Below, piece by piece: positions 1 to 64,000 of a stretch of 64,000 nucleotides of DNA. Origin of the DNA: Fidelibacterota bacterium (GTDB taxonomy: Bacteria > Marinisomatota > Marinisomatia > Marinisomatales > S15-B10); assembly GCA_002715465.1 (NCBI GenBank), contig PAYY01000007.1, forward strand, positions 32,474 to 96,473, given 5' to 3'. Made by a program: the position numbers and the translations under genes. Each line of letters begins with the position of its first letter. Positions within the stretch are counted from its first letter, which is position 1. The notes beneath the pieces were generated by a model. That model was not told where the DNA came from and ran no database searches. It saw only the letters and a list, made by a program, of their open reading frames with translations.

Positions 1-233
1 CTTTTTTTTAAGGTTGGTAGTTCTGGCAATTTGGGAAATTTATTTATTGCTTCTTGTACTCTGTTTTCACCAATATGTATAAGTCCAGCTTCATAAGCCT
101 CAATTATAGCATTATGAGAAAAGGTTTTGGTAACTGCAACTATTGTAATGGGTTTTTCATTGATTAGACTAACCCTTTGGCGGGCTTCATTAATCCGATC
201 CTTTATCGAATTAAATCCATCTAAATTAAGCAC
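1..233 (-). CDS. yggS: YggS-family pyridoxal-phosphate homeostasis protein (partial, C-terminus outside window)
   Basis: The first 77 codons are visible; the rest lies beyond the left edge. The translation contains ITIVAVTKTFSHNAIIEAY and then HIGENRVQEA, which match the start of the YggS/PROSC family, where the lysine of the AVTKT stretch binds pyridoxal phosphate. The family is a cytoplasmic PLP carrier without known catalytic activity. The start is read as GTG at 233-231, two bases after the gyrA stop, so it looks like the last visible member of a gyrB-gyrA-yggS transcription unit. An ATG start in this frame was not found near the gyrA stop. Family assignment is firm; the exact start is less so. 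Confidence 0.85.
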   Translation of the reverse strand, partial: MLNLDGFNSIKDRINEARQRVSLINEKPITIVAVTKTFSHNAIIEAYEAGLIHIGENRVQEAINKFPKLPELPTLKK

Positions 234-235
234 TG

Positions 236-2737
236 CTAAGTAGTGCCTTTAGATTCTATATTAGAGCCATCGTCTTTTTTTGATAGTATTTCTTCTTCAT
301 TGTCTAAAGTTTCTACGTGTGCTACTCTACTTAAAGAGGATATTTTTGCTCCTTCATCCAATCGTATAAGTTTTACACCTTGAGTAACTCGACCAATGGT
401 ACGAATACTTTCTATAGGTTGACGGATTAATACTCCCGTATCTGTAATTACCATTAGATCGTCAGAGTCCACCACTTCCATAATCGACACCATTTTTCCA
501 ACTTTTTCATTCGTACGCATTGCTAAAACACCTTTTCCAGATCTTTTTTGAATGCGGTATTGAACAACATCTGTTCGTTTTCCATAACCTTTTTCAGTTG
601 CTACTAACAATGTTCCTTCACGCCTAACTACTACCATACCTACGACATAGTCTTCTTTACTCGAAAGTTTTATTCCTGTAACACCTCTTGTTTTTCTTCC
701 CATTGGTCTAGCGTCAGATTCAGGAAAGCGAATTGATTTACCCTCGCTAGTCCCCAACACTATATCGTTTTCACCATTAGTAATTTTTGCTTCAATTAGT
801 TCATCCTCTTCCCGAATATCAATCGCATAAATTCCCCCTTTTCTAGGGTTTCCATAAGCTGACAACTTCGTTTTTTTTATCATTCCTTTTTTTGTTGCCA
901 TTATAATAAAACGGTCATCATCGAAGGTTTTTACACTAACAAATGCTTTAACTTTTTCTCCAGGTTCAGTGCCTAAAAGGTTTACAATTGCCCTGCCTCT
1001 TGCCGCTCTTCCTCCGGGTGGAATTTCATGTACTTTTAACCAATAACATTTTCCTCTATCTGTAAAAAAAAGAATGTGGTCATGTGTATTAGCAACAAAT
1101 AAGTGTTCTACAAAATCTTCTTCTTTAGCTTTTGCTCCTTGTAGACCTCGGCCGCCTCTCCTTTGACTTCGGTATGTAGTTGCAGCTGTTCTTTTCACAT
1201 ATCCATTATATGTAAAAGTAAGAACAACATCTTCTTCGGCAATCATGTCTTCCACAGTAAAAGTGGTGCCAACTTCTTGTATTTCTGTCCTTCTATCTTC
1301 ACCATATCGATCACGAATTTCTAATAGATCTTCTTTAATAATGGCCATTTGCTGTGGTTTACTTTCTAACACTCCTTTTAACTGAGAAATTAATTTGATT
1401 ACTTCTTTGTATTCTTCCACAATTTTTTCAATCTCAAGGCCCGTGAGACGCTGAAGCCTCATGTCTAAAATAGCTTGTGCTTGACGTTGAGATAAGTCAA
1501 AACTATTAATTAAACCTTCTTTTGCTTGGTTGGGGTCTTTACTCCCTTTAATTACCTCAATTATTTCATCAATATTATCAAGAGCAACTTTTAAGCCTTC
1601 CAATATATGAGCTCGTTCTTCTGCCACTTGAAGATCGTATTTTGTTTTTCTTATAAGAACATCGTGACGATGATTTACAAAAGAAGTCAATAAAGTTTTA
1701 AATGGTAGAATTCTGGGTATACCTTCTACAAGAGCAAGCAAAATAATGCCAAAAGTGTCTTTCATTTGACTGTTTACATACAGTTGGTTTAAAATAACTT
1801 CGGGAACTATATCTCGTTTTGTTTCTATAACAATACGCATACCATCTTTGTCAGATTCGTCTCTTATATCAGCAATTCCTTCAATTTTTTTATTTCTAAC
1901 ATGGTCAGCTATTTTTTCTATGAGATTGGCTTTATTGACTTGATAAGGTATTTCATTAACTACAATGTTTGACTTCCCACCTTTCAAAGATTCTATAAAA
2001 GCTTTTGCTCTAACTGTAATCTTACCTCTTCCTGTTTCGTATGCTTGTTTAATTCCATCAAGACCTTCAATTGTTGCACCAGTAGGAAAGTCGGGGCCTT
2101 TTACATGTTCCATTATATCTTCAACAGTTGCTTCTGGGTTATCAATAACTTCAACAGTTGCATTGATTACTTCAACAAGGTTGTGAGGGGGAATTTTTGT
2201 GGCCATTCCTACAGCTATACCCTCAGAACCGTTAACCAAAAGGTTGGGAATAGAGGCCGGCAATACAATTGGTTCATCTAATGTTTCATCGAAGTTGGTC
2301 TGCCAATCAACAGTATCTTTATCTAAATCTTTCAGCATTTCACTTCCAAACCTTGTCATTCTAGCTTCTGTATATCTCATTGCCGCTGCGTTATCCCCAT
2401 CAACAGAACCAAAGTTTCCTTGACCATCTACCAATTCATGTCTCATAGAAAAATCTTGTGCCATCCTAACAAGAGCATCATAAATAGAAGAATCTCCATG
2501 AGGATGATATTTACCCATTACATCACCAACTATTCTTGCCGACTTTTTATAGGGACGATTCCATTGTGAACCAAGTTCATTCATTCCATAAAGAATTCGT
2601 CTATGAATTGGTTTAAGTCCATCTCTTGCATCTGGTAGGGCTCGAGAAACTATTACTGACATAGAATAATTGAGATAGCTCTCTTTCATTTCTTCGGTAA
2701 GGTCTCGTTGTATAGATATGCTACGTTGTTGGTCCAT
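236..2737 (-). CDS. gyrA: DNA gyrase subunit A
   Basis: This is the breaking-rejoining subunit of the A2B2 type II topoisomerase that introduces negative supercoils. The 833-residue length is normal. The catalytic tyrosine is Y122 in [10 protein letters not shown], the same number as in E. coli. The GyrA box QRRGGRG is at residues 525-531, and it separates GyrA from ParC. The quinolone-determining region reads GDSSIYD, so S83 and D87 carry residues typical of susceptible enzymes. The C-terminal half holds the beta-pinwheel repeats. It lies 12 bases downstream of gyrB and is surely cotranscribed with it. Confidence 0.98.
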
Positions 2738-2749
2738 TACATTCTCTTT

Positions 2750-5000
<2,251 letters not shown>

Positions 5001-5064
5001 GAATGTTTATTCTCCCGCTTTTAAAATTATAAAAATTGCAATTTGTTGTTTTTGGATTGTTTTT

Positions 5065-6177
5065 TTAGTTTGTTCTCATTGGCATAAGCAACATGGTGTT
5101 TTCTTCATCTTCAGCTTGTGAGGCTGGAGTAATTAACACAGCTGATGTTGGTGTGTTCATCGTTATTTTAACTTTTTTTGTGTCAAGGTGTGATAATATA
5201 TCAACCAAATAATTGGCATTAAATCCTAAAGAAATGTTTTCGGAATTATATTCAACTTCAATTGTTTCTTTAGCACTTGTTGCCTTTTCAGCGTCTTCTG
5301 TTGTAACAACCGCCTGGTTATTTGTTAGCGTTATTTCAACTTGTCTAGTAGAGCGGTTTGAAAAAATGCTAACCCTTTTTACAGAGGAAAGAAGTTCTTC
5401 TCTATCAACAAGAATTTTTTTGTTGTTGTCAACAGGAAGCACTGCTTTGTAATTAGGGTATTGTTCATCAACTATTCTAGAGAAAATTGTGATTTGATCA
5501 AAAGAAACCGTTACGTGGTTATCACCAACCCAAAGGGTTGATTTTTTTTCTTGTTCTAAGTAGGGTAAAATAAGTCCCAAAAATTTTTTTGGTATAATGA
5601 CATCACCTTCATACCCCACGGAACTAAAATCTGATCTAGCGCAAAAAGATAGTCTGTGTCCGTCTGTTGCTATAGAAGCAATGTTTTGTTGCTTTACTTC
5701 TAAAAGAGCCCCCATTAACGCGGGTTTTAATTCGTCAGCGCTTAATGCAAAAGATGTTTTATCAATTAACCTTTTTAGTGTTGTGGATGATATGTTTATT
5801 TCTTTTTTATTATCAACTTCCGGCATTGAAGGAAACTCCTCGGATGCTGACCCTGATATATCATAGTTTCCAAACGTTGTTTGTATTATTATTCTAGAGT
5901 TGTTTATTACCTCTATTACTATTTCTGTTTCTGGAAGTGCGTTGGTTATATCTATTAAAGTTTTGTGGGGAATAGCTATACTTCCTTCGGTTATAATAGA
6001 TGCTTCCGTTTTTATTACTACTGTTATTTCCAGATCAGTTGCGCGAAGTTCTAATTTGTTTTCTTTCGCTTCAAACAAGACTTGACTAAGAATTGGAATG
6101 GTTGACCTGGTTGGTGTTGCTTTTGCTAGGTGTTGAAGTGATGTTTGAAGTGTGTTTCTAGATATAGAGAGTTTCAT
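5065..6177 (-). CDS. dnaN: DNA polymerase III beta subunit (sliding clamp)
   Basis: The 370-residue length and the three-fold clamp architecture fit DnaN: MKLSISRNTLQTSLQHLAKATPTR at the N-terminus, IPILSQVLFEA, the central IATDGHRLSFC, and a C-terminus ending NTMLLMPMRTN, a close variant of the usual YVVMPMR(L/I). The ring tethers polymerases and repair proteins to DNA. It begins with ATG at 6177 and is preceded by a 369-base AT-rich gap, so it probably has its own promoter there. Unlike the common dnaA-dnaN operon, it is 11 kb from dnaA and on the other strand. Confidence 0.97.
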   Translation of the reverse strand: MKLSISRNTLQTSLQHLAKATPTRSTIPILSQVLFEAKENKLELRATDLEITVVIKTEASIITEGSIAIPHKTLIDITNALPETEIVIEVINNSRIIIQTTFGNYDISGSASEEFPSMPEVDNKKEINISSTTLKRLIDKTSFALSADELKPALMGALLEVKQQNIASIATDGHRLSFCARSDFSSVGYEGDVIIPKKFLGLILPYLEQEKKSTLWVGDNHVTVSFDQITIFSRIVDEQYPNYKAVLPVDNNKKILVDREELLSSVKRVSIFSNRSTRQVEITLTNNQAVVTTEDAEKATSAKETIEVEYNSENISLGFNANYLVDILSHLDTKKVKITMNTPTSAVLITPASQAEDEENTMLLMPMRTN

Positions 6178-6546
6178 TTAAAGTTTAACCTTTTAGAGTT
6201 TTTGAGGTTTTTGATTTGACAATGCATACTTATATCTAGATTTAGATTAATTCAATTTTTTTTGTCTTACAACTTCTTTTTATCCAAAATTAAGGTGATT
6301 ATATTTAATAAATATTCTTTATTAAATATAAAGTTTTATTAATATATAATGTTTACTTCTTAAAAAAAGATTACAAGGACACTCTATTTTCAATTATATA
6401 TATACATATATCAATTAACTCATATAAGAGTTAATGTGAATAAATTCTTAAAAAAAACAATTTACTCACCAAAAAGACTTATTAAAATATCAATTATATT
6501 GTTATAAACACTTTTTTTGAAGTTGTGTAAAAACATGTATACAACG
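6178..6546. other. AT-rich intergenic region between the surA-like gene and dnaN
   Basis: 369 bases without a gene. It is the upstream region of dnaN and the 3' region of the surA-like gene. It holds a long perfect inverted repeat at 6299-6331. Two DnaA-box-like 9-mers fit the relaxed consensus TTWTNCACA on the minus strand: TGTGAATAA at 6435-6443 and TGTGTAAAA at 6524-6532. The composition is extremely AT-rich, with several runs of ATATAT. It may carry the dnaN promoter, a terminator and possibly DnaA-dependent control. A second origin module is possible, but both flanking genes point the same way, so the main strand switch at 17.2 kb is the better origin candidate. Confidence 0.6.
6299..6331. 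repeat. Perfect 14-bp inverted repeat, 5-nt loop
   Basis: Left arm TTATATTTAATAAA at 6299-6312, loop TATTC, right arm TTTATTAAATATAA at 6318-6331. All 14 pairs are A-T. The site is far downstream of the surA-like stop and upstream of dnaN. An all-AT stem is weak as a terminator; it could be a regulator site or an easily unwound element. Confidence 0.8.
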
Positions 6547-7836
6547 CTACTCTTCTTTTATTAAGAAATTTTCCACATAAATAGAAGAGGTAGCTCTTTC
6601 TAACCAATCTTCAAAGCGATCATTTTTCTTTTCTGCAACAGCCAACCCTTCAATTTCGGCCCAATGGGTTTGTAAAGAAGGTTTTCCACCCTTTCTAACT
6701 TCGCTTATAAATAAAAGATGAAAACCACTTTCGACTGTTATTGGGTTTGAACAAACAGAAACATCTAGTTTTGGTAAAACCTTCCTAATATTCTCTATGG
6801 GAAATCGTTCGGAGTCAATCCAGCCCAAACGCCCACCCGAGTCCTTTGTGCTAATATCCTCTGAATATTTTTTAGCAAAAAGAGAAAAATCTTTTAACGT
6901 TTGAACGCTATCCTTAATAGTTAGACCCAAGGAATAAGCTCGATCTTCATCTTTGGGACCAGCTTTTGGTGTTATTAAAATGTGCCTTGCATTGATTTTA
7001 TCCCCTAAAACCTCAACAGTTTCTATCACATGATAACCAAACTCTGTTTTAACTACACCGCTAGTCTCTCCAGGATTTAAAGAATAAGCAACCCGTTCAA
7101 ACTCTGGAACCAAAGTTCCACGACCAACAAAACCGAGAACACCACCCTGTTTTGCTGAGCCAGGATCTTCAGAAAATCTTTCAGCCAAGAGCGCAAAGTC
7201 TGAACCACCAACAATTTCTCTTCTTATAGAATCGGCTAAAGCAAAAGCCTCACCAAGACTTTCTTCCCCAGGCTTAATAGACAAAAAAATATGGTTTGCG
7301 TTGTATGACGTTGGCACGGTTTTTAGAGAGTCCTTAAACTTGTTGTAAAACACAACTGTTTCATCCCTGGTAACCACAACATCACTAAAAAGTTGGTTTT
7401 GATATCTTTCGGCAATTAATTGTTCCCTCATATCAGGCCACCACTCACGACGTAGTTCGCTTAGTCGTTTTCCTAAAATTCCCTCTAAACGTTCTTCAGA
7501 GCCAGCTTGAGACACCGATTGAGCAATATATTGCTCAACAGCTTGATCTACCTCTCGATCTTCTACATCAATACTTTCTACTTCCGCTATTTCAAGGATA
7601 AGTTTTTGATTAATTAAAGACTCTACGACACGTGACTGCAGCTCTTCAAGTTCTTTTATGTTTGTTCGTGGATCTAACCTTTGCTCCATTGCTGTCATTT
7701 GAACAAGCTGGGCAACATCACTTTTTAAAATCACATGCTCCCCAACAATAGCAGCTATTCCATCTACCAAGTTTTGTCCCGTTAGGGTGAAACAAAGAAA
7801 AAAAGATGAAAAAAAAGAGAGTGGAAAAATCCTCAA
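6547..7836 (-). CDS. surA: SurA-like periplasmic peptidyl-prolyl isomerase/chaperone
   Basis: A 429-residue secreted chaperone for outer-membrane proteins. A signal peptide covers about residues 1-20 (MRIFPLSFFSSFFLCFTLTG), followed by the SurA_N helical domain starting DGIAAIVGEHVILKSDV, then two parvulin (PpiC) domains. The first is clear: NHIFLSIKPG ... FSEDPGSAKQGGVLGFVGRG ... VKTEFGYHVIE. The second runs from ARHILITPKAG to ESGFHLLFISEV and is more diverged. The start is TTG at 7836, backed by a GGAGG seven bases upstream, and it overlaps the upstream gene by 3 bases. The pair therefore looks translationally coupled, which suggests two chaperones acting together in envelope biogenesis. 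Confidence 0.9.
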   Translation of the reverse strand: MRIFPLSFFSSFFLCFTLTGQNLVDGIAAIVGEHVILKSDVAQLVQMTAMEQRLDPRTNIKELEELQSRVVESLINQKLILEIAEVESIDVEDREVDQAVEQYIAQSVSQAGSEERLEGILGKRLSELRREWWPDMREQLIAERYQNQLFSDVVVTRDETVVFYNKFKDSLKTVPTSYNANHIFLSIKPGEESLGEAFALADSIRREIVGGSDFALLAERFSEDPGSAKQGGVLGFVGRGTLVPEFERVAYSLNPGETSGVVKTEFGYHVIETVEVLGDKINARHILITPKAGPKDEDRAYSLGLTIKDSVQTLKDFSLFAKKYSEDISTKDSGGRLGWIDSERFPIENIRKVLPKLDVSVCSNPITVESGFHLLFISEVRKGGKPSLQTHWAEIEGLAVAEKKNDRFEDWLERATSSIYVENFLIKEE

Positions 7837-8600
7837 TCTTGAACCTCCTCCATTTTAATGTTGTCAATAGTTTTGTTGTATTCTAAAGACAAACTGTCAA
7901 GTAAAAAAGAAAACAAGGTTAAGCGTTTCCTTCTATATATTTCTTGTGAGACCTCATCATAAACCTCTTCTAGCCCACGAAACGAGCCAGAAGGAAAAAA
8001 ATCTAACAACTCAAAAACATGAAAACCAAGGTTTGATTCAATTGGTCCTATAACTCCCCTTCGAAAAACACGATTAAAGAGCATTTCGTCTATAGCTTGT
8101 GGCATTACACCAGGAGAGATTGTAGAAGGTGAGACCCCATGATCATCTATTATCGTCATTCTTGTTTTAGGGTTGTTTTGTTCTAAAACTTGTTTAACCG
8201 ATAGAGCTGTTTCAACATCTGTTAAAACAAAAGATAATAAACGAAGTTGGTTGGTAGTTCTTTGAAACCTAACCCTGTTGGTAAGATAATACGATCGAAT
8301 TTCTTCCATATTTACCGATATTCTCGAAGATTGATATTCCTCCCAAAAAAGATTCCCCAGCAGAGCCTCACGATATTTTTGTACAAGAACATCAACACTA
8401 TCATCAGAATCTCCACCACTTTTTTCATATGCCAAATACAATAAAGCCTGAGCCCCGAGAGAATCTTTAATAACACCACCCTCCACTAGGAACGATGTTT
8501 TAGACACCACCTTTTTTTCTTCACCACAACCAAAAAAAAGGAAAGACAAGTGAACTAAAAACCAAAACCTAAAAACATTATTTTTTTTAAACAAAATCAC
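7833..8600 (-). CDS. Parvulin-like lipoprotein (degenerate PPIase)
   Basis: A 255-residue predicted lipoprotein: the hydrophobic N-terminus ends in a lipobox-like LFFGC at about residues 21-25. The body resembles SurA_N/PrsA proteins, with a C-terminal stretch (VFRRGVIGPIESNLGFHVFELL) that matches the end of a parvulin domain. The catalytic core is poorly conserved, so it may be a chaperone without isomerase activity. The start is read as GTG at 8600. It overlaps the downstream surA-like gene and lies 8 bases after mfd. A role in outer-membrane protein folding is inferred from the fold and the neighbour. Confidence 0.7.
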   Translation of the reverse strand: MILFKKNNVFRFWFLVHLSFLFFGCGEEKKVVSKTSFLVEGGVIKDSLGAQALLYLAYEKSGGDSDDSVDVLVQKYREALLGNLFWEEYQSSRISVNMEEIRSYYLTNRVRFQRTTNQLRLLSFVLTDVETALSVKQVLEQNNPKTRMTIIDDHGVSPSTISPGVMPQAIDEMLFNRVFRRGVIGPIESNLGFHVFELLDFFPSGSFRGLEEVYDEVSQEIYRRKRLTLFSFLLDSLSLEYNKTIDNIKMEEVQD

Positions 8601-8608
8601 AAGAGAAA

Positions 8609-11600
8609 TTAAACGCTTGAGATACTGGATTCAAAAGTGTATTCTATCGTTAATAGAGATTCAGTAATGAGATTCAAAGGAAGGAACAAACCACCTTTTC
8701 CTTTGGGGTCATTAATTATTGAAAACGGTATGTTTTTAGTTGAAACAGACCCGAGAAGCCTACCTATAGATGACACCAAATTAGAGTTTTTAATAAACCA
8801 TATTGTAGAACCATTATTAGTAACCTCTACAAAATCAACACAAAAACCAACAGAGGCTAAACGAATTCTTTTTATTGAAAGAAGCCTTAAAACCTCTTTT
8901 GGGAGCGGCCCAAAACGATCTAACATTTCCTCTTCTACTGCAACAACACCTTCGGTTTTTGTAGAAGTAGCTAAAAGTTGATAAAAATATAAACGATCAT
9001 CTTGATCTTGAATATAATTGCTAGGGATTAGAGCATCACCAACAACAGAAACACCAATTTCCTTATTCTCAGATAAACCACCACCGTTTTTATTTTTAAA
9101 CTTTTTTTTCGCGGCCTCTTGCACTATTTTTGTATACAAATGAAACCCTATAGATGATAAATGGCCACTTTGTTCTACACCAAATAAATTTCCACTTCCC
9201 CTCATCTCTAAATCACGCATAGCAACAGAAAAACCAGACCCTAACTCCACATTATACTGAATTGTTCTAAGACGTTCTTTTGCATTACCACCAACATCAG
9301 ACTTAGGTAAAACCAAATAGCAATAAGCCTGAATAGCCGACCTGCCAACTCTTCCACGCATTTGATACAACTGAGCCAAACCATACCTGTGAGCATTATT
9401 TATAAAAATAGTGTTTACACGAGGTAAATCAATTCCCGCCTCAATTATAGTGGTAGAAATAAGCATATCTAATTCACCACCAACCATTTTCAACATAACA
9501 GACTCTAACTCTTTAGCGCTTAACCTCCCATGAGCTAAACCAATTTTTATATTAGGCAAAAGATTTTCTAGTCGGGTTTTAAGTTTTGGAATATCAGAAA
9601 TGTTGCTATTTACAAAGAAAACTTGGCCCCCTCGACCAACCTCATATAAAACAGCTTTTTTTATAAAATTAACACTAAACTCTTCCACAGAGGTTATTAT
9701 TGGAAGTCGACCAGAGGGTGGTGTTTTTATTCTAGAAATATCACGAATTCCTGACAGTGAAAATTGGAGGGTTCTAGGAATTGGTGTGGCGCTCATACTT
9801 AAAACATCAGAACCCGAACAGAAGTCTCTCAAAGACTCTTTTTGTTTAGCACCAAAACGATGCTCTTCATCGATTATAACAAGCCCCAGGTTTGAAACCC
9901 CAACAACCTGTGAAAGCAATCTGTGGGTACCAACCACAACGCAAACAACACCTAATTTTAGAGCCGAAAGAACCTTTTTAACCTCGTTATTGTTGGTTAA
10001 TCGAGAAAACCCCAAAACCTCTACACCCAACGGGGAAAGCCTTTGAGAAAAACTATTAAACAACTGAGTTGCAAGAATTGTGGTTGGCGCAAACAATAAA
10101 ACCTGTTTACCATTGGTGATTGCTTTGTAAGCCGCCCTAATAGCGATCTCTGTTTTACCAACCCCAACATCACCACAAACCAACCTATCCATTGGTTTCT
10201 TACTCTCCATATCTTTTTGAACATCTTCTAAGCATTTTATCTGATCTTTTGTCTCAGAATAAGGAAAAGATTCTACCAACTGATCCGTTTGAAAACTATT
10301 ACAAGAAAAAGCAAAACCATCAACACGATCACGTTTGCCATAAATTTCAATAAAATGATCAAGCGTTTTTCCAGCAGACTCTATAGCTCTTTTTTTTATT
10401 TTAGACCACCGACCAGAACGTAAATCAGACAAAGGAACACTTTTTTCATTTGAAACATAGTTAGTAATAAGACTTAAACTATCTAAAGGTACATGAACTA
10501 AGTCGCCATGTTTAAACTCCAACGCTACACACTCTCTTAAAACATTGTTTTTAGTAACCGCCGACAAACCCATATATAAACCTACACCCAAATTTTCATG
10601 CACAACAGGCCCCTTCCAAGGAAAAACAGAGAGGCTTGCAGGGGGTTTAACTGTTTTTGTTGGGTTAGAAACAGAAACAGGCCTCTCCTGTATTTCATAA
10701 ACCGAATATAAAGAAACCCAAAAAAACTTTAAGACACCAGAAGAAAAAGAAATATTAAAAGGTAGGTTGCTTACAAGAAAGGGGTTAAAAAAAGGATCTT
10801 TATTTACCGTAGAATTATGAACATCACTACAAAACAAGACACATGAAAACAAAGGGTTAGAAAACTTACCAAGAAGCTGTTTTAAAACAAACCGGTTGCC
10901 AATAAAACTAGGGTGGTCAACACAAGCCAAATCAAAAGGTCCACAAAAAGGTTTCACAACAGGAGAAAGGTCAAAAATATTTGTAAGCCCCGTAGATTCT
11001 AAAGAAAAAACAGATAAAGACTTGACCTTCACACCCATTACCTTGTCTAAGGTTTTGGAAATTTTAACAGGAGGAACCAACTTAACATCAACCAACTCTA
11101 AAACCTCTACCATTTTTTGTGTTCCAACATTAAAGGATCTGGCGGACTCAATTTTTTCACCATAAAACTCTAATCTAATAGGCATTAAATACCCCATAAG
11201 AAAAAAATCTACAATTGAACCTCTAACAGCATAAGTACCAGGAGAATCAACCCGCCGAACACAATCCAAACCCCAGGAATCCAAAAGACCAATAAGCTCC
11301 GACCGGTTTTTTATAGAAGAAAGAAAAACCGAGCCCTCTACGTTGTTTTTCATAGCCCCAGCAACACCATTAACAATCCCAGGAGAAACCAAAAGAAACG
11401 AACCTTTACCTGTTGCAAAAGAATTTATAGCATGATGGTCAGCACTTGTTAGCTCTTCATATGAAGAACGAGAAATATTATAACAAGAATCCGGCTCAAT
11501 TTTTGAAAGAGCTTCAAACAGTTTTTGGCGAAGAATAAAATTATTAACAGAAACTATAGACCGAACAGATTTTAATCGAGAGAACCATAACAATAAAAAA

Positions 11601-11743
11601 GGAAGAAGAGAAGAATGAATATTTGTAAAAAACGGCACAGAACCAGACTGGAAGGAAAATACACCTTCAAGAGTTGACCCAAAAAGCTTTAAAAGTTTAG
11701 CTGTAGATAAAAAGCGAGGCGTTTCACGTGGAACAGAAAACAC
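8609..11743 (-). CDS. mfd: Transcription-repair coupling factor Mfd
   Basis: A 1044-residue ATP-dependent translocase that removes stalled RNA polymerase and recruits UvrA. Visible elements are an N-terminal UvrB-like region, the RNA polymerase-interacting CarD-like domain (PVVHENLGVGLYMGLSAV), helicase motif I GDVGVGKTEIAIRAAYKA, motif II IIDEEHRFG, motif III SMSATPIPRTL, motif VI QMRGRVGRS, and the C-terminal TRCF domain. It is about 100 residues shorter than the E. coli protein, mostly at the N-terminus. GTG at 11743 overlaps the mnmG stop (TAGTG). A parS-like palindrome lies within its first codons. Confidence 0.95.
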   Translation of the reverse strand: MFSVPRETPRFLSTAKLLKLFGSTLEGVFSFQSGSVPFFTNIHSSLLPFLLLWFSRLKSVRSIVSVNNFILRQKLFEALSKIEPDSCYNISRSSYEELTSADHHAINSFATGKGSFLLVSPGIVNGVAGAMKNNVEGSVFLSSIKNRSELIGLLDSWGLDCVRRVDSPGTYAVRGSIVDFFLMGYLMPIRLEFYGEKIESARSFNVGTQKMVEVLELVDVKLVPPVKISKTLDKVMGVKVKSLSVFSLESTGLTNIFDLSPVVKPFCGPFDLACVDHPSFIGNRFVLKQLLGKFSNPLFSCVLFCSDVHNSTVNKDPFFNPFLVSNLPFNISFSSGVLKFFWVSLYSVYEIQERPVSVSNPTKTVKPPASLSVFPWKGPVVHENLGVGLYMGLSAVTKNNVLRECVALEFKHGDLVHVPLDSLSLITNYVSNEKSVPLSDLRSGRWSKIKKRAIESAGKTLDHFIEIYGKRDRVDGFAFSCNSFQTDQLVESFPYSETKDQIKCLEDVQKDMESKKPMDRLVCGDVGVGKTEIAIRAAYKAITNGKQVLLFAPTTILATQLFNSFSQRLSPLGVEVLGFSRLTNNNEVKKVLSALKLGVVCVVVGTHRLLSQVVGVSNLGLVIIDEEHRFGAKQKESLRDFCSGSDVLSMSATPIPRTLQFSLSGIRDISRIKTPPSGRLPIITSVEEFSVNFIKKAVLYEVGRGGQVFFVNSNISDIPKLKTRLENLLPNIKIGLAHGRLSAKELESVMLKMVGGELDMLISTTIIEAGIDLPRVNTIFINNAHRYGLAQLYQMRGRVGRSAIQAYCYLVLPKSDVGGNAKERLRTIQYNVELGSGFSVAMRDLEMRGSGNLFGVEQSGHLSSIGFHLYTKIVQEAAKKKFKNKNGGGLSENKEIGVSVVGDALIPSNYIQDQDDRLYFYQLLATSTKTEGVVAVEEEMLDRFGPLPKEVLRLLSIKRIRLASVGFCVDFVEVTNNGSTIWFIKNSNLVSSIGRLLGSVSTKNIPFSIINDPKGKGGLFLPLNLITESLLTIEYTFESSISSV
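11721..11734. promoter_or_regulatory. parS-like centromere site (variant)
   Basis: GTTTCACGTGGAAC; the reverse complement is GTTCCACGTGAAAC, which fits the known bacterial ParB-binding consensus TGTTNCACGTGAAACA over its 14-bp core. It lies inside the first codons of mfd, 5.6 kb from dnaA. Together with the perfect site 1.9 kb away it suggests a ParB loading zone close to the origin. parA and parB are not in the window. Confidence 0.7.
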
Positions 11744-13611
11744 TATGAAATAAGAAAAACTGAAAGAGCAGCAACATCTGCAGGAGAAACCCCTGAAATG
11801 CGTGACGCCTGCCCAATGGTTTGTGGTCGAACCAAGGAAAGCTTTTCACGACCCTCTAGAGAAATAGCACGACAACCATTATAGTCAAAATTTTGAGGTA
11901 TAACTAACGTTTCGTTTTGCGCTAATTTTTTTATAAGAGAATTTTGCCTATCGATATATCCATCATACTTAACAATAGTTTCTATTTCGTCGAATAAATC
12001 GCAACACTGTTCTTTAGAAAACATAGAAAAATCGGGGCTAATAATTGAAGACCTCAAAACATCATCAATTGAAACTGCCGGCCGACGCAAAACTTCAGAG
12101 ACAGACAGTTTGTTTTTTGCCTCTTTTTCACCCAAAGAGTTGAGCAAAGAATTCGTATCTTTTAAGGAAGGTCTATATTGTAAAAAATCACCTTCAAAAG
12201 AACTAATAAAAGACCTTTTTTTTGCGGTTAAACTTAACTCTTCATCACTAAGGAGGCCAACCAATCTAGCTATATCAAAAAGACGTAGATCAGCGTTTGT
12301 GTGACGTAGCAACAAGCGATACTCAGCATGAGACGTAAACATTCTGTAAGGTTCCAAAGTGTCTTTTGTTACAAGGTCATCAATTAAAACACCTATATAA
12401 GCATCGTTTCTACCAAAAACTATAGAGGGTTCGTTTTGAACAAACCGAGCAGCGTTAATGCCAGCTATTAAACCTTGGGCCGCCGCTTCTTCATATCCAG
12501 ACGTACCGTTAAGCTGTCCAGCTAAAAACAACCCTTGCAAATCTTTTGTTTCTAAAGAGGCCTTTAATTGAGAAGGAAGAAAGAAATCATATTCTATAGC
12601 ATAACCAGGCCTGTAAAAAGAAACACACTCTAAACCTTTTACAGTACGAAGGGCTTTAAGTTGGGTTTTTTCAGGTAAACTAGTAGAAAAACCATTTGTA
12701 TATATTTGGCTGGAGCCACTCCATTCAGGCTCAAGAAAAAGATGGTGGGAGTCTCTATTTGAAAATCTGACAACCTTGTCTTCAATTGAGGGGCAATACC
12801 GCGGGCCCACCCCAACTATTTCATCACAATAAATAGGCGACTCATGCAAGTGTTTGCTAATAATATCGTGCGTACAGTGGTTTGTGTTAACAAAATGGCA
12901 CGGTAGATTAGGCGGAGAAAAATCAAAGGTTTTAAATGAAAAAGGCCTAGGTTGTTCATCGCCAAACACAGGTTTAACTTTATTCCAATTAATTGAGTCT
13001 GATCGAAGTCGAGGAGGGGTTCCTGTTTTAAGCCGACCAGAAATAAAGCCATACGATACGAGCGATTCGGTTATACCATCAGAAGCTTCTTCGCCCATTC
13101 TTCCAGCACGTATTTTTCGACGGCCAACATGAATTAAACCGTTTAGAAAGGTTCCACAAGTTAAAACAACAGCCACAGCATTAATTTTTATTGAATCATC
13201 AAGTTCTATACCAACAACTTTGTTTCCTAGGCTAATAATTTTTCTAGCCTCTGATTCAATAACAGTTAGATTTGCTTGACTATTTACAGTTAACTGAACA
13301 ATTTTTTCATATTTTTTTTTATCAACTTGAGCTCTAGGCGACCACACAGCCTTACCTTTTGATCGGTTAAGCATTTTAAATTGAATCCCAGCTTTATCAG
13401 TAAAAACACCCATTTTACCTCCAAGGGCATCAATCTCTCGGACTAAATGACCCTTTGCTAAACCACCAACAGCAGGATTACAAGACATTCGACCTATTGC
13501 AGATTTATCTAAAGTTATAAGGGCTGTACTTAAACCAAGCCCCGCACACGAAAGGCTGGCCTCAACACCCGCGTGACCACCACCCACAACAATAACATCA
13601 AAGCGTTTCAT
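11743..13611 (-). CDS. mnmG: tRNA uridine-5-carboxymethylaminomethyl modification enzyme MnmG (GidA)
   Basis: The 622-residue FAD protein works with MnmE to build the cmnm5 group on wobble uridine 34 of tRNAs. The N-terminal Rossmann motif is VIVVGGGHAGVEASLSCA. The family stretches MSCNPAVGGLAKGHLVREIDALGG, RAQVDKKKYE, LKTGTPPRL and GYEEAAAQGLIAGINAA are all present, as is the C-terminal helical domain ending in ISGVSPADVAALSVFL. It lies between mnmE and mfd, 27 bases after the mnmE stop, and that gap contains a perfect parS palindrome. mnmE-mnmG adjacency near the origin is a common bacterial arrangement. Confidence 0.97.
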   Translation of the reverse strand: MKRFDVIVVGGGHAGVEASLSCAGLGLSTALITLDKSAIGRMSCNPAVGGLAKGHLVREIDALGGKMGVFTDKAGIQFKMLNRSKGKAVWSPRAQVDKKKYEKIVQLTVNSQANLTVIESEARKIISLGNKVVGIELDDSIKINAVAVVLTCGTFLNGLIHVGRRKIRAGRMGEEASDGITESLVSYGFISGRLKTGTPPRLRSDSINWNKVKPVFGDEQPRPFSFKTFDFSPPNLPCHFVNTNHCTHDIISKHLHESPIYCDEIVGVGPRYCPSIEDKVVRFSNRDSHHLFLEPEWSGSSQIYTNGFSTSLPEKTQLKALRTVKGLECVSFYRPGYAIEYDFFLPSQLKASLETKDLQGLFLAGQLNGTSGYEEAAAQGLIAGINAARFVQNEPSIVFGRNDAYIGVLIDDLVTKDTLEPYRMFTSHAEYRLLLRHTNADLRLFDIARLVGLLSDEELSLTAKKRSFISSFEGDFLQYRPSLKDTNSLLNSLGEKEAKNKLSVSEVLRRPAVSIDDVLRSSIISPDFSMFSKEQCCDLFDEIETIVKYDGYIDRQNSLIKKLAQNETLVIPQNFDYNGCRAISLEGREKLSLVRPQTIGQASRISGVSPADVAALSVFLIS

Positions 13612-13623
13612 ATAAATTTCATC

Positions 13624-13637
13624 GTTTCACGTGAAAC
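13624..13637. promoter_or_regulatory. parS centromere site (perfect palindrome)
   Basis: GTTTCACGTGAAAC is the exact core of the widely conserved ParB-binding site. It occupies the 27-base gap between mnmE and mnmG, so it is not constrained by coding. The distance to dnaA is 3.7 kb, as expected for origin-proximal parS clusters. Confidence 0.88.
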
Positions 13638-13638
13638 A

Positions 13639-15030
13639 TTATTTTCCTATACAAAAATTCGAGAAAATATTTTCTAAAATATCATCGGCAGTAGTCACTC
13701 CTAGTAACTCATCAAGAAGAGAAACTCCAATACGCAACTCAGAAGCTATTACATCAGTAGGTAGCTCACGTTCCATATCTTCCAACAACGAACACAAACA
13801 ACTTTCAAATTTTATTAAAGAATTTCGATGACGCTGATTGGTTAAAATAACTTCTGAAGAAATAGCAACCTGACTATTCAAAGTGTTATATATTTTTTCT
13901 AGAAGAATATCAAGCCCTTGGCCTGAAAGGGCAGATGTAAAAATATTATTATTAACATCAAAAGAAAGTGGAGAATCAATCAAATCACATTTGTTAAACA
14001 CATTAATAGAAGGAGTGGTTTGGGGCTCGTTAGAATTAAAGATAGATGCCTTCGGGCCAGATTTATTTGAAACATCAACAATATTAAGGATCAAATCAGC
14101 TTTATTTAAATAATCCCGGGTAAACCCAATCCCTTTTTGTTCTATCCCGCTTGAAGTTTTATCTCTAATACCAGCTGTATCAACAAACCTAATCGGGAAG
14201 TTGTTAATTATAAAAGGAACCTCAATGGCATCACGTGTAGTGCCAGGGCTAGAAGCAACAATAGCTCTTTCTTCTCCAATTATAGCATTCAACAGGCTTG
14301 ATTTTCCTGCATTTGGTAGGCCTGCCAATATAACCATAGCACCACTGTCCAACATCTTTCCTGTTTTATAGGTAGCAAGAACATCTTGTGTGGCCCGCAA
14401 CACATTTGAAATCAAATTAATTTTTTGGTCTAATTTAGTTGGAGTAATCTCATCATCAGCAAAATCTAGTTCAGCCTCAATCGTAATAACAAGGTTTGTT
14501 AATGTTGACCTCAAGCTTTCAATTAATTTTGAAAACTTACCAGACAAAATTCTATAATTAGCCTCCTTTCCCATTGTTGAGCCAGACATAATAACGTCGG
14601 CAACAGCTTCGGCTTGACAAAGATCTATTTTTCCATTTATAAAAGCCCTTCTGGTGAATTCACCTCGTTGAGCTGGTTGGCAACCAAAATCATAGCACGT
14701 CTCTAGAATTTGGCTTGCTATGATTTCTCCTCCATGGCAAGAGACTTCAACCACATCTTCGCCAGTAAATGAATTTGGTGAAGGGAAAAACGTGACTATA
14801 GCCGAATCAATCTCTTTGTTTTCACTAGAGAGAATAGGCGTATATATGGCGTATCTAGGTGAAAAAATAAAGCTCTCCTTTTTACCAGTAATCTTTTTTG
14901 CTACCTTAAGAGAAAGTGATCCACTGATCCGAATCACGGCGATACCAGCTATACCAGGGCTGGTAATAAGTGAGGCTATTGTAGGAAAAGAGGCCACAGG
15001 ATTTTTCTTGAGACCAACAGAAGGTGTCAT
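13639..15030 (-). CDS. mnmE: tRNA modification GTPase MnmE (TrmE)
   Basis: A 463-residue partner of MnmG. The N-terminal tetrahydrofolate-binding domain carries SCHGGEIIASQIL and QRGEFTRRAFINGKIDL. The G domain is inserted in the helical part: G1 GLPNAGKSSLLNA at about 237-249, G3 FVDTAGIRD, G4 NKCD. The C-terminal C-I-G-K signature (residues 460-463) is present, and its cysteine is needed for the modification reaction in the family. It is followed by mnmG and preceded by yidC with a 1-base gap. Confidence 0.97.
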   Translation of the reverse strand: MTPSVGLKKNPVASFPTIASLITSPGIAGIAVIRISGSLSLKVAKKITGKKESFIFSPRYAIYTPILSSENKEIDSAIVTFFPSPNSFTGEDVVEVSCHGGEIIASQILETCYDFGCQPAQRGEFTRRAFINGKIDLCQAEAVADVIMSGSTMGKEANYRILSGKFSKLIESLRSTLTNLVITIEAELDFADDEITPTKLDQKINLISNVLRATQDVLATYKTGKMLDSGAMVILAGLPNAGKSSLLNAIIGEERAIVASSPGTTRDAIEVPFIINNFPIRFVDTAGIRDKTSSGIEQKGIGFTRDYLNKADLILNIVDVSNKSGPKASIFNSNEPQTTPSINVFNKCDLIDSPLSFDVNNNIFTSALSGQGLDILLEKIYNTLNSQVAISSEVILTNQRHRNSLIKFESCLCSLLEDMERELPTDVIASELRIGVSLLDELLGVTTADDILENIFSNFCIGK

Positions 15031-15031
15031 G

Positions 15032-16729
15032 CTATTTTATTTGGGTTGCTTTTGTACTTCCTTTTGGATGGACAAGATATTTTTGTTGAAGTATAGTAAG
15101 AATATTAAAAAGAGTATAGTATAGGTTTAAACCTGAAGGAAATTGGTTAAAAAGAATTACAAAAAATACAGACATAAATTGTGTCATAATTTTTTGTTGA
15201 GGGTTTGCTTGGCTAGTAGTCATTTTTTGTTGAACAAACATTGAAACACCCATTAAAAGAGGAAGCAAGCTAATTTGGTCCCCATAAAGAGGAATATTAA
15301 AAGGAAGAGGAATTAAAGCATCTGGTTGAGATAGATCCGAGATCCAAAAAATGAAGGGGGCCCCACGCAATTCTATAGTAGATCTAAATACAATAAAAAG
15401 GGCGAACAAAAGGGGCATTTGAAGTAACATTGGCAAGCAACCTCCAAGCGGGTTAACCCCATGTTCTTTATACAGATTCATGGTTGCTTGATTAAGTTTT
15501 TGAGGGTCATTTTTAAACTTTTCTCTTAGTTTAGTTACTTCAGGTTGGATGGTTTGAATTTCCTTCATTGATTGATAGCTTTTCTTCGTTAAAGGATATA
15601 CAAGAACTTTTATTAATACTGAAAAGATTATGAGAACAAAACCATAATTCGGAATAAAACCCTGTAAACTAACTAGTAAGAATAAAATAGCTCTACCAAT
15701 GAAGCGAATGGGAGCAAGACCAAGGCTTAGTGTGTTTTCTAAGCCAACACCTAACTCTTTTATTCTATCGTATTGAAGAGGGCCAAGATATATTAGGGCT
15801 TCAGCGGGCCCAGAAGATGAAAAGCCAACACCCATTTTATAAAATGGAACATCCTTGTTAATTGAAGTTTTGATGAGATTATTATTCTTTGCTTCTATTA
15901 CACCATAATTACTGGTGGTAATGGGAATAATTGCCGCTGAAAAGTATTTGGAACGTATAGACGCCCAATCAGTTCTACCAGTTGAAGCGATTTTTTTACC
16001 CACTTTCCCACCATGTTTAGAAATTTCTTGTCCTTGTGAAAGATTTGCGGAGAAAAAACTAGCCTCATCTTTTTTGTTAGGCTCTGTAGAAGTAAGTCCA
16101 CCATTCCAATTAAGAGTAAAGCGTTCTTGAGCGATATATCTATCGCTAATTTTTTGAAGATCAACGAACACATTTATTGTGTAGCTATTAGGATAAAAAG
16201 TAAGATCCTTTCTTATTTGATTCCCTTCTATTGATGAAGAAAAGGATAATTTTATAGGAGAGTCTATACTAATGGTATCGTTATTATTATAGGAGTTTTC
16301 AATAGACCAAAACTCCGAAAGAGTGATTTGATTCCCGTTAAAATCTGTGAATTCAAGTTGTAGATTGTCTCCATTGAAATCTGTATCAATAAGGTTTACG
16401 AGACTTGTGTCGTTGACGATATATTCTTTTAGAAGAAAACTAACGATGGAGCCTCCCCCTTGTGAAGATATCCCAGCAGTATAAAGAGGGGAGTCAAGAA
16501 AGACAACAAACTCTTTTGATTCGGTGTTCAATGAATTATAAGAAGTAGAATCATTGTCTAAAAACCTTTGAGAGTTTTGCTTTTCATGAAGGTAAGCACC
16601 ATCAATCGTTTTGTTTTCATCAATGGTTTTCGAATTAGAAGGTGTTAGGCCTAAGAATTCATAATAGTATGGCATTACCATAAGAATTATAGCTATTAGA
16701 AAAAATGCAACTATTGTTTTCTTGTCCAT
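15032..16729 (-). CDS. yidC: Membrane protein insertase YidC
   Basis: The protein is about 565 residues if started at ATG 16729 ([14 protein letters not shown]). I prefer this start because it overlaps the yidD stop (TAATG) and begins directly with the first membrane helix. A longer frame to 16774 adds 15 unlikely residues. The layout is an N-terminal membrane anchor, a large periplasmic beta-sandwich domain (about residues 60-330), and the conserved insertase core with LVYPLTKKSYQSMKEIQ, the MNLYKEHGVNPLGGCLPMLLQMP loop region and the last helices. This two-domain form is typical of Gram-negative bacteria. It inserts inner-membrane proteins alone or with SecYEG. Confidence 0.95.
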   Translation of the reverse strand: MDKKTIVAFFLIAIILMVMPYYYEFLGLTPSNSKTIDENKTIDGAYLHEKQNSQRFLDNDSTSYNSLNTESKEFVVFLDSPLYTAGISSQGGGSIVSFLLKEYIVNDTSLVNLIDTDFNGDNLQLEFTDFNGNQITLSEFWSIENSYNNNDTISIDSPIKLSFSSSIEGNQIRKDLTFYPNSYTINVFVDLQKISDRYIAQERFTLNWNGGLTSTEPNKKDEASFFSANLSQGQEISKHGGKVGKKIASTGRTDWASIRSKYFSAAIIPITTSNYGVIEAKNNNLIKTSINKDVPFYKMGVGFSSSGPAEALIYLGPLQYDRIKELGVGLENTLSLGLAPIRFIGRAILFLLVSLQGFIPNYGFVLIIFSVLIKVLVYPLTKKSYQSMKEIQTIQPEVTKLREKFKNDPQKLNQATMNLYKEHGVNPLGGCLPMLLQMPLLFALFIVFRSTIELRGAPFIFWISDLSQPDALIPLPFNIPLYGDQISLLPLLMGVSMFVQQKMTTSQANPQQKIMTQFMSVFFVILFNQFPSGLNLYYTLFNILTILQQKYLVHPKGSTKATQIK

Positions 16730-17022
16730 TATTTTGGTAAAGGATCCGATCCAGAACCACCCCAAGGGTTGCACTTTATAATTCGCTTTAAAGATAGAAT
16801 GAAGGCTTTGATCGGAGAGAACCGTTTAAAAGCTTTAAGAGCATATTCAGAACATGTAGGATGAAAGCGACACCTAGGGAGGAAAAAAGGTGAAATATAT
16901 CTTTGATACAATCGTATTGTTGAAACAAATATTGACGATAAAATGGATTCAGCAACAGGCACAAGCTTCCTAGAAAATAAAGGGGCATTTAAAGGAAGCT
17001 TTGTCTGCCTTGTATCAATCAT
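16729..17022 (-). CDS. yidD: Membrane protein insertion efficiency factor YidD
   Basis: 97 residues. The core [21 protein letters not shown] then [10 protein letters not shown] and [18 protein letters not shown] is diagnostic for the YidD (DUF37, alpha-hemolysin-like) family, an amphipathic inner-membrane-associated helper of YidC. About 35 residues precede the usual start of the family, and they show no resemblance to RnpA. A shorter start cannot be excluded. rnpA, normally between rpmH and yidD, is missing: only 30 bases separate yidD from rpmH. Confidence 0.93.
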
Positions 17023-17052
17023 TATTAATAATTAGAAAAAGAAAATGTTTAT

Positions 17053-17187
17053 TTAAGCAGAAATTTCTTTACGACCTTTTTTACGCCGTCTTCGTAGAAT
17101 ACGCCTCCCACCGGGTGAAGACGACCTTGTGCGGAAACCATGCTTGTTTTTTCGTTTTCTTTTACTAGGTTGATAAGTCCTTTTCAT
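17053..17187 (-). CDS. rpmH: 50S ribosomal protein L34
   Basis: A 44-residue basic protein: [19 protein letters not shown], then [22 protein letters not shown] and ISA. The opening KRTYQPS and the arginine-rich [13 protein letters not shown] end are the L34 signature. It starts at ATG 17187 as the first minus-strand gene left of the strand switch, facing dnaA, which is the classical rpmH-dnaA arrangement around oriC. The gene is transcribed towards yidD and yidC with no rnpA between. Confidence 0.97.
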
Positions 17188-17355
17188 AAATCACCAAATT
17201 TTAGCTAGTAAACTTAACTAAGCCACAACCTCACAGCAACGATTCCTTGAAATAATAAAAATGTGTGCTTTTAATAAAAAAAAACAAAATATAAGGCTTG
17301 ATATCAGAGGAGTGGAAAGAATAAATTAAAGAGTCTAACATGGTGTGGATAAATT
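17188..17355. other. Candidate oriC / divergent rpmH-dnaA promoter region
   Basis: A 168-base AT-rich gap between rpmH (minus) and dnaA (plus). It is where the coding-strand bias flips: all genes to the left are on the minus strand and most to the right are on the plus strand, as expected for forks leaving from here. At its right end are two perfect DnaA boxes, with an A-rich stretch (17276-17291) before them. I see only these two strong boxes, so the full origin may include flanking sequence or the dnaN upstream gap. Confidence 0.65.
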
Positions 17356-17363
17356 GTGGATAA
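17344..17363 (+). promoter_or_regulatory. Two perfect DnaA boxes over the dnaA start
   Basis: TGTGGATAA at 17344-17352 and again at 17355-17363; each is the exact complement of TTATCCACA. Their starts are 11 bases apart, one helical turn. The second box includes the GTG start codon of dnaA (17356-17358). DnaA binding here would be placed to repress its own expression; that is inference from known dnaA autoregulation. Confidence 0.85.
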
Positions 17364-18720
17364 AACAACTTTGACAGCTTCGGATCTTTGGTCCGCTGTT
17401 TCTACAGAAATTCGTTCAGTTCTTAATGAACAAACATATGCAACTTGGTTTGAACCAATTAGCGCTGTTGGTTTAGATGCCAAATCAATTACTTTAGAGG
17501 TTCCTAGTAAGTTTTATTATGAATGGATTGATCGTCATTATAGAAAAATGCTTTTATCAAAGATTAAAGCTATTTCAGGAAAAAAGTTAATTGTTCGTTA
17601 TAGTGTTGTTCTTGGAGAACCAGAGAAAAAAGAGACAAACGGTGATAATGCTATAGAAAAAAGTATAGACCCTAATGAGAGATTTTATGATAGTGGAAGC
17701 CGCTTAAACAAACGGTATACCTTTACCAGTTTTGTAGAAGGTTCAAACAATCAGCTAGCAAAAGCGGCTAGTGTTTCAGTGGCCGATTCACCAGGACAAA
17801 CCTCTTTTAACCCACTTGTTATATATGGAGGTGTAGGCTTAGGAAAGACTCATTTGCTGCAAGCAATAGGCAATAAAGTTTTAATAAGAAAACCTGCTCC
17901 AAAAGTTCATTATACAACTAGCGAAAAATTCACTCTGGATTTTATTTCCGCTATTCAAAATAACAATAGCTCAAACTTTTCAACAAGATATAGAAATGTT
18001 GATGTCTTGTTAGTTGATGATATACAGTTTTTGCAAAAGAAAGAACAAACACAAGAACAATTTTTTCATACTTTTAATGATTTATATCAACGAGGAAAGC
18101 AAGTAATCCTTACAATGGATAGACACCCCAGTGAATTATATGGTTTAAAAGATCGACTTTTGTCAAGGTTTCAATCAGGTCTTATTGTTGATGTTCAGGC
18201 ACCAAATTTAGAAACAAGGATTGCGATTCTTCAAAAAAAAGCAGCGGATGATAGTCTTGAAATACCTTTTGAAATTACAGAGCTTATCGCTACAAATGTT
18301 CGGGGAAATATTCGAGAGATGGAAGGAGCTTTAATAAAACTTTTAGCATATTCATCCCTTTCCCATACTGATATAACAATGTCGTTGGCTAAACGTGCTT
18401 TGAGAGAAACTTTGGGGCGGTCTGGTGCAAAAAGTGTGTCTATAGATGATGTTATACAGAGCGTTAGCGAATCCCTAGATGTACCAGAAAATAAATTAAT
18501 TGGAAGAGGTAGAAAAATGGAAGTTGCAAATGCTAGGCAGGTTGCAATGTATTTATCAAGGGAAGTTGTAGGCGCATCACTAGAAAATATCGGTTTACAT
18601 TTTGGAGGTAGAGACCATACAACAGTTATTCATGCTTGCCGTTCAGTAAAAGGAAAAATGAATAATAAATCAGATTTCCAACGCCAAGTAGATGGAATTC
18701 GATCTCAATTAGAATTTTAG
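17356..18720 (+). CDS. dnaA: Chromosomal replication initiator DnaA
   Basis: A 454-residue AAA+ initiator that binds DnaA boxes and melts oriC. Domain I starts LWSAVSTEIRSVLNEQTYATWF. Domain III has Walker A GGVGLGKTHLLQAIGN (from about residue 158), Walker B VDVLLVDDIQFL, and the arginine-finger region around KDRLLSRFQSGL. Domain IV carries the signature GGRDHTTVIHAC from about residue 417. The start is GTG at 17356; no in-frame ATG lies near and no strong ribosome-binding site is seen. The start codon is embedded in a DnaA box. Confidence 0.98.
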   Translation: MDKTTLTASDLWSAVSTEIRSVLNEQTYATWFEPISAVGLDAKSITLEVPSKFYYEWIDRHYRKMLLSKIKAISGKKLIVRYSVVLGEPEKKETNGDNAIEKSIDPNERFYDSGSRLNKRYTFTSFVEGSNNQLAKAASVSVADSPGQTSFNPLVIYGGVGLGKTHLLQAIGNKVLIRKPAPKVHYTTSEKFTLDFISAIQNNNSSNFSTRYRNVDVLLVDDIQFLQKKEQTQEQFFHTFNDLYQRGKQVILTMDRHPSELYGLKDRLLSRFQSGLIVDVQAPNLETRIAILQKKAADDSLEIPFEITELIATNVRGNIREMEGALIKLLAYSSLSHTDITMSLAKRALRETLGRSGAKSVSIDDVIQSVSESLDVPENKLIGRGRKMEVANARQVAMYLSREVVGASLENIGLHFGGRDHTTVIHACRSVKGKMNNKSDFQRQVDGIRSQLEF

Positions 18721-18769
18721 TTTTACTTAATATGTTTGATAAGTGTATATTTATACGCTGTTTGTACCC

Positions 18770-19381
18770 ATGTTTTTAACTAAAAGACAAAAAGAAATAG
18801 TAGACTACCTTCGTGGTTATATATCACGATATGGATATGCACCAACTTTTGATGAAATAGCTTCAAGCTTTGGATTTACTTCCAAAGGAACAGTTTATAA
18901 ACATATTCGTGCTCTTAAAGAAAAAGGTGTTATTCATCATCAATGGAATAAAGCCAGATCAATTGAATTTACCCCAGAAAAAACATCAATAAATAATCTT
19001 GAAATTTTAGGCGTAGTTTCAGCGGGTAAACCAATAGAAGCAATTCCTAATCCAGAAGCTATTGAGGTTCCATCTTCTTTTTTGCAAAGAGGAAAGCACT
19101 ATGTTTTAAAAGTATTCGGAGATTCTATGATAGAGGATCATATACAAAGTGGAGATTTTGTTATTATCCAAGAAAAAGTAGAAGCATTAAACGGACAAAC
19201 AGTTGTAGCTCTTATTGATCATAATGAAGTTACAATAAAAAAGTTTTTTCGAAGAGATGACAAGATCGAACTACATCCCGCTAATAGATACATGGAACCA
19301 ATGATATATAATTTAGACAAAGTAAAAATCCAAGGAATTGTCGTAGGTGTAATGCGAAAGTATAATGGAGATTATAGATGA
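18770..19381 (+). CDS. lexA: LexA repressor (SOS response)
   Basis: About 203 residues from ATG 18770; a GTG at 18743 would add nine residues. An N-terminal winged helix (TKRQKEIVDYLRGYISRYGY, then APTFDEIASSFG) binds DNA. The C-terminal S24 peptidase domain has the self-cleavage site A85-G86 (GVVSAGKP), catalytic S119 (FGDSM) and K157 (EVTIKK), all at the usual spacing. It represses DNA-damage genes until RecA filaments trigger autocleavage. Its TGA stop overlaps the ATG of the next gene (ATGA), so the peroxiredoxin may be translationally coupled and perhaps damage-responsive. Confidence 0.96.
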   Translation: MFLTKRQKEIVDYLRGYISRYGYAPTFDEIASSFGFTSKGTVYKHIRALKEKGVIHHQWNKARSIEFTPEKTSINNLEILGVVSAGKPIEAIPNPEAIEVPSSFLQRGKHYVLKVFGDSMIEDHIQSGDFVIIQEKVEALNGQTVVALIDHNEVTIKKFFRRDDKIELHPANRYMEPMIYNLDKVKIQGIVVGVMRKYNGDYR

Positions 19382-19830
19382 TAAAAATAGGACAAAGTCT
19401 AGGAAAAGTAAATTTCTTAAATCAAGATGGAGAAACCATAAGGCTTAATTCAAAAAAACGGAAAGTCATTTTTTGTTATCCAAAAGCAAATACACCTGGA
19501 TGAACCATTGAAGCAACTGAGTTTCAGTTGCTAATAGAACGATTTCATAAAAAAGACATAGAAGTATATGGTCTATCCGCTGATCCCGAAAGTTTAATAA
19601 AAAAATTTTCTCAAAAATGCAATTTCTCTTTTTCACTTCTTACTGATCCTGACCATACACAGCTTAAAAAGTTAGGTGCTTGGGGAAAGAAAAAAATGTA
19701 TGGCAAAGAATATGAAGGAATAATTAGAAGTACATATGTTCTTGATGAAGAAAACATAATTACACATGTTTTTCCAAAGGTGTCAGTTAAAGGTCATGCT
19801 GAAGAAGTAGCAAAAACACTTAATATATAA
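19378..19830 (+). CDS. bcp: Selenocysteine-containing peroxiredoxin (BCP/PrxQ family), TGA read as Sec42
   Basis: A 150-residue thioredoxin-fold peroxidase if the TGA at 19501-19503 is read through; otherwise translation ends after 41 residues. Before the TGA the frame reads KVIFCYPKANTPG and after it TIEATEFQLL, which is the PrxQ/BCP active site YPKA.TPGC with the peroxidatic cysteine replaced by the TGA. Downstream, LLTDPDHTQLKKLGAWGKK and the GIIRSTYVLDEE stretch align with E. coli Bcp. A hairpin right after the TGA fits a bacterial SECIS. The second cysteine five residues on in E. coli Bcp is absent; C81 is a possible resolving residue. The ATG at 19378 overlaps the lexA stop and has GGAG upstream. 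Other genes here use TGA as an ordinary stop, including lexA. Confidence 0.88.
19512..19532 (+). promoter_or_regulatory. Candidate bacterial SECIS element
   Basis: Perfect 9-bp stem AGCAACTGA / TCAGTTGCT (19512-19520 with 19524-19532) and loop GTT. The loop begins 17 bases after the TGA and its first base is G. This fits the published bacterial SECIS model: apical loop about 16-37 nt from the UGA, with a G in its first two positions. It lies inside the coding frame, as bacterial SECIS elements do. SelB binding is inferred. Confidence 0.8.
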
Positions 19831-19832
19831 AT

Positions 19833-20375
19833 ATGAGACTATTACCATCTCAGTCTTTGCTTCTGGTAGTTGATGTACAAGAAAAAATATTTTCGAGTAT
19901 TTTTGAAAAACAAAAGACTAAGAATAAAATATGTAGAATAATTGATGGAGCAATTACATTAAAAATTCCAATTATTTGGACCGAACAGTATCCAAAAGGT
20001 CTAGGCTCTACAATTAAAGATATTAAAACGAGAATGAAAGATAGAATGCTGTTTGAAAAAACAACATTTAGTTGTTTGCGAGATAATGAAATAGCTTTAG
20101 AATTAAAGGGTCAAAAAAGACAACAAATTCTTATTTGTGGAATTGAAACACATATTTGTATTTATCAAACAGTTCAAGATATAGTGTCTAATAATTTTCA
20201 AGCACATGTAATTGCAGATGCTGTAGGTTCTCGATATAAAACAGACCATGATTGTGGATTATTAAAAATAGGGAAATTAGGGGCTGAACTTACCACTTGT
20301 GAGACGGCGCTTTTTGAACTAGTAGCTGATTCGAAAAATATAAATTTCAAAGCTATTTCAAAAATAATAAAATAG
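19833..20375 (+). CDS. Isochorismatase-family cysteine hydrolase
   Basis: A 180-residue alpha/beta hydrolase of the isochorismatase-like superfamily. The triad is visible as D14 (LLLVVDVQEK), K76 (FEKTTFSC) and C109 (GIETHICI). The cis-peptide and C-terminal strand regions also fit. The C-terminal pattern is closer to YcaC-type and uncharacterised hydrolases than to true isochorismatases, and no siderophore genes are nearby. The substrate cannot be told from sequence. It starts two bases after the selenoprotein stop and probably belongs to the lexA transcript. Confidence 0.87.
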   Translation: MRLLPSQSLLLVVDVQEKIFSSIFEKQKTKNKICRIIDGAITLKIPIIWTEQYPKGLGSTIKDIKTRMKDRMLFEKTTFSCLRDNEIALELKGQKRQQILICGIETHICIYQTVQDIVSNNFQAHVIADAVGSRYKTDHDCGLLKIGKLGAELTTCETALFELVADSKNINFKAISKIIK

Positions 20376-20418
20376 GTTTTTTTAGAGACTGAACAAACCA
20401 ATCTTTAACTTTTATGAA

Positions 20419-21708
20419 ATGAAAAAACATCATTTTGAAATAATAAAAGAATCTGCTGGCATCACTGAATATCGCCATAAATTAAATAAACTTACAGTTT
20501 TGTTATTAGAAAAAAAATCTGCACCTGTAGTAACATTTATGGTAACATATATGGTTGGATCTCGTAATGAGGCAATTGGGTATACAGGATCTACACACTT
20601 ATTAGAACATCTTATGTTTAAAGGGTCTAATCGATTTAACAAAAACAATGGGAAAGCTATTTGGAATGTTTTACAAGATGTAGGGGCTATTATAAACGCC
20701 ACCACTTGGTTTGACAGAACAAACTATTTTGAACTATTGCCAAAGGAACATCTGCCAAAAGCTGTAGCAATAGAAGCGGATAGAATGAGGCATGCGTTTA
20801 TTAAAGATAAAGATAGAAAATCAGAAATGACTGTAGTAAGAAATGAGTTTGATCGTGGAGAGAATGATCCTTGGGAAGTTCTTGATAAAAATATTTGGGC
20901 AACGGCATATCAAGCACATCCTTATCATCATTCAACAATAGGTTGGCAATCCGATATAGAAAATGTACCAACGGAAAGATTAAAAAAATTTTATGATACA
21001 TATTATTGGCCAAACAATGCAACAGTATCAGTTATAGGTGATTTTGAAAAAAATGAAACATTAATTCTTTTAGAAAAAGAGTTTGGGACTATTCCAAAAG
21101 CATCTCATCCAATACCAGACGTATATACTTCAGAGCCTAAACAAGAGGGACCTAGAAGAGTAACAGTAAAACGTAATGGAGAAATACCTATTGTAGGAAT
21201 AGCACATAAAATTCCTGAAGGAACCAATAAAGATATTTTCCCTTTGCAACTATTAGGAAGAATTTTAGGCTATGGTAAGAACAGCAGGTTTTATAAACGA
21301 TTTATTGATTTAGGGAAAGCATCAGACATCAGTGTCTGGTCTTACCCTTTACATGATAATGGTTTGTTTATTTCCTATCTTTTTATTTCAGGAAATGATA
21401 CTTGCGAAGAAATTGAGAAAGAAATCTTAGAAGAATATTCATTAATTAAATCAAAAGGTGTTTCTGCTAAAGAACTCCAAAGAGCAAAGTCCCAAATTAG
21501 AGCTGAAACAGCCTTCTCAAGAGATGGAAGTTATTCTATTGCGAGTAATCTTAATGAAGCTATAGCTATTGGAAACTGGACTTTTTTTACAACCTATATT
21601 AAAGAAATAGAAAAAGTAACCAAAAATGATATTCAACGCGTTGCTCGGACATACCTTGTAGAAGATCAAAGTACTACGGGCTTTTTTGAAACTCTCCCAA
21701 AATTATAA
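20419..21708 (+). CDS. M16-family zinc metallopeptidase (catalytic subunit)
   Basis: A 429-residue pitrilysin-type protease. The inverted zinc motif HxxEH is H60-L-L-E63-H64 in GSTHLLEHLMFKG, and the downstream glutamate region is NEFDRGENDPWE. No signal peptide is evident, so it may be cytoplasmic, though M16 pairs in this type of bacterium are often periplasmic. It is followed by a second M16 protein without the metal motif. That is the usual heterodimeric arrangement, with one catalytic and one R/Y-bearing partner. The likely job is degradation of peptides; the substrate is unknown. Confidence 0.9.
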   Translation: MKKHHFEIIKESAGITEYRHKLNKLTVLLLEKKSAPVVTFMVTYMVGSRNEAIGYTGSTHLLEHLMFKGSNRFNKNNGKAIWNVLQDVGAIINATTWFDRTNYFELLPKEHLPKAVAIEADRMRHAFIKDKDRKSEMTVVRNEFDRGENDPWEVLDKNIWATAYQAHPYHHSTIGWQSDIENVPTERLKKFYDTYYWPNNATVSVIGDFEKNETLILLEKEFGTIPKASHPIPDVYTSEPKQEGPRRVTVKRNGEIPIVGIAHKIPEGTNKDIFPLQLLGRILGYGKNSRFYKRFIDLGKASDISVWSYPLHDNGLFISYLFISGNDTCEEIEKEILEEYSLIKSKGVSAKELQRAKSQIRAETAFSRDGSYSIASNLNEAIAIGNWTFFTTYIKEIEKVTKNDIQRVARTYLVEDQSTTGFFETLPKL

Positions 21709-22996
21709 AAAGATATTAGATAGTTTGGTAACATGCTTAGCAAAAAAAATTGTCACATCAAAACCACTTGAAGGTTTAAATCTCTATTCATTGGTTACAA
21801 ATATAAAGGATGTCGTTACAGTAAAAGGAAGCTTTTTAGGTGGAGATATATTTGCAAAAAAGAATATCCTTGTTCCTGAAATTGCGGCATCTATGTTGGA
21901 TTTAGGTACAAGGACAAAAGATAAGTTTCAAATAAGTTCTACACTTGAAATGGTTGGGGCAAGGATAGCATTTTCTTCAGGTAGATATCGAGTTCATTTT
22001 TCCGCACGATGTTTAAAAGAAAATGTAGGTTTAGTTATTAAGCTTTTAGCTGAGCAGTTAATGGGGCCAGCATATAGTGAGAATGATTTAAAAACGACTA
22101 TTAAAAGGCGTAATGCCGAGCTAAAAAAACTTAAAGAAGATACAAGAACCCGTGCAATCTTAACTTTTTTACGAGAACTTTATCCAACGAATCATCCTAA
22201 TTGTCCTCCAAGCTTAAACGCACAAATAGATGCCATAGAAAAAATCAGAGCCACTGATTTAAAGGATTTTCACAGTAATAATTATGGTCTAGGTAGTTTT
22301 AATATATGTTGTGTAGGGGATGTAGATCATTCTAGCATTGAAAAACATTTGCTAGAAAATTTTAATGACTGGTGTCTTTCCGGTTTAAAAAAACCAAAAC
22401 CTTTAACAATTAAATCAAAAAAATTAAAAGAAAAAATGGAAAAAACTGTAAATATTCCTGATAAATCTAGTTCGGATCTCATTACAGGACATGGTATTGG
22501 CATAAATAGAGAACATAAAGATTATTATTCAGTTATGATGAGCCATTTTATTTTAGGCGGTAATTTTTCAGCGCGACTTATGTCGACAGTAAGAGATCAA
22601 GAAGGTCTTACTTATGGAATTCAATCTACTACAGCTGGTATTGAAGAAGACAATGATGGCCATTGGTATATTTGGGGAACATTTCCTCCCGATAAGATTG
22701 ACCTAGCTAAGGAATCAATTGAAAATCAATTAAAATTATGGTATAGAAAAGGTGTGACGGCAAATGAACTTACTGCAAAAAAAGCAACTATCACGGGTAA
22801 CTATCAAGTAGGCTTAGATACTACCTCAGGATTAGCAAATCGTATTATAACAACAGTAGAAAAAGGCAAACAATTATCTTTTATGGATCAATATCTTGAT
22901 ATAATTAATGAGATAACACTTGAAGAAGTTAATGACGCAATTGTACGATACTGTGATTTAGATAATCGTATTACAGTTATAGCCGGTAGTATTTAA
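21686..22996 (+). CDS. M16-family peptidase-like protein (non-catalytic partner)
   Basis: A 436-residue M16-type protein. The place of HxxEH holds a diverged LGTRTKDKFQISSTLE segment, so it lacks the zinc site. The C-terminal half has the partner-type signature ILGGNFSARLMSTVRDQEGLTYG, whose R/Y pair contributes to substrate binding in M16B heterodimers. The start is read as TTG at 21686, overlapping the catalytic subunit by 23 bases; a slightly later TTG is possible. The overlap supports coupled synthesis of a 1:1 complex. Confidence 0.87.
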   Translation: MKLSQNYKKILDSLVTCLAKKIVTSKPLEGLNLYSLVTNIKDVVTVKGSFLGGDIFAKKNILVPEIAASMLDLGTRTKDKFQISSTLEMVGARIAFSSGRYRVHFSARCLKENVGLVIKLLAEQLMGPAYSENDLKTTIKRRNAELKKLKEDTRTRAILTFLRELYPTNHPNCPPSLNAQIDAIEKIRATDLKDFHSNNYGLGSFNICCVGDVDHSSIEKHLLENFNDWCLSGLKKPKPLTIKSKKLKEKMEKTVNIPDKSSSDLITGHGIGINREHKDYYSVMMSHFILGGNFSARLMSTVRDQEGLTYGIQSTTAGIEEDNDGHWYIWGTFPPDKIDLAKESIENQLKLWYRKGVTANELTAKKATITGNYQVGLDTTSGLANRIITTVEKGKQLSFMDQYLDIINEITLEEVNDAIVRYCDLDNRITVIAGSI

Positions 22997-23003
22997 TAGA
23001 GGT

Positions 23004-23459
23004 ATGGATATTATTCTTACTGCAGCTGTAACAATTAATGGAATGATAGCTCGGGAGGAGATGGAATATGTTAATTGGTCGGCAGATTTATCATTGTTTA
23101 GAGAACAAACAATACAACAAACGGTAGTGATGGGATCAATAACTTACAAAACTTTAAAGAAAAACTTAGAAAATAGAACTATTATAGTAATGCATCGTGA
23201 CATGGATGCCAAAACGGTACTCTCCAAAGTAAATTCAGAACGCTGTTTTATTATTGGGGGGGCAAGGACTTATAGTCTATTTGCGCCCTTTTTAACACAC
23301 ATATTCATTACTCCTCATCCATTAGTTTTTAAATCAAATTCTATTCCTTTGTTTTCTCATCTTAATAATGATTTGGATTTATCCTTTATTCAAAAAATTC
23401 CTGTAGATGAAGAAAAAGGAATTTTTCAACTTCAATATAAAATTGTTAAACACACGTGA
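23004..23459 (+). CDS. Dihydrofolate reductase-like protein (DHFR / RibD C-terminal fold)
   Basis: A 151-residue protein with the DHFR-fold landmarks: N-terminal IILTAAVTINGMIA, the central VVMGSITYKTLKKNLENRTIIVMHR, and CFIIGGARTYSLFAPFLTHIFITPHP, matching the FIIGGA.... nucleotide-binding pattern. It lacks several canonical folate-binding residues of FolA, so it may be a dihydrofolate reductase-family oxidoreductase of other specificity. It sits 8 bases after the M16 pair and overlaps the next gene by 53 bases. Confidence 0.72.
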   Translation: MDIILTAAVTINGMIAREEMEYVNWSADLSLFREQTIQQTVVMGSITYKTLKKNLENRTIIVMHRDMDAKTVLSKVNSERCFIIGGARTYSLFAPFLTHIFITPHPLVFKSNSIPLFSHLNNDLDLSFIQKIPVDEEKGIFQLQYKIVKHT

Positions 23460-24069
23460 GTTAAAATTAGGTAAAGAAAAAGCTGATAAGGCCTGTATTG
23501 TTTTGCATGGTTGGGGTGCCAACAAAGACGATTTAGTCCCTCTGTTACACACCCTTAATTTGAAGCAATACCATTGTTTTTTCCCCGATGCTCCTTTTGA
23601 TGTGCCGGGTACCTTTGGCAAAGGAAAAAGTTGGTTTTCATTTCCATTAAACAAAGAATCAGAAAAAGAATTCTTAGAAAGTAAAACTGAATTGTTAAAC
23701 TATTTATATGGAATCAAAAAAAGAGGATTTGATTTAAAAGATATAGTATTTCTTGGTTTTTCTCAAGGAGGAGCTATGTCTTTAGAAATGTTTTTGAGTA
23801 ATAAAACAAGAATAGGGGGTGTTATAGTTTTGAGCGGCTTTTTGATAAATGAATTACATTATGTTATGCTAAATAATGATATGAAAAAAACTCCATTGTT
23901 CATCGCTCATGGTCATAATGATAACATTTTACCATTTGAGGAATCTAAACATAGTGCTGAAAACTTAAAAAATATGGGGTTAAATATAATGTGGAGAGAA
24001 TATCCTATGGCACATGAGATATCTGCTAATGAAATTGACGATATAAGAAAATTTTTAGATTCAATTTAA
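23407..24069 (+). CDS. Alpha/beta hydrolase, carboxylesterase/phospholipase type
   Basis: A 220-residue serine hydrolase. The triad is S119 in GFSQGG, D172 in HGHNDNILP and H203 in PMAHEIS. The oxyanion-side motif is VLHGWGANKDDLVPL. It matches the abhydrolase_2 family (YpfH-like carboxylesterases and lysophospholipases). ATG 23407 lies inside the end of the DHFR-like gene in another frame; the 53-base overlap is long but the start is needed for the first strand. The physiological ester is unknown. Confidence 0.86.
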   Translation: MKKKEFFNFNIKLLNTRELKLGKEKADKACIVLHGWGANKDDLVPLLHTLNLKQYHCFFPDAPFDVPGTFGKGKSWFSFPLNKESEKEFLESKTELLNYLYGIKKRGFDLKDIVFLGFSQGGAMSLEMFLSNKTRIGGVIVLSGFLINELHYVMLNNDMKKTPLFIAHGHNDNILPFEESKHSAENLKNMGLNIMWREYPMAHEISANEIDDIRKFLDSI

Positions 24070-24087
24070 TCCTTGAAAAAATTTTGA

Positions 24088-25512
24088 TTAACTTTTTCGT
24101 TTTGCTTTTGCCAATGCTGACTTTGCTTTAGCACGATTAACTCTATCATCAATTCCATTAATAAGATCCATATTGCCATTTAAAGCGGCTTGAACGGCTT
24201 GGTTAATTATATCTTTGGGCGGCTGTTCAGAAGAATCTCCAGCAGAGACATCGGTTGATTTAATTTTTTTAGTACCAGGTTGTATTTCCGGAATTCTCCC
24301 ACTTTTTTTAGCCTTAACAATTGCAGATTTTACTTTAGCTCTTAATATCCGATCTTTAATTGAAGCAACTGCTTCTTCATCGCCATTCATAGCTTTGAGA
24401 ACATAGCTATTGATAATTGTTTCATCATCTTCTTTAGAAATAGAATCTTTTATAGCAGAGGATTCAGAAGAAATTTCTGAACCAAGATCTGGAGTCTCTG
24501 CTGGTGTTTCAGGGCGTTCACCAGTCCGTTTAGCCTTAACAATTGCAGATTTCACTTTACCTCTTAGTATCCGATCTTCAATACCATTAATGGTATCCAT
24601 ATCACCATCAAGCCCCTTAAGTATATATTGATTAATTAGAATTTCTTCAGGGACATCAGGAGTAGTTGAAGTTTCAGGTATTATATTAGAACTTGGTGGA
24701 GAGCCACCAGATAAAAATTGATTTACAAGATCTAAATGTTCTGAAGAAGCATGAGGAGGAGAGCCTGCTCTTTTAGCTTTTACAAGACCAGATTTAGCCT
24801 TTGCTCTAACTATTTTTTCAGAAATAACATTTAAAATATCAACCCCTTCATTATATGATTTGAATATTAGTGCGTTAATAAAATTATCATCAAAAGTGAA
24901 TTGAATAGTAGAAGTTGGTTCATCAGAAGTCTTTTGCCTATAATCAATGTCTGGAATAATTGCATTAAAGTTTTGAAGAACTTTTTTCCCATTCCATGAG
25001 AACATTAGCGCTGTCATAAAATTCAACATGCTATTACTAGTTGAGCTATAGGATAATTCCACGCAGTTTTTATAATGTAAAAGGTTAAAAGTAACTATTT
25101 CTTTATTAAATGGAAAAAAACACATTTCCAAAACAAGTTTTTTATGTGGATCTATCGTTATAAATCGACAACGATTAAATGGTGCTCCAAAAAAAGGTTG
25201 AATATTGAAAATACTACCAACCTCTATTTTATATTTTAATAAAGAATGTTTATGAACCCAACGATCAGCATCATCATTTGTTACTTTCAGACGATGCACC
25301 CAAGGATACCAGAGTCTATAGCTAGACATGTCCATTAGATGTTTCCAGATAATTTCGGCAGGGGCATTAACATCCAATGTGGCCTCTACGCTAGCTTTTC
25401 CAGGCTGAATTATTGAAGAAAATTGTAGATCAAGGTTTTGTTCAGCTCCAGTAACTTTTACAAAATAATAGATAAGAAACAATAATATTAAGGCTGCAAT
25501 TGCTATAGGCAT
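24088..25512 (-). CDS. Membrane-anchored SRPBCC-domain protein with four 40-residue K/R-rich repeats
   Basis: 474 residues. One membrane helix (about 3-18) is followed by an SRPBCC/polyketide-cyclase-like domain (about 38-185: EATLDVNAPAEIIWKHLMDM, YRLWYPWVHRLK, then a FNLLHY strand). After it come four repeats at about 211-250, 292-331, 366-405 and 435-474. Each reads roughly I-N-x(5)-K-x(3)-G-D-x-D-x-I-N-x-I-x-D-R-I-x-R-A-K-x-K-S-A-I-V-K-A-K, with Pro/Ser/Glu-rich linkers between. The repeats are predicted helical and strongly basic at their ends. SRPBCC proteins bind hydrophobic ligands; I do not recognise the repeat. It is transcribed divergently from the sodium:solute symporter. Function unknown. 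Confidence 0.75.
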   Translation of the reverse strand: MPIAIAALILLFLIYYFVKVTGAEQNLDLQFSSIIQPGKASVEATLDVNAPAEIIWKHLMDMSSYRLWYPWVHRLKVTNDDADRWVHKHSLLKYKIEVGSIFNIQPFFGAPFNRCRFITIDPHKKLVLEMCFFPFNKEIVTFNLLHYKNCVELSYSSTSNSMLNFMTALMFSWNGKKVLQNFNAIIPDIDYRQKTSDEPTSTIQFTFDDNFINALIFKSYNEGVDILNVISEKIVRAKAKSGLVKAKRAGSPPHASSEHLDLVNQFLSGGSPPSSNIIPETSTTPDVPEEILINQYILKGLDGDMDTINGIEDRILRGKVKSAIVKAKRTGERPETPAETPDLGSEISSESSAIKDSISKEDDETIINSYVLKAMNGDEEAVASIKDRILRAKVKSAIVKAKKSGRIPEIQPGTKKIKSTDVSAGDSSEQPPKDIINQAVQAALNGNMDLINGIDDRVNRAKAKSALAKAKRKS

Positions 25513-25678
25513 TTTTCTTTCACAGTATATTCCATATTACAATCATTTGATTTAATCTCAGGCTGAAATTTAATATGAAGAAATAGCATTCGGGAATTAA
25601 TTTGTTTGGAAGAAAGGCTTGATTCTTGCGCCATCATCAAGTATAATTCTAATTAATTTTATTAGGGGAATTATTTTC

Positions 25679-27559
25679 ATGAGTTCAAAATTAATTTGGC
25701 TGTGTGCATTTGTAGGTTTGTATTGGGCTTATTGTCTTTTTTGGGGATTTAAAGGAGCTCGCTCTGCTAGAACTTCCTCTGATTATTTTTTAGCAGGTCG
25801 TAGCATAGGTATGTGGGTATTTATCTTAGCAGCCACCGCAACCAGTTTTAGTGGATGGACTTTTGTGGGACATCCAGGTAAAATTTTTACTGATGGACTT
25901 CCTTATGCTTTTGCATCTTTTTATGCTCTTACTATACCATTTACAGGTGTATTGTTTTTGAGGCGACAATGGGTCTTAGGGCGAGCTTTCAACTATTTGA
26001 CACCTGGAGAAATGTATAGTGATTATTATGGCGGCAATACTATTAGATTATTAACGGTCTTGGTAGCTTTTCTCTTTAGCGTTCCATATCTTGGTGTTCA
26101 ACTTAGGGCCTCAGGCGACCTTTTTAATGTATTAACTGATGGTATGGTTCCGGTTAATTTTGGAATGTTTGCACTCTCAACAGTAGTTGTAATATATGTT
26201 GCATCAGGTGGTTTAAAATCTGTGGCATATGTGGATTGCATGCAGTGTATTTTGTTAGCATTGGGCATTTGTGTTTTGGGAGGATTAATTCTAGAATTCT
26301 CAGGTGGTTGGACAGGGTTTACAAAAGGGATGGCTGATTATGTCCTGTCTGAAATTTCCACAAAAAACAATCTGACCCCAACGGGATATTCACGAATAGT
26401 AGCGATACCAGGTAGCATTCAAATGGTTTCTGCAGGAAGTAAAGCAATAGGAGGTCCTTGGACCGGTATTATGTGCATGACTTATATGTTTGCTCTTATG
26501 GGTATTCAATCCTCTCCAGCTTTTTCTATGTGGGCGTTTTCAAACAAAACTAGCAAACCATTCCGTTTACAACAAGTTGTGGTCTCTTCTTTAGTTATAG
26601 GGATTATTCTATTTACTTTTACAATTTTTCAAGGTATAGGAGGCCATGTTCTTATGGCTAATGGAACCCTTGAAAATATAAATGATAAAAACCTAGTTCC
26701 ACAGCTTATTAACCTTCTATCGAACTCATCACCTTGGTTAGTTGGATTACTTGCAGTTTGTGCTCTCGCCGCAATGCAAAGTACAGGTGCAGCATATATG
26801 TCGACTTTTAGTGCGATGGTTACAAGAGATATTTACAAACGATATATTTCACCAAATGCCACTGACAATGCTCAAAAACTAAGTGGGCGATTGATGGTGA
26901 TAGTAGTTGCTATTGCTGCTCTGGTAGTAGCAGCAAATTCTACTTCCGCTATTGTAATGTTAGGAGGGCTAGCTGTAGCATATGGATTTCAAATGTACCC
27001 ATCTTTGATCGGGCTTTGCTATTTCCCTTGGCTCACTCGAAAAGGAGTCGTTGCAGGTTTGGTAGCTGGTCTAGTAATTGTTACTTTGACAGATAGAACA
27101 TCTATTTGGTTTGGATTACCATGGGGAGCATATCCTCTTACTATTCATAGTGCGGGCTGGGGTATATTTTTTAATATAACTATTGCGATACTTGTTTCGA
27201 AAATGACCCATGAGTCTAGTGATGAAAGAAATAAAAGAGAAAAGCACCATGCTTTTTTGCAAGAAGTATCGGGGTTAAACGCTCAAAGAAAAAAGAAAAT
27301 AGCATTAGCATGGATACTAACTTTAGGATGGTTTCTTATAGGATTTGGCCCCTTTGCAACAATAGGTAACACGATTTTCTCAAACCCTAACAACCCAGCA
27401 ACATGGGCCCCATTAGGATTACCATCAATTTGGGTTTGGCAATTATTATTTCTTATATATGGTATTTTTGTGATGTGGTTTCTTGCTTTTCAAATGGGGC
27501 TGTCTGAGCCAGTTAAACCTGAAAAAATAGAAAAAATTTTTAATAAACGTTTTAATTAA
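25679..27559 (+). CDS. Sodium:solute symporter (SSS/SLC5 family)
   Basis: About 626 residues and roughly 13-14 membrane helices. Family landmarks are SSDYFLAGRSIG near the N-terminus, ATATSFSGWTFVG in helix 2, GLKSVAYVDCMQCILL and SSPAFSMWAFSNK. The start is ATG 25679 with AGGGGA upstream; a TTG at 25619 would add 20 unlikely residues. The substrate is unknown; the family moves sugars, amino acids, carboxylates or vitamins with Na+. It stands alone, divergent from the SRPBCC repeat protein. Confidence 0.9.
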   Translation: MSSKLIWLCAFVGLYWAYCLFWGFKGARSARTSSDYFLAGRSIGMWVFILAATATSFSGWTFVGHPGKIFTDGLPYAFASFYALTIPFTGVLFLRRQWVLGRAFNYLTPGEMYSDYYGGNTIRLLTVLVAFLFSVPYLGVQLRASGDLFNVLTDGMVPVNFGMFALSTVVVIYVASGGLKSVAYVDCMQCILLALGICVLGGLILEFSGGWTGFTKGMADYVLSEISTKNNLTPTGYSRIVAIPGSIQMVSAGSKAIGGPWTGIMCMTYMFALMGIQSSPAFSMWAFSNKTSKPFRLQQVVVSSLVIGIILFTFTIFQGIGGHVLMANGTLENINDKNLVPQLINLLSNSSPWLVGLLAVCALAAMQSTGAAYMSTFSAMVTRDIYKRYISPNATDNAQKLSGRLMVIVVAIAALVVAANSTSAIVMLGGLAVAYGFQMYPSLIGLCYFPWLTRKGVVAGLVAGLVIVTLTDRTSIWFGLPWGAYPLTIHSAGWGIFFNITIAILVSKMTHESSDERNKREKHHAFLQEVSGLNAQRKKKIALAWILTLGWFLIGFGPFATIGNTIFSNPNNPATWAPLGLPSIWVWQLLFLIYGIFVMWFLAFQMGLSEPVKPEKIEKIFNKRFN

Positions 27560-27588
27560 TTATAGCAATGAAAAGCACAGTATTAATT

Positions 27589-28566
27589 TTAATTAAATCC
27601 TAAAGCCTCAGATAGATGTAATAATATAGTTTTCATTTCTTCTATCGAATTGGATGTTACAAGAGAGTGTCTAAATTCTGATGCACCGGGGAAACCTTTT
27701 ATATACCAACCGAAATGTTTCTTCATTAGATGCATTCCCCAAAGCTCTCCTCTATCATATAATAGAAGATCAAAATGCCTTTTACACATTTTTACTTTAT
27801 CAGAAACAGAAGGTTGCCTAGAGAAGTTTTTTTGCCTTAGTAATGCCAATCCTTCTTTGAAAAACCAAGGGTTACCTAAAGCGGCTCGGCCAATCATAAC
27901 AGCATCACAATTTGTCTTCTCAAAAATATCTAGAATTTTTTGGGGTGTGGAAATATCACCGTTTCCAATTACGGGGATATTTACAGCCAGTTTTAAATCT
28001 CGTATCAAAGACCAATCTGCATTTCCCTTGTAAGATTGGACTGTGGTTCTAGGGTGCAATGCAATAGCTTTTACTCCAATCTTTTCAAGCTTTTCCCCAG
28101 CTTTTGGAATAACAATCATATCTTTGTTCCAACCTGCACGCATCTTTACAGTAACTGGCACATTTGGTATTGCTTCTACTACCGCTGAAGTAATCTCATC
28201 CATAAGACAGAGATCTTTTAGAGCAGCTGAACCTGCACCTTTTTTTGTAACCTTTGGTACTGGACAACCATAATTAATATCAAGAATATCCGGATTGAAA
28301 CGGTTAATAACGAAACGCGCTGCTTTGGCCATAATTTTTGGTGAATGCCCAAAAATTTGTATTCCGATGGGACGTTCTTGATTTTTAAAACGAATTAAAT
28401 CTAATGTTTTTTTGTTTTCACGGATAATTCCATCAGAAGATACAAATTCAGAATACACCACACCTGCTCCCATCTCTTTGCATAGTATGCGAAATGCATA
28501 ATCCGTAACCCCAGCCATTGGTGCGAGGAAAACGGGGGAGTCAATTTTTATAGAGCCAATTTTCAT
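27589..28566 (-). CDS. dus: tRNA-dihydrouridine synthase (DusB-like)
   Basis: A 325-residue FMN enzyme that reduces uridines in tRNA D-loops. Visible motifs are FLAPMAGVTDYAFR, the catalytic cysteine C101 in DINYGCPVPKVTKKGAG, the phosphate-binding VPVTVKMRAGW, ALHPRTTVQSYKGNADW, and PVIGNGDI near the FMN site. Length and pattern are closest to the DusB/TIM-barrel nifR3 type. It is convergent with the symporter, with a 29-base gap between them. Confidence 0.93.
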   Translation of the reverse strand: MKIGSIKIDSPVFLAPMAGVTDYAFRILCKEMGAGVVYSEFVSSDGIIRENKKTLDLIRFKNQERPIGIQIFGHSPKIMAKAARFVINRFNPDILDINYGCPVPKVTKKGAGSAALKDLCLMDEITSAVVEAIPNVPVTVKMRAGWNKDMIVIPKAGEKLEKIGVKAIALHPRTTVQSYKGNADWSLIRDLKLAVNIPVIGNGDISTPQKILDIFEKTNCDAVMIGRAALGNPWFFKEGLALLRQKNFSRQPSVSDKVKMCKRHFDLLLYDRGELWGMHLMKKHFGWYIKGFPGASEFRHSLVTSNSIEEMKTILLHLSEALGFN

Positions 28567-28624
28567 AATCTGAATTAATTTACCTTTATTTATAGTAGTA
28601 ACGTTTATAAAATTGAGGAATCAA

Positions 28625-29188
28625 ATGAAACAGAAAAAGATAAAAACACATATCGCAACATTCTTTCTTTTTATTAACCTATTCTTAATTTTTTCATGTT
28701 CAAAAAATTCAAGCCTCTATCAAGCGGAAGCTATAATTGCAGGTAAAGAGGGATCAGGTGTTTCAGGTTTTGCTAGCCTTACCCAAAATAATGAAGGTGT
28801 TGTACCAACTGTATTAGTTAGTATAGAAGTTTCTGGTTTAGAACCTGGCTCAATTCATGGTTGTCACATTCATGAAAAAGCTGCTTGTGAACCAAACTTT
28901 GGTGCGGCAGGAGGACATCTAGATCCAGGACCATATGGGATGTCTAACCCAGATGCAAATCACCCTTTTCATATGGGAGATTTGCCAAATCTAGTTGCTG
29001 ACGCTCAAGGAGTTGCAAAAATTCAATATCGTACAAGTAGGATTACTCTTTCAGAAGGTCCATTGTCTATCTTTGATGAAGATGGTAGCGCAATTATAGT
29101 GCATGTTGATCCAGATTTAGGAACAACAGGTCAAAAGGGTGGGGCTGGAGGAGCTCGATTGGCTTGTGGGATAATTGAAAAACGGTAA
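28625..29188 (+). CDS. sodC: Cu,Zn superoxide dismutase, lipoprotein
   Basis: 187 residues from ATG 28625, with GAGGA just upstream. A hydrophobic segment ends in lipobox LIFSC (C25), so it is probably an envelope lipoprotein. The metal site is complete: H81 and H83 (HGCHIHEKAAC), bridging H98 (GGHLDP), H113/H116 and D119 (HPFHMGDLPN), and H160 (IIVHVDPDLGTTG). The disulfide pair is C88 with C181 (ARLACGII). It disproportionates superoxide in the periplasm. The selenoprotein peroxidase 9 kb away handles the product class, though the genes are unlinked. Confidence 0.94.
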   Translation: MKQKKIKTHIATFFLFINLFLIFSCSKNSSLYQAEAIIAGKEGSGVSGFASLTQNNEGVVPTVLVSIEVSGLEPGSIHGCHIHEKAACEPNFGAAGGHLDPGPYGMSNPDANHPFHMGDLPNLVADAQGVAKIQYRTSRITLSEGPLSIFDEDGSAIIVHVDPDLGTTGQKGGAGGARLACGIIEKR

Positions 29189-29221
29189 TTAAGAACTGTT
29201 ATAAAGACAAGTTTATTTCAA

Positions 29222-29893
29222 TTGATTTGTTTTTTTAAAAAACCCACTCTTTTTGTCTTACTAGTATTATTTACTAGTAAATTATTTTCACAAAATCTTC
29301 AATTACATTATGATTATGCTAAAGATCGTGAATATTTTACATCTACTTTAGAGTTCTACCGCCCTGATGACAGAGGCGCTACTTTTTGGTTTGTAGATTT
29401 TGATTACAATGAATTAGGTAATAGAAGCGCATCTTTAGCATATTGGGAAATAGCCAGATATTTTAATCTCTCATTAAAAAAAGGTCTTTCTGCAACTATA
29501 CAATTTAATGATGGTATAGCTCCTTGGGGGCGGCTAGGCCATATATGGTTAGCTGGTTTAGCTCATCCAATTAATTTAGGAGCCATATCAATATCAACAG
29601 AGTTGCTCTACCGATCGTCATATCTATCAAAAGGATCTGATGCTCAGCTTACGTTTGTTTACTCTTTTGACTTTTTAGGAGGGAAAGGTCATTTAACAGG
29701 GTTCGCAGATATATGGTCTGAAGCTAAAACCAAGAGATCAAATAAAACAATCGTATTTCTTTCTCAACCACAGGTATGGTTTGAATTATTAAATAATATA
29801 TATATAGGCGGAGAGGCAAGAATTTCCCAAAACTTTCTTCCACAAAAAGGGCTACAACTCTATACTACTATTGGGGTAAAATGGAAGATGTAA
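29222..29893 (+). CDS. DUF5020-family outer-membrane beta-barrel
   Basis: A 223-residue protein with a signal peptide (LFVLLVLFTSKLFSQ) and a run of amphipathic strands rich in aromatic residues, such as TSTLEFYRPDDRGATFWFVDF and GHIWLAGLAHPINLG, ending in GVKWKM. The family (DUF5020, Tsx-like nucleoside-channel fold) is frequent in Bacteroidetes-group bacteria; its transported ligand is unknown. The start is TTG at 29222 and has no clear ribosome-binding site. It lies 33 bases after sodC and may be cotranscribed. Confidence 0.7.
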   Translation: MICFFKKPTLFVLLVLFTSKLFSQNLQLHYDYAKDREYFTSTLEFYRPDDRGATFWFVDFDYNELGNRSASLAYWEIARYFNLSLKKGLSATIQFNDGIAPWGRLGHIWLAGLAHPINLGAISISTELLYRSSYLSKGSDAQLTFVYSFDFLGGKGHLTGFADIWSEAKTKRSNKTIVFLSQPQVWFELLNNIYIGGEARISQNFLPQKGLQLYTTIGVKWKM

Positions 29894-29907
29894 ATAGGGA
29901 TTTATAA

Positions 29908-30450
29908 TTATTCATCAGCTTGATCATATGCTTCATAGTAAGCCGCAACCATTTCAGGGTCATAAGCCATTTCCAAGTCTTCATATCCCCAAGAACCATA
30001 GGAGGCATTATTATCAACCTCTAATTCTTCCGGCACCGCTTTTGTCGAATTCCTAGAATTCTTGTATGATGAAGAGTCTACTTTTGGGGGAGTTGACTTA
30101 TAGCTTCTAAAATAAAATAGTAAAAGACCTGGTGTCATTGCTAATAACAATAAAATAAATGAAACTAAAGCAGAGTCTGGTTGAATATGATAACCTCCCC
30201 ACATATCTTGGCTAATAGCAGTATCCATGAAAAGAGAAATACCTACTAGAAAACCAAATATAATTAATACAAGGGGGATACGTGAGGTTTGATTATTATA
30301 AATATTTAAAAAAGCTAACCAAACAAATAGGCTAAAGGTAAGAATTGCCATTGCAAATTTGAATTCGCCACCAAACATAAATAACAGATAGCCCCCTATA
30401 GCCATGACAAAGAGGAATGCACTGAAAAGTGATCTAATCGTCTTATTCAT
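29908..30450 (-). CDS. Hypothetical membrane protein with acidic C-terminal tail
   Basis: 180 residues. There are about four membrane helices in the first 115 residues (around 8-27, 32-50, 58-74 and 90-112), then a soluble tail rich in Ser, Glu, Asp and Tyr ending in AYYEAYDQADE. I do not recognise a family. It begins with ATG 30450. A GTCCGAGGTAGA motif lies 17 bases upstream of that ATG, related to the leader motif before other envelope genes. It is convergent with the DUF5020 gene. Confidence 0.7.
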   Translation of the reverse strand: MNKTIRSLFSAFLFVMAIGGYLLFMFGGEFKFAMAILTFSLFVWLAFLNIYNNQTSRIPLVLIIFGFLVGISLFMDTAISQDMWGGYHIQPDSALVSFILLLLAMTPGLLLFYFRSYKSTPPKVDSSSYKNSRNSTKAVPEELEVDNNASYGSWGYEDLEMAYDPEMVAAYYEAYDQADE

Positions 30451-30621
30451 TTTTATTATGGTTTATTCTACCTCGGACGTAGGAACCAATACCAAATATT
30501 GTAATAACTGATAAAACAGACAAGCCCAAATTGTTTTTTTTTAATTTAAGATTTCATATTCCGCAATTTATAAAATACTCTCTATATTCCCCTGAGACTT
30601 AATAATGAGGAAATCTAAATC

Positions 30622-31611
30622 ATGAAAAAAATTGGTGTTGTGGGTGTGGGTCATTTAGGACAACGACATCTAGAAAACCTATTGAAGCTTAAGAAGAAAG
30701 CGTTTTGTTCTGGCTTTTTTGACAATAATAAAGAAACAGCGGCACAGGTGGAAATAGAAACGGGTGGAAAAAAGTTTAATTCGATTCATCAATTGCTTGA
30801 CCACAGTGAAGCTATAATTATTGCTGTTCCAACATCATACCATTATAAAGTAGCGAAATTATGTCTTGAGGCTGATAAACATGTTTTTGTAGAAAAACCT
30901 ATTTGTACAAATATAATTGAAGCAAAAGAGTTGATAAAGTTAGCTAAGAAAAAAAAGTTAATACTTCAAGTAGGTCATGTAGAAAGATTAAATCCAGCCA
31001 TTCTGACTCTTAAAGAAACAGATATTCCACTTGAACCTAAATATATAGAAACACATCGTCTTGCACCTTATAGAATTAGAGGAACAGAAGTTCCTGTAGT
31101 ATTAGACCTTATGATTCATGATCTTGATGTAATTCTATCTCTTGTTAATTACCCGGTAAAAAATGTCACAGCAACAGGGGTTTCAATTATGACAAATTCT
31201 GTAGATATAGCAAATGCCCGAATTGAATTTAACAATGGTTGTGTGGCAAATATTACATCAAGTCGTGTTGCCAAAGATTATGTTAGAAAGCTTAGGTTAT
31301 TTGAACAAGAAATATACATCACCATCGATTTTTTACAAGGTTTAACAGAGGTTTATAAGGTTATGGACTATAATAAAAATTATAAAAAGGGGCTTATTTC
31401 TGCTCCATTAGAAGCAAATGGCGATAGTAGACAGATTGTTTATGAAAAGCTTGACCAAAAAAAAATCAATGCATTAGCTTTAGAATTAGAAAATTTTATT
31501 GCGGCAATTGTTGGTGATGAAGAGCCAATTGTTTCAGGCCATGAAGGATTAGAAGCTTTGAAATTAGCTTTGGAGATTCAAGAAAAAATCGAATTAAATC
31601 TAAATATATGA
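30622..31611 (+). CDS. Gfo/Idh/MocA-family oxidoreductase
   Basis: A 329-residue NAD(P)-dependent sugar dehydrogenase type protein. Rossmann motif GVVGVGHLGQRH is at residues 5-16; the family E-K-P motif (VEKPICTN) is at 91-93, with the lysine catalytic. The C-terminal domain has HDLDVILSLV. It heads the lipid A gene group (lpxB, DUF374, lpxK). A role in UDP-GlcNAc-type sugar oxidation, as for GnnA in some lipid A pathways, is possible, but no GnnB aminotransferase is seen, so that is only a suggestion. GAGGA precedes the ATG. Confidence 0.85.
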   Translation: MKKIGVVGVGHLGQRHLENLLKLKKKAFCSGFFDNNKETAAQVEIETGGKKFNSIHQLLDHSEAIIIAVPTSYHYKVAKLCLEADKHVFVEKPICTNIIEAKELIKLAKKKKLILQVGHVERLNPAILTLKETDIPLEPKYIETHRLAPYRIRGTEVPVVLDLMIHDLDVILSLVNYPVKNVTATGVSIMTNSVDIANARIEFNNGCVANITSSRVAKDYVRKLRLFEQEIYITIDFLQGLTEVYKVMDYNKNYKKGLISAPLEANGDSRQIVYEKLDQKKINALALELENFIAAIVGDEEPIVSGHEGLEALKLALEIQEKIELNLNI

Positions 31612-31629
31612 AGTGAAAGGGAATATTAA

Positions 31630-32208
31630 ATGGATGTACGTGAATTTATATTTAAGAAAAGAGGCTATACCCCAATTCCCTTAGGTATAGTAATTATTTA
31701 TTTTTCAGAACTGCAGTTTTTCTTAATGTTTATTGGGGGAACAATAATTTTTTTAGGAGAATTTATAAGGTTGAAAAGTATAAGGTATGCTGGTGGCTCT
31801 ACAAGAACTACATCGGTTGGAGCACCTGAATTATGTTCAGATGGACCATATTCACATGTTCGAAATCCTTTGTATTTAGGAAACATAATAATTTACATAG
31901 GGATTGTAATATTTTCAGGAGGAGGAGATTTATTGTTTGAAATTCTTGTTGTTACGCTAATTTTTTTTATAATACAGTACAGTTTAATTATATCGCTTGA
32001 GGAAGAAGTTCTCAAAAAGAAATTTGGTAGAGAATATGATATTTATTCTAATTCTGTACCACGATTGATTCCGCTGATATTACCTTGGAAAGGTAGAACA
32101 ATTATAAACCCTAGATCTTGGAGAAAAACTTTAATGATTGAACGAAGAACTTTACAAAGTATGTCTTTTTCTCTATTGTTAATATTGTTACGCGAATTTT
32201 TCAAATAA
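31630..32208 (+). CDS. ICMT/PEMT-like membrane methyltransferase
   Basis: 192 residues with 3-4 hydrophobic helices. The isoprenylcysteine carboxyl methyltransferase / phospholipid methyltransferase signature is present as GPYSHVRNPLYLGN followed by EEEVLKKKFGREYDIYSNSVPRLIP, the region that binds S-adenosylmethionine. In bacteria such proteins methylate lipids or unknown small substrates. It starts 18 bases after the Gfo/Idh gene and ends one base before lpxB, so it is part of the envelope-lipid operon. The substrate is unknown. Confidence 0.82.
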   Translation: MDVREFIFKKRGYTPIPLGIVIIYFSELQFFLMFIGGTIIFLGEFIRLKSIRYAGGSTRTTSVGAPELCSDGPYSHVRNPLYLGNIIIYIGIVIFSGGGDLLFEILVVTLIFFIIQYSLIISLEEEVLKKKFGREYDIYSNSVPRLIPLILPWKGRTIINPRSWRKTLMIERRTLQSMSFSLLLILLREFFK

Positions 32209-32209
32209 T

Positions 32210-33325
32210 ATGGCGAAAGCAAAAAACATTGTAATTATAGCGGGAGAAGAATCTGGAGATATTAATGCTTCCGGTGTAATAAAAGCTATGCAAGACAAAT
32301 CACCCGAATGGAAGTTTTTTGGAATAGGCGGGAGAAGATTATCTGATGCTGGCCTTGAATTAATAGAACATATAGAGAATATGTCGGTTATGGGTTTTGC
32401 AGAAATTCTCATGCACTATAATTTTTTAAAAAAAACCTTTAATAAAATGTTAGATGAAGTTGACAAGCGTAAGCCCGCCCGGGCAATTCTTGTAGATTAT
32501 CCAGGTTTCAATCTTCGTTTTGCTAAAGAAATGAAAAAAAGAAATATTCCTGTAACTTATTTTATTAGTCCTCAAGTGTGGGCATGGAAAGAAAATAGAA
32601 TCTCGACTATTATAGAATGTGTTGATCAAATGATATGCATTTTCCCTTTTGAAAAATCATGGTACAAGGAGCGTGGAGTGGATGTACATTTTGTTGGCCA
32701 TCCTCTTATGGACAAAAGGAATCCAACTTTTGGAAAAAGTGAGTTTATAACTAAGCATAATATTCCCCAAAACAGTCAAATAATTGCTCTTATGCCTGGC
32801 AGTAGACAACAAGAAATAGACAGGCATCTTCCAATTATGATTTCATCGATTATACAATTAAATGAAAAATTTGATATAATCCCAATACTTGGATTGGCTC
32901 CAGGAGTGAAACTTTCTTCACCTATTCCAACAAATATAAAAATTGAATGTGATAAACCTGATGAAGTGTTACGTCACAGCAAAATTGGTTTAGTTTGCTC
33001 GGGTACTATATCATTACAAGCTGCTTATTATACTATTCCTAGTGTTGTTATATATAGAATGAATCCAATGAGTTGGGTATTTACTAAAGCTCTATCTAAA
33101 GTAAAATATGCTTCTATGACAAATTTAATTGCTGAGAGAGAAATTCTACCTGAACTGTTGCAAAAAGCTGCTACACCAGACAATATTTCATCTAGGCTTG
33201 TTAAATGGTTAAGTTTTGAAGAAGAATATTGCAGAATTAAAGATGGATTAAAACTCGTAAGAAATAAATTAGGAAGCCCGGGCTGTTCACAAAGAGCGGC
33301 ACAACTTATCTTTGAAACCCTTTAA
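32210..33325 (+). CDS. lpxB: Lipid-A-disaccharide synthase
   Basis: A 371-residue GT19 glycosyltransferase that joins UDP-2,3-diacylglucosamine with lipid X. Landmarks are IIAGEESGDINASGVIKAM, FFGIGGRRLSDAGLE, ENMSVMGFAEIL, the DYPGFNLRFAKEMKK strand-loop, SPQVWAWKENRI, FVGHPLMD, ALMPGSRQQEI and SGTISLQAAYYTIP. The length is normal. The start directly follows the methyltransferase stop. Its presence shows that the organism makes lipid A and so has an LPS-type outer membrane. Confidence 0.96.
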   Translation: MAKAKNIVIIAGEESGDINASGVIKAMQDKSPEWKFFGIGGRRLSDAGLELIEHIENMSVMGFAEILMHYNFLKKTFNKMLDEVDKRKPARAILVDYPGFNLRFAKEMKKRNIPVTYFISPQVWAWKENRISTIIECVDQMICIFPFEKSWYKERGVDVHFVGHPLMDKRNPTFGKSEFITKHNIPQNSQIIALMPGSRQQEIDRHLPIMISSIIQLNEKFDIIPILGLAPGVKLSSPIPTNIKIECDKPDEVLRHSKIGLVCSGTISLQAAYYTIPSVVIYRMNPMSWVFTKALSKVKYASMTNLIAEREILPELLQKAATPDNISSRLVKWLSFEEEYCRIKDGLKLVRNKLGSPGCSQRAAQLIFETL

Positions 33326-33965
33326 TATTATATCTAATCTAAAATTTGATTTATTTGCTTTTTTTGGATTTTGGTTACTTAAGATTATTTTTTATTTAAA
33401 TAAGCGTCAAATCATATTTCAATCCAATTGGGATTCAGCCCAATTAAAGGACCGACCTATTTTAATATGTTGTTGGCATGGTCGCCTTTTATTTCCTGTA
33501 TTTCATTTGCATAAAGAAGGCTGTTATGCTCTTGCCGGCCTTCACAAAGATGCTGAAATTATTGCAAGAATTGCGAACAAACTTGGTTGGAAAATGTTAA
33601 GAGGGTCTAGTAGTAGAGGAGGTGTGCGTGTTTTCAAGGAATTATTAAAAGTTTTAAATAATAAAGGTAAAGTATTTTTAACGCCAGATGGTCCTAAAGG
33701 ACCTCAATATCAATTAAAAGAAGGAATTATAAAGAGTGCAATTAATTCGGATGCCATTGTTTTGCCATTATCTGGCCAAGCTAGCTCAATTTGGAAAATA
33801 AAAAATTGGGATGAATTTGTTATTCCCAAACCATTTGGAAATATTGTTCATATTTTTGGCACCTTAGTTGATGTTAGGGATTATGGATCAGTTGATGAAT
33901 TTAGATTGGCAATAAAGAATGAAATGGATAACACTCAAGCCAATGTCGATGCATTTTTTAATTAA
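33312..33965 (+). CDS. DUF374 lysophospholipid-acyltransferase-like protein
   Basis: 217 residues matching DUF374 of the lysophospholipid acyltransferase superfamily: ILICCWHGRLLFPVFH (in place of the HX4D-type motif), LHKDAEIIARIANKLGWKMLRGSSSRGGVR, and FLTPDGPKGPQYQLKEGI. Such genes often sit beside kdtA or lpx genes and are thought to act in lipid A or inner-core assembly. The start is TTG at 33312, overlapping lpxB by 14 bases. An acyl transfer role is inferred from family and context. Confidence 0.87.
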   Translation: MKPFNIISNLKFDLFAFFGFWLLKIIFYLNKRQIIFQSNWDSAQLKDRPILICCWHGRLLFPVFHLHKEGCYALAGLHKDAEIIARIANKLGWKMLRGSSSRGGVRVFKELLKVLNNKGKVFLTPDGPKGPQYQLKEGIIKSAINSDAIVLPLSGQASSIWKIKNWDEFVIPKPFGNIVHIFGTLVDVRDYGSVDEFRLAIKNEMDNTQANVDAFFN

Positions 33966-34962
33966 TAAATTTAGATTTATTTTTCTACCTTTTTCTTTTC
34001 TTTACTGGGGAATTACAATATCACGGAATTTTTTCTATTCCATCGGTTTTTTTATATCCAAACGATTGACTGTTCCTACTATTAGCGTAGGTAATATTAC
34101 TATTGGAGGAACGGGTAAAACTCCAATTGTTATAGCAATAGCGCAACTACTATTAAAAATGGATAGGCATCCCGGTATTATTAGTCGTGGCTATGGACGA
34201 AGAAGTACAGGCTGCGTACCAGTTTCAGATGGAAGAAGGTTATTAGTACCTTGGGAAGAAGCTGGTGATGAACCATTTATGATAGCCAAAAAATTGCCAA
34301 GTGTACCTGTAGTAGTCGATGAAGAAAAATATCGAGGAGCAAATTATGCTATTGAAAAATTTAATGTGGATATAATTCTACTTGATGATGCATTCCAACA
34401 CCGTTCTGTTGAAAGGGATTTAGATATAGTGCTTTTTAACAGCTGTGATCCTAAGGAGTATTATCGAATGTTGCCTTACGGACGACTTCGTGAACCGATT
34501 CGATCAGTTCGAAGGGCTGATTTTATTATTTGGAGTAGAGCAGATCAAAAGTCCCCGTCAAATTCAATTAAAAAAGCATTAGACGTAACAAAGTATAAAC
34601 AAATAAAGACAGGACTTAAAGTGGAAAGTACAACAAATTTGAAAGGCAAGAAGGTTTTTGCCTTTTGTGGTATTGGTGACCCTAATTCATTTTATAAGAT
34701 TTTACAAGAACAAGGGGCAAAAATATTAGAGTTAAAGATTTTTCCGGATCATCATAATTATAGCGTTGGTGAAATAAATAATTTGAAAATGAAAGCGGAA
34801 CAATTAAAGGCTGATTACATAGTTACATCTGAAAAAGACTGGGTAAAAATTTCTCATTGGAAGGAAGATTTAAATCTTATTACTCCTATCCCAATTAAAC
34901 TCAATTGGTTTAATAATTCTGAACAAGTAATTATTGAAAGAATAAAAAGTTTATTACATTAG
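33949..34962 (+). CDS. lpxK: Tetraacyldisaccharide 4'-kinase
   Basis: About 337 residues. A membrane-associated N-terminus precedes the P-loop GNITIGGTGKTP, then SRGYGRRSTG and the IILLDDAFQHRSVERDLDIVL motif whose acidic residues bind metal, all characteristic of LpxK. The enzyme phosphorylates the 4' position of the lipid A disaccharide. The start is placed at ATG 33949; ATG 33943 or 33919 in the same frame would lengthen it inside the DUF374 gene. Its stop overlaps by four bases the stop of the convergent large surface-protein gene. Confidence 0.94.
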   Translation: MHFLINKFRFIFLPFSFLYWGITISRNFFYSIGFFISKRLTVPTISVGNITIGGTGKTPIVIAIAQLLLKMDRHPGIISRGYGRRSTGCVPVSDGRRLLVPWEEAGDEPFMIAKKLPSVPVVVDEEKYRGANYAIEKFNVDIILLDDAFQHRSVERDLDIVLFNSCDPKEYYRMLPYGRLREPIRSVRRADFIIWSRADQKSPSNSIKKALDVTKYKQIKTGLKVESTTNLKGKKVFAFCGIGDPNSFYKILQEQGAKILELKIFPDHHNYSVGEINNLKMKAEQLKADYIVTSEKDWVKISHWKEDLNLITPIPIKLNWFNNSEQVIIERIKSLLH

Positions 34963-37900
34963 TTAATTGCTGCAACAGCTGTAAACATTGTGCCAACAAA
35001 TGCAAGTAATAACGGCCAGCTAGTAGACACAAATTGTTGAGAAGAGGGGTCTTCAAAAACGTGTATTTGAAATTCATGAGAGTTAGTTGCTCCCCTATCG
35101 TCAACAGCTGCTAACACAATATCGTTTATACCTCGCTGAGCCATACGTGGTTTCCATCTTAACATTCCTGTATCAGGATCAAAGCGAGCATATTTTGGAA
35201 TTTTTATCGGCCTAAGCTTCACAGCATCACCATTTAGATCCTCCACAACCATTCTATAACGATATTCAAAATTTGTAAGAGCAACTGGTTTCGGTTGTGT
35301 TAAAACATTAGGAGCAATATTAACAAAAAGACGCGTTTCTTGAATGTCAGTAGTATACCCATCACTAAGTTCAACAGAAAATAATCGACTATTTATTTGG
35401 GAAGAAGTTGGGTTCCAAGTAATTCTCCCATCCCTACTAATTTGCATTCCTTTAGGTGCTCTTAATAATTCGAATGATAAATCTTTATCAGAATTTTTAT
35501 CCTCTACAACAACTTTATATTTATACAATTCATCAACACGGGCTATTTTCGGAGCGGTTGATATTATAGTAGGTGGGTGATTTATATATAACTCAAAACT
35601 CTGTTCATCACGAGTATATCCATCACTTACCATATAAGTAATTGTATGAGTGTCATATTGATTAGTGTTGGGTGTCCAAGATAGTGTTCCAGAATGTTCA
35701 TCGATAAACATTCCATCCGGGAAATCAAGAAGGCTATACCTAATAAAGGGAACTCTATTGACAAGAACTTTAGGTGGCTTCCCTTTGTTGCCTTGGAAAA
35801 AATGCCACAGAACATCTTTAATCTTAACTGTACGCCCACCAACTCTATTAATGATTACAATTAACTTATCGTCTTCATAGAAAACATTTTGTACATATCT
35901 TTTAAGATTAATTCTTGCAACAAGATTTTGGCTATTCTGATCAGATTCTTTTTCAAAATCAATAAGGATACTTTTTTTTGAATTAAATTCACCGATATAT
36001 CTATCAATATTTTCACGATATACATCATCTTCAATCTCAATCGAGTACACTCGACTATCCTTTATAGAATTGATGGCAGTTATTTTTGAGAAAGACATTA
36101 GAGACCCTTCATTCAAATCTTCAATTCCTATGTCATATAAATATGGTTCTCCAACGGTTCCTAATGTTGGAGGTTCTGAAATAATTTCGATGGGGGCATT
36201 GACAAAGAAATCATATGATTGTATGTGAGACATATGCCCATCTGAGATTTCAAGCTCGGCAGTTGATAAGTCTAAATTAGCTTCATTTGGGACCCATAAT
36301 ATGCGACCAGTAGATGGATCAATTCGCATACCCACAGGAAGTGAAATAGGTTCATATCTAATAATATCAAATTCATTAGGATCATCTATGATTAACTGAA
36401 AATCAAAAGTGTCGTTTAAGGCAATATTTGTCATTAAATCAGGCACTGAAGAAAGAATCGGCGGATGATTTACAAAAATAGAAACATATTGCGTGTCAAT
36501 AGCAATGCCATGATTTGCTGTAACTACAAATTTCTGCGTATCTATCTGAGTGCTTTGTGGTGTCCAGGTTATCAACCCTGTATTATCTACCATCATTCCA
36601 TAAGGAGAATAAACAAGATTATATAGTAATTCATGCTGTTTTTCCTCAGGCATATGGACATTTAGATTATATCTATACTCTTCATTAATAGTAGCTGTTC
36701 GTTCAGGCAATGAAGTGATAACTACTTGCCCTCGAGAATATAGTTGAAGGTTTTGAACGTCTCTATCAAAACCATCGGAAGCTACTATACGAACTTCATA
36801 AATATTTATATGTGAAGCATCAGTTTTCCAATTTAACAAACCTGATTGATCAATTTCCATGCCTGAAGGCGCTTTTTCTAAGGAATACCGTATAAATGCA
36901 TCTTCATTTTTGTCTTTAGTATCAAGTTGATAAATAAAGGGCTCACCTGCAACAAACTCTGTTTGATCCGGTTGTGATACAATAGATGGGGGATCATTTA
37001 CATATATCCAAAAACGCGATTCAATAGTTGCTAATTCCGGGATTACTTGATATGTCACGACACCCTCTTCATCTGTTGTCAAAATATCTACGGTTTCTCC
37101 AACTTTCATTTTTAGTAGAAAAGAAAGTTGATAGGCACCCAATTGTAGATCATCAGGCACCCATTCAATGGAACGGGTATCGTAATGAAAGTACATTCCT
37201 CGAGGAGGAGGCTCTATCCAACGAAAACTAAAAAACTCCCTATCATCTTCTTCAGGAATAGTATAAGCAAAGGTTTGGTTAACTGGGAGAACATAAGTTG
37301 GCAGTATACCAATTGGGAGAGGTTGACCTTCAGCAGGTGGAATTATTGGCATTTCTTCAATAGTTTCTTCAATACGAGCTTGAGGAATATATGTGTCAAC
37401 GAGAATTTCTTCAGGATATTCTGGTAATGAACCAAATTCAAAATAAAAAATCTCACTTTGTTGGCCAGTCCACCCACCTGCTATTACAGTACCGAGATAA
37501 ATATCATCTACAATTTCAGGAACAACAGAAAATATCTGGGGCCCATCATTTTCTTCATTTGCTCCAATTGAAAAATACTCATTTAACGGTGGTTCTCCTT
37601 CTTTAGCCCCATAAGAGACGGTAATTACTCCTTGTTGGCCACTTATTAATAGTAAGTCATTAATATCGTCCTGATTAAAGTCAGCAATTTTTAAATCTGA
37701 AAGAGGGCCTGCATCGATGCCAAGTTCTTCAATATTAATTCCTAAAGAATTCATTGACAATGATAGAACGTGACCAGATTGGAAGGGTATAAGGATATTA
37801 TCTACTTCATTATTATTCAAATTTGTTAAATTAATTGATCTTGAAAGTATATTAGACATACCAGGGATTCTTTGCATTTGATCAGGGCCAATATTTAAGA

Positions 37901-38639
37901 TCCCATTAGAATTAAAAAATGTTTGTATTCGTAACACATTTTTTTCTGGACTAAATGCAATAATATCAGAAAGTCCATCTCGTCCAAAGTCAACACCAGC
38001 AACATGAATATCACCAGCACTTGTAGAAAAATCAGAAAGGAGAAAAGTAAGGACTTCATTGAAAATTTCTTGGCCATTATTTTCTTGGATGTCAACAATT
38101 GTTATTACTGATTCTGGACCACTAAGAGCAATTGCCACTTCTTCTTTCCCATCTCCATTAAGATCCACAATGTCTATATTATTAATTAATTGACGACTAT
38201 CTGGAGATGTAAGAGCTGAAGAAATAATTGGCGAACGAGAAAAACTTTCTTGTTCCCAATTATAGACATAAATAATACCTTGGGTTAAATCTGAATTTTC
38301 TGAGACTTGTACATTCGCAGCTAATAATAATTCGTATGTACCGCTACCATTAAGATCTGCTAGACGGACCTCAACTATTTCACCATTTATGTTTTGGGGT
38401 GAATCAACATTCCAAATTAGTTGAGGAAAACCTAAATCATCAATTTCATAATAAGCTATACGTGATAAAGGTTCAGAAGTTTCTGAAGTTTCTTCAAACG
38501 CCAAAAATTCCACAAGATCATCATTATCTAAATCAAAAACTCCGTCTATATGTATAATTTGGAGATTTTGACCTTTGGAAAAATCACAAAGAACAAAAAT
38601 CAATAAAGAGAATGTAAAATAATGTTTGATTTTATTCAA
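34959..38639 (-). CDS. Large surface protein: FG-GAP-like N-terminus plus about seven Ig/cadherin-like repeats
   Basis: 1226 residues. A signal peptide (FSLLIFVLCDFSKGQ) is followed by a region with FG-GAP-type acidic loops (GVFDLDNDDLVEF, DLNGSGTYEL, DLNGDGKEEV, DFNQDDINDL; about 30-350), which typically bind calcium. From about 450 come repeated Ig-like units with PxGMxIDxxTGxIxWxP signatures (putative-Ig/He_PIG type), including VGMRIDPSTGRILWVPN, PDGMFIDEHSGTLSWTPN and PKGMQISRDGRITWNP. One unit carries an insertion of about 100 residues. The protein ends in a single hydrophobic segment (SWPLLLAFVGTMFTAVAAIN), a possible anchor. It overlaps its paralogous upstream neighbour by 8 bases. Probably cell-surface; ligand unknown. 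Confidence 0.8.
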   Translation of the reverse strand: MNKIKHYFTFSLLIFVLCDFSKGQNLQIIHIDGVFDLDNDDLVEFLAFEETSETSEPLSRIAYYEIDDLGFPQLIWNVDSPQNINGEIVEVRLADLNGSGTYELLLAANVQVSENSDLTQGIIYVYNWEQESFSRSPIISSALTSPDSRQLINNIDIVDLNGDGKEEVAIALSGPESVITIVDIQENNGQEIFNEVLTFLLSDFSTSAGDIHVAGVDFGRDGLSDIIAFSPEKNVLRIQTFFNSNGILNIGPDQMQRIPGMSNILSRSINLTNLNNNEVDNILIPFQSGHVLSLSMNSLGINIEELGIDAGPLSDLKIADFNQDDINDLLLISGQQGVITVSYGAKEGEPPLNEYFSIGANEENDGPQIFSVVPEIVDDIYLGTVIAGGWTGQQSEIFYFEFGSLPEYPEEILVDTYIPQARIEETIEEMPIIPPAEGQPLPIGILPTYVLPVNQTFAYTIPEEDDREFFSFRWIEPPPRGMYFHYDTRSIEWVPDDLQLGAYQLSFLLKMKVGETVDILTTDEEGVVTYQVIPELATIESRFWIYVNDPPSIVSQPDQTEFVAGEPFIYQLDTKDKNEDAFIRYSLEKAPSGMEIDQSGLLNWKTDASHINIYEVRIVASDGFDRDVQNLQLYSRGQVVITSLPERTATINEEYRYNLNVHMPEEKQHELLYNLVYSPYGMMVDNTGLITWTPQSTQIDTQKFVVTANHGIAIDTQYVSIFVNHPPILSSVPDLMTNIALNDTFDFQLIIDDPNEFDIIRYEPISLPVGMRIDPSTGRILWVPNEANLDLSTAELEISDGHMSHIQSYDFFVNAPIEIISEPPTLGTVGEPYLYDIGIEDLNEGSLMSFSKITAINSIKDSRVYSIEIEDDVYRENIDRYIGEFNSKKSILIDFEKESDQNSQNLVARINLKRYVQNVFYEDDKLIVIINRVGGRTVKIKDVLWHFFQGNKGKPPKVLVNRVPFIRYSLLDFPDGMFIDEHSGTLSWTPNTNQYDTHTITYMVSDGYTRDEQSFELYINHPPTIISTAPKIARVDELYKYKVVVEDKNSDKDLSFELLRAPKGMQISRDGRITWNPTSSQINSRLFSVELSDGYTTDIQETRLFVNIAPNVLTQPKPVALTNFEYRYRMVVEDLNGDAVKLRPIKIPKYARFDPDTGMLRWKPRMAQRGINDIVLAAVDDRGATNSHEFQIHVFEDPSSQQFVSTSWPLLLAFVGTMFTAVAAIN

Positions 38640-40311
38640 TTACAACCACCTTAAAAGTTACTAATTCAACTTGTGTTGTCGAACGGACCGAAACACCTTG
38701 ACCCCGAACTTCATCTACAATCGGTCGACTGCCTCCTCCTTGGATCATAATTTGAAACTCAAAATTTTGTAAACCAACTTGATCTTTAGAGGGTGTCCAT
38801 ATAATATTTTTTGTTGTTGAATTATAAAATGCACCCTCAGGCAGTGAAACTTTACGGAATTGAGCCAATGTTCCTTTAGATGGTACAACGGGATAATTAA
38901 ATTGTTGCCCTACAAAGGCTGTATCAGAAGTAATCATATTTTTTTTAGGATTATTTCCAAGATTAGATAAAGAAATCTGTTTCATCTTCCCTGACCTACC
39001 TAATAATGTTGATCCTGTGGTGGAAGAAGTGCTTAATTCTTTGTTAACGGAAGATATACTTACTGGTTTTAATTGTCCAGAAATGCCGTTAACTATATTG
39101 GACGAATCATTTTGAGAGCTACCGATTACTGGAACAGCAGAAAGGCGCATTGTTGCTATATTATTTTGATCATTTGTTTGTTTTAAATCTGTTGGCTCAT
39201 TAATAACAGACTTAGATTCAGTTACAGGGGTTTTGCTTAGGGCTAAATTTTGCAGATTATTACTACCTATTCCTAATTCAGCTCTAGTTAGCAATATATT
39301 GTTAATATCGGATTCTGTTAATGGATTAGAAAATTGAAACAAACTTGTTTTTTCTGAATCTACGTTTGTTAAAAAAAATTTAGAACCTTGTTGTTTTAAA
39401 GCAAGTACAATGCCTGAAGAAAAAGGGAGAATAAGTTCATCCAAACCATCTGAATCAATATCGGCATTTATTAGCCCACTAGGAATTAAACCTATAGGAT
39501 TTCTTTTATCAAATGGGTATGGTACACTTGCGGAAATTCCTTTAGAAAGTCCTTCTGAGTTGTTTAAGAAAATATGGAGTTTCATTATTTTTTCTTCAGG
39601 GGTTAAAGCAATTATATCCTGAGAGGAATTCCCATTATAATCAAATTTTGTAATATAGATGGGAGCATATCCTATACTTATATTTTGTGCAATAAGTGAA
39701 GTAATTATATCAAAAGTTTCGTTTTTTGAAATAGTATTAATAGATATAGACCTTATAGGGCTACTTTGTGCAAAAATAACTTCATCTTGTTTTTCCTTAA
39801 AATCCAAGTCTAATAAGGAAAAACTTGATGGACGTACCCGCAAACTATCATTTAAAGCTTTGAATGTGAACATAGGTTCAGGAGAAAAATCGATTTCAGT
39901 CCAAGGAAAAGCTTTTAACCAAAATGGCTCATCGGATCCAAGCCCTAAAAAAGAAGAGCGACTTAACAAAACAATATCAGGTAGAGCATTTCCATTAATG
40001 TCTCCAATTTCAGCCTTTATAATTTGATCTAAGGTTGTGTAGCGCCACAACTCTATATGAGAGCCAAAATCATCAATTTCATAGAATACAGCACTAGACG
40101 GAAAATTGTCATTAAAGTTTTGTTTTTCTAATGCAAGAAATTCACTTAAGCCATCTCTATCAAAATCAAATGTTGGGCTTAAAGAAACCACGTTTTTTTG
40201 ACCTAACATAAATGACGTAAAAATTCCTACTGCACAAAGAGTGCGGACAACGTTCATTACAGAACGTGACAGAAATGAGCAATGCTCAGCTGTTCGCGTT
40301 AAATAACACAT
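38632..40311 (-). CDS. Secreted FG-GAP-like protein, paralogue of the next gene
   Basis: About 559 residues from ATG 40311, chosen because GAGGTAAGG lies five bases upstream; ATG 40257 directly before the hydrophobic signal (VRTLCAVGIFTSFMLGQ) is an alternative. The mature start TFDFDRDGLSEFLALEKQ ... AVFYEIDDFGSHIELWR parallels VFDLDNDDLVEFLAFEET ... AYYEIDDLGFPQLIW of the downstream gene, so the two are paralogues. More acidic loops follow (DIDSDGLDELILPF). A Ser/Asn-rich middle and one Ig-like unit (PEGAFYNSTTKNIIWTPSKDQ) complete it. The role is unknown; it is probably exported with its larger partner. Confidence 0.75.
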   Translation of the reverse strand: MCYLTRTAEHCSFLSRSVMNVVRTLCAVGIFTSFMLGQKNVVSLSPTFDFDRDGLSEFLALEKQNFNDNFPSSAVFYEIDDFGSHIELWRYTTLDQIIKAEIGDINGNALPDIVLLSRSSFLGLGSDEPFWLKAFPWTEIDFSPEPMFTFKALNDSLRVRPSSFSLLDLDFKEKQDEVIFAQSSPIRSISINTISKNETFDIITSLIAQNISIGYAPIYITKFDYNGNSSQDIIALTPEEKIMKLHIFLNNSEGLSKGISASVPYPFDKRNPIGLIPSGLINADIDSDGLDELILPFSSGIVLALKQQGSKFFLTNVDSEKTSLFQFSNPLTESDINNILLTRAELGIGSNNLQNLALSKTPVTESKSVINEPTDLKQTNDQNNIATMRLSAVPVIGSSQNDSSNIVNGISGQLKPVSISSVNKELSTSSTTGSTLLGRSGKMKQISLSNLGNNPKKNMITSDTAFVGQQFNYPVVPSKGTLAQFRKVSLPEGAFYNSTTKNIIWTPSKDQVGLQNFEFQIMIQGGGSRPIVDEVRGQGVSVRSTTQVELVTFKVVVIE

Positions 40312-40316
40312 TTTTA

Positions 40317-40331
40317 CCTTACCTCGGCTAA
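40317..40331 (-). promoter_or_regulatory. Leader motif TTAGCCGAGGTAAGG before the FG-GAP gene
   Basis: Read on the minus strand, TTAGCCGAGGTAAGG ends five bases before the ATG at 40311. It contains the ribosome-binding core GAGGT but shares the wider CCGAGGT(A/G)A context with the leaders at 40471, 59342 and 59369. Confidence 0.45.
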
Positions 40332-40470
40332 ATATAAGGAAGAAAGACAAAAAGTTGAGCTCTCTCCCTGAATGAATATATTTGGGCTCCTCGGCAAAAC
40401 CAAGAAAAATTCCCTATATTATAATTGGGACTTGTTCTTAAGATCATCAGAAAGTTAAATTGGGTTCTCG

Positions 40471-40485
40471 CTAATCCGAGGTGAG
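40471..40485 (+). promoter_or_regulatory. Leader motif CTAATCCGAGGTGAG before the EF-hand-loop barrel gene
   Basis: It lies six bases before ATG 40492. GAGGTGA would pair with the 16S rRNA 3' end, so it is at least the ribosome-binding site. The upstream CTAATCC part is shared with the leader at 59342. A TATAAT hexamer at 40420-40425 could be the -10 box of the transcript, but no good -35 is seen. Confidence 0.5.
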
Positions 40486-40491
40486 TATGAT

Positions 40492-41406
40492 ATGCGCAAA
40501 AAAATGACAACAAAATTCTTTACATGCATTCTGCTAATGCAGGCACTTTTGTTTAGCCAAGAAGATTATTATCCCCCTGAGTCATTTTATGGTGGAGGAG
40601 TAGGTTTTAGCCAAATGTTTCTTTTTCAAAATTTAGGTGAGTTAAAAAGTTTTGAAATGTTGGGTGATAAAAATAGTTTTGGTTTTGATCTTACAAAATT
40701 TTCCTCACCGTTCATTCTTTATGGAGGAGAAGGTTTCTCTAATATCACAGAAAAAATTAGAATAGGTGGTTTTGTAGGTACAAACAGTATTATGCGCACA
40801 AAAAAAACAACTCTTTTTCTTGATAAAAACGGTGATGGTCAATTAAATGTTGATAATGATGAACAGGCATCAACATATACATATGATTCTCAAGCAAAAA
40901 TATCTCTTTGGCTGAGCGGAGCAACTATTGAATATCTCTTCCCAGTTTTTAGAGGTTTAGAATTATCTATTGGTTCAATGTTTGGTCTTGGCCGGTTAAA
41001 TTTAAATATTGCTCAAACGGCTGTTAGCCCTTCTTGGCAAAACCAATTTATCCCAGCATTTAAATTAGATTCCACCTTAATTGAAGTAACGGATGAAAAC
41101 TTAGATGGTACAATAACTGATGCTGATTTATCATTTTATGAAGAAAATAAAATATTTTCCGGGACATCAAGAAAACTAACTGGATCAATGACATCAGTTT
41201 CTGGAACTTTTATGAATATTCAACCTTTTTTAGGAATAAAATTACAACTTTTAGATAGGATGGGTCTTAGATTGACAATCGGCTTTAATACAGGAACAAT
41301 AACTGAAGAACAATGGAAAACAGAAAATGGCACTCCAATTACTGATTCTCCTGAAACTGTTCTTGGCTCAATGGCGCTTAGAGCAATGATGTATTTTGGT
41401 TTATAG
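40492..41406 (+). CDS. Outer-membrane protein with EF-hand-like calcium loops
   Basis: 304 residues. A signal peptide (FTCILLMQALLFSQ) is followed by alternating amphipathic strands with aromatic residues and glycine turns (GGGVGFSQMFLF, GLELSIGSMFGLGRL, MGLRLTIGFNTGT, LRAMMYFGL at the end), as in outer-membrane barrels. Two inserted loops carry EF-hand/dockerin-like patterns: DKNGDGQLNVDND at about 116-128 and DENLDGTITDADLSF at about 202-216. They may bind calcium on the cell surface. I do not recognise a named family. It is divergent from the two FG-GAP genes, which suggests a shared surface function. Confidence 0.7.
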   Translation: MRKKMTTKFFTCILLMQALLFSQEDYYPPESFYGGGVGFSQMFLFQNLGELKSFEMLGDKNSFGFDLTKFSSPFILYGGEGFSNITEKIRIGGFVGTNSIMRTKKTTLFLDKNGDGQLNVDNDEQASTYTYDSQAKISLWLSGATIEYLFPVFRGLELSIGSMFGLGRLNLNIAQTAVSPSWQNQFIPAFKLDSTLIEVTDENLDGTITDADLSFYEENKIFSGTSRKLTGSMTSVSGTFMNIQPFLGIKLQLLDRMGLRLTIGFNTGTITEEQWKTENGTPITDSPETVLGSMALRAMMYFGL

Positions 41407-41465
41407 TTGCAGTCCCTAATAACTATAGTGTAAACTTGCTTTAGAATTATATATCGTACAGAACT

Positions 41466-43067
41466 ATGATTGCACATAAAGAAATAAATAAAAAACACAA
41501 TTTTGCATTAATTGTTGCTCTTGCAGTTTTTATGTTGACCGCTGCGTTTATTGGTCCATCAGCTTATGTAAAAGCTGTTAATATCTATGATAAAATTAGA
41601 GTCCTAAATCAAATCATTTCTATTGTTAATGAAAACTATGTAGAACCTGTTAATTGGGATGAGGCCTTAGATGGTGCATTCCTTGGTATGCTTGATGAAT
41701 TAGATCCACACTCATCTTATATTCCAAGGGATCACTTAGAGGGAATTACTGAACAATATCACGGGAAGTTTGAAGGTATTGGTATAGAATTTGATTTATT
41801 GGGAGGTTATATCACCGTTATATCTCCTGTAGTAGATTCTCCTTCTGATCGCGCAGGGCTTCAGCCAGGAGATAAAATAATTTCAATTGATGGGAAGGAT
41901 GCATTTGGTATTTCCCGAGAAGAAGTATTTACAACTCTTAGAGGTCCAAAAGGTAGCGCGGTAAAAATAATGATCAAAAGAACTGGTGTTGAAGATCCTT
42001 TTGAAGTAGAAATAATTCGTGATCAAATTCCAATTTATAGTCTTGTTGCATCTTTTATGATTGATGATGAAACAGGTTATATGCGTCTTACAAGATTTGC
42101 TTCCACAAGTGCTGAGGAAGTCTCAGAAGCAATAAACACTCTTCGATCAAAAGGGATGTCAAAACTTATTTTTGATTTAAGAACCAATAGTGGAGGCTAT
42201 TTGGAGCAAGCTGTTAATATAGCAGATCTTTTTATTACTTCTAATGACACGCTTGTTTTTACAAATGGTAGAAAACCTGATATGTCGGAGGTTTATACAG
42301 CTAATCGGAATCAAGGTTACGGAGATTTTGCTATTATTGTTTTAATCAACCGATGGTCAGCTAGTGCAAGTGAAATTGTTGCTGGTGCAATCCAAGATCT
42401 AGATCGAGGTCTAGTAGTGGGAGAAACTAGTTTTGGAAAAGGATTAGTTCAAAGACAATGGCCTCTAAAAGATGGCTCAGCTCTTCGTGTAACTATTGCA
42501 CGTTATTATACTCCAAGTGGTCGTTTAATACAGCGTCCGTATGATAAAGGTAATAGAGACTATTACCAGGATTTTGGCAAAAAAGATCGAGAAGAAGTCT
42601 TAGACTCACTGAGAATTGGAAAGCCAAAATATAAGACAAAAAAAGGCAGAGAAGTTTTTGGAGGAGGAGGAATTTCGCCTGATATTCACATTCCTTTGAT
42701 TGAATATAATGCTGAAACTAATAATCTGTTAGGAAACCCGAAAAGATTAACCTTCAATTGGGGGACTGGATTTGCAAATGAGAAAAAAGGAAATTGGAAG
42801 AATGTTCATCTTTTCAATCAAGAATTTCAAGTAACAGATGAAATTTTAAATGATTTTTATTCATTTGTTGGTGAAAAAGAGGTTATTTTCGATAAGGGAG
42901 ACATAGGATCTGATAAGGCTTATATCAAATCTGTGTTAAAAGCTGAAGTAGCTGGAGCTATTTGGGGGAGGTCGGCATATTATAATGTATTAGTCAGCAA
43001 TGACCCCAACATAAGATCAGCCTTACCACATTTTGAAGTTGCAAAAGAGTTCCTTAATGCAAATTAG
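41466..43067 (+). CDS. ctpA: C-terminal processing protease (S41, CtpA/Prc type)
   Basis: 533 residues. One N-terminal membrane segment (about 14-36) is followed by the S41 N-domain (GMLDELDPHSSYIP), a PDZ domain (FEGIGIEFDLLGGYITVISPV ... PGDKIISIDGKDA), and the serine-lysine protease core. The SASASE motif is at 298-303 and the catalytic lysine is K325 in SFGKGLVQ. A C-terminal extension of about 150 residues is typical of the tail-specific proteases in this group. It trims or degrades envelope proteins by their C-termini. It begins 59 bases after the barrel gene. Confidence 0.94.
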   Translation: MIAHKEINKKHNFALIVALAVFMLTAAFIGPSAYVKAVNIYDKIRVLNQIISIVNENYVEPVNWDEALDGAFLGMLDELDPHSSYIPRDHLEGITEQYHGKFEGIGIEFDLLGGYITVISPVVDSPSDRAGLQPGDKIISIDGKDAFGISREEVFTTLRGPKGSAVKIMIKRTGVEDPFEVEIIRDQIPIYSLVASFMIDDETGYMRLTRFASTSAEEVSEAINTLRSKGMSKLIFDLRTNSGGYLEQAVNIADLFITSNDTLVFTNGRKPDMSEVYTANRNQGYGDFAIIVLINRWSASASEIVAGAIQDLDRGLVVGETSFGKGLVQRQWPLKDGSALRVTIARYYTPSGRLIQRPYDKGNRDYYQDFGKKDREEVLDSLRIGKPKYKTKKGREVFGGGGISPDIHIPLIEYNAETNNLLGNPKRLTFNWGTGFANEKKGNWKNVHLFNQEFQVTDEILNDFYSFVGEKEVIFDKGDIGSDKAYIKSVLKAEVAGAIWGRSAYYNVLVSNDPNIRSALPHFEVAKEFLNAN

Positions 43068-43167
43068 TGTGGCTAATATTCTTTGAAGTTTTTATGAAAG
43101 GTAGTTTGACATTCCTTGATGGGAGCATTATTTTCTGGTACGTTTATGAGGTTTTAGTAAGGAGAAT

Positions 43168-43791
43168 ATGGTAATGGTACAGTATTTTTTAGATGGGGGT
43201 CCTTTTATGTACCCTATTCTTGGTCTTTTGATTTTTGGTTTAGGGTTTGGTATTGAAAGGGTATACACTCTCTTTCGAGCTTCAGTGAATGCTAAAAAAT
43301 TCATGGATAGTATTCGCACAGCTTTACATGATGAAGGTCATGATAAAGCATTAGAGATCTGTTCAAATACTCGTGGTCCTGTTGCGGAGGTATTTCACGC
43401 TGGCTTAAGTCGGGCTCATCGCGGTATAGATGCTGTAGAGAAAGGTATAGAGAATGCTGGGACTATAGAGATGGCATTTCTTGAAAAAAACATGGTTTGG
43501 CTGAGTACAGTTGTAACTTTAGCTCCAATGTTAGGATTTACAGGAACTGTGGCTGGTATGATTCAAGCTTTTGATGATATAAAAGCAGCAAACGATATAT
43601 CTCCGGCTGTTGTAGCTGGTGGTATCTCTATAGCACTATTGACGACGCTTTTCGGATTAGTTGTAGCGATAATTATTCAGACATTTCAAAATTTTCTCAT
43701 CACAAGAGTTGATAAATTAATTATTGACATGGAGGAAAACTCTGTTCTTTTATTAGACGAGTTAATTGAAATGAAAGGTGATGATAAATAG
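43168..43791 (+). CDS. exbB: ExbB/TolQ-type proton channel
   Basis: 207 residues with three membrane helices. The MotA/TolQ/ExbB signature is present as MVWLSTVVTLAPMLGFTGTVAGMIQAFD followed by SPAVVAGGISIALLTTLFGLVVAI. It forms the pentameric stator that couples the proton gradient to TonB. AAGGAG stands before the ATG at 43168 (a second ATG is at 43174). It is the first gene of exbB-exbD-exbD-tonB, an arrangement common in the Bacteroidetes-Chlorobi group. Confidence 0.93.
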   Translation: MVMVQYFLDGGPFMYPILGLLIFGLGFGIERVYTLFRASVNAKKFMDSIRTALHDEGHDKALEICSNTRGPVAEVFHAGLSRAHRGIDAVEKGIENAGTIEMAFLEKNMVWLSTVVTLAPMLGFTGTVAGMIQAFDDIKAANDISPAVVAGGISIALLTTLFGLVVAIIIQTFQNFLITRVDKLIIDMEENSVLLLDELIEMKGDDK

Positions 43792-43812
43792 GCTGATATA
43801 GCTATTGGAATT

Positions 43813-44205
43813 ATGAAAAAACGAGTAAAAGCTGGAGAAATACCAAGTGGGTCCATGGCGGACATTGCTTTTTTACTACTAATTTTCTTTCTTGTTACTA
43901 CAACAATTGATATGGACAAAGGTCTCGGTTTAGTTCTACCCCCTAAAGGTGAAGAGAAAGAAATACCCAAAAAGAATATAGCAAATATTCTCATCAATGC
44001 TAGAGGCGATGTTTTATTAGATAAAGAACCTCTTCAAATTAAAGATATTCGACAGGTGGTAATAGAAAAGATGGCTGCTAATGACAAACTTATTTTTTCT
44101 GTGAAAACTCACCCAAAAGCTAAATATCAAGCTTACGTAGAAGTCTTAGATCAGTTGAAAATGGCAAATGCAACTCGGATTTCTATAGCGGAAACAGAAC
44201 AATGA
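43813..44205 (+). CDS. exbD: ExbD/TolR-type protein (first copy)
   Basis: 130 residues. The N-terminal helix has the essential acidic residue in GSMADIAFLLLIFFLVTTTI, followed by a periplasmic domain with VLLDKEPL and a C-terminal QLKMANATRISIAET that fits the ExbD fold. With ExbB it makes the proton-driven motor that energises TonB. It overlaps the second exbD by four bases (ATGA), so the two copies are made together and probably form a heteromeric dimer in the ExbB ring. Confidence 0.92.
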   Translation: MKKRVKAGEIPSGSMADIAFLLLIFFLVTTTIDMDKGLGLVLPPKGEEKEIPKKNIANILINARGDVLLDKEPLQIKDIRQVVIEKMAANDKLIFSVKTHPKAKYQAYVEVLDQLKMANATRISIAETEQ

Positions 44206-44615
44206 AGTTTGCAGCCAAGACTAAAGTATCAGGAGATATACCTACATCATCTATGCCAGACATCATTTTTATGTTGCTTATTTTCTTTATGGTAACAACA
44301 GTGCTCCGTGAATATGAGGGTTTGAATGTTTTTTTACCACAGGCTAGAAAGATTGAACGATTAGAATCAAAAAGGCACACCTCGCATATTTTTATTTCTA
44401 AAGATGGAATGATCTCTATTGATGATAAAATCATTCCTATTGATAATGTTAAGCATGTGATGTATGACAAAAGGGTCGCAGATCCGCAATTAACGGTTTC
44501 TCTAAAAGCTGATAGAGAAGCCTCAATGGAACTTATAAGTGATATGCATAATGAACTTAGAGAGGCAGATGCGTTAAAAATTAATTATTCATCGAAAACA
44601 GCAGCACCTTTATGA
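44202..44615 (+). CDS. exbD: ExbD/TolR-type protein (second copy)
   Basis: 137 residues. It has the ExbD N-terminal helix with the acidic residue, SSMPDIIFMLLIFFMVTTVL, and a periplasmic part with HIFISKDGMISIDDKIIPI and VSLKADREASMELISDMHNEL. The sequence differs clearly from the first copy. Tandem exbD genes are common in this bacterial group and imply two different ExbD chains per motor. It overlaps tonB by four bases. Confidence 0.92.
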   Translation: MKFAAKTKVSGDIPTSSMPDIIFMLLIFFMVTTVLREYEGLNVFLPQARKIERLESKRHTSHIFISKDGMISIDDKIIPIDNVKHVMYDKRVADPQLTVSLKADREASMELISDMHNELREADALKINYSSKTAAPL

Positions 44616-45259
44616 TTATTAGAAAAGATCCAAGTATATCTCTCAAATTACGCTATCCGATTATTGTGAGAATAACAACTCTTATATCAGTACTAATGCT
44701 CATCACCCTTCTTATCGCTTTTCCAAGGTTTGGTGTAAAAGAATTCTTAGAGAAGGAAATTCAAATTGAAATTGAACAATTTGATATTCCTCAAACTCAA
44801 CAATTTGAATTGCCACCACCCCCTTCTCGTCCATCTATTCCTGTGGAGTCTGAGGATGAAGATTTAGCCGATGATGTTACAATAGAAGAAACTGAACTAG
44901 ATGATTTTGTGGAATGGGATGCGCCGCCCCCTCCCCCCAATGAAGGGCCTCGTGTTAGGTTTATACCTTATGATGATCCTCCTGTACCACTAGGAGGATA
45001 TGGTGCTATTCAGCGTAATATTATTTATCCCGAAATAGCGCAAGAAGCAGGAATTGAAGGAACAGTTGTGATTCAGGCTTTTGTAGATAAAAAAGGAAAA
45101 GTTACAGATACGGTTGTTTTGAAAGGTATTCCCAATACAGGCTTAAATGAAGCAGCCATGACAGCTATCACAAAAACAAAATTTAAACCAGCAAAACAAC
45201 GTGATAGAGCTGTTGGTGTTTGGATCTCTATACCTGTTAATTTTCGTTTGAAAGGTTAA
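44612..45259 (+). CDS. tonB: TonB energy transducer
   Basis: 215 residues: one N-terminal membrane helix (about 20-38), then a proline/acidic periplasmic stretch (ELPPPPSRPSIP, WDAPPPPPNEGP), then the C-terminal TonB domain with YPEIAQEAGIEGTVVIQAFVD and LNEAAMTAITKTKFKPAKQRDRAVGVWISIPVNF. It carries motor energy to outer-membrane receptors. No TonB-dependent receptor is present in the window. It overlaps exbD by four bases. Confidence 0.93.
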   Translation: MIIRKDPSISLKLRYPIIVRITTLISVLMLITLLIAFPRFGVKEFLEKEIQIEIEQFDIPQTQQFELPPPPSRPSIPVESEDEDLADDVTIEETELDDFVEWDAPPPPPNEGPRVRFIPYDDPPVPLGGYGAIQRNIIYPEIAQEAGIEGTVVIQAFVDKKGKVTDTVVLKGIPNTGLNEAAMTAITKTKFKPAKQRDRAVGVWISIPVNFRLKG

Positions 45260-45295
45260 AAAATTCTTCCAGCTGAAGGAGGAATGTTATTTTAA

Positions 45296-46135
45296 ATGGA
45301 GTCCTCTAACAGAAACAATAAATTAGCCACTAATTCTAGAACAGATAGATGGTGGTTTGAACCACTTTGGACGGGACTTGGCTTTCTTGCTTTTGTTACA
45401 TACACCACGTGGTCGATGTTCCAAGCAGAATTTTATTGGTTTAGTGACAGCCAAGGAGGCTTTGGAGGGTATTTATCACCTTTTTATTCGCCACTGATTT
45501 TTATTAACCCAAGTGCTGCAGGATCTGCTTCTATTGATCATGCGTGGTTTGGATCATGGCCAACTTGGTGGCCAAAACTTATTCCTGCCTCACCAGCGAT
45601 TCTTATTCTTATGGGACCATTATCATTTCGAATGACTTGTTATTATTACAGAAAATTTTATTACCGTTCTTATTTTCTTTCTCCCCCAGCATGTTCTGTA
45701 GTTGGTATTCCTAGAAAAGAGTATAAAGGAGAAACGGGACTTTTGATTATTCAAAACCTTCACCGGTATACAATGTATATAGCCATAGTTTTCATAGTTA
45801 TTCTAACCTATGACGCGATAATGGCATTCTTTAGAAATGGCGATTTCGGTATAGGGGTCGGTTCAATTATTCTTATGATCAACCCCATTCTTCTTGCGGG
45901 ATATACATTTGGTTGTCATGCACTACGCCATTTGGCTGGTGGAAATAAAAATTGTTTTTCCTGCCCAAATGGAAAACAAAAGATACGTTACCGATTATGG
46001 AAAGGTATTTCATGGCTTAATAGTCGTCATATGATGTGGGCATGGTTAAGCATGATTTGGGTAGCCTTGGCTGATATTTATATTAGAATGGTAGCTATGG
46101 GTAAGTGGATTGATTATAATACTTGGAGTATGTAA
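45296..46135 (+). CDS. sdhC: Succinate dehydrogenase membrane anchor (single-subunit, cytochrome b-like)
   Basis: 279 residues with about five membrane helices. It carries conserved histidines on hydrophobic stretches (NLHRYTMYIAIVF, GCHALRHLAGG, NSRHMMWAW) that could bind haem or quinone. It resembles the long one-piece membrane anchor of the actinobacterial Sdh1 type rather than the E. coli SdhC/SdhD pair. GGAGG lies upstream of the ATG. It leads sdhA and sdhB; the direction of the reaction (succinate oxidation or fumarate reduction) cannot be told from sequence. Confidence 0.82.
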   Translation: MESSNRNNKLATNSRTDRWWFEPLWTGLGFLAFVTYTTWSMFQAEFYWFSDSQGGFGGYLSPFYSPLIFINPSAAGSASIDHAWFGSWPTWWPKLIPASPAILILMGPLSFRMTCYYYRKFYYRSYFLSPPACSVVGIPRKEYKGETGLLIIQNLHRYTMYIAIVFIVILTYDAIMAFFRNGDFGIGVGSIILMINPILLAGYTFGCHALRHLAGGNKNCFSCPNGKQKIRYRLWKGISWLNSRHMMWAWLSMIWVALADIYIRMVAMGKWIDYNTWSM

Positions 46136-46141
46136 AAAGAG

Positions 46142-47980
46142 ATGGATATCTCAGGAATAAAAATTATTGAACATGATGTTATTGTATTAGGTGCTGGTGG
46201 AGCTGGGCTACGGGCTGCTATAGAATGTTCAAAACGAGGGCTTAGTACCGCTTTGGTTTGTAAATCTTTACTTGGGAAAGCCCATACAGTTATGGCTGAA
46301 GGGGGCGTTGCAGCAGCACTTGGAAATGTAGATTCACGGGATCATTGGAAAGTACATTTTAGAGATACAATGCGGGGAGGAAAATTTCTTAATGTTTGGA
46401 GAATGGCTGAGTTACATGCCAAACAAGCACCAGCACGTGTACGTGAGCTTGAAGAATGGGGAGCAGTGTTTGATAGAACTAATGTGGGGCTTATTAATCA
46501 AAGGAATTTTGGAGGACACCGCTATCCAAGATTAGCGCATGTGGGTGATAGAACTGGCCTTGAGATAATAAGAACTTTGCAAGACCATGGAATTCATCAA
46601 GGTATTGATGTGTATATGGAGTGTACAGGCCTTGACTTTTTAAAAGACGGACAAAAGCTTTCTGGTATGGTGGCTATGTGGAGAGAGACTGGACAATTTA
46701 TTATTTTTAAAGTAAAAGCCGCTATTATTGCTACTGGTGGTGGTGGTAAAGCTTGGAAAATTACTTCTAATTCATGGGAATATACTGGAGATGGTTATGG
46801 AATGGCATATGAAGCAGGGGCGCAATTAATGGATATGGAATTTACTCAGTTTCATCCAACAGGTATGGTCTGGCCACCTTCAGTTAGGGGTACATTGGTT
46901 ACAGAAAGTGTTCGAGGAGAAGGAGGTGTACTGTTAAATAGTGAAGGTAATAGATTTATGTTTGACAATATACCTGATCGTTTCGCATCAGAAACAGCTG
47001 ACAGTGAAGAAGAAGCAGCACGATGGCGTGCTGGAGATAAAAATGCGAGGCGACCGCCTGAATTACTTACTAGAGATGTAGTAGCCAGAGCTATACGAAA
47101 AGAAGTTAAAGCTGGAAGGGGTTCTCCACATGGCGGAGCTTTCTTAGATATAGCTTCTAAACGAACCTCTGAAGATATACAAAGAAAGTTGCCATCTATG
47201 TATCACCAGTTCAAAGTTTTAGCTGAATTAGACATTACTGTTGAATCGATGGAAGTCGGTCCAACTCTTCATTATTTTATGGGGGGTATACGAGTGGATG
47301 CTGATTCTCAGATGTCAATAGTTCCAGGGCTGTTTGCTTGCGGTGAATGTTCTGGTGGTATGCATGGAGCTAATAGATTAGGAGGAAATTCTCTTTCAGA
47401 TCTTTTAGTGTTTGGAAAACTATCTGGAGAAGGAGCTGCAAATTATATTGAAAAAATGGATTCAGCTCCGACTATTGATAATGACCAGATAAAATTAATT
47501 ATTAGAAACGCTACTGATATACTAAATCGAGATTCAGGACAAAATCCCTACCTTCTACATGAAGACCTACAAGAAGTTATGCAGAATAATGTGGGTATAG
47601 TGAGAACTAAAGAATTGTTAACAAAAGGTCTTGATAAAATAGAGAAATTAAAGGAATCTTTAAAAAAAATAAAAGCCGATGGAGCATCTCAATTTAATCC
47701 TGGATGGCACGAAGCAATTGCTCTGCGTAATCTAATTATAACTTCAGAAGCTGTTGCGAAAGCTGCTCTTATGCGAGAAGAAAGTCGTGGTGCACATACT
47801 CGAGTAGATTATCCTGGAGAGCAAAGTGATTGGGTAAACTATAATATTATTTTAAAGAAACACAGTGATGGTTCTATGATTTGTGAAAAAATTCAACGCA
47901 AACTACCAGAAAAAGATTTAGAACGTATCGCAAACCTTACAATTGAGGAGGTTGAGGCAGAAGTTGCCTCTAACAAGTAA
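46142..47980 (+). CDS. sdhA: Succinate dehydrogenase/fumarate reductase flavoprotein subunit
   Basis: 612 residues. The dinucleotide fold is VIVLGAGGAGLRAAIECSKRG. The site for covalent FAD is the histidine H48 in GKAHTVMAEGGVAAAL. Active-site motifs QFHPTGMVWPPSVRGTLVTESVRGEGG and GGIRVD are present, with the C-terminal helical domain. It oxidises succinate to fumarate (or the reverse) in complex with the iron-sulfur and membrane subunits that flank it. Six bases separate it from sdhC, and its end overlaps the start of sdhB. Confidence 0.95.
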   Translation: MDISGIKIIEHDVIVLGAGGAGLRAAIECSKRGLSTALVCKSLLGKAHTVMAEGGVAAALGNVDSRDHWKVHFRDTMRGGKFLNVWRMAELHAKQAPARVRELEEWGAVFDRTNVGLINQRNFGGHRYPRLAHVGDRTGLEIIRTLQDHGIHQGIDVYMECTGLDFLKDGQKLSGMVAMWRETGQFIIFKVKAAIIATGGGGKAWKITSNSWEYTGDGYGMAYEAGAQLMDMEFTQFHPTGMVWPPSVRGTLVTESVRGEGGVLLNSEGNRFMFDNIPDRFASETADSEEEAARWRAGDKNARRPPELLTRDVVARAIRKEVKAGRGSPHGGAFLDIASKRTSEDIQRKLPSMYHQFKVLAELDITVESMEVGPTLHYFMGGIRVDADSQMSIVPGLFACGECSGGMHGANRLGGNSLSDLLVFGKLSGEGAANYIEKMDSAPTIDNDQIKLIIRNATDILNRDSGQNPYLLHEDLQEVMQNNVGIVRTKELLTKGLDKIEKLKESLKKIKADGASQFNPGWHEAIALRNLIITSEAVAKAALMREESRGAHTRVDYPGEQSDWVNYNIILKKHSDGSMICEKIQRKLPEKDLERIANLTIEEVEAEVASNK

Positions 47981-48734
47981 GTTGGAAAAAAGAGAGTTTA
48001 AAATTTTTCGTGGCGACTCTTCTAATGGACAGATGATATCTTATAGTACTCAAGTTGATCAGGGAATGGTTGTGCTTGATGTTATTCATCGTATACAAGC
48101 AGACAGTGCAAACGATATGGCGGTAAGGTGGAATTGTAAGGCTGGTAAATGCGGATCTTGCAGTGTCGAAATTAATGGTAAGCCAAAACTAGCTTGTATG
48201 ACTCGAATGAACGAGTATATTAATAACGAAACCATTTTTATTAGACCCATTCAAACATTTCCTATAATAAAAGATCTTGTGTCCGATGTTTCTTGGAATT
48301 ATGAACAAAACAAAAAAATTGCACCATTTAAGCCAGATGAATCAAAGAAAGATAATAATGGCGATTATCGTATGATGCAGGAAGATGTGGACAGGATTCA
48401 AGAGTTCAGAAAATGTATTGAATGTTATTTATGTCAGAATGTTTGCCATGTATTACGAGACCACCAGAAAAAAGATAAATTTGTGGGGCCTCGGTTTATG
48501 ATTAGGCTTGCTGGATTAGATATGCATCCTTTAGACACAAAAGATCGGTTGCCTGAAGTTAAAAATGAATTTGGTTCAGGAATGTGCAATATTACTCGTT
48601 GTTGTACAGATGTTTGTCCTGAAAATATTCAAATTACAGATAATGGTATTATACCAATAAAAGAAAGAGTAGTAGATAAATATTACGATCCATTAAAATG
48701 GATTTTTCGACGTCTAAAGAGAATCTTTAAATAA
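47964..48734 (+). CDS. sdhB: Succinate dehydrogenase/fumarate reductase iron-sulfur subunit
   Basis: About 256 residues. The N-terminal 2Fe-2S domain has CKAGKCGSCSVEINGKPKLAC. The C-terminal domain carries CIECYLCQNVC for the 4Fe-4S cluster and CNITRCCTDVCPE for the remaining cysteines, so all three clusters are expected. The start is uncertain: no ATG lies in reach. TTG 47964 follows GAGGAGG at about 12 bases, with TTG 47952 and TTG 47982 as alternatives. It overlaps sdhA by about 17 bases and completes the complex II operon. Confidence 0.92.
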   Translation: MPLTSKLEKREFKIFRGDSSNGQMISYSTQVDQGMVVLDVIHRIQADSANDMAVRWNCKAGKCGSCSVEINGKPKLACMTRMNEYINNETIFIRPIQTFPIIKDLVSDVSWNYEQNKKIAPFKPDESKKDNNGDYRMMQEDVDRIQEFRKCIECYLCQNVCHVLRDHQKKDKFVGPRFMIRLAGLDMHPLDTKDRLPEVKNEFGSGMCNITRCCTDVCPENIQITDNGIIPIKERVVDKYYDPLKWIFRRLKRIFK

Positions 48735-48804
48735 AATGGTCGTATTCAACTTTTTCAATATGGTATGCTATAGATAGTTAAAAATCGAATCAAAAAGATA
48801 TGTT

Positions 48805-50115
48805 TTAACTATTACTTGTATAGTCGGATAAAAATTGTTTCTGATCAAGCCATCGATCTTTGAGAAATTGTTTCACTTCTTTTCCAGATTTGCGATACAA
48901 TTTTTGAGTTGAAAGAGAAAAAGGCCCTTCATTCAAAAAATGTTCAGCAAAAGGTTCAAGAAATTGACTTTCATCAAAAGTTGTAAGCCCATCTATAGCT
49001 AGTAATAGAATCTTTTCGCATAAGTCTCTAATTTTTATTCCATCAAATATACTTTGATTAAAATTTAAAGAGGAAGCCGTAGTATTTAGAATGTTTCGTT
49101 TTGAAATTGACCAGTTTTTGCAAATTGAAAAAATATCATCTAATATTTTTGTAGATCTCAATAATCCTTTAAAAAAAGCGGCTGGTACAATTTCGTAGCC
49201 AAATGGCAAACGATCAGCTCCTCTAATTTCTAAAATATGTTTGAATCTTACTTGAGTAAAAATTTGACGTAGTGCAATCATTACATCAGAAGTTTTTATT
49301 TTGCGATGAGAGGCTATCAAACTAAGCCATTGTTCGATATTTCCGGGGAAAGTACTTACAGCACCATCTTGTTCGCATATGAAAATAGTAGGAGTTTTAA
49401 GAACATAATCACTATAATCATCAATCATTGATTTAATATTTGAAATATTATGATCAAAAAGACAATTGCTTCTATCTGGATCTGTATTTCTCCAAACAAT
49501 TTCTCTAATATTATTGAGTCCAGAAGGAATTCCTCTAAAAAAAGGTGCATTAGAAAATATGAGCGCTGTTATAGGATGAAGACAGTCTGCTACAAAAGCC
49601 ATTTTTGATGCTAATTCTAAAGATGTATAATCTAAGTTTATTTGAATACTAGCAGAATTAAGCATCATTTCATGACCAAGTGTTCCTGTCTCGCAAAAAT
49701 ATTTATGCATTAATTCATATTTTTTTTCTTTAATTATTTTTATCTCATTAGAATGTTGTATTGGTTCTATAGCGAAATCTGATAAAATAAGATTTTGTTC
49801 TTCAGCAACAATTAAGAGATTCTTAATATATTGTTTTACCTCATTATCTAACCATTTAAGTTGGGCATAAGGTTGAGAGCCACATTCTATTTGTCCCCCA
49901 GGTTCAATTGTTAATGAAGGATTTTTATCATTATAAGAATTTATTTGATCAATACGTGCAATCAAATCAGGAGTGGAAAAAACTTGCCCAGTATTTGCTG
50001 GCAAGCGAATGAAATTTTTATCATAAATGATATTTTCAATCTCCGCACCTATAGAAAGGTCATTAGCCCTCCGTAATTTGGAAGAAAATGTTTTGAATAA
50101 AGCCTCTTTGACCAT
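48805..50115 (-). CDS. gshA: Glutamate-cysteine ligase (GCS2/plant-like type)
   Basis: 436 residues matching the GCS2 ligase family. Landmarks are the N-terminal IGAEIENIIYD, LTIEPGGQIECGSQPY, the substrate-binding MLNSASIQINLDY, IFSNAPFFRGIPSG, and the C-terminal FKHILEIRGADRLP. It joins glutamate and cysteine with ATP as the first step of glutathione or a related thiol. No glutathione synthetase is nearby. It stands alone between sdhB (convergent) and the nuoB terminator. Confidence 0.87.
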   Translation of the reverse strand: MVKEALFKTFSSKLRRANDLSIGAEIENIIYDKNFIRLPANTGQVFSTPDLIARIDQINSYNDKNPSLTIEPGGQIECGSQPYAQLKWLDNEVKQYIKNLLIVAEEQNLILSDFAIEPIQHSNEIKIIKEKKYELMHKYFCETGTLGHEMMLNSASIQINLDYTSLELASKMAFVADCLHPITALIFSNAPFFRGIPSGLNNIREIVWRNTDPDRSNCLFDHNISNIKSMIDDYSDYVLKTPTIFICEQDGAVSTFPGNIEQWLSLIASHRKIKTSDVMIALRQIFTQVRFKHILEIRGADRLPFGYEIVPAAFFKGLLRSTKILDDIFSICKNWSISKRNILNTTASSLNFNQSIFDGIKIRDLCEKILLLAIDGLTTFDESQFLEPFAEHFLNEGPFSLSTQKLYRKSGKEVKQFLKDRWLDQKQFLSDYTSNS

Positions 50116-50212
50116 TAAAGAATTAATATGATGATATAGCGGAAACCAATGTTTGTAATGAATATTTATGAATTATAGAGCTCAAGAATACGGCCTTTTT
50201 TTTATTTATAAA

Positions 50213-50244
50213 ATAAAGAAACCGCCTATGGGCGGTTTCTTTAT
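50213..50244 (-). terminator. Rho-independent terminator after nuoB
   Basis: Perfect 14-bp stem: 50213-50226 pairs with 50231-50244 around a four-base loop, with the GC core ACCGCC/GGCGGT. On the minus strand it is followed by a T-rich stretch. It lies 32 bases past the nuoB stop. Confidence 0.85.
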
Positions 50245-50276
50245 AGAGATCCTCTCTTTTTTGCGAGGAAGGGGTA

Positions 50277-50840
50277 TCAGGTGTCGATAGTGACTTTTTT
50301 TTCTTTATCAGAAACTTTTTTAGTAAATAAGTCTCTAATATTTTTGGAAATAGTATCTTGAACAGGAGTTTCATTAAGAATTTGCTCCTGAAGTTTTAAT
50401 AAACCTTCAATTAATGCTTCTGGTCTGGGTGGGCATCCTGGGACATAAACATCCACCGGAACAACAAGGTCTACACCTTTTAATACATGATAACCGTATT
50501 GCCAATAAGGCCCTCCACTAGTGGCACAACTTCCCATGGATACCACATATTTGGGATCAGCCATCTGCTCATACAATTTTTTAACTCTAGTTGCCATTTT
50601 TAAAGTAACTGTTCCTGCGACAATCATTACATCTGCTTGTCTGGGAGAGGAGCGTGGCATCATACCAATACGTTCTAAATCATGCCGAGATGCAGCTGTT
50701 GCCATCATCTCTATTGCACAGCAAGCAAGACCAAATTGAAAGTACCAAGGGGATGTTGCTCTAGCCCAGTTTACAAGTTTATTTAACGGAGCAACAATTA
50801 TATCACCTAAACCTGTTTTTTCATCTTTGTTGTTAATCAT
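50277..50840 (-). CDS. nuoB: NADH-quinone oxidoreductase subunit B (NuoB-like)
   Basis: 187 residues. It carries the N2 cluster ligands: the tandem CC in [11 protein letters not shown], then C in [11 protein letters not shown], then C in [14 protein letters not shown]. The quinone-side segment [19 protein letters not shown] is also present. NuoB holds the terminal Fe-S cluster of complex I. Unusually no nuoA, nuoC or nuoD flanks it; its only partner is a small unknown gene two bases upstream, and a strong terminator follows. It may be a displaced complex I gene or part of a related complex. Confidence 0.9.
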
Positions 50841-50842
50841 AA

Positions 50843-51100
50843 TTAATCTTTTATTTGTTTTGTAGCCAAATAGATTGGTTTATTACCCATAAAATCATGA
50901 TGCGGTAGTATAGCATAACCTTGTTGATTTCGTGTTGGACAAGTAGAGCAGGAGGCTGAACCGTTGGAGCGATGCCTCACAATATCAAGAATTTTTTTGT
51001 CGGTTTCATCGGCTCCTGCCACCAATTCTTCATCTGTTTCAATATACCAACGTAGAGTAACTAAATATCGATACGATTTTTTCTCATCTTCTGCACTCAT
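50843..51100 (-). CDS. Small soluble protein of unknown function upstream of nuoB
   Basis: 85 residues, beginning [23 protein letters not shown] and containing a CSTCP motif ([15 protein letters not shown]) that could bind metal with two closely spaced cysteines. It has no membrane segment, and I do not recognise a family. The stop lies two bases before the nuoB start, so the two are almost certainly cotranscribed and perhaps act together, for example in assembly of the Fe-S subunit. That role is inference. Confidence 0.65.
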
Positions 51101-51235
51101 TAGGGTTTCCTTGGATTAATTGCTTCACTTTTTACAATACAAAATTTATGCAAAGACCTTGATTTCACAAATCTCTTTCATTGCAAATCGGGTTTTTTAT
51201 AAAAGGTAAAAAAGATCAATATAAATTTTCCATTC

Positions 51236-51264
51236 TTGACTAGATAATACTCGCAGTTTAATTT
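51236..51264 (+). promoter_or_regulatory. Candidate sigma70 promoter before the malic enzyme remnant
   Basis: TTGACT at 51236-51241, a 17-base spacer, and TAATTT at 51259-51264, 26 bases before the ATG at 51290. It suggests that the remnant may still be transcribed. Confidence 0.45.
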
Positions 51265-51289
51265 AGATTTAAATTAAAAAGTTGCCATT

Positions 51290-51833
51290 ATGCCAAAATC
51301 AAAGAAAAGACTTCCAGATATATCTCAAAAAAGCAATAGAAAATCAATTTTAAATGATCCGAATTTGAACAAAGGAACAGCTTTTACTGAAGAAGAACGA
51401 AACATTCTTAATTTAAAAGGACTCCTTCCACCAAAAGTTTGTAGCCAAAAAGAACAAATAATGAGAGTTTTAAATAATCTTCGTTCAAAGCCTAATGATC
51501 TTGAAAAGTATATTTTTCTTATTGGATTGCAAAATAGGAATGAAACTTTATTTTATAAAACTCTTATTGATAATATTGAAGAATTAATGCCAATTATTTA
51601 TACTCCAACTGTTGGGAAAGCATGTCAAAAATATGGACATATTTTTAGAAGACCTAGAGGGTTATATATTACTTCAAAGGACAAAGGTAAGATTGTTGAT
51701 ATTTTAACTAATTGGTATTGAAGTTGCAAAAGAAGCCTATAGATCTATGATCACGTTACAAGAGAAGCCTAAAAATATACATGCTGATATTGAAAGTATG
51801 ATATATACACCAAATTATATATCCTATTCCTAA
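51290..51833 (+). pseudogene. Malic enzyme with large internal deletion
   Basis: The first 143 codons (51290-51721) encode the malic enzyme N-domain: LNKGTAFTEEERNILNLKGLLP, then FLIGLQNRNETLFYKTL, IYTPTVGKACQKYG and RRPRGLYIT. Then the frame stops. From 51717, in another frame, the last ~38 codons of a malic enzyme follow (IEVAKEAYRSMI ... SMIYTPNYISYS, stop at 51831). Everything between is missing: the catalytic lysine, metal site and NAD domain, about 370 residues of a normal 540-560. The two ends join within a few bases near 51715. It looks like a deletion remnant, or a misassembly. No working enzyme is possible from it. Confidence 0.85.
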
Positions 51834-51853
51834 TAAGTATTATATAGTATAAA

Positions 51854-52858
51854 TCAATCCACTGTTTTTTTTGATCTGAATTCGTCTCTTAGTTTAATTG
51901 CTTTGTCAAAAGCTTTTTCAGGCACCATATCACCACGGATATATGGATAGACAGTTTTAACAAGCTCTCTCCATTCTTTTAATTCATCCTCAGATACCTC
52001 ATGAGAAATAAGACCATATTCTTCCATTACTTCTATTGCTTTATTATCAAGTTCGCGAATTTCATTTGTTAATTCAATTTCCGCTTTTTTTGATGCATTA
52101 ATAATTAAAGTTTGAATTTCGGGCGCTATCTGGTCCCAAAGTTTTTTTTGCATGATGGTTCCACCCATCAAAGGTGCCCACCTCATATTAGCCATATGTT
52201 TTGCCCCTGCAAACCATTGTCCCCCAAGCGCCAGAAGAGGTGTCGTGTTAAATGCTGTAACCATGCCTGTTTGTAAAGCAACAAGGAGATCTGTGGCAGC
52301 AAGTGGTACAGGAGAAAAACCTAGATTTTCATGCATTGTCATATCTGATCCTTCATCTGCCCAAACAAATAATTTGTGTTTTTTTAAATCGTTAGGAATA
52401 CGTATTGGTGATTTTGCAAAGTACCGAACCCAGCCAACCTCTCCCCAGTGGAGAAAAACATAACCTTTTTTTTCAAGTTTTTCTATAAGATCCGGTGTCA
52501 TTTTTTCTCGAACATAATCTTTTTCTTCATCAGAATTATATAACATGGGAATGTGAGAAATTGCTGTGAATTCAGGAACAATATACGCAAGCCCTCCCGT
52601 TGATAATGTTGCTGCGTTTAACTGTCCAATTCGCATCTTACGAATAACCGCTGATTCGTCACCAGCAACTCCACCAGGATAAACAGTTAATTTTACCTGT
52701 CCTGCAGATTTGTCACGCCAGTTTTGTCCCATTTCTCTAAGTCTTAAATCCCAAGGAGAGCCGTGTGCAGCGAGTGTAGCAAGTTTTATATTAACTTTTT
52801 TTGCATTTATGGGTAAACATAAAAAAGCAGTGAAAACAATTATTATAGTTTTAATCAT
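51854..52858 (-). CDS. dctP: TRAP transporter solute-binding protein (DctP family)
   Basis: About 334 residues from ATG 52858; the frame is open further upstream, but this start directly precedes the signal peptide (MIKTIIIVFTAFLCLPINA). The mature part starts VNIKLATLAAHGSPWDLRLREM and has the DctP landmarks YPGGVAGDESAVIRKMRIGQLNAA and LVALQTGMVTAFNTTP. It captures a carboxylate-type solute in the periplasm for a DctQM permease, but no dctQ or dctM is present here. The gene is divergent from the lipid kinase gene. Confidence 0.88.
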   Translation of the reverse strand: MIKTIIIVFTAFLCLPINAKKVNIKLATLAAHGSPWDLRLREMGQNWRDKSAGQVKLTVYPGGVAGDESAVIRKMRIGQLNAATLSTGGLAYIVPEFTAISHIPMLYNSDEEKDYVREKMTPDLIEKLEKKGYVFLHWGEVGWVRYFAKSPIRIPNDLKKHKLFVWADEGSDMTMHENLGFSPVPLAATDLLVALQTGMVTAFNTTPLLALGGQWFAGAKHMANMRWAPLMGGTIMQKKLWDQIAPEIQTLIINASKKAEIELTNEIRELDNKAIEVMEEYGLISHEVSEDELKEWRELVKTVYPYIRGDMVPEKAFDKAIKLRDEFRSKKTVD

Positions 52859-52988
52859 TGCATGAAAGTTAAGATAAGCTAGTCTAAAGGAAAAATTAAG
52901 TATTGAAAATAAAACTAGGACTATATAAAGGTAGTGGTGAAAATCTTCAGTACAATTATATTGTCTAGGCTTAACCATTAGCAATGAT

Positions 52989-53882
52989 ATGACTACAGGT
53001 AAAATTATTATATTAGTTAATCCTCAAGGAGGTAACAAAAAAGGCCCTAAAATAGTTCGTGATGTTGTTCCTATATTAGAAAATTCAAATATTAAGTTTG
53101 AAATTATTCAAACGGAATATAAAGGACATGCCGAAAAATTATCACAAGAATTAGATTTGGAAGAAGTGTGTGGTCTATGTCAAATTGGTGGGGATGGTAC
53201 ATTTCATGAACTAGTAAATGGCCTTTTATCGAGGGAAGATGGGAAGAAAGTCCCCTTGGGTTATATCCCCGGAGGAACTGGAAATTCATTTATGTATGAC
53301 TTGGAGTGTCTTGAGCCACTTGAGGCCATTAAGCGAATTATAAAAGGTGAAACAAAACAAATTGATGTAGTTGAAGTAATGATGCCAAATGAAAAAATAT
53401 TTTGTATAAATATTGTAGGCTGGGGAATGGTAACAGATATAAATATTGCTGCTGAAAAGTTGAGGTGGATGAAAGGACAGAGATATAATATCATGACAGT
53501 ACTTCATGCTTTAAAATTAAAAAAGCGATCAGCACAAATATTGATTGATGATCAAGAAATAAATGGCAAATTCCTTTTTGCAATAGCTTGTAATACAAAA
53601 CATACTGGACGTGGAATGAAAATGGCACCAAAATCGGAACTTAATGATGGGTTAATCGATTTAATTCTTGTTAGGAATGCTAGCAGAATTAAACTCTTAC
53701 AAATGTTCCCCAAAATATTTGATGGGTCTCATATTGAAGACCCTATTGTTGAGTACTATCAAGTAAAATCATTTTCAATTATGCCATCGGATGATGAGTT
53801 TTTGAATTTGGATGGTGAACTAAAAGGAAAAACCCCTTTTTCTGCAAAAGTTATTCCTTCTGCGATTTCAGTATTTATTTAA
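52989..53882 (+). CDS. Diacylglycerol/lipid kinase-family protein
   Basis: 297 residues. The catalytic domain has IILVNPQGGNKKG, the nucleotide-binding GGDGTFHELVNGL at about 67-80 and GYIPGGTGNSFMYDL around 91-105. The C-terminal beta-sandwich includes NTKHTGRGMKMAPKSELNDGLIDL, the segment typical of YegS, DgkB and sphingosine kinases. It probably phosphorylates a lipid such as diacylglycerol. The true substrate is not readable. It is followed by an unknown gene whose ATG overlaps its TAA stop. Confidence 0.9.
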   Translation: MTTGKIIILVNPQGGNKKGPKIVRDVVPILENSNIKFEIIQTEYKGHAEKLSQELDLEEVCGLCQIGGDGTFHELVNGLLSREDGKKVPLGYIPGGTGNSFMYDLECLEPLEAIKRIIKGETKQIDVVEVMMPNEKIFCINIVGWGMVTDINIAAEKLRWMKGQRYNIMTVLHALKLKKRSAQILIDDQEINGKFLFAIACNTKHTGRGMKMAPKSELNDGLIDLILVRNASRIKLLQMFPKIFDGSHIEDPIVEYYQVKSFSIMPSDDEFLNLDGELKGKTPFSAKVIPSAISVFI

Positions 53883-54526
53883 TGAAGATAAACAGAATAC
53901 TACTATTAACAGGACTTTTTGTATTAGAAAGTGACATCTTATGCCAAACTTGGGAAGTTGTGCTGACTTCCGGCGACACTACAAGAGACCTTTCTTTCAT
54001 AGAACTTCAAGGAGAAGTATTAATTGCTACAAGAAAAGGAAAAACTTTTTCAAATTTACAAACTATTGACATAAAACAAATTTATCAACTTAGATATTTG
54101 AAGAAGGAAAAAATTAGACCCTCTATAAAAACACAATTAGTAGGAATTGTTGGACATTCATTTGTTGGATATGCTGTTGGATATATGATGGGGAATATAG
54201 TGCTATGGTGGTTTTCATATGAAGATGTTGGTTCGTTAAAACTTTTAGGTCCACTACCTGAAGATATTAATAGCGGTCAAAAGCTAATTTTTGATATAGC
54301 AACTAATATTTCTTTTTTAATCGGTCTTTCTAGTGGTTATGACTGGAAAACAGAGGTTATGAAGGAAGAAAAAAATTATGATTTGACAAACCTTTCTGAT
54401 AGTGAAAGAAGAGAATTTGTGCAATCAATAATTTGGCCTACACAATCTAATTGGATTAATGGAATATTTAAGAAGAATGTCAAGCGCCTGAAACAGCTAA
54501 TAAAAAAAGATAGTTTACTTAATTAG
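53882..54526 (+). CDS. Hypothetical envelope protein
   Basis: 214 residues. A signal-peptide-like N-terminus (ILLLTGLFVLESDILCQ) is followed by a small beta-rich part (TWEVVLTSGDTTRDLSFIELQ), a glycine-rich hydrophobic segment (LVGIVGHSFVGYAVGYMMGNIVLWWF) and a basic C-terminus. The early segment (GDTTRDLSFIELQGEVLIA) resembles the short GDT.....L....D.L.....G signature seen in many secreted proteins of this bacterial group. Its start overlaps the lipid kinase stop. Its stop overlaps that of the convergent aminotransferase by four bases. No function can be assigned. Confidence 0.65.
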   Translation: MKINRILLLTGLFVLESDILCQTWEVVLTSGDTTRDLSFIELQGEVLIATRKGKTFSNLQTIDIKQIYQLRYLKKEKIRPSIKTQLVGIVGHSFVGYAVGYMMGNIVLWWFSYEDVGSLKLLGPLPEDINSGQKLIFDIATNISFLIGLSSGYDWKTEVMKEEKNYDLTNLSDSERREFVQSIIWPTQSNWINGIFKKNVKRLKQLIKKDSLLN

Positions 54527-55656
54527 CTTGATTTCAAAATATCAAAAAATTTCTCGATATCTTCTATGCTATTATATAGGTGTGGTGAAACTCTCATACA
54601 GTCACCTCTAATACTAACAAAAACATTTTCTTTTTTTAATTGCTGCAAAATTTTTTTAGGAATTCCTTTAGGAAATTGAATACCTATTAAATGACCTGCT
54701 CTCTTTTCTGATGGCATTACTTTGAGACCAATATTTTCTGCTTCTTCTCCAATTAAATTAGTCATTTGAACAAGAGTTTGATTAATATTCTCAATTTTCC
54801 ATTCCAGTATTTTTTTTAATGCTGATATAGCCATGGGCATAATAGTAAAATTACTTCTTTCCCCAACATCAAACCTTCGAGCACCAGCTTGGAAAGTATC
54901 CTGATAATGAATTAAATGACTAAAATCCTGACTTTGTTGACGGTTAATCCACCCATGTTCTAAAGGCACTCCATGTTGCCATCTTGGCGCAACATAAAAG
55001 AAAGTTAAAGAATATGGTCCAAGTAACCATTTATAAGCTGGTGCGATAATAAAATCCGGATCTATATCGTAGATTGAAAGAGGTAAAACCCCAGCGGATT
55101 GAGCAAGATCAAGTACTATAGCGGATCCAACTTGTCGACATTTTTCAGATACAGACTTTATATCAATAATTGCACCATCTGTCCAATGACAGTTAGGAAT
55201 GGCTACTACACTAGTATTATTTTGGATTTGTTTAATGAGATTATCGGTAATTGACCCATCTTTGCTACGTTTTGAAACGATTAATTTGGCACCTACACTT
55301 TTAGTTTTTTCAATCCAGCCATAATAGTTTGAAGGAAATTGTTTTTCCACGACGAGGACATTTGTACCACGTTTTATTGGAAGATTTAGGGTAGCTATTC
55401 CGACTCCATAACTAACGGAAGGAATTATTGCAATATCGTTTGATGTAGCACCAATAATTTTTGAAAAAAGCTCTCTAGCTACTTCTACTTCATTAAAAAA
55501 GTTTTCTTCTGTGATTTCCCATGGGGCTGTTTTTCGATAGACACCTTTCAGCCCTGCTTTCGTCACAGATTTTAATGAGGGAGATATATAAGCACAATTT
55601 AAGTAAACTAGATTGTTTGGAATATTAAATAGATGTTTTTGACTTGATATTAGCAT
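54523..55656 (-). CDS. Class V aminotransferase-fold enzyme (cysteine desulfurase/kynureninase-like)
   Basis: About 377 residues from ATG 55656 (a TTG at 55683 would add nine). It shows the class V PLP fold: YLNCAYISPSLKSV at the N-terminus, IPSVSYGVGIATLNLPI, VLDLAQSAGVLPLSIYDID with the PLP-binding aspartate, and APAYKWLLGPYSL with the Schiff-base lysine. The C-terminal domain has VSIRGDCMRVSPHLYNS. It is not a close match to IscS or SufS. The reaction could be aminotransfer, lyase or desulfurase, and the substrate is unknown. Confidence 0.85.
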   Translation of the reverse strand: MLISSQKHLFNIPNNLVYLNCAYISPSLKSVTKAGLKGVYRKTAPWEITEENFFNEVEVARELFSKIIGATSNDIAIIPSVSYGVGIATLNLPIKRGTNVLVVEKQFPSNYYGWIEKTKSVGAKLIVSKRSKDGSITDNLIKQIQNNTSVVAIPNCHWTDGAIIDIKSVSEKCRQVGSAIVLDLAQSAGVLPLSIYDIDPDFIIAPAYKWLLGPYSLTFFYVAPRWQHGVPLEHGWINRQQSQDFSHLIHYQDTFQAGARRFDVGERSNFTIMPMAISALKKILEWKIENINQTLVQMTNLIGEEAENIGLKVMPSEKRAGHLIGIQFPKGIPKKILQQLKKENVFVSIRGDCMRVSPHLYNSIEDIEKFFDILKSS

Positions 55657-55769
55657 GGCTAGAAAGTCTATAGAATATCGCAAAATTTATAATAAACATG
55701 CAACGACAAACCAAATTTAAGTTAGTAAATTCTTGTGGTGTACAATTCAGAAATAATAAGGAAATATAA

Positions 55770-57065
55770 ATGAATAGTCAAACTATCCGGAATAAGCACA
55801 AGGAATACTTATTTGATGCTGTAAAAAATTATTATAAAGAACCTATTGTTGTGTCACACGCAAAAGGAACTAAAGTAAATGATTTGGATGGAAATTCATA
55901 CCTAGATTTTTTTGGAGGAATTCTAACAGTATCTGTGGGTCATGCTAACGAAGAAGTCATTCAAGCAATTACTACACAGTTAAATCACTTAACGCATATT
56001 TCATCGCTGTATCCAACAATACCTGTTGTTGAACTCGCTGAACGTTTAGCAAAAATTGCACCTGGAAATCTTAACAAAGTTTTTCTTAATGCTTCAGGTA
56101 CTGAAGCAGATGAAACTGCTGTTATGATGGCCCAACTCTATACAGGCAATTCAGAAATCCTTGCACTTCGCCATGGTTACTCAGGAAGATCCTTGCTCGC
56201 ACAATCACTTACGGCCCAATCATCATGGCGTGCTTTGCCGACCCAAGTGTCAGCTGTTAAACATGCTTTAGCACCTTATTGTTATAGATGTCCATTGAAA
56301 CTTAAACATCCTCATTGTGGAATGGCTTGCGCCGAGGATGTAGAAGAGCTAATTCGAACAACAACAACAGGTGAGATTGCTGGTATTATTGCTGAGCCAA
56401 TTATGGGTGTTGGTGGATTTATTACACCACCAGATGGATATTTTAAATTAGTGGCTGAAATAGTTCGCAATTATGGAGGTGTTTTTATATCCGATGAAGT
56501 TCAAACTGGTTTTGGTCGAACTGGGACTCAATGGGGTATTGAACAATATGATGTTCAACCCGATATGATTACTGTTGCTAAAGGGATAGCTAATGGAATG
56601 CCTCTTGCTGCTGTTATTACTACTAAAGATATAGCGGTTACACTCAAAAAAAATACAATTTCAACTTTTGGTGGTAATCCTGTCAGTTGTGCTGCTGCGA
56701 GTACTACAATTGATATTATGAAAAAAGATAATTTGCAGGACAATTCTTTAAAAATGGGTGGAATCCTTCGCAATGGTTTAGAAAATTTGCAAGAGAAATA
56801 TCCTAAGATTATTGGAGATGTCCGAGGAAAAGGTCTTATGCAAGGAATTGAGCTTGTAAAGGATGAACTTAAGGGGGACAGAACACCCAATATTGCAGCT
56901 ACAGATCAATTTATGGAAGAGACTAAAAATCGGGGATTGCTAATAGGACGTGGAGGCATTTATGGAACGGCATTAAGGATTGCACCACCACTAATTATTA
57001 GTAAAAATGAAATCGAAGAAGCTTTGGATATAATGGATGATTCTTTTAAAGCAATAGGAGAATGA
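55770..57065 (+). CDS. Class III aminotransferase (AGXT2/GABA-transaminase type)
   Basis: 431 residues. PLP motifs are NASGTEADETAVMMAQLYTG, FISDEVQTGFGRTGTQWG with the PLP-binding aspartate, and the Schiff-base lysine K271 in TVAKGIANGMPLAAV. An insertion CYRCPLKLKHPHCGMAC resembles the cysteine-bearing loop of alanine-glyoxylate aminotransferase 2-like enzymes. Likely amino donors include omega-amino acids or alanine; the precise substrate is not readable. It is followed two bases later by a DUF302 gene. AAGGAAAT precedes the ATG. Confidence 0.9.
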   Translation: MNSQTIRNKHKEYLFDAVKNYYKEPIVVSHAKGTKVNDLDGNSYLDFFGGILTVSVGHANEEVIQAITTQLNHLTHISSLYPTIPVVELAERLAKIAPGNLNKVFLNASGTEADETAVMMAQLYTGNSEILALRHGYSGRSLLAQSLTAQSSWRALPTQVSAVKHALAPYCYRCPLKLKHPHCGMACAEDVEELIRTTTTGEIAGIIAEPIMGVGGFITPPDGYFKLVAEIVRNYGGVFISDEVQTGFGRTGTQWGIEQYDVQPDMITVAKGIANGMPLAAVITTKDIAVTLKKNTISTFGGNPVSCAAASTTIDIMKKDNLQDNSLKMGGILRNGLENLQEKYPKIIGDVRGKGLMQGIELVKDELKGDRTPNIAATDQFMEETKNRGLLIGRGGIYGTALRIAPPLIISKNEIEEALDIMDDSFKAIGE

Positions 57066-57066
57066 T

Positions 57067-57450
57067 ATGAAATATGGATATCAAAGAACAATAAATTATG
57101 ATTTTGAAAAGGTCGATAAAAAAATAAGAGAAACATTAATGGAAGAAGGATTTGGAATCTTAACAGAGATAGATGTAAAAGAAGCCTTTAAAGAAAAACT
57201 TCAAATTGATTTTCAACGATTTAGAATTCTAGGTGCTTGTAATCCAATACTTGCACATAAAGCCCTTACTACTGAACTTGAAGTAGGAATGCTAATGCCA
57301 TGCAATGTAGTAATATGGGAAAACTCAGATGGCAGTGTCACTTTATCTGCAGGAGATGCTGAAATCCTTCTATCTGTTGCGGAAGCTGATTTAAACTCTA
57401 TTGCTTGTGAAGCGAACCAACGTTTACAGAGAGCTGTTGACGCAGTGTAA
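57067..57450 (+). CDS. DUF302 family protein
   Basis: 127 residues matching the DUF302 domain: EEGFGILTEIDVKEAFKEKL, then RILGACNPILAHKALTTELEVGMLMPCNVVIWE. The fold is an alpha/beta heart-shaped domain of unknown function found as a soluble protein, sometimes thought to bind ligands or metals. The lone cysteine in ACNP, common in this family, is present. It is in the same direction as, and two bases after, the aminotransferase, so cotranscription is likely. Confidence 0.85.
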   Translation: MKYGYQRTINYDFEKVDKKIRETLMEEGFGILTEIDVKEAFKEKLQIDFQRFRILGACNPILAHKALTTELEVGMLMPCNVVIWENSDGSVTLSAGDAEILLSVAEADLNSIACEANQRLQRAVDAV

Positions 57451-57462
57451 TAAATATTAATC

Positions 57463-57675
57463 ATGCCAATTTTTGATTATAAATGTAATAACTGTTGTGT
57501 CAAGTTTGAGGAGCTTATTCTATCTAAGAATGATGAGCCTGCAAAATGTCCATTTTGTAAAAACACAAAAATAGAAAAGATAATGAGTGTGCCAGCAGCT
57601 ATCTCATTGCAATCTGAAACAAAGTCTGAAAGTGCTTGTCCATGTGGTGATAAGCAAGGTACAGGATTTTCTTGA
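57463..57675 (+). CDS. FmdB-like zinc-ribbon protein
   Basis: 70 residues. It starts MPIFDYKCNNCCVKFEELI and has the second CxxC in KCPFCKNTKIEKIMSVPA, which is the FmdB/Zn-ribbon regulatory family pattern. The C-terminal stretch CPCGDKQGTGFS adds a further CxC pair, so a metal-binding role is plausible. It was named after a regulator of formamidase genes; its general function is unclear. It lies 12 bases after the DUF302 gene. Confidence 0.8.
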   Translation: MPIFDYKCNNCCVKFEELILSKNDEPAKCPFCKNTKIEKIMSVPAAISLQSETKSESACPCGDKQGTGFS

Positions 57676-57722
57676 ACATAATACAACTCCCGGTCGGAAG
57701 TGGAAAAAACACATAATTTATT

Positions 57723-59165
57723 TTGAAAATTGAACATTATGGCATTTTATCCTTGCTGGCACCTTTGGGAGCCTTAGTCTTTGCCTTATGGAAAAAACAA
57801 ATATATTTGGCACTCCTGTTTGGGTCGTGGTTAGGCTGTTTTGTCTTAAATAGCTGGAACCCTTTTTTTGCAACTACTGATACAATTGAAACAATAATTC
57901 ATGTTTTTTCTAATACCGGTAATACTCGCATTATCATTTATAGTTTAGCTGTGGGGGGAACATTAACCCTCATAACCGCAACTGGGGGTGTTCGTGGATT
58001 CATTCATTGGCTTGAAAAACGAAAATGGGTAAAGAATGCAACACATGCACAGTTAGTACCATTTCTAGTGGGTTTATTAATTACTATAGAAAGTTCAATT
58101 ACCTCTCTTATAGCGGGTACAATTGGCCGTCCACTTACTGATCAATATAAAATAAGTCGAGAAAAGTTAGCCTATATCTGTGACTCTACTTCGGCTCCAA
58201 TTTGTATTCTTATTCCTTTTAATGGATGGGGTGCATTTATTGTTGGTCTATTGTCAGTTCAAGGTATAACGTCACCAGTATCTATTCTTTTCCAAAGTAT
58301 TGCTTTTAATTTTTATCCAATAGTTGCCATTATGATAGTATTCGTTTGTATTATTTATAATTGGAATATAGGACCTATGTCTATAGCGGAAACAAGAGCG
58401 AAAGAAGAAGGAAAGCTTTTTAATGATAATGCTCGCCCATTGCTTGGAGATGACATTCTCGGTGTAAAGCCTTTAAAAAACATTAAGCCAAAAGCCTATA
58501 ATCTAGTTGCTCCTTTAATAACCATGGTTCTTGTAATTATAATAGGAATTTATGTAACAGGTCGATTAAATATTGGAAATGAGGAAATTAACTTTTGGAA
58601 TATAATTAAATTTAGTTCTGGATCTACAGCAGTATTGTGGTCAGTTATCATGAGCTTAATTGTAATAGCCATGCTAAATATTTTTAGAGATCTTTCTCTT
58701 ACTGATTATATAGATTTTATTATCAAAGGAATGGCTGGCATGATTCCAGTAGTAACTTTATTGGTGTTAGCTTTTTCTCTTGGCGATGTTGTCAGAGAAT
58801 TAGGGACAGGTGTTTATATAGCTGGCATAATATCCAATGTTCTTAATATCAAGATGGCTACAGTTGGTCTTTTTATTATATCATGTTTAATGGCATTTTC
58901 TACAGGTACTTCATGGGGAACTTTTGCAGTAATGATTCCTATAGCAATTCCTATGGCAATAGAATTAAATAGTGCAATTCCCATGTTTCTAGGAGCAGTT
59001 CTTGGTGGTGGGATCTTTGGCGATCATTGCTCTCCTATTTCAGATACGACAATTATTTCTTCAATGGCCTCAGGTTCTGACCATATTGATCATGTTCGAA
59101 CTCAAATGCCGTATGCAATTATTGGTGGAACTATTTCAATTTCCCTTTACTTTTTCTTAGCTTAA
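57723..59165 (+). CDS. nhaC: NhaC-family Na+/H+ antiporter-like transporter
   Basis: 480 residues and about 11-12 membrane helices. The NhaC-type signature is seen in GDHCSPISDTTIISSMASG near the C-terminus, and earlier ESSITSLIAGTIGRPLTDQYKISREKLAYICDSTSAPIC. The family exchanges Na+ or other solutes for protons. The start is TTG at 57723, and the start choice is uncertain. It follows the zinc-ribbon gene by 47 bases. A 219-base gap with a promoter follows. Confidence 0.9.
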   Translation: MKIEHYGILSLLAPLGALVFALWKKQIYLALLFGSWLGCFVLNSWNPFFATTDTIETIIHVFSNTGNTRIIIYSLAVGGTLTLITATGGVRGFIHWLEKRKWVKNATHAQLVPFLVGLLITIESSITSLIAGTIGRPLTDQYKISREKLAYICDSTSAPICILIPFNGWGAFIVGLLSVQGITSPVSILFQSIAFNFYPIVAIMIVFVCIIYNWNIGPMSIAETRAKEEGKLFNDNARPLLGDDILGVKPLKNIKPKAYNLVAPLITMVLVIIIGIYVTGRLNIGNEEINFWNIIKFSSGSTAVLWSVIMSLIVIAMLNIFRDLSLTDYIDFIIKGMAGMIPVVTLLVLAFSLGDVVRELGTGVYIAGIISNVLNIKMATVGLFIISCLMAFSTGTSWGTFAVMIPIAIPMAIELNSAIPMFLGAVLGGGIFGDHCSPISDTTIISSMASGSDHIDHVRTQMPYAIIGGTISISLYFFLA

Positions 59166-59295
59166 TTATTTATTGCTATTTTAATAGTGACTACTCTAAT
59201 CAAAATAGAATATATAGTGCATGGAATCAAAAACACACAGTAATAACCATGAATGCATAGGTTATAAACATAATTTTCCATTTTATTGTTTTTTC

Positions 59296-59325
59296 TTGAC
59301 ATATATAGCATAATCACCTTACACT
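59296..59325 (+). promoter_or_regulatory. Candidate sigma70 promoter for the MotAB-containing operon
   Basis: TTGACA at 59296-59301, an 18-base spacer, and TACACT at 59320-59325. It is followed by a leader of about 50 bases with two copies of the ATCCG(A/G)GGTAA motif before the GTG at 59385. It is the best promoter match in the gap after nhaC. Confidence 0.6.
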
Positions 59326-59341
59326 TATGTGATTGGCTTCC

Positions 59342-59381
59342 CTAATCCGGGGTAAATAGCTAAACGTAAAATCCGAGGTAA
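59342..59381 (+). promoter_or_regulatory. Duplicated leader motif before the surface-protein/MotAB operon
   Basis: CTAATCCGGGGTAAA at 59342-59356 and AATCCGAGGTAAC at 59370-59382 repeat almost the same word 27 bases apart. The second sits three bases before GTG 59385 and supplies the ribosome-binding GAGGT. The first is not next to any start codon, so translation alone does not explain it. Confidence 0.5.
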
Positions 59382-59384
59382 CCT

Positions 59385-60539
59385 GTGAAACGAACAGCAA
59401 AAGGCATATTCGTTCTGATGGGTCTTTTTATTATGGCCTATTCAGATCTCTCTGGACAGCTTCTAAAGAAGAAAGGTGACGTATATTCTGTCAAAGGTCA
59501 AATAATTGACCTAGAAGGGGAAGGCGTAGCTGATATAGAAGTTGTTCTTATAGATAGTGATGGTAAAAAAGTTGGAACTGAGAAAACAAAAAAACGAATT
59601 GGGAAAGGTTCGTTTGAATTTAAGAAGATTTTACCTGGTAATTATACCTTGTCAGCTTCAAGTGATGTTGGTGATGCAAGTCAGGAAGTTAAAGTAGAAG
59701 ATCAAGATCTAGAATTAGAATTAACTCTTGGCGCTGAGCCGGCTGAGGAAAAACAAACGGTTTCAACAAATAATGATGGTAGTAATGAAGGAAGTTCCGC
59801 TAGGATGCCACAAGAAGAATATGTAATGACAGAAATTAGTTTTGAGTTAAAAAAAATGGCTGCTGAGCTAGACCATCTATCAGGTCAGGTTAGAGACCTT
59901 CAAGCAAGAAGTGAGATGTGGGTAAACCCCTTGTCTATTTATGAGAAAGAAATCATTTTAGATAATGGTAGTACTGTTTTTGGTAAAATTGTTTACCAAG
60001 ATGAAGATATTTTGAAGGTAGAATCCTTAGTTGGCTACCTTGTTATTGATCGAAGTACTGTTGTTAGAATTGTAGAGAATGTAATGTCTCAAGAAGAACA
60101 AGAATACGTTCCTGAACAAATACGTGAGTCTTATAGCCCTCCACCAATGCCAAAACTTGCTGAGCCACGTTATGTTTCAGCGGATGCTTCTAATAGATCT
60201 CCAAGCAGAGATAGAGTAGCTAATATTGTATTGGTTGGTAATATTGCTGAAAAAACTGATCGTTCAAATAATAAAACTTTATCAGGACAAGTAAAGAATG
60301 TAGGTGGTAATAGAGCTGATTTTGTCAAAGTTAATTTTGTTTTACGAAAAAACTGGAGTGGAGAGACAAGAACATTAACCACTTTTGTAGGGGGATCTTA
60401 CCACACTTTTGATTCGGGGATTACTACAGACTCTTCTCTTTTGCCAGGTGCAACGGGAAATTTTGAATTGATTATACCTAGTGATATTGGTTCATTCTTA
60501 GGTTATTCATATACAATTGACTGGGAAGAATATGAATGA
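59385..60539 (+). CDS. Secreted protein: carboxypeptidase-regulatory-like, coiled-coil and FxLYD-like domains
   Basis: 384 residues. After the signal peptide (GIFVLMGLFIMAYSDLSGQ) comes a beta-sandwich of the CarboxypepD_reg type (SVKGQIIDLEGEGVADIEVVLI ... GSFEFKKILPGNYTLSASS; about 33-110). An acidic coiled-coil stretch follows (MTEISFELKKMAAELDHLSGQVRDLQARSE), then a short SH3-like segment (KEIILDNGSTVFGKIVYQDED) and an FxLYD-like beta domain (NIVLVGNIAEKTDRS ... SGQVKNVGGNRADFVKVNF). The start is GTG. It overlaps the next gene by four bases and opens the operon that ends in MotA/MotB. Probably periplasmic or outer-membrane-attached; role unknown. Confidence 0.75.
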   Translation: MKRTAKGIFVLMGLFIMAYSDLSGQLLKKKGDVYSVKGQIIDLEGEGVADIEVVLIDSDGKKVGTEKTKKRIGKGSFEFKKILPGNYTLSASSDVGDASQEVKVEDQDLELELTLGAEPAEEKQTVSTNNDGSNEGSSARMPQEEYVMTEISFELKKMAAELDHLSGQVRDLQARSEMWVNPLSIYEKEIILDNGSTVFGKIVYQDEDILKVESLVGYLVIDRSTVVRIVENVMSQEEQEYVPEQIRESYSPPPMPKLAEPRYVSADASNRSPSRDRVANIVLVGNIAEKTDRSNNKTLSGQVKNVGGNRADFVKVNFVLRKNWSGETRTLTTFVGGSYHTFDSGITTDSSLLPGATGNFELIIPSDIGSFLGYSYTIDWEEYE

Positions 60540-61504
60540 TTAGGATTTATCCAATATTTGTGAACTCATTGGTTCTAATAATAGTAATGGGGGTCGTTTT
60601 TGCTCAACAATCATCGGTTTCTGCTTATGATGAATCTCAGGCTGATGCATTTTTCTTGGATTTGGGTGTAGTAATTGAGCCAGTTACAGGAAATGAAAAG
60701 ATTAGCCGTTTAATAGAAAAGTCTCCTGAAGAAATTTCTTTTGTTGTTGATAAAAAGCCTAGCGGTTCAATATATATGGCATCTACCAAAGAGTTACATT
60801 CAACATTAAAAAGTATAAATCAAAAAATTGATGGCCTTGAAATAAGATTGCAAAATGAAATGGGTCAATTAGAAGAAAAAAACTACCGTAGAATGAATGA
60901 AAGAATATCTCTTTTAGAAAAGGCATTAGGTTCCCAAATGATAAGCCTGCAAGCGGAAAATAAAGAATTACGTAATTTGCTTTCGGACTTTCTTTCTCAA
61001 GAAATCATTCATAATGCGGAGAATACACTTGTAGATAAAGGTTTGCCTGTCCCCGGCATAGTTCTTGATGATTATGTAGAGTTAATGCCTGAAAAAGACA
61101 TGCATAATTCAGATACATCAAACAATTCTTTTAATAAAATGACTTATATGAATGGTGTTCTTGCATATCAACGTAAGGATTTCTCTATCGCAATAGAACA
61201 CTTCACAAAACTTGGACTTTCTGATTTAGATGATGTAACTGCGGGGAATATTCTTTATTGGCTTGCCGAGTCTTATTTTCGCCAAAATAGCTTTAAAGTC
61301 GCTTTGCGTCATCTTGAAAAAGTTGACATACTTTTTGAATCAGATAAGCGTGATGACGCCGTGGCGCTTTCAGGAATGGTCTATCGAGCTATGGGCGATA
61401 ATATTCAAGCCCAACAAGCTTTTGCTGAAATAATAGATTCATTTCCTGACAGTGAATATCTGAGGTTAGCTCAGATGGAATTAAGAAAAACTGTTGCTAA
61501 ATGA
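60536..61504 (+). CDS. CpoB/YbgF-like coiled-coil and TPR protein
   Basis: 322 residues. A signal peptide-like N-terminus (NSLVLIIVMGVVFAQ) precedes a coiled-coil segment (STLKSINQKIDGLEIRLQNEM ... MNERISLLEKALGSQ; about 90-160). The C-terminal third holds TPR-type helices (GVLAYQRKDFSIAIEHFTKL, LYWLAESYFRQNSFKVALRHLEKV, YRAMGDNIQAQQAFAEIIDSFPDSEY). This order is that of CpoB (YbgF), which works with Tol-Pal in E. coli. Here it is next to MotA/MotB, relatives of TolQ/TolR, so a similar adaptor role is plausible. Confidence 0.78.
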   Translation: MIRIYPIFVNSLVLIIVMGVVFAQQSSVSAYDESQADAFFLDLGVVIEPVTGNEKISRLIEKSPEEISFVVDKKPSGSIYMASTKELHSTLKSINQKIDGLEIRLQNEMGQLEEKNYRRMNERISLLEKALGSQMISLQAENKELRNLLSDFLSQEIIHNAENTLVDKGLPVPGIVLDDYVELMPEKDMHNSDTSNNSFNKMTYMNGVLAYQRKDFSIAIEHFTKLGLSDLDDVTAGNILYWLAESYFRQNSFKVALRHLEKVDILFESDKRDDAVALSGMVYRAMGDNIQAQQAFAEIIDSFPDSEYLRLAQMELRKTVAK

Positions 61505-62886
61505 ACTTAACAAAAAAAACGACATTTATTTTACTGCTCTTAATATCCCTTAACCCTCTTTTTGGCGTTACAAGAGTCTCCTTTACTCACCCTGGGTATA
61601 TGATGAAGATTCCGACAACTTTTATTAAAAGATCACCCTATCTTTTTACAACAGGCTTTACAAGTGAGATTCACAATTTTTCTCCTTTCAATACAACAAA
61701 GGGAGTTTTTTTCAGCATGGATGTTTCTGACCGTTTTACTTTAGGCTTTTCTTCAGGTCAAGGAGCGGATACCACAGCTGTAGAAAAATTGTTGGAATCC
61801 ACATTTGTTCCTCCTGTAGAATTTGGTTTCCATACGCAGTATAAAGTTTTTGTAAGACAAGACATGTCTGTGTCTATCGGTCTCCATGATATTATTTTTG
61901 AAAATGATACGCAAGATGGTTTAAGACTAGATCCAAAACAGCTATCTTTTTTTGCTGCTGTGGGTAGTGAGAAGAAATTTGGTGAATATAGCTTGAACAC
62001 CTATATGGGTTTTGGCACAGGAGGATTTTCTGTAACCCCATCTGGAGTTGCAACAGGAGCTGTTCAGCCAGATACGTCAGAACAGACTATGGGCGCGGGC
62101 GTTTTTGCTGGAGTTTTATTAAATACACCTTATATGCCTAAATGGGGTGGAATTGATTTTGTGGGTGAATTCGATGGTGCAGGCATCAATGTGGGACTCC
62201 GCATCCCCCTTACCTCGGATTACCGTCTGGGCTTAGGATTCACCCACTTAGAAAATTTGCCTGAATTCTCTAATAAGTACAGTGTAAAACATCCAGGTTT
62301 TGTTATGAATTTTACTATGACGATACCGAAAAGTCCTTCAGGAGTTCCAGGAGTTCCAGGTGGGGCTCCCTCTCCTATTCCTGATCGATTGAGGGGAGAA
62401 GGTAGTGTGGGAATGATTGATTCTACCCTCATGGCAGCGGATGGAGCTGTTACAATTCTTAGAGATTCATTAAAAGTTTCTCGTCACCAAGTTCGAAATC
62501 TTGCAACTCAAGTATCATTGCTTCAACAAAAATCGTTATCCTTGTCAGATTCTGTAAAGTCACTTAATCTTGCAAAAAATGTATCTCAAAAAAATATTAA
62601 TCGAGCAATGAGACACCTATCTAGATCTCTAAGATATTTTCATTCAGGAGATTACCGCGAGGCATTACAAGAAGTTGAAACAGCTCTAGAGATGAATCCA
62701 AATCTAGCTTTAGCCTATGCAAGGAGAGGATCTATTTATTATCAGCTTGGTGATCCTCAGCGTGCAACTATAAATTGGAACCTTGCTTTGCAAATGGATC
62801 CTGAGTACGATGATGTTCGAAATATATTAAAAGCTCTCCATGAGAACAGACTTAAAACAACCAGTTTTTCAAGAGAAAAGGATTAG
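61501..62886 (+). CDS. Outer-membrane barrel with C-terminal coiled coil and TPR
   Basis: 461 residues. After a signal peptide (FILLLLISLNPLFGV) the first ~280 residues form barrel-like strands (SPYLFTTGFTSEI, FTLGFSSGQG, VEFGFHTQYKVFV, KKFGEYSLNTYMGFGTGGFSV, GINVGLRIPLTSDYRLGLGF). A Pro/Gly-rich linker follows (GVPGVPGGAPSPIP), then a coiled-coil stretch (VRNLATQVSLLQQKSLSLSD) and two TPR repeats (SLRYFHSGDYREALQEVETALEMN, AYARRGSIYYQLGDPQRATIN). The barrel-plus-periplasmic-tail layout could tie the outer membrane to the CpoB-like protein and the motor. It overlaps the previous gene by four bases. Confidence 0.72.
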   Translation: MNLTKKTTFILLLLISLNPLFGVTRVSFTHPGYMMKIPTTFIKRSPYLFTTGFTSEIHNFSPFNTTKGVFFSMDVSDRFTLGFSSGQGADTTAVEKLLESTFVPPVEFGFHTQYKVFVRQDMSVSIGLHDIIFENDTQDGLRLDPKQLSFFAAVGSEKKFGEYSLNTYMGFGTGGFSVTPSGVATGAVQPDTSEQTMGAGVFAGVLLNTPYMPKWGGIDFVGEFDGAGINVGLRIPLTSDYRLGLGFTHLENLPEFSNKYSVKHPGFVMNFTMTIPKSPSGVPGVPGGAPSPIPDRLRGEGSVGMIDSTLMAADGAVTILRDSLKVSRHQVRNLATQVSLLQQKSLSLSDSVKSLNLAKNVSQKNINRAMRHLSRSLRYFHSGDYREALQEVETALEMNPNLALAYARRGSIYYQLGDPQRATINWNLALQMDPEYDDVRNILKALHENRLKTTSFSREKD

Positions 62887-62901
62887 AATAAGGATTAGAA
62901 T
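62878..62901 (+). repeat. 12-bp tandem duplication at the motA ribosome-binding site
   Basis: AAGGATTAGAAT occurs twice back to back, at 62878-62889 and 62890-62901, and the ATG of motA follows directly. The stop of the barrel gene (TAG 62884-62886) lies in the first copy. Confidence 0.9.
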
Positions 62902-63687
62902 ATGGATATTGCCACATTAGTAGGGATTCTTCTAGGGTTAGGCTTTACAATAGGTGGTATTGCCATGGCAGCTATAGCGGCTGGTGCTTCAGCGATGGTC
63001 TTTGTTTCAGCCTCTAGTTTTATCATTGTATTTGGTGGAATGGTTGCATCTGTATCAGTTGCTTTCCCTCTTTCTGATGTTCTAAAACTTGGCGCAGCTA
63101 TGGGCGCTGTGTTTAAAGGTGGTGATACGAAGCTTGGCGGTTTAGTTGATGAAGCTGTAGAATTAGCTGGGGTAGGTCGAAAAGGTGCGGCAGATCTTGA
63201 AAAAGGGATTGATAGTGTTAGCAACTATTTTTTCAGAGATGGCGTTCAGATGGTTGTAGATGGCTACTCTGAAGAAGAAATAGTAGATATTTTAAACACT
63301 AGGATAGATTATAGAGAAATAAGGGAAAAGAGTCAGGCTGAACTATTTAAAACTATGGGTACTATGTCTCCAGCATGGGGTATGATAGGAACTCTTATAG
63401 GGCTTGTTATAATGCTTGCAGGTTTCGGAGGTGAAGGGGGTGGAACTGAATCATTAGGTGTTGGTATGTCTGCAGCTCTCATCACGACTTTTTATGGAGC
63501 TTTACTTGCAAATCTTTTCTTTCTTCCTATGGCGGCTAAATTGAATGCAAGGATTTCCCAGACAAGTACTCTACAAGCAATGTTAGTTGAAGGTGCTAGG
63601 CTGATTCACCAGAGAAAACACCCGCTTATTGTTAGAGAAAAGCTGAACTCTTTTATTCCTCCTAAGGAATGGAAAAAAGACGAATAG
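62902..63687 (+). CDS. motA: MotA-like proton-channel stator subunit
   Basis: 261 residues with four membrane helices, the MotA layout: two at the N-terminus (ATLVGILLGLGFTIGGIAMA, SASSFIIVFGGMVASVSV), a cytoplasmic segment (VQMVVDGYSEEEIVDILNTRIDYRE), and two at the C-terminus (SPAWGMIGTLIGLVIML and ALITTFYGALLANLFFLPMAAKL). The PAWGMIGTL stretch holds the conserved proline. It conducts ions with MotB. There are no flagellar genes around it; the neighbours are envelope proteins. Confidence 0.92.
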   Translation: MDIATLVGILLGLGFTIGGIAMAAIAAGASAMVFVSASSFIIVFGGMVASVSVAFPLSDVLKLGAAMGAVFKGGDTKLGGLVDEAVELAGVGRKGAADLEKGIDSVSNYFFRDGVQMVVDGYSEEEIVDILNTRIDYREIREKSQAELFKTMGTMSPAWGMIGTLIGLVIMLAGFGGEGGGTESLGVGMSAALITTFYGALLANLFFLPMAAKLNARISQTSTLQAMLVEGARLIHQRKHPLIVREKLNSFIPPKEWKKDE

Positions 63688-63692
63688 ATTAA

Positions 63693-64000
63693 ATGGCAGC
63701 GACTCCTCAAGAAAGAAAAAAGTTGATAGCGAAAGGCCGTGATGAAGTAGAGGAAGGGCTTCCTGGTTGGTTTGGTACTTTTGCAGATATGATGACTTTA
63801 TTATTTGCGTTCTTTGTATTGCTAGCGGCTATTTCTACTATTGATCCTGTTAAACTTCAAGAAATGGCTGATGGTGTAGGTAAATCTGTAGGCAAAAAGG
63901 AAAAGCTTGATAATCAATCGATGTCGCTTGCAGATGTTAAAAAAGCTGCAGAAAAAATGGTTGAAGAAATGGAAGCAGACCCTGAAACTGGTGAAAAACC
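63693..64000 (+). CDS. motB: MotB-like stator subunit (partial, C-terminus outside window)
   Basis: The first 102 codons are visible and remain open to the right edge. The N-terminus has the MotB plug/helix pattern GLPGWFGTFADMMTLLFAFFVLLAAIST, with the proton-binding aspartate at D32, the same number as in E. coli MotB. The visible part ends before any peptidoglycan-binding OmpA domain, which would be expected beyond the edge. It starts five bases after the motA stop, so both are made together. Confidence 0.9.
   Translation, partial: MAATPQERKKLIAKGRDEVEEGLPGWFGTFADMMTLLFAFFVLLAAISTIDPVKLQEMADGVGKSVGKKEKLDNQSMSLADVKKAAEKMVEEMEADPETGEK

Follow-up and report, generated by a model that had tools for sequence, protein, structure and literature searches.

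A predicted selenocysteine peroxiredoxin in a marine Neomarinimicrobiota-type bacterium

The stretch of DNA analysed here (64,000 nucleotides, hereafter the window) comes from a marine Neomarinimicrobiota-type bacterium and carries on its forward strand a gene for a PrxQ/BCP peroxiredoxin (prx, 19378..19830, 150 aa), in which an in-frame TGA (UGA) at 19501..19503 is the predicted selenocysteine (Sec) codon for residue 42, the peroxidatic position. We assign a probability of roughly 0.94 to the joint explanation that prx encodes a Sec-containing PrxQ/BCP peroxidase, that its UGA is decoded through a SECIS element and SelB, and that it is probably made from a message coupled to lexA.

The frame 19378-19830 on the forward strand contains one internal stop, the TGA, and reads M...YPKANTPG-U-TIEATEF...NI followed by the terminal stop codon, with TPGU as the active-site motif (TPGC with U for C). 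When Cys was substituted for the TGA, Pfam placed AhpC-TSA across residues 5-130 as one stretch (E = 1.1e-24), and an alignment to solved PrxQ/BCP chains set residue 42 against the TPGCT Cys; both results bear out the first-pass annotation, which had located the TGA at the TPGC cysteine of a BCP/PrxQ frame. The protein combines PF00578 with TxxU, which is the definition of the Sec-Prx family of marine selenoproteomes. The best NCBIfam match was the BCP equivalog NF006960, yet its score of 120.4 bits fell below the cut-off of 140, and prx is therefore filed as a divergent PrxQ-fold relative and not as a BCP equivalog. The dN/dS ratio 3' of the TGA was 0.06-0.46 in the five of six pairs for which it was computable; 5' of the TGA, the L001/L089 pair gave 1.37 on few changes, a value that counts against the Sec reading. 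Under a rule asking for at least 15 residues before the TGA, at least 35 after it and little overlap with larger ORFs, four TGA read-throughs were present in the window, prx being the sole substantial one and the other three being frames of 58-65 residues, and no second selenoprotein of substance was found in the window under this rule. A scan of viral contigs with P0001 as query returned no relative, and a plasmid collection searched in distant mode with 18600-20800 as query returned no match.

A conserved hairpin follows the TGA

Within the coding sequence, directly after the TGA, lies a bacterial-type SECIS hairpin (19512..19532, forward strand), AGCAACTGA-GTT-TCAGTTGCT, with a perfect 9-bp stem and a GUU loop 17 nt past the UGA. 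Bacterial SECIS elements obey a distance rule between the TGA and the stem-loop and have G at the start of the apical loop, as this hairpin does. The hairpin folded with z = -2.6, and equal stability was reached in 5 of 200 shuffles. Because, by a lax SECIS rule, a stem of at least 9 bp also follows 2.5% of all TGA triplets in the window (2357), hairpin geometry alone is weak, not decisive, evidence for a SECIS in this AT-rich DNA. Given the prx peptide, the hairpin is nevertheless out of the ordinary: among 2000 synonymous recodings, 2 had a stem as long and 11 a fold as stable.

Across 10 related Sec sequences, the inner six pairs of the helix are intact in 59 of 60 cells, against 13 of 30 for the outer three, and the GUU loop is invariant. 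Three pairs displayed compensatory two-sided changes, a number that 1 of 500 shuffles matched. The covariation score over these sequences was higher than in any of the 500 shuffles or the six slid controls; the number of further pair types was no better than chance, with 471 of 500 shuffles reaching it. The window itself contributes one compensatory change (A-U versus G-C in the nine others), and L092 has a mismatch within the inner helix. The hairpin is missing from the Cys members L093 and L002, which have TGT. Searches against Rfam found no family at gathering score anywhere in the window, which counts against the SECIS reading. Collectively, the compensatory changes in the Sec members and the absence of the hairpin from the two Cys members support the earlier proposal of a hairpin with SECIS geometry directly after the TGA.

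TGA and Cys codons among relatives

A protein search for prx gave 398 matches from 419 candidates, of which 120 were listed and 27 examined. Among these 27, Trp occupies position 42 in P0002, P0003, P0005-P0013, P0020 and P0021, and P0004, P0014, P0015, P0019, P0022 and P0042 start just past that position. P0008 is identical to L001 at 143 of 150 residues and P0020 to L095 at 144 of 150, and since the DNA of both loci has TGA at the Trp codon, P0008 and P0020 look like mis-translated selenoproteins in which TGA was read by another table; the Trp of the remaining proteins in this group probably arose from TGA in the same manner.

In a genome-contig search, TGA was present at this codon in 11 of the 80 loci retained (the best 80 of 575). 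Thirteen of these best 80 loci belong to this phylum, nine with TGA and four with TGT or TGC, and the alternation for which the first-pass annotation had proposed aligning homologues does occur. The phylum search returned a prx match in 205 of 245 genomes, and among 30 fetched loci (L087-L116, four of which repeat loci from the genome-contig search) 25 had TGA and five a Cys codon. Some genomes of the phylum have several prx matches. The same TGA is present in nine of the nine lexA-linked relatives detected (L001, L087, L089-L092, L095-L097), whose proteins are 42-60% identical to that of the window.

On a tree of 52 rows (the window, 39 phylum loci and 12 chosen outgroups, with the duplicates L088, L094, L102 and L112 left out), the window, nine TGA loci and two TGT loci formed one supported clade (12 rows, SH-aLRT 99), in which the Cys pair L093/L002 was nested within the Sec clade. 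The fewest Sec/Cys changes were six on this quick tree, in which 15 of 49 inner branches are drawn open. The clade's single Cys lineage lacks the hairpin, and the examined flanks of its prx gave no lexA match.

Genes for selenocysteine decoding in related genomes

Seven of the clade's nine TGA genomes (G001, G074, G075, G078, G079, G080 and G148) yielded the full set of selA, selB, tRNA-Sec and selD, while G073 yielded selA and selB only and G076 tRNA-Sec and selD only. One of the searches behind these counts scored 150 first-look candidates in eight of the nine genomes, including G073 (150 of 180). The tRNA-Sec of G001 has the anticodon TCA. One TGA was present in the SelD gene in 10 of 10 matches of one set and 9 of 9 of another. 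ARAGORN detected no tRNA in the window, and hence no tRNA-Sec within it. Since the Cys genomes G002, G012 and G071 retain all four genes, prx can have a Cys codon without the Sec machinery being lost; in the Cys genomes G007 and G009, no sel gene was found at the cut-offs. The TGA genomes G013 and G003 yielded only selD and only tRNA-Sec with selD, respectively.

Across the phylum, 177 of 245 genomes had a selA match at E 1e-60, and in 175 the match exceeded the curated cut-off. The gene was present in 84 of 96 genomes with TGA in the best prx match versus 30 of 54 without (Fisher P = 2e-5, ignoring relatedness), a classing that covers the best matches listed for 150 of the 205 matching genomes and was checked at codon level only in fetched loci. 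In the 12 of 96 TGA genomes where selA was not found, genome incompleteness is our guess.

The neighbourhood of prx and a candidate LexA operator

Immediately upstream of prx lies lexA, encoding the SOS repressor (18770..19381, forward strand; TIGR00498, 193.5 bits against a cut-off of 110.95), with an ATG start common to relatives. The lexA stop and the prx start overlap in an ATGA read from the sequence (19378..19381, forward strand). Further upstream is a predicted dnaA (17356..18720, forward strand), named from reading of its ORF and conserved at the same place in clade relatives with 68-91% tblastn identity, and the conserved downstream neighbour, assigned by PF00857 and synteny, is a gene for an isochorismatase-family hydrolase (19833..20375, forward strand). 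All nine TGA loci of the clade have dnaA and lexA upstream of prx and isochorismatase downstream. The ATGA junction between lexA and prx described in the first-pass annotation is real and common to six of ten Sec members, in the form of ATGA or GTGA (the window, L087 with GTGA, L001, L089, L090 and L091); in L092, L095, L096 and L097, lexA and prx are neighbours and do not overlap. In the Cys loci L093 and L002, prx adjoins dnaA, and the flanks examined contain no lexA match. Among the titles and abstracts listed in one open-licence library, no description was found of the conserved dnaA-lexA-prx-isochorismatase block with its lexA/prx overlap, nor did any of them deal with a lexA-prx unit or with the selenoproteins of this phylum.

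Directly upstream of lexA, the window has a candidate LexA operator of the form RTAC-N7-GTAY, TTTATACGCTGTTTGTAC (18750..18767, forward strand), which is a lead only. By eye, RTAC-N7-GTAY precedes lexA in seven of nine relatives and is absent in L096 and L097. A longer operator pattern had two to four matches in each of five genomes, one each at lexA, against 0-2 for the reversed control; this pattern was built from the lexA sites and matches at lexA by construction, and its expected number is no evidence. Three of the eight matches away from lexA precede a DnaE2-like ORF with a PHP domain (an operator-like site with two mismatches in G001, G075 and G076, three of the five genomes), L124 and L125 lie between two ORFs, L126 and L130 lie next to or within a long frame of the opposite strand, and L131 is the remaining match. 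A search with the G075 copy of the DnaE2-like ORF, the only copy searched, gave error-prone DNA polymerase as the best family, at a score far under the cut-off owing to the ORF's length of just 256 residues. At L127-L129, the 256-aa DnaE2/PHP-like ORF ends early, which would fit either a polymerase gene that has been split or a PHP protein standing alone. None of eight recA loci had the candidate operator within 200 bases of the gene; the RecA search had no match in G071 (a Cys genome) or G148 (a Sec genome), and G002 lay outside that search.

Structural model and proposed catalytic route

An AlphaFold2 model of prx, built with Cys for Sec on a 28-row alignment, had a pLDDT of 94.9 and placed residue 42 in the first turn of a predicted helix 40-51 and Cys81 at the end of a predicted helix 71-81; the closest solved folds were BCP/PrxQ. 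PrxQ/BCP enzymes have their resolving Cys at CP+5 or in helix alpha-3, and 1-Cys forms exist. In prx, no Cys is present at residue 47 (CP+5) or at residue 78 (the alpha-3 place). Six of ten Sec members have both Cys33 and Cys81, Cys81 is absent in four of ten, and the L092 and L095 proteins contain no Cys at all and would need an external thiol.

Judging from the sequence and the genomes of relatives, we propose that the UGA at codon 42, together with the SECIS hairpin, would be decoded as Sec by SelB and Sec-tRNA(Sec). The Sec, in the first turn of helix alpha-2 (TPGU), would attack peroxide and form a selenenic acid, which may then be reduced via Cys81 (in alpha-3, one turn past the known place of the PrxQ resolving Cys) or by an external thiol. 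The stop/start overlap suggests that prx is probably translated from a lexA-prx(-isochorismatase) message, with co-transcription and translational coupling to lexA. Through this probable coupling, the amount of peroxidase may follow that of LexA and so rise when DNA is damaged.

Alternative explanations

Since the TGA recurs in nine of nine lexA-linked relatives, the inner six hairpin pairs, some with compensatory changes, are intact in 59 of 60 cells and the TGT members lack the hairpin, we regard a sequencing error, a pseudogene and a TGA read as Trp as very unlikely on sequence grounds. An ordinary Cys peroxiredoxin in which a sequencing or assembly error had turned TGT or TGC into TGA would need a change of one base, and Cys relatives exist; however, the relatives with TGA at the same codon come from other genomes, the hairpin covaries, and P0004, which is 97% identical, starts only past the codon, as expected with a stop there, all of which leaves such an error highly improbable. 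It is hardly credible, too, that prx is a decaying pseudogene or that only its C-terminal 100-aa ORF (19528-19830) is made. A plain ORF list does give the downstream part only, and P0004 and P0015 are such parts, but both parts match as one AhpC-TSA stretch, the C-terminal fragment is without the active site, and the TGA has been kept across lexA-linked members with 42-60% identity to the window. That the organism reads TGA as tryptophan (table 4) has in its favour the Trp at position 42 of the metagenome proteins P0002, P0003, P0005-P0013, P0020 and P0021, yet for two of these, P0008 and P0020, the near-identical loci L001 and L095 have TGA in their DNA, and the examined loci have TGA, TGT or TGC at this codon and no TGG. 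Moreover, 12 of 55 window ORFs (greedy ORFs of at least 90 residues) end in TGA, only prx has a substantial in-frame TGA, in-frame TGA codons at Trp positions across many genes did not appear in the window, and G001 has a tRNA-Sec with the anticodon TCA; the chance that table 4 applies is negligible.

Decoding of the UGA as Sec is thus the preferred reading of prx, and the weight of the lexA link is a separate matter. An SOS-regulated lexA-prx operon is a lead, not a result, and we consider it rather unlikely, though not implausible, that lexA and the Sec-peroxidase gene form one translationally coupled, LexA-autorepressed operon in this Neomarinimicrobiota lineage, through which DNA damage would raise selenium-dependent peroxide removal. 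There is a nearly even chance that the Sec peroxidase is real and its link to lexA one of gene order only, with prx having its own promoter or standing outside SOS regulation. This would accord with the neighbours that do not overlap in L092 and L095-L097, with the lack of a site before lexA in L096 and L097, with the eight of eight recA loci without a candidate operator within 200 bases, and with the Cys members, whose prx keeps its place next to dnaA and has no lexA match in the flanks examined. The stop/start overlap in six of ten Sec members and the similar site, with two mismatches, before the DnaE2-like ORF in three of five genomes argue instead for a functional link. Given the lexA-prx arrangement, a connection of the SOS response to selenium-dependent peroxide defence can be put directly to the test.

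Comparison with known systems

SAR406 is an older name of this phylum. Three SAR406 genomes with an 'orphan' selD are given in Table 1 of a 2016 survey (PMC5029168), for which incomplete genomes would be a simple explanation. The present analysis assigns members of an abundant family of marine selenoproteins, along with the decoding genes, to a named uncultured phylum, and illustrates that in public protein sets such genes are truncated at the TGA or given a Trp.

Within the phylum, prx resembles a second Sec-PrxQ lineage (TPGUTxEGQGFRD; L011, L017 and L024 among others), whose peroxidatic codon is likewise TGA, followed by a hairpin. That lineage differs in forming a separate supported clade (SH-aLRT 98), in having a hairpin of the GGGTTC-CGTGAT-GAACTC type and in lacking a lexA or isochorismatase match in the flanks examined. 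Among solved structures, the PrxQ proteins of Xanthomonas campestris and Xylella fastidiosa (3gkk, 3gkm, 5iiz and 3ixr) share the fold (TM to query 0.82-0.93) and the peroxidatic position with prx; they use Cys there, whereas Sec is predicted in the window. In Xanthomonas PrxQ, we take C84 to be the resolving Cys. This alpha-3 residue (C84S mutant, 5iph) aligns with Ser78 of the window protein, and Cys81 lies three residues further on.

Selenocysteine peroxiredoxins were described in the first-pass annotation as known in a few bacteria and in marine metagenomes; 'a few' understates their frequency in marine bacteria, as the GOS survey already counts 253 sequences (PMC2398784). In the Sargasso Sea set, the Sec-peroxiredoxins (TxxU, COG1225) numbered 43 genes and were the second most abundant family of known selenoproteins (PMC1088965). 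A 2026 review names Sec-peroxiredoxins as a known family (PMC13188914); its reference 83 concerns PrxU of Eubacterium acidaminophilum, a bacterial selenocysteine peroxiredoxin, as prx is predicted to be. The Sargasso and GOS proteins share with prx the PF00578 domain, the TPGU motif as an instance of TxxU, an origin in marine bacteria and a SECIS after the TGA; the available excerpts of both papers leave this gene neighbourhood unmentioned (PMC1088965, PMC2398784), and the window prx belongs to a lexA-linked Neomarinimicrobiota clade. Sec-peroxiredoxins as such are therefore already known, and what is unusual here is the conserved neighbourhood dnaA-lexA-prx-isochorismatase.
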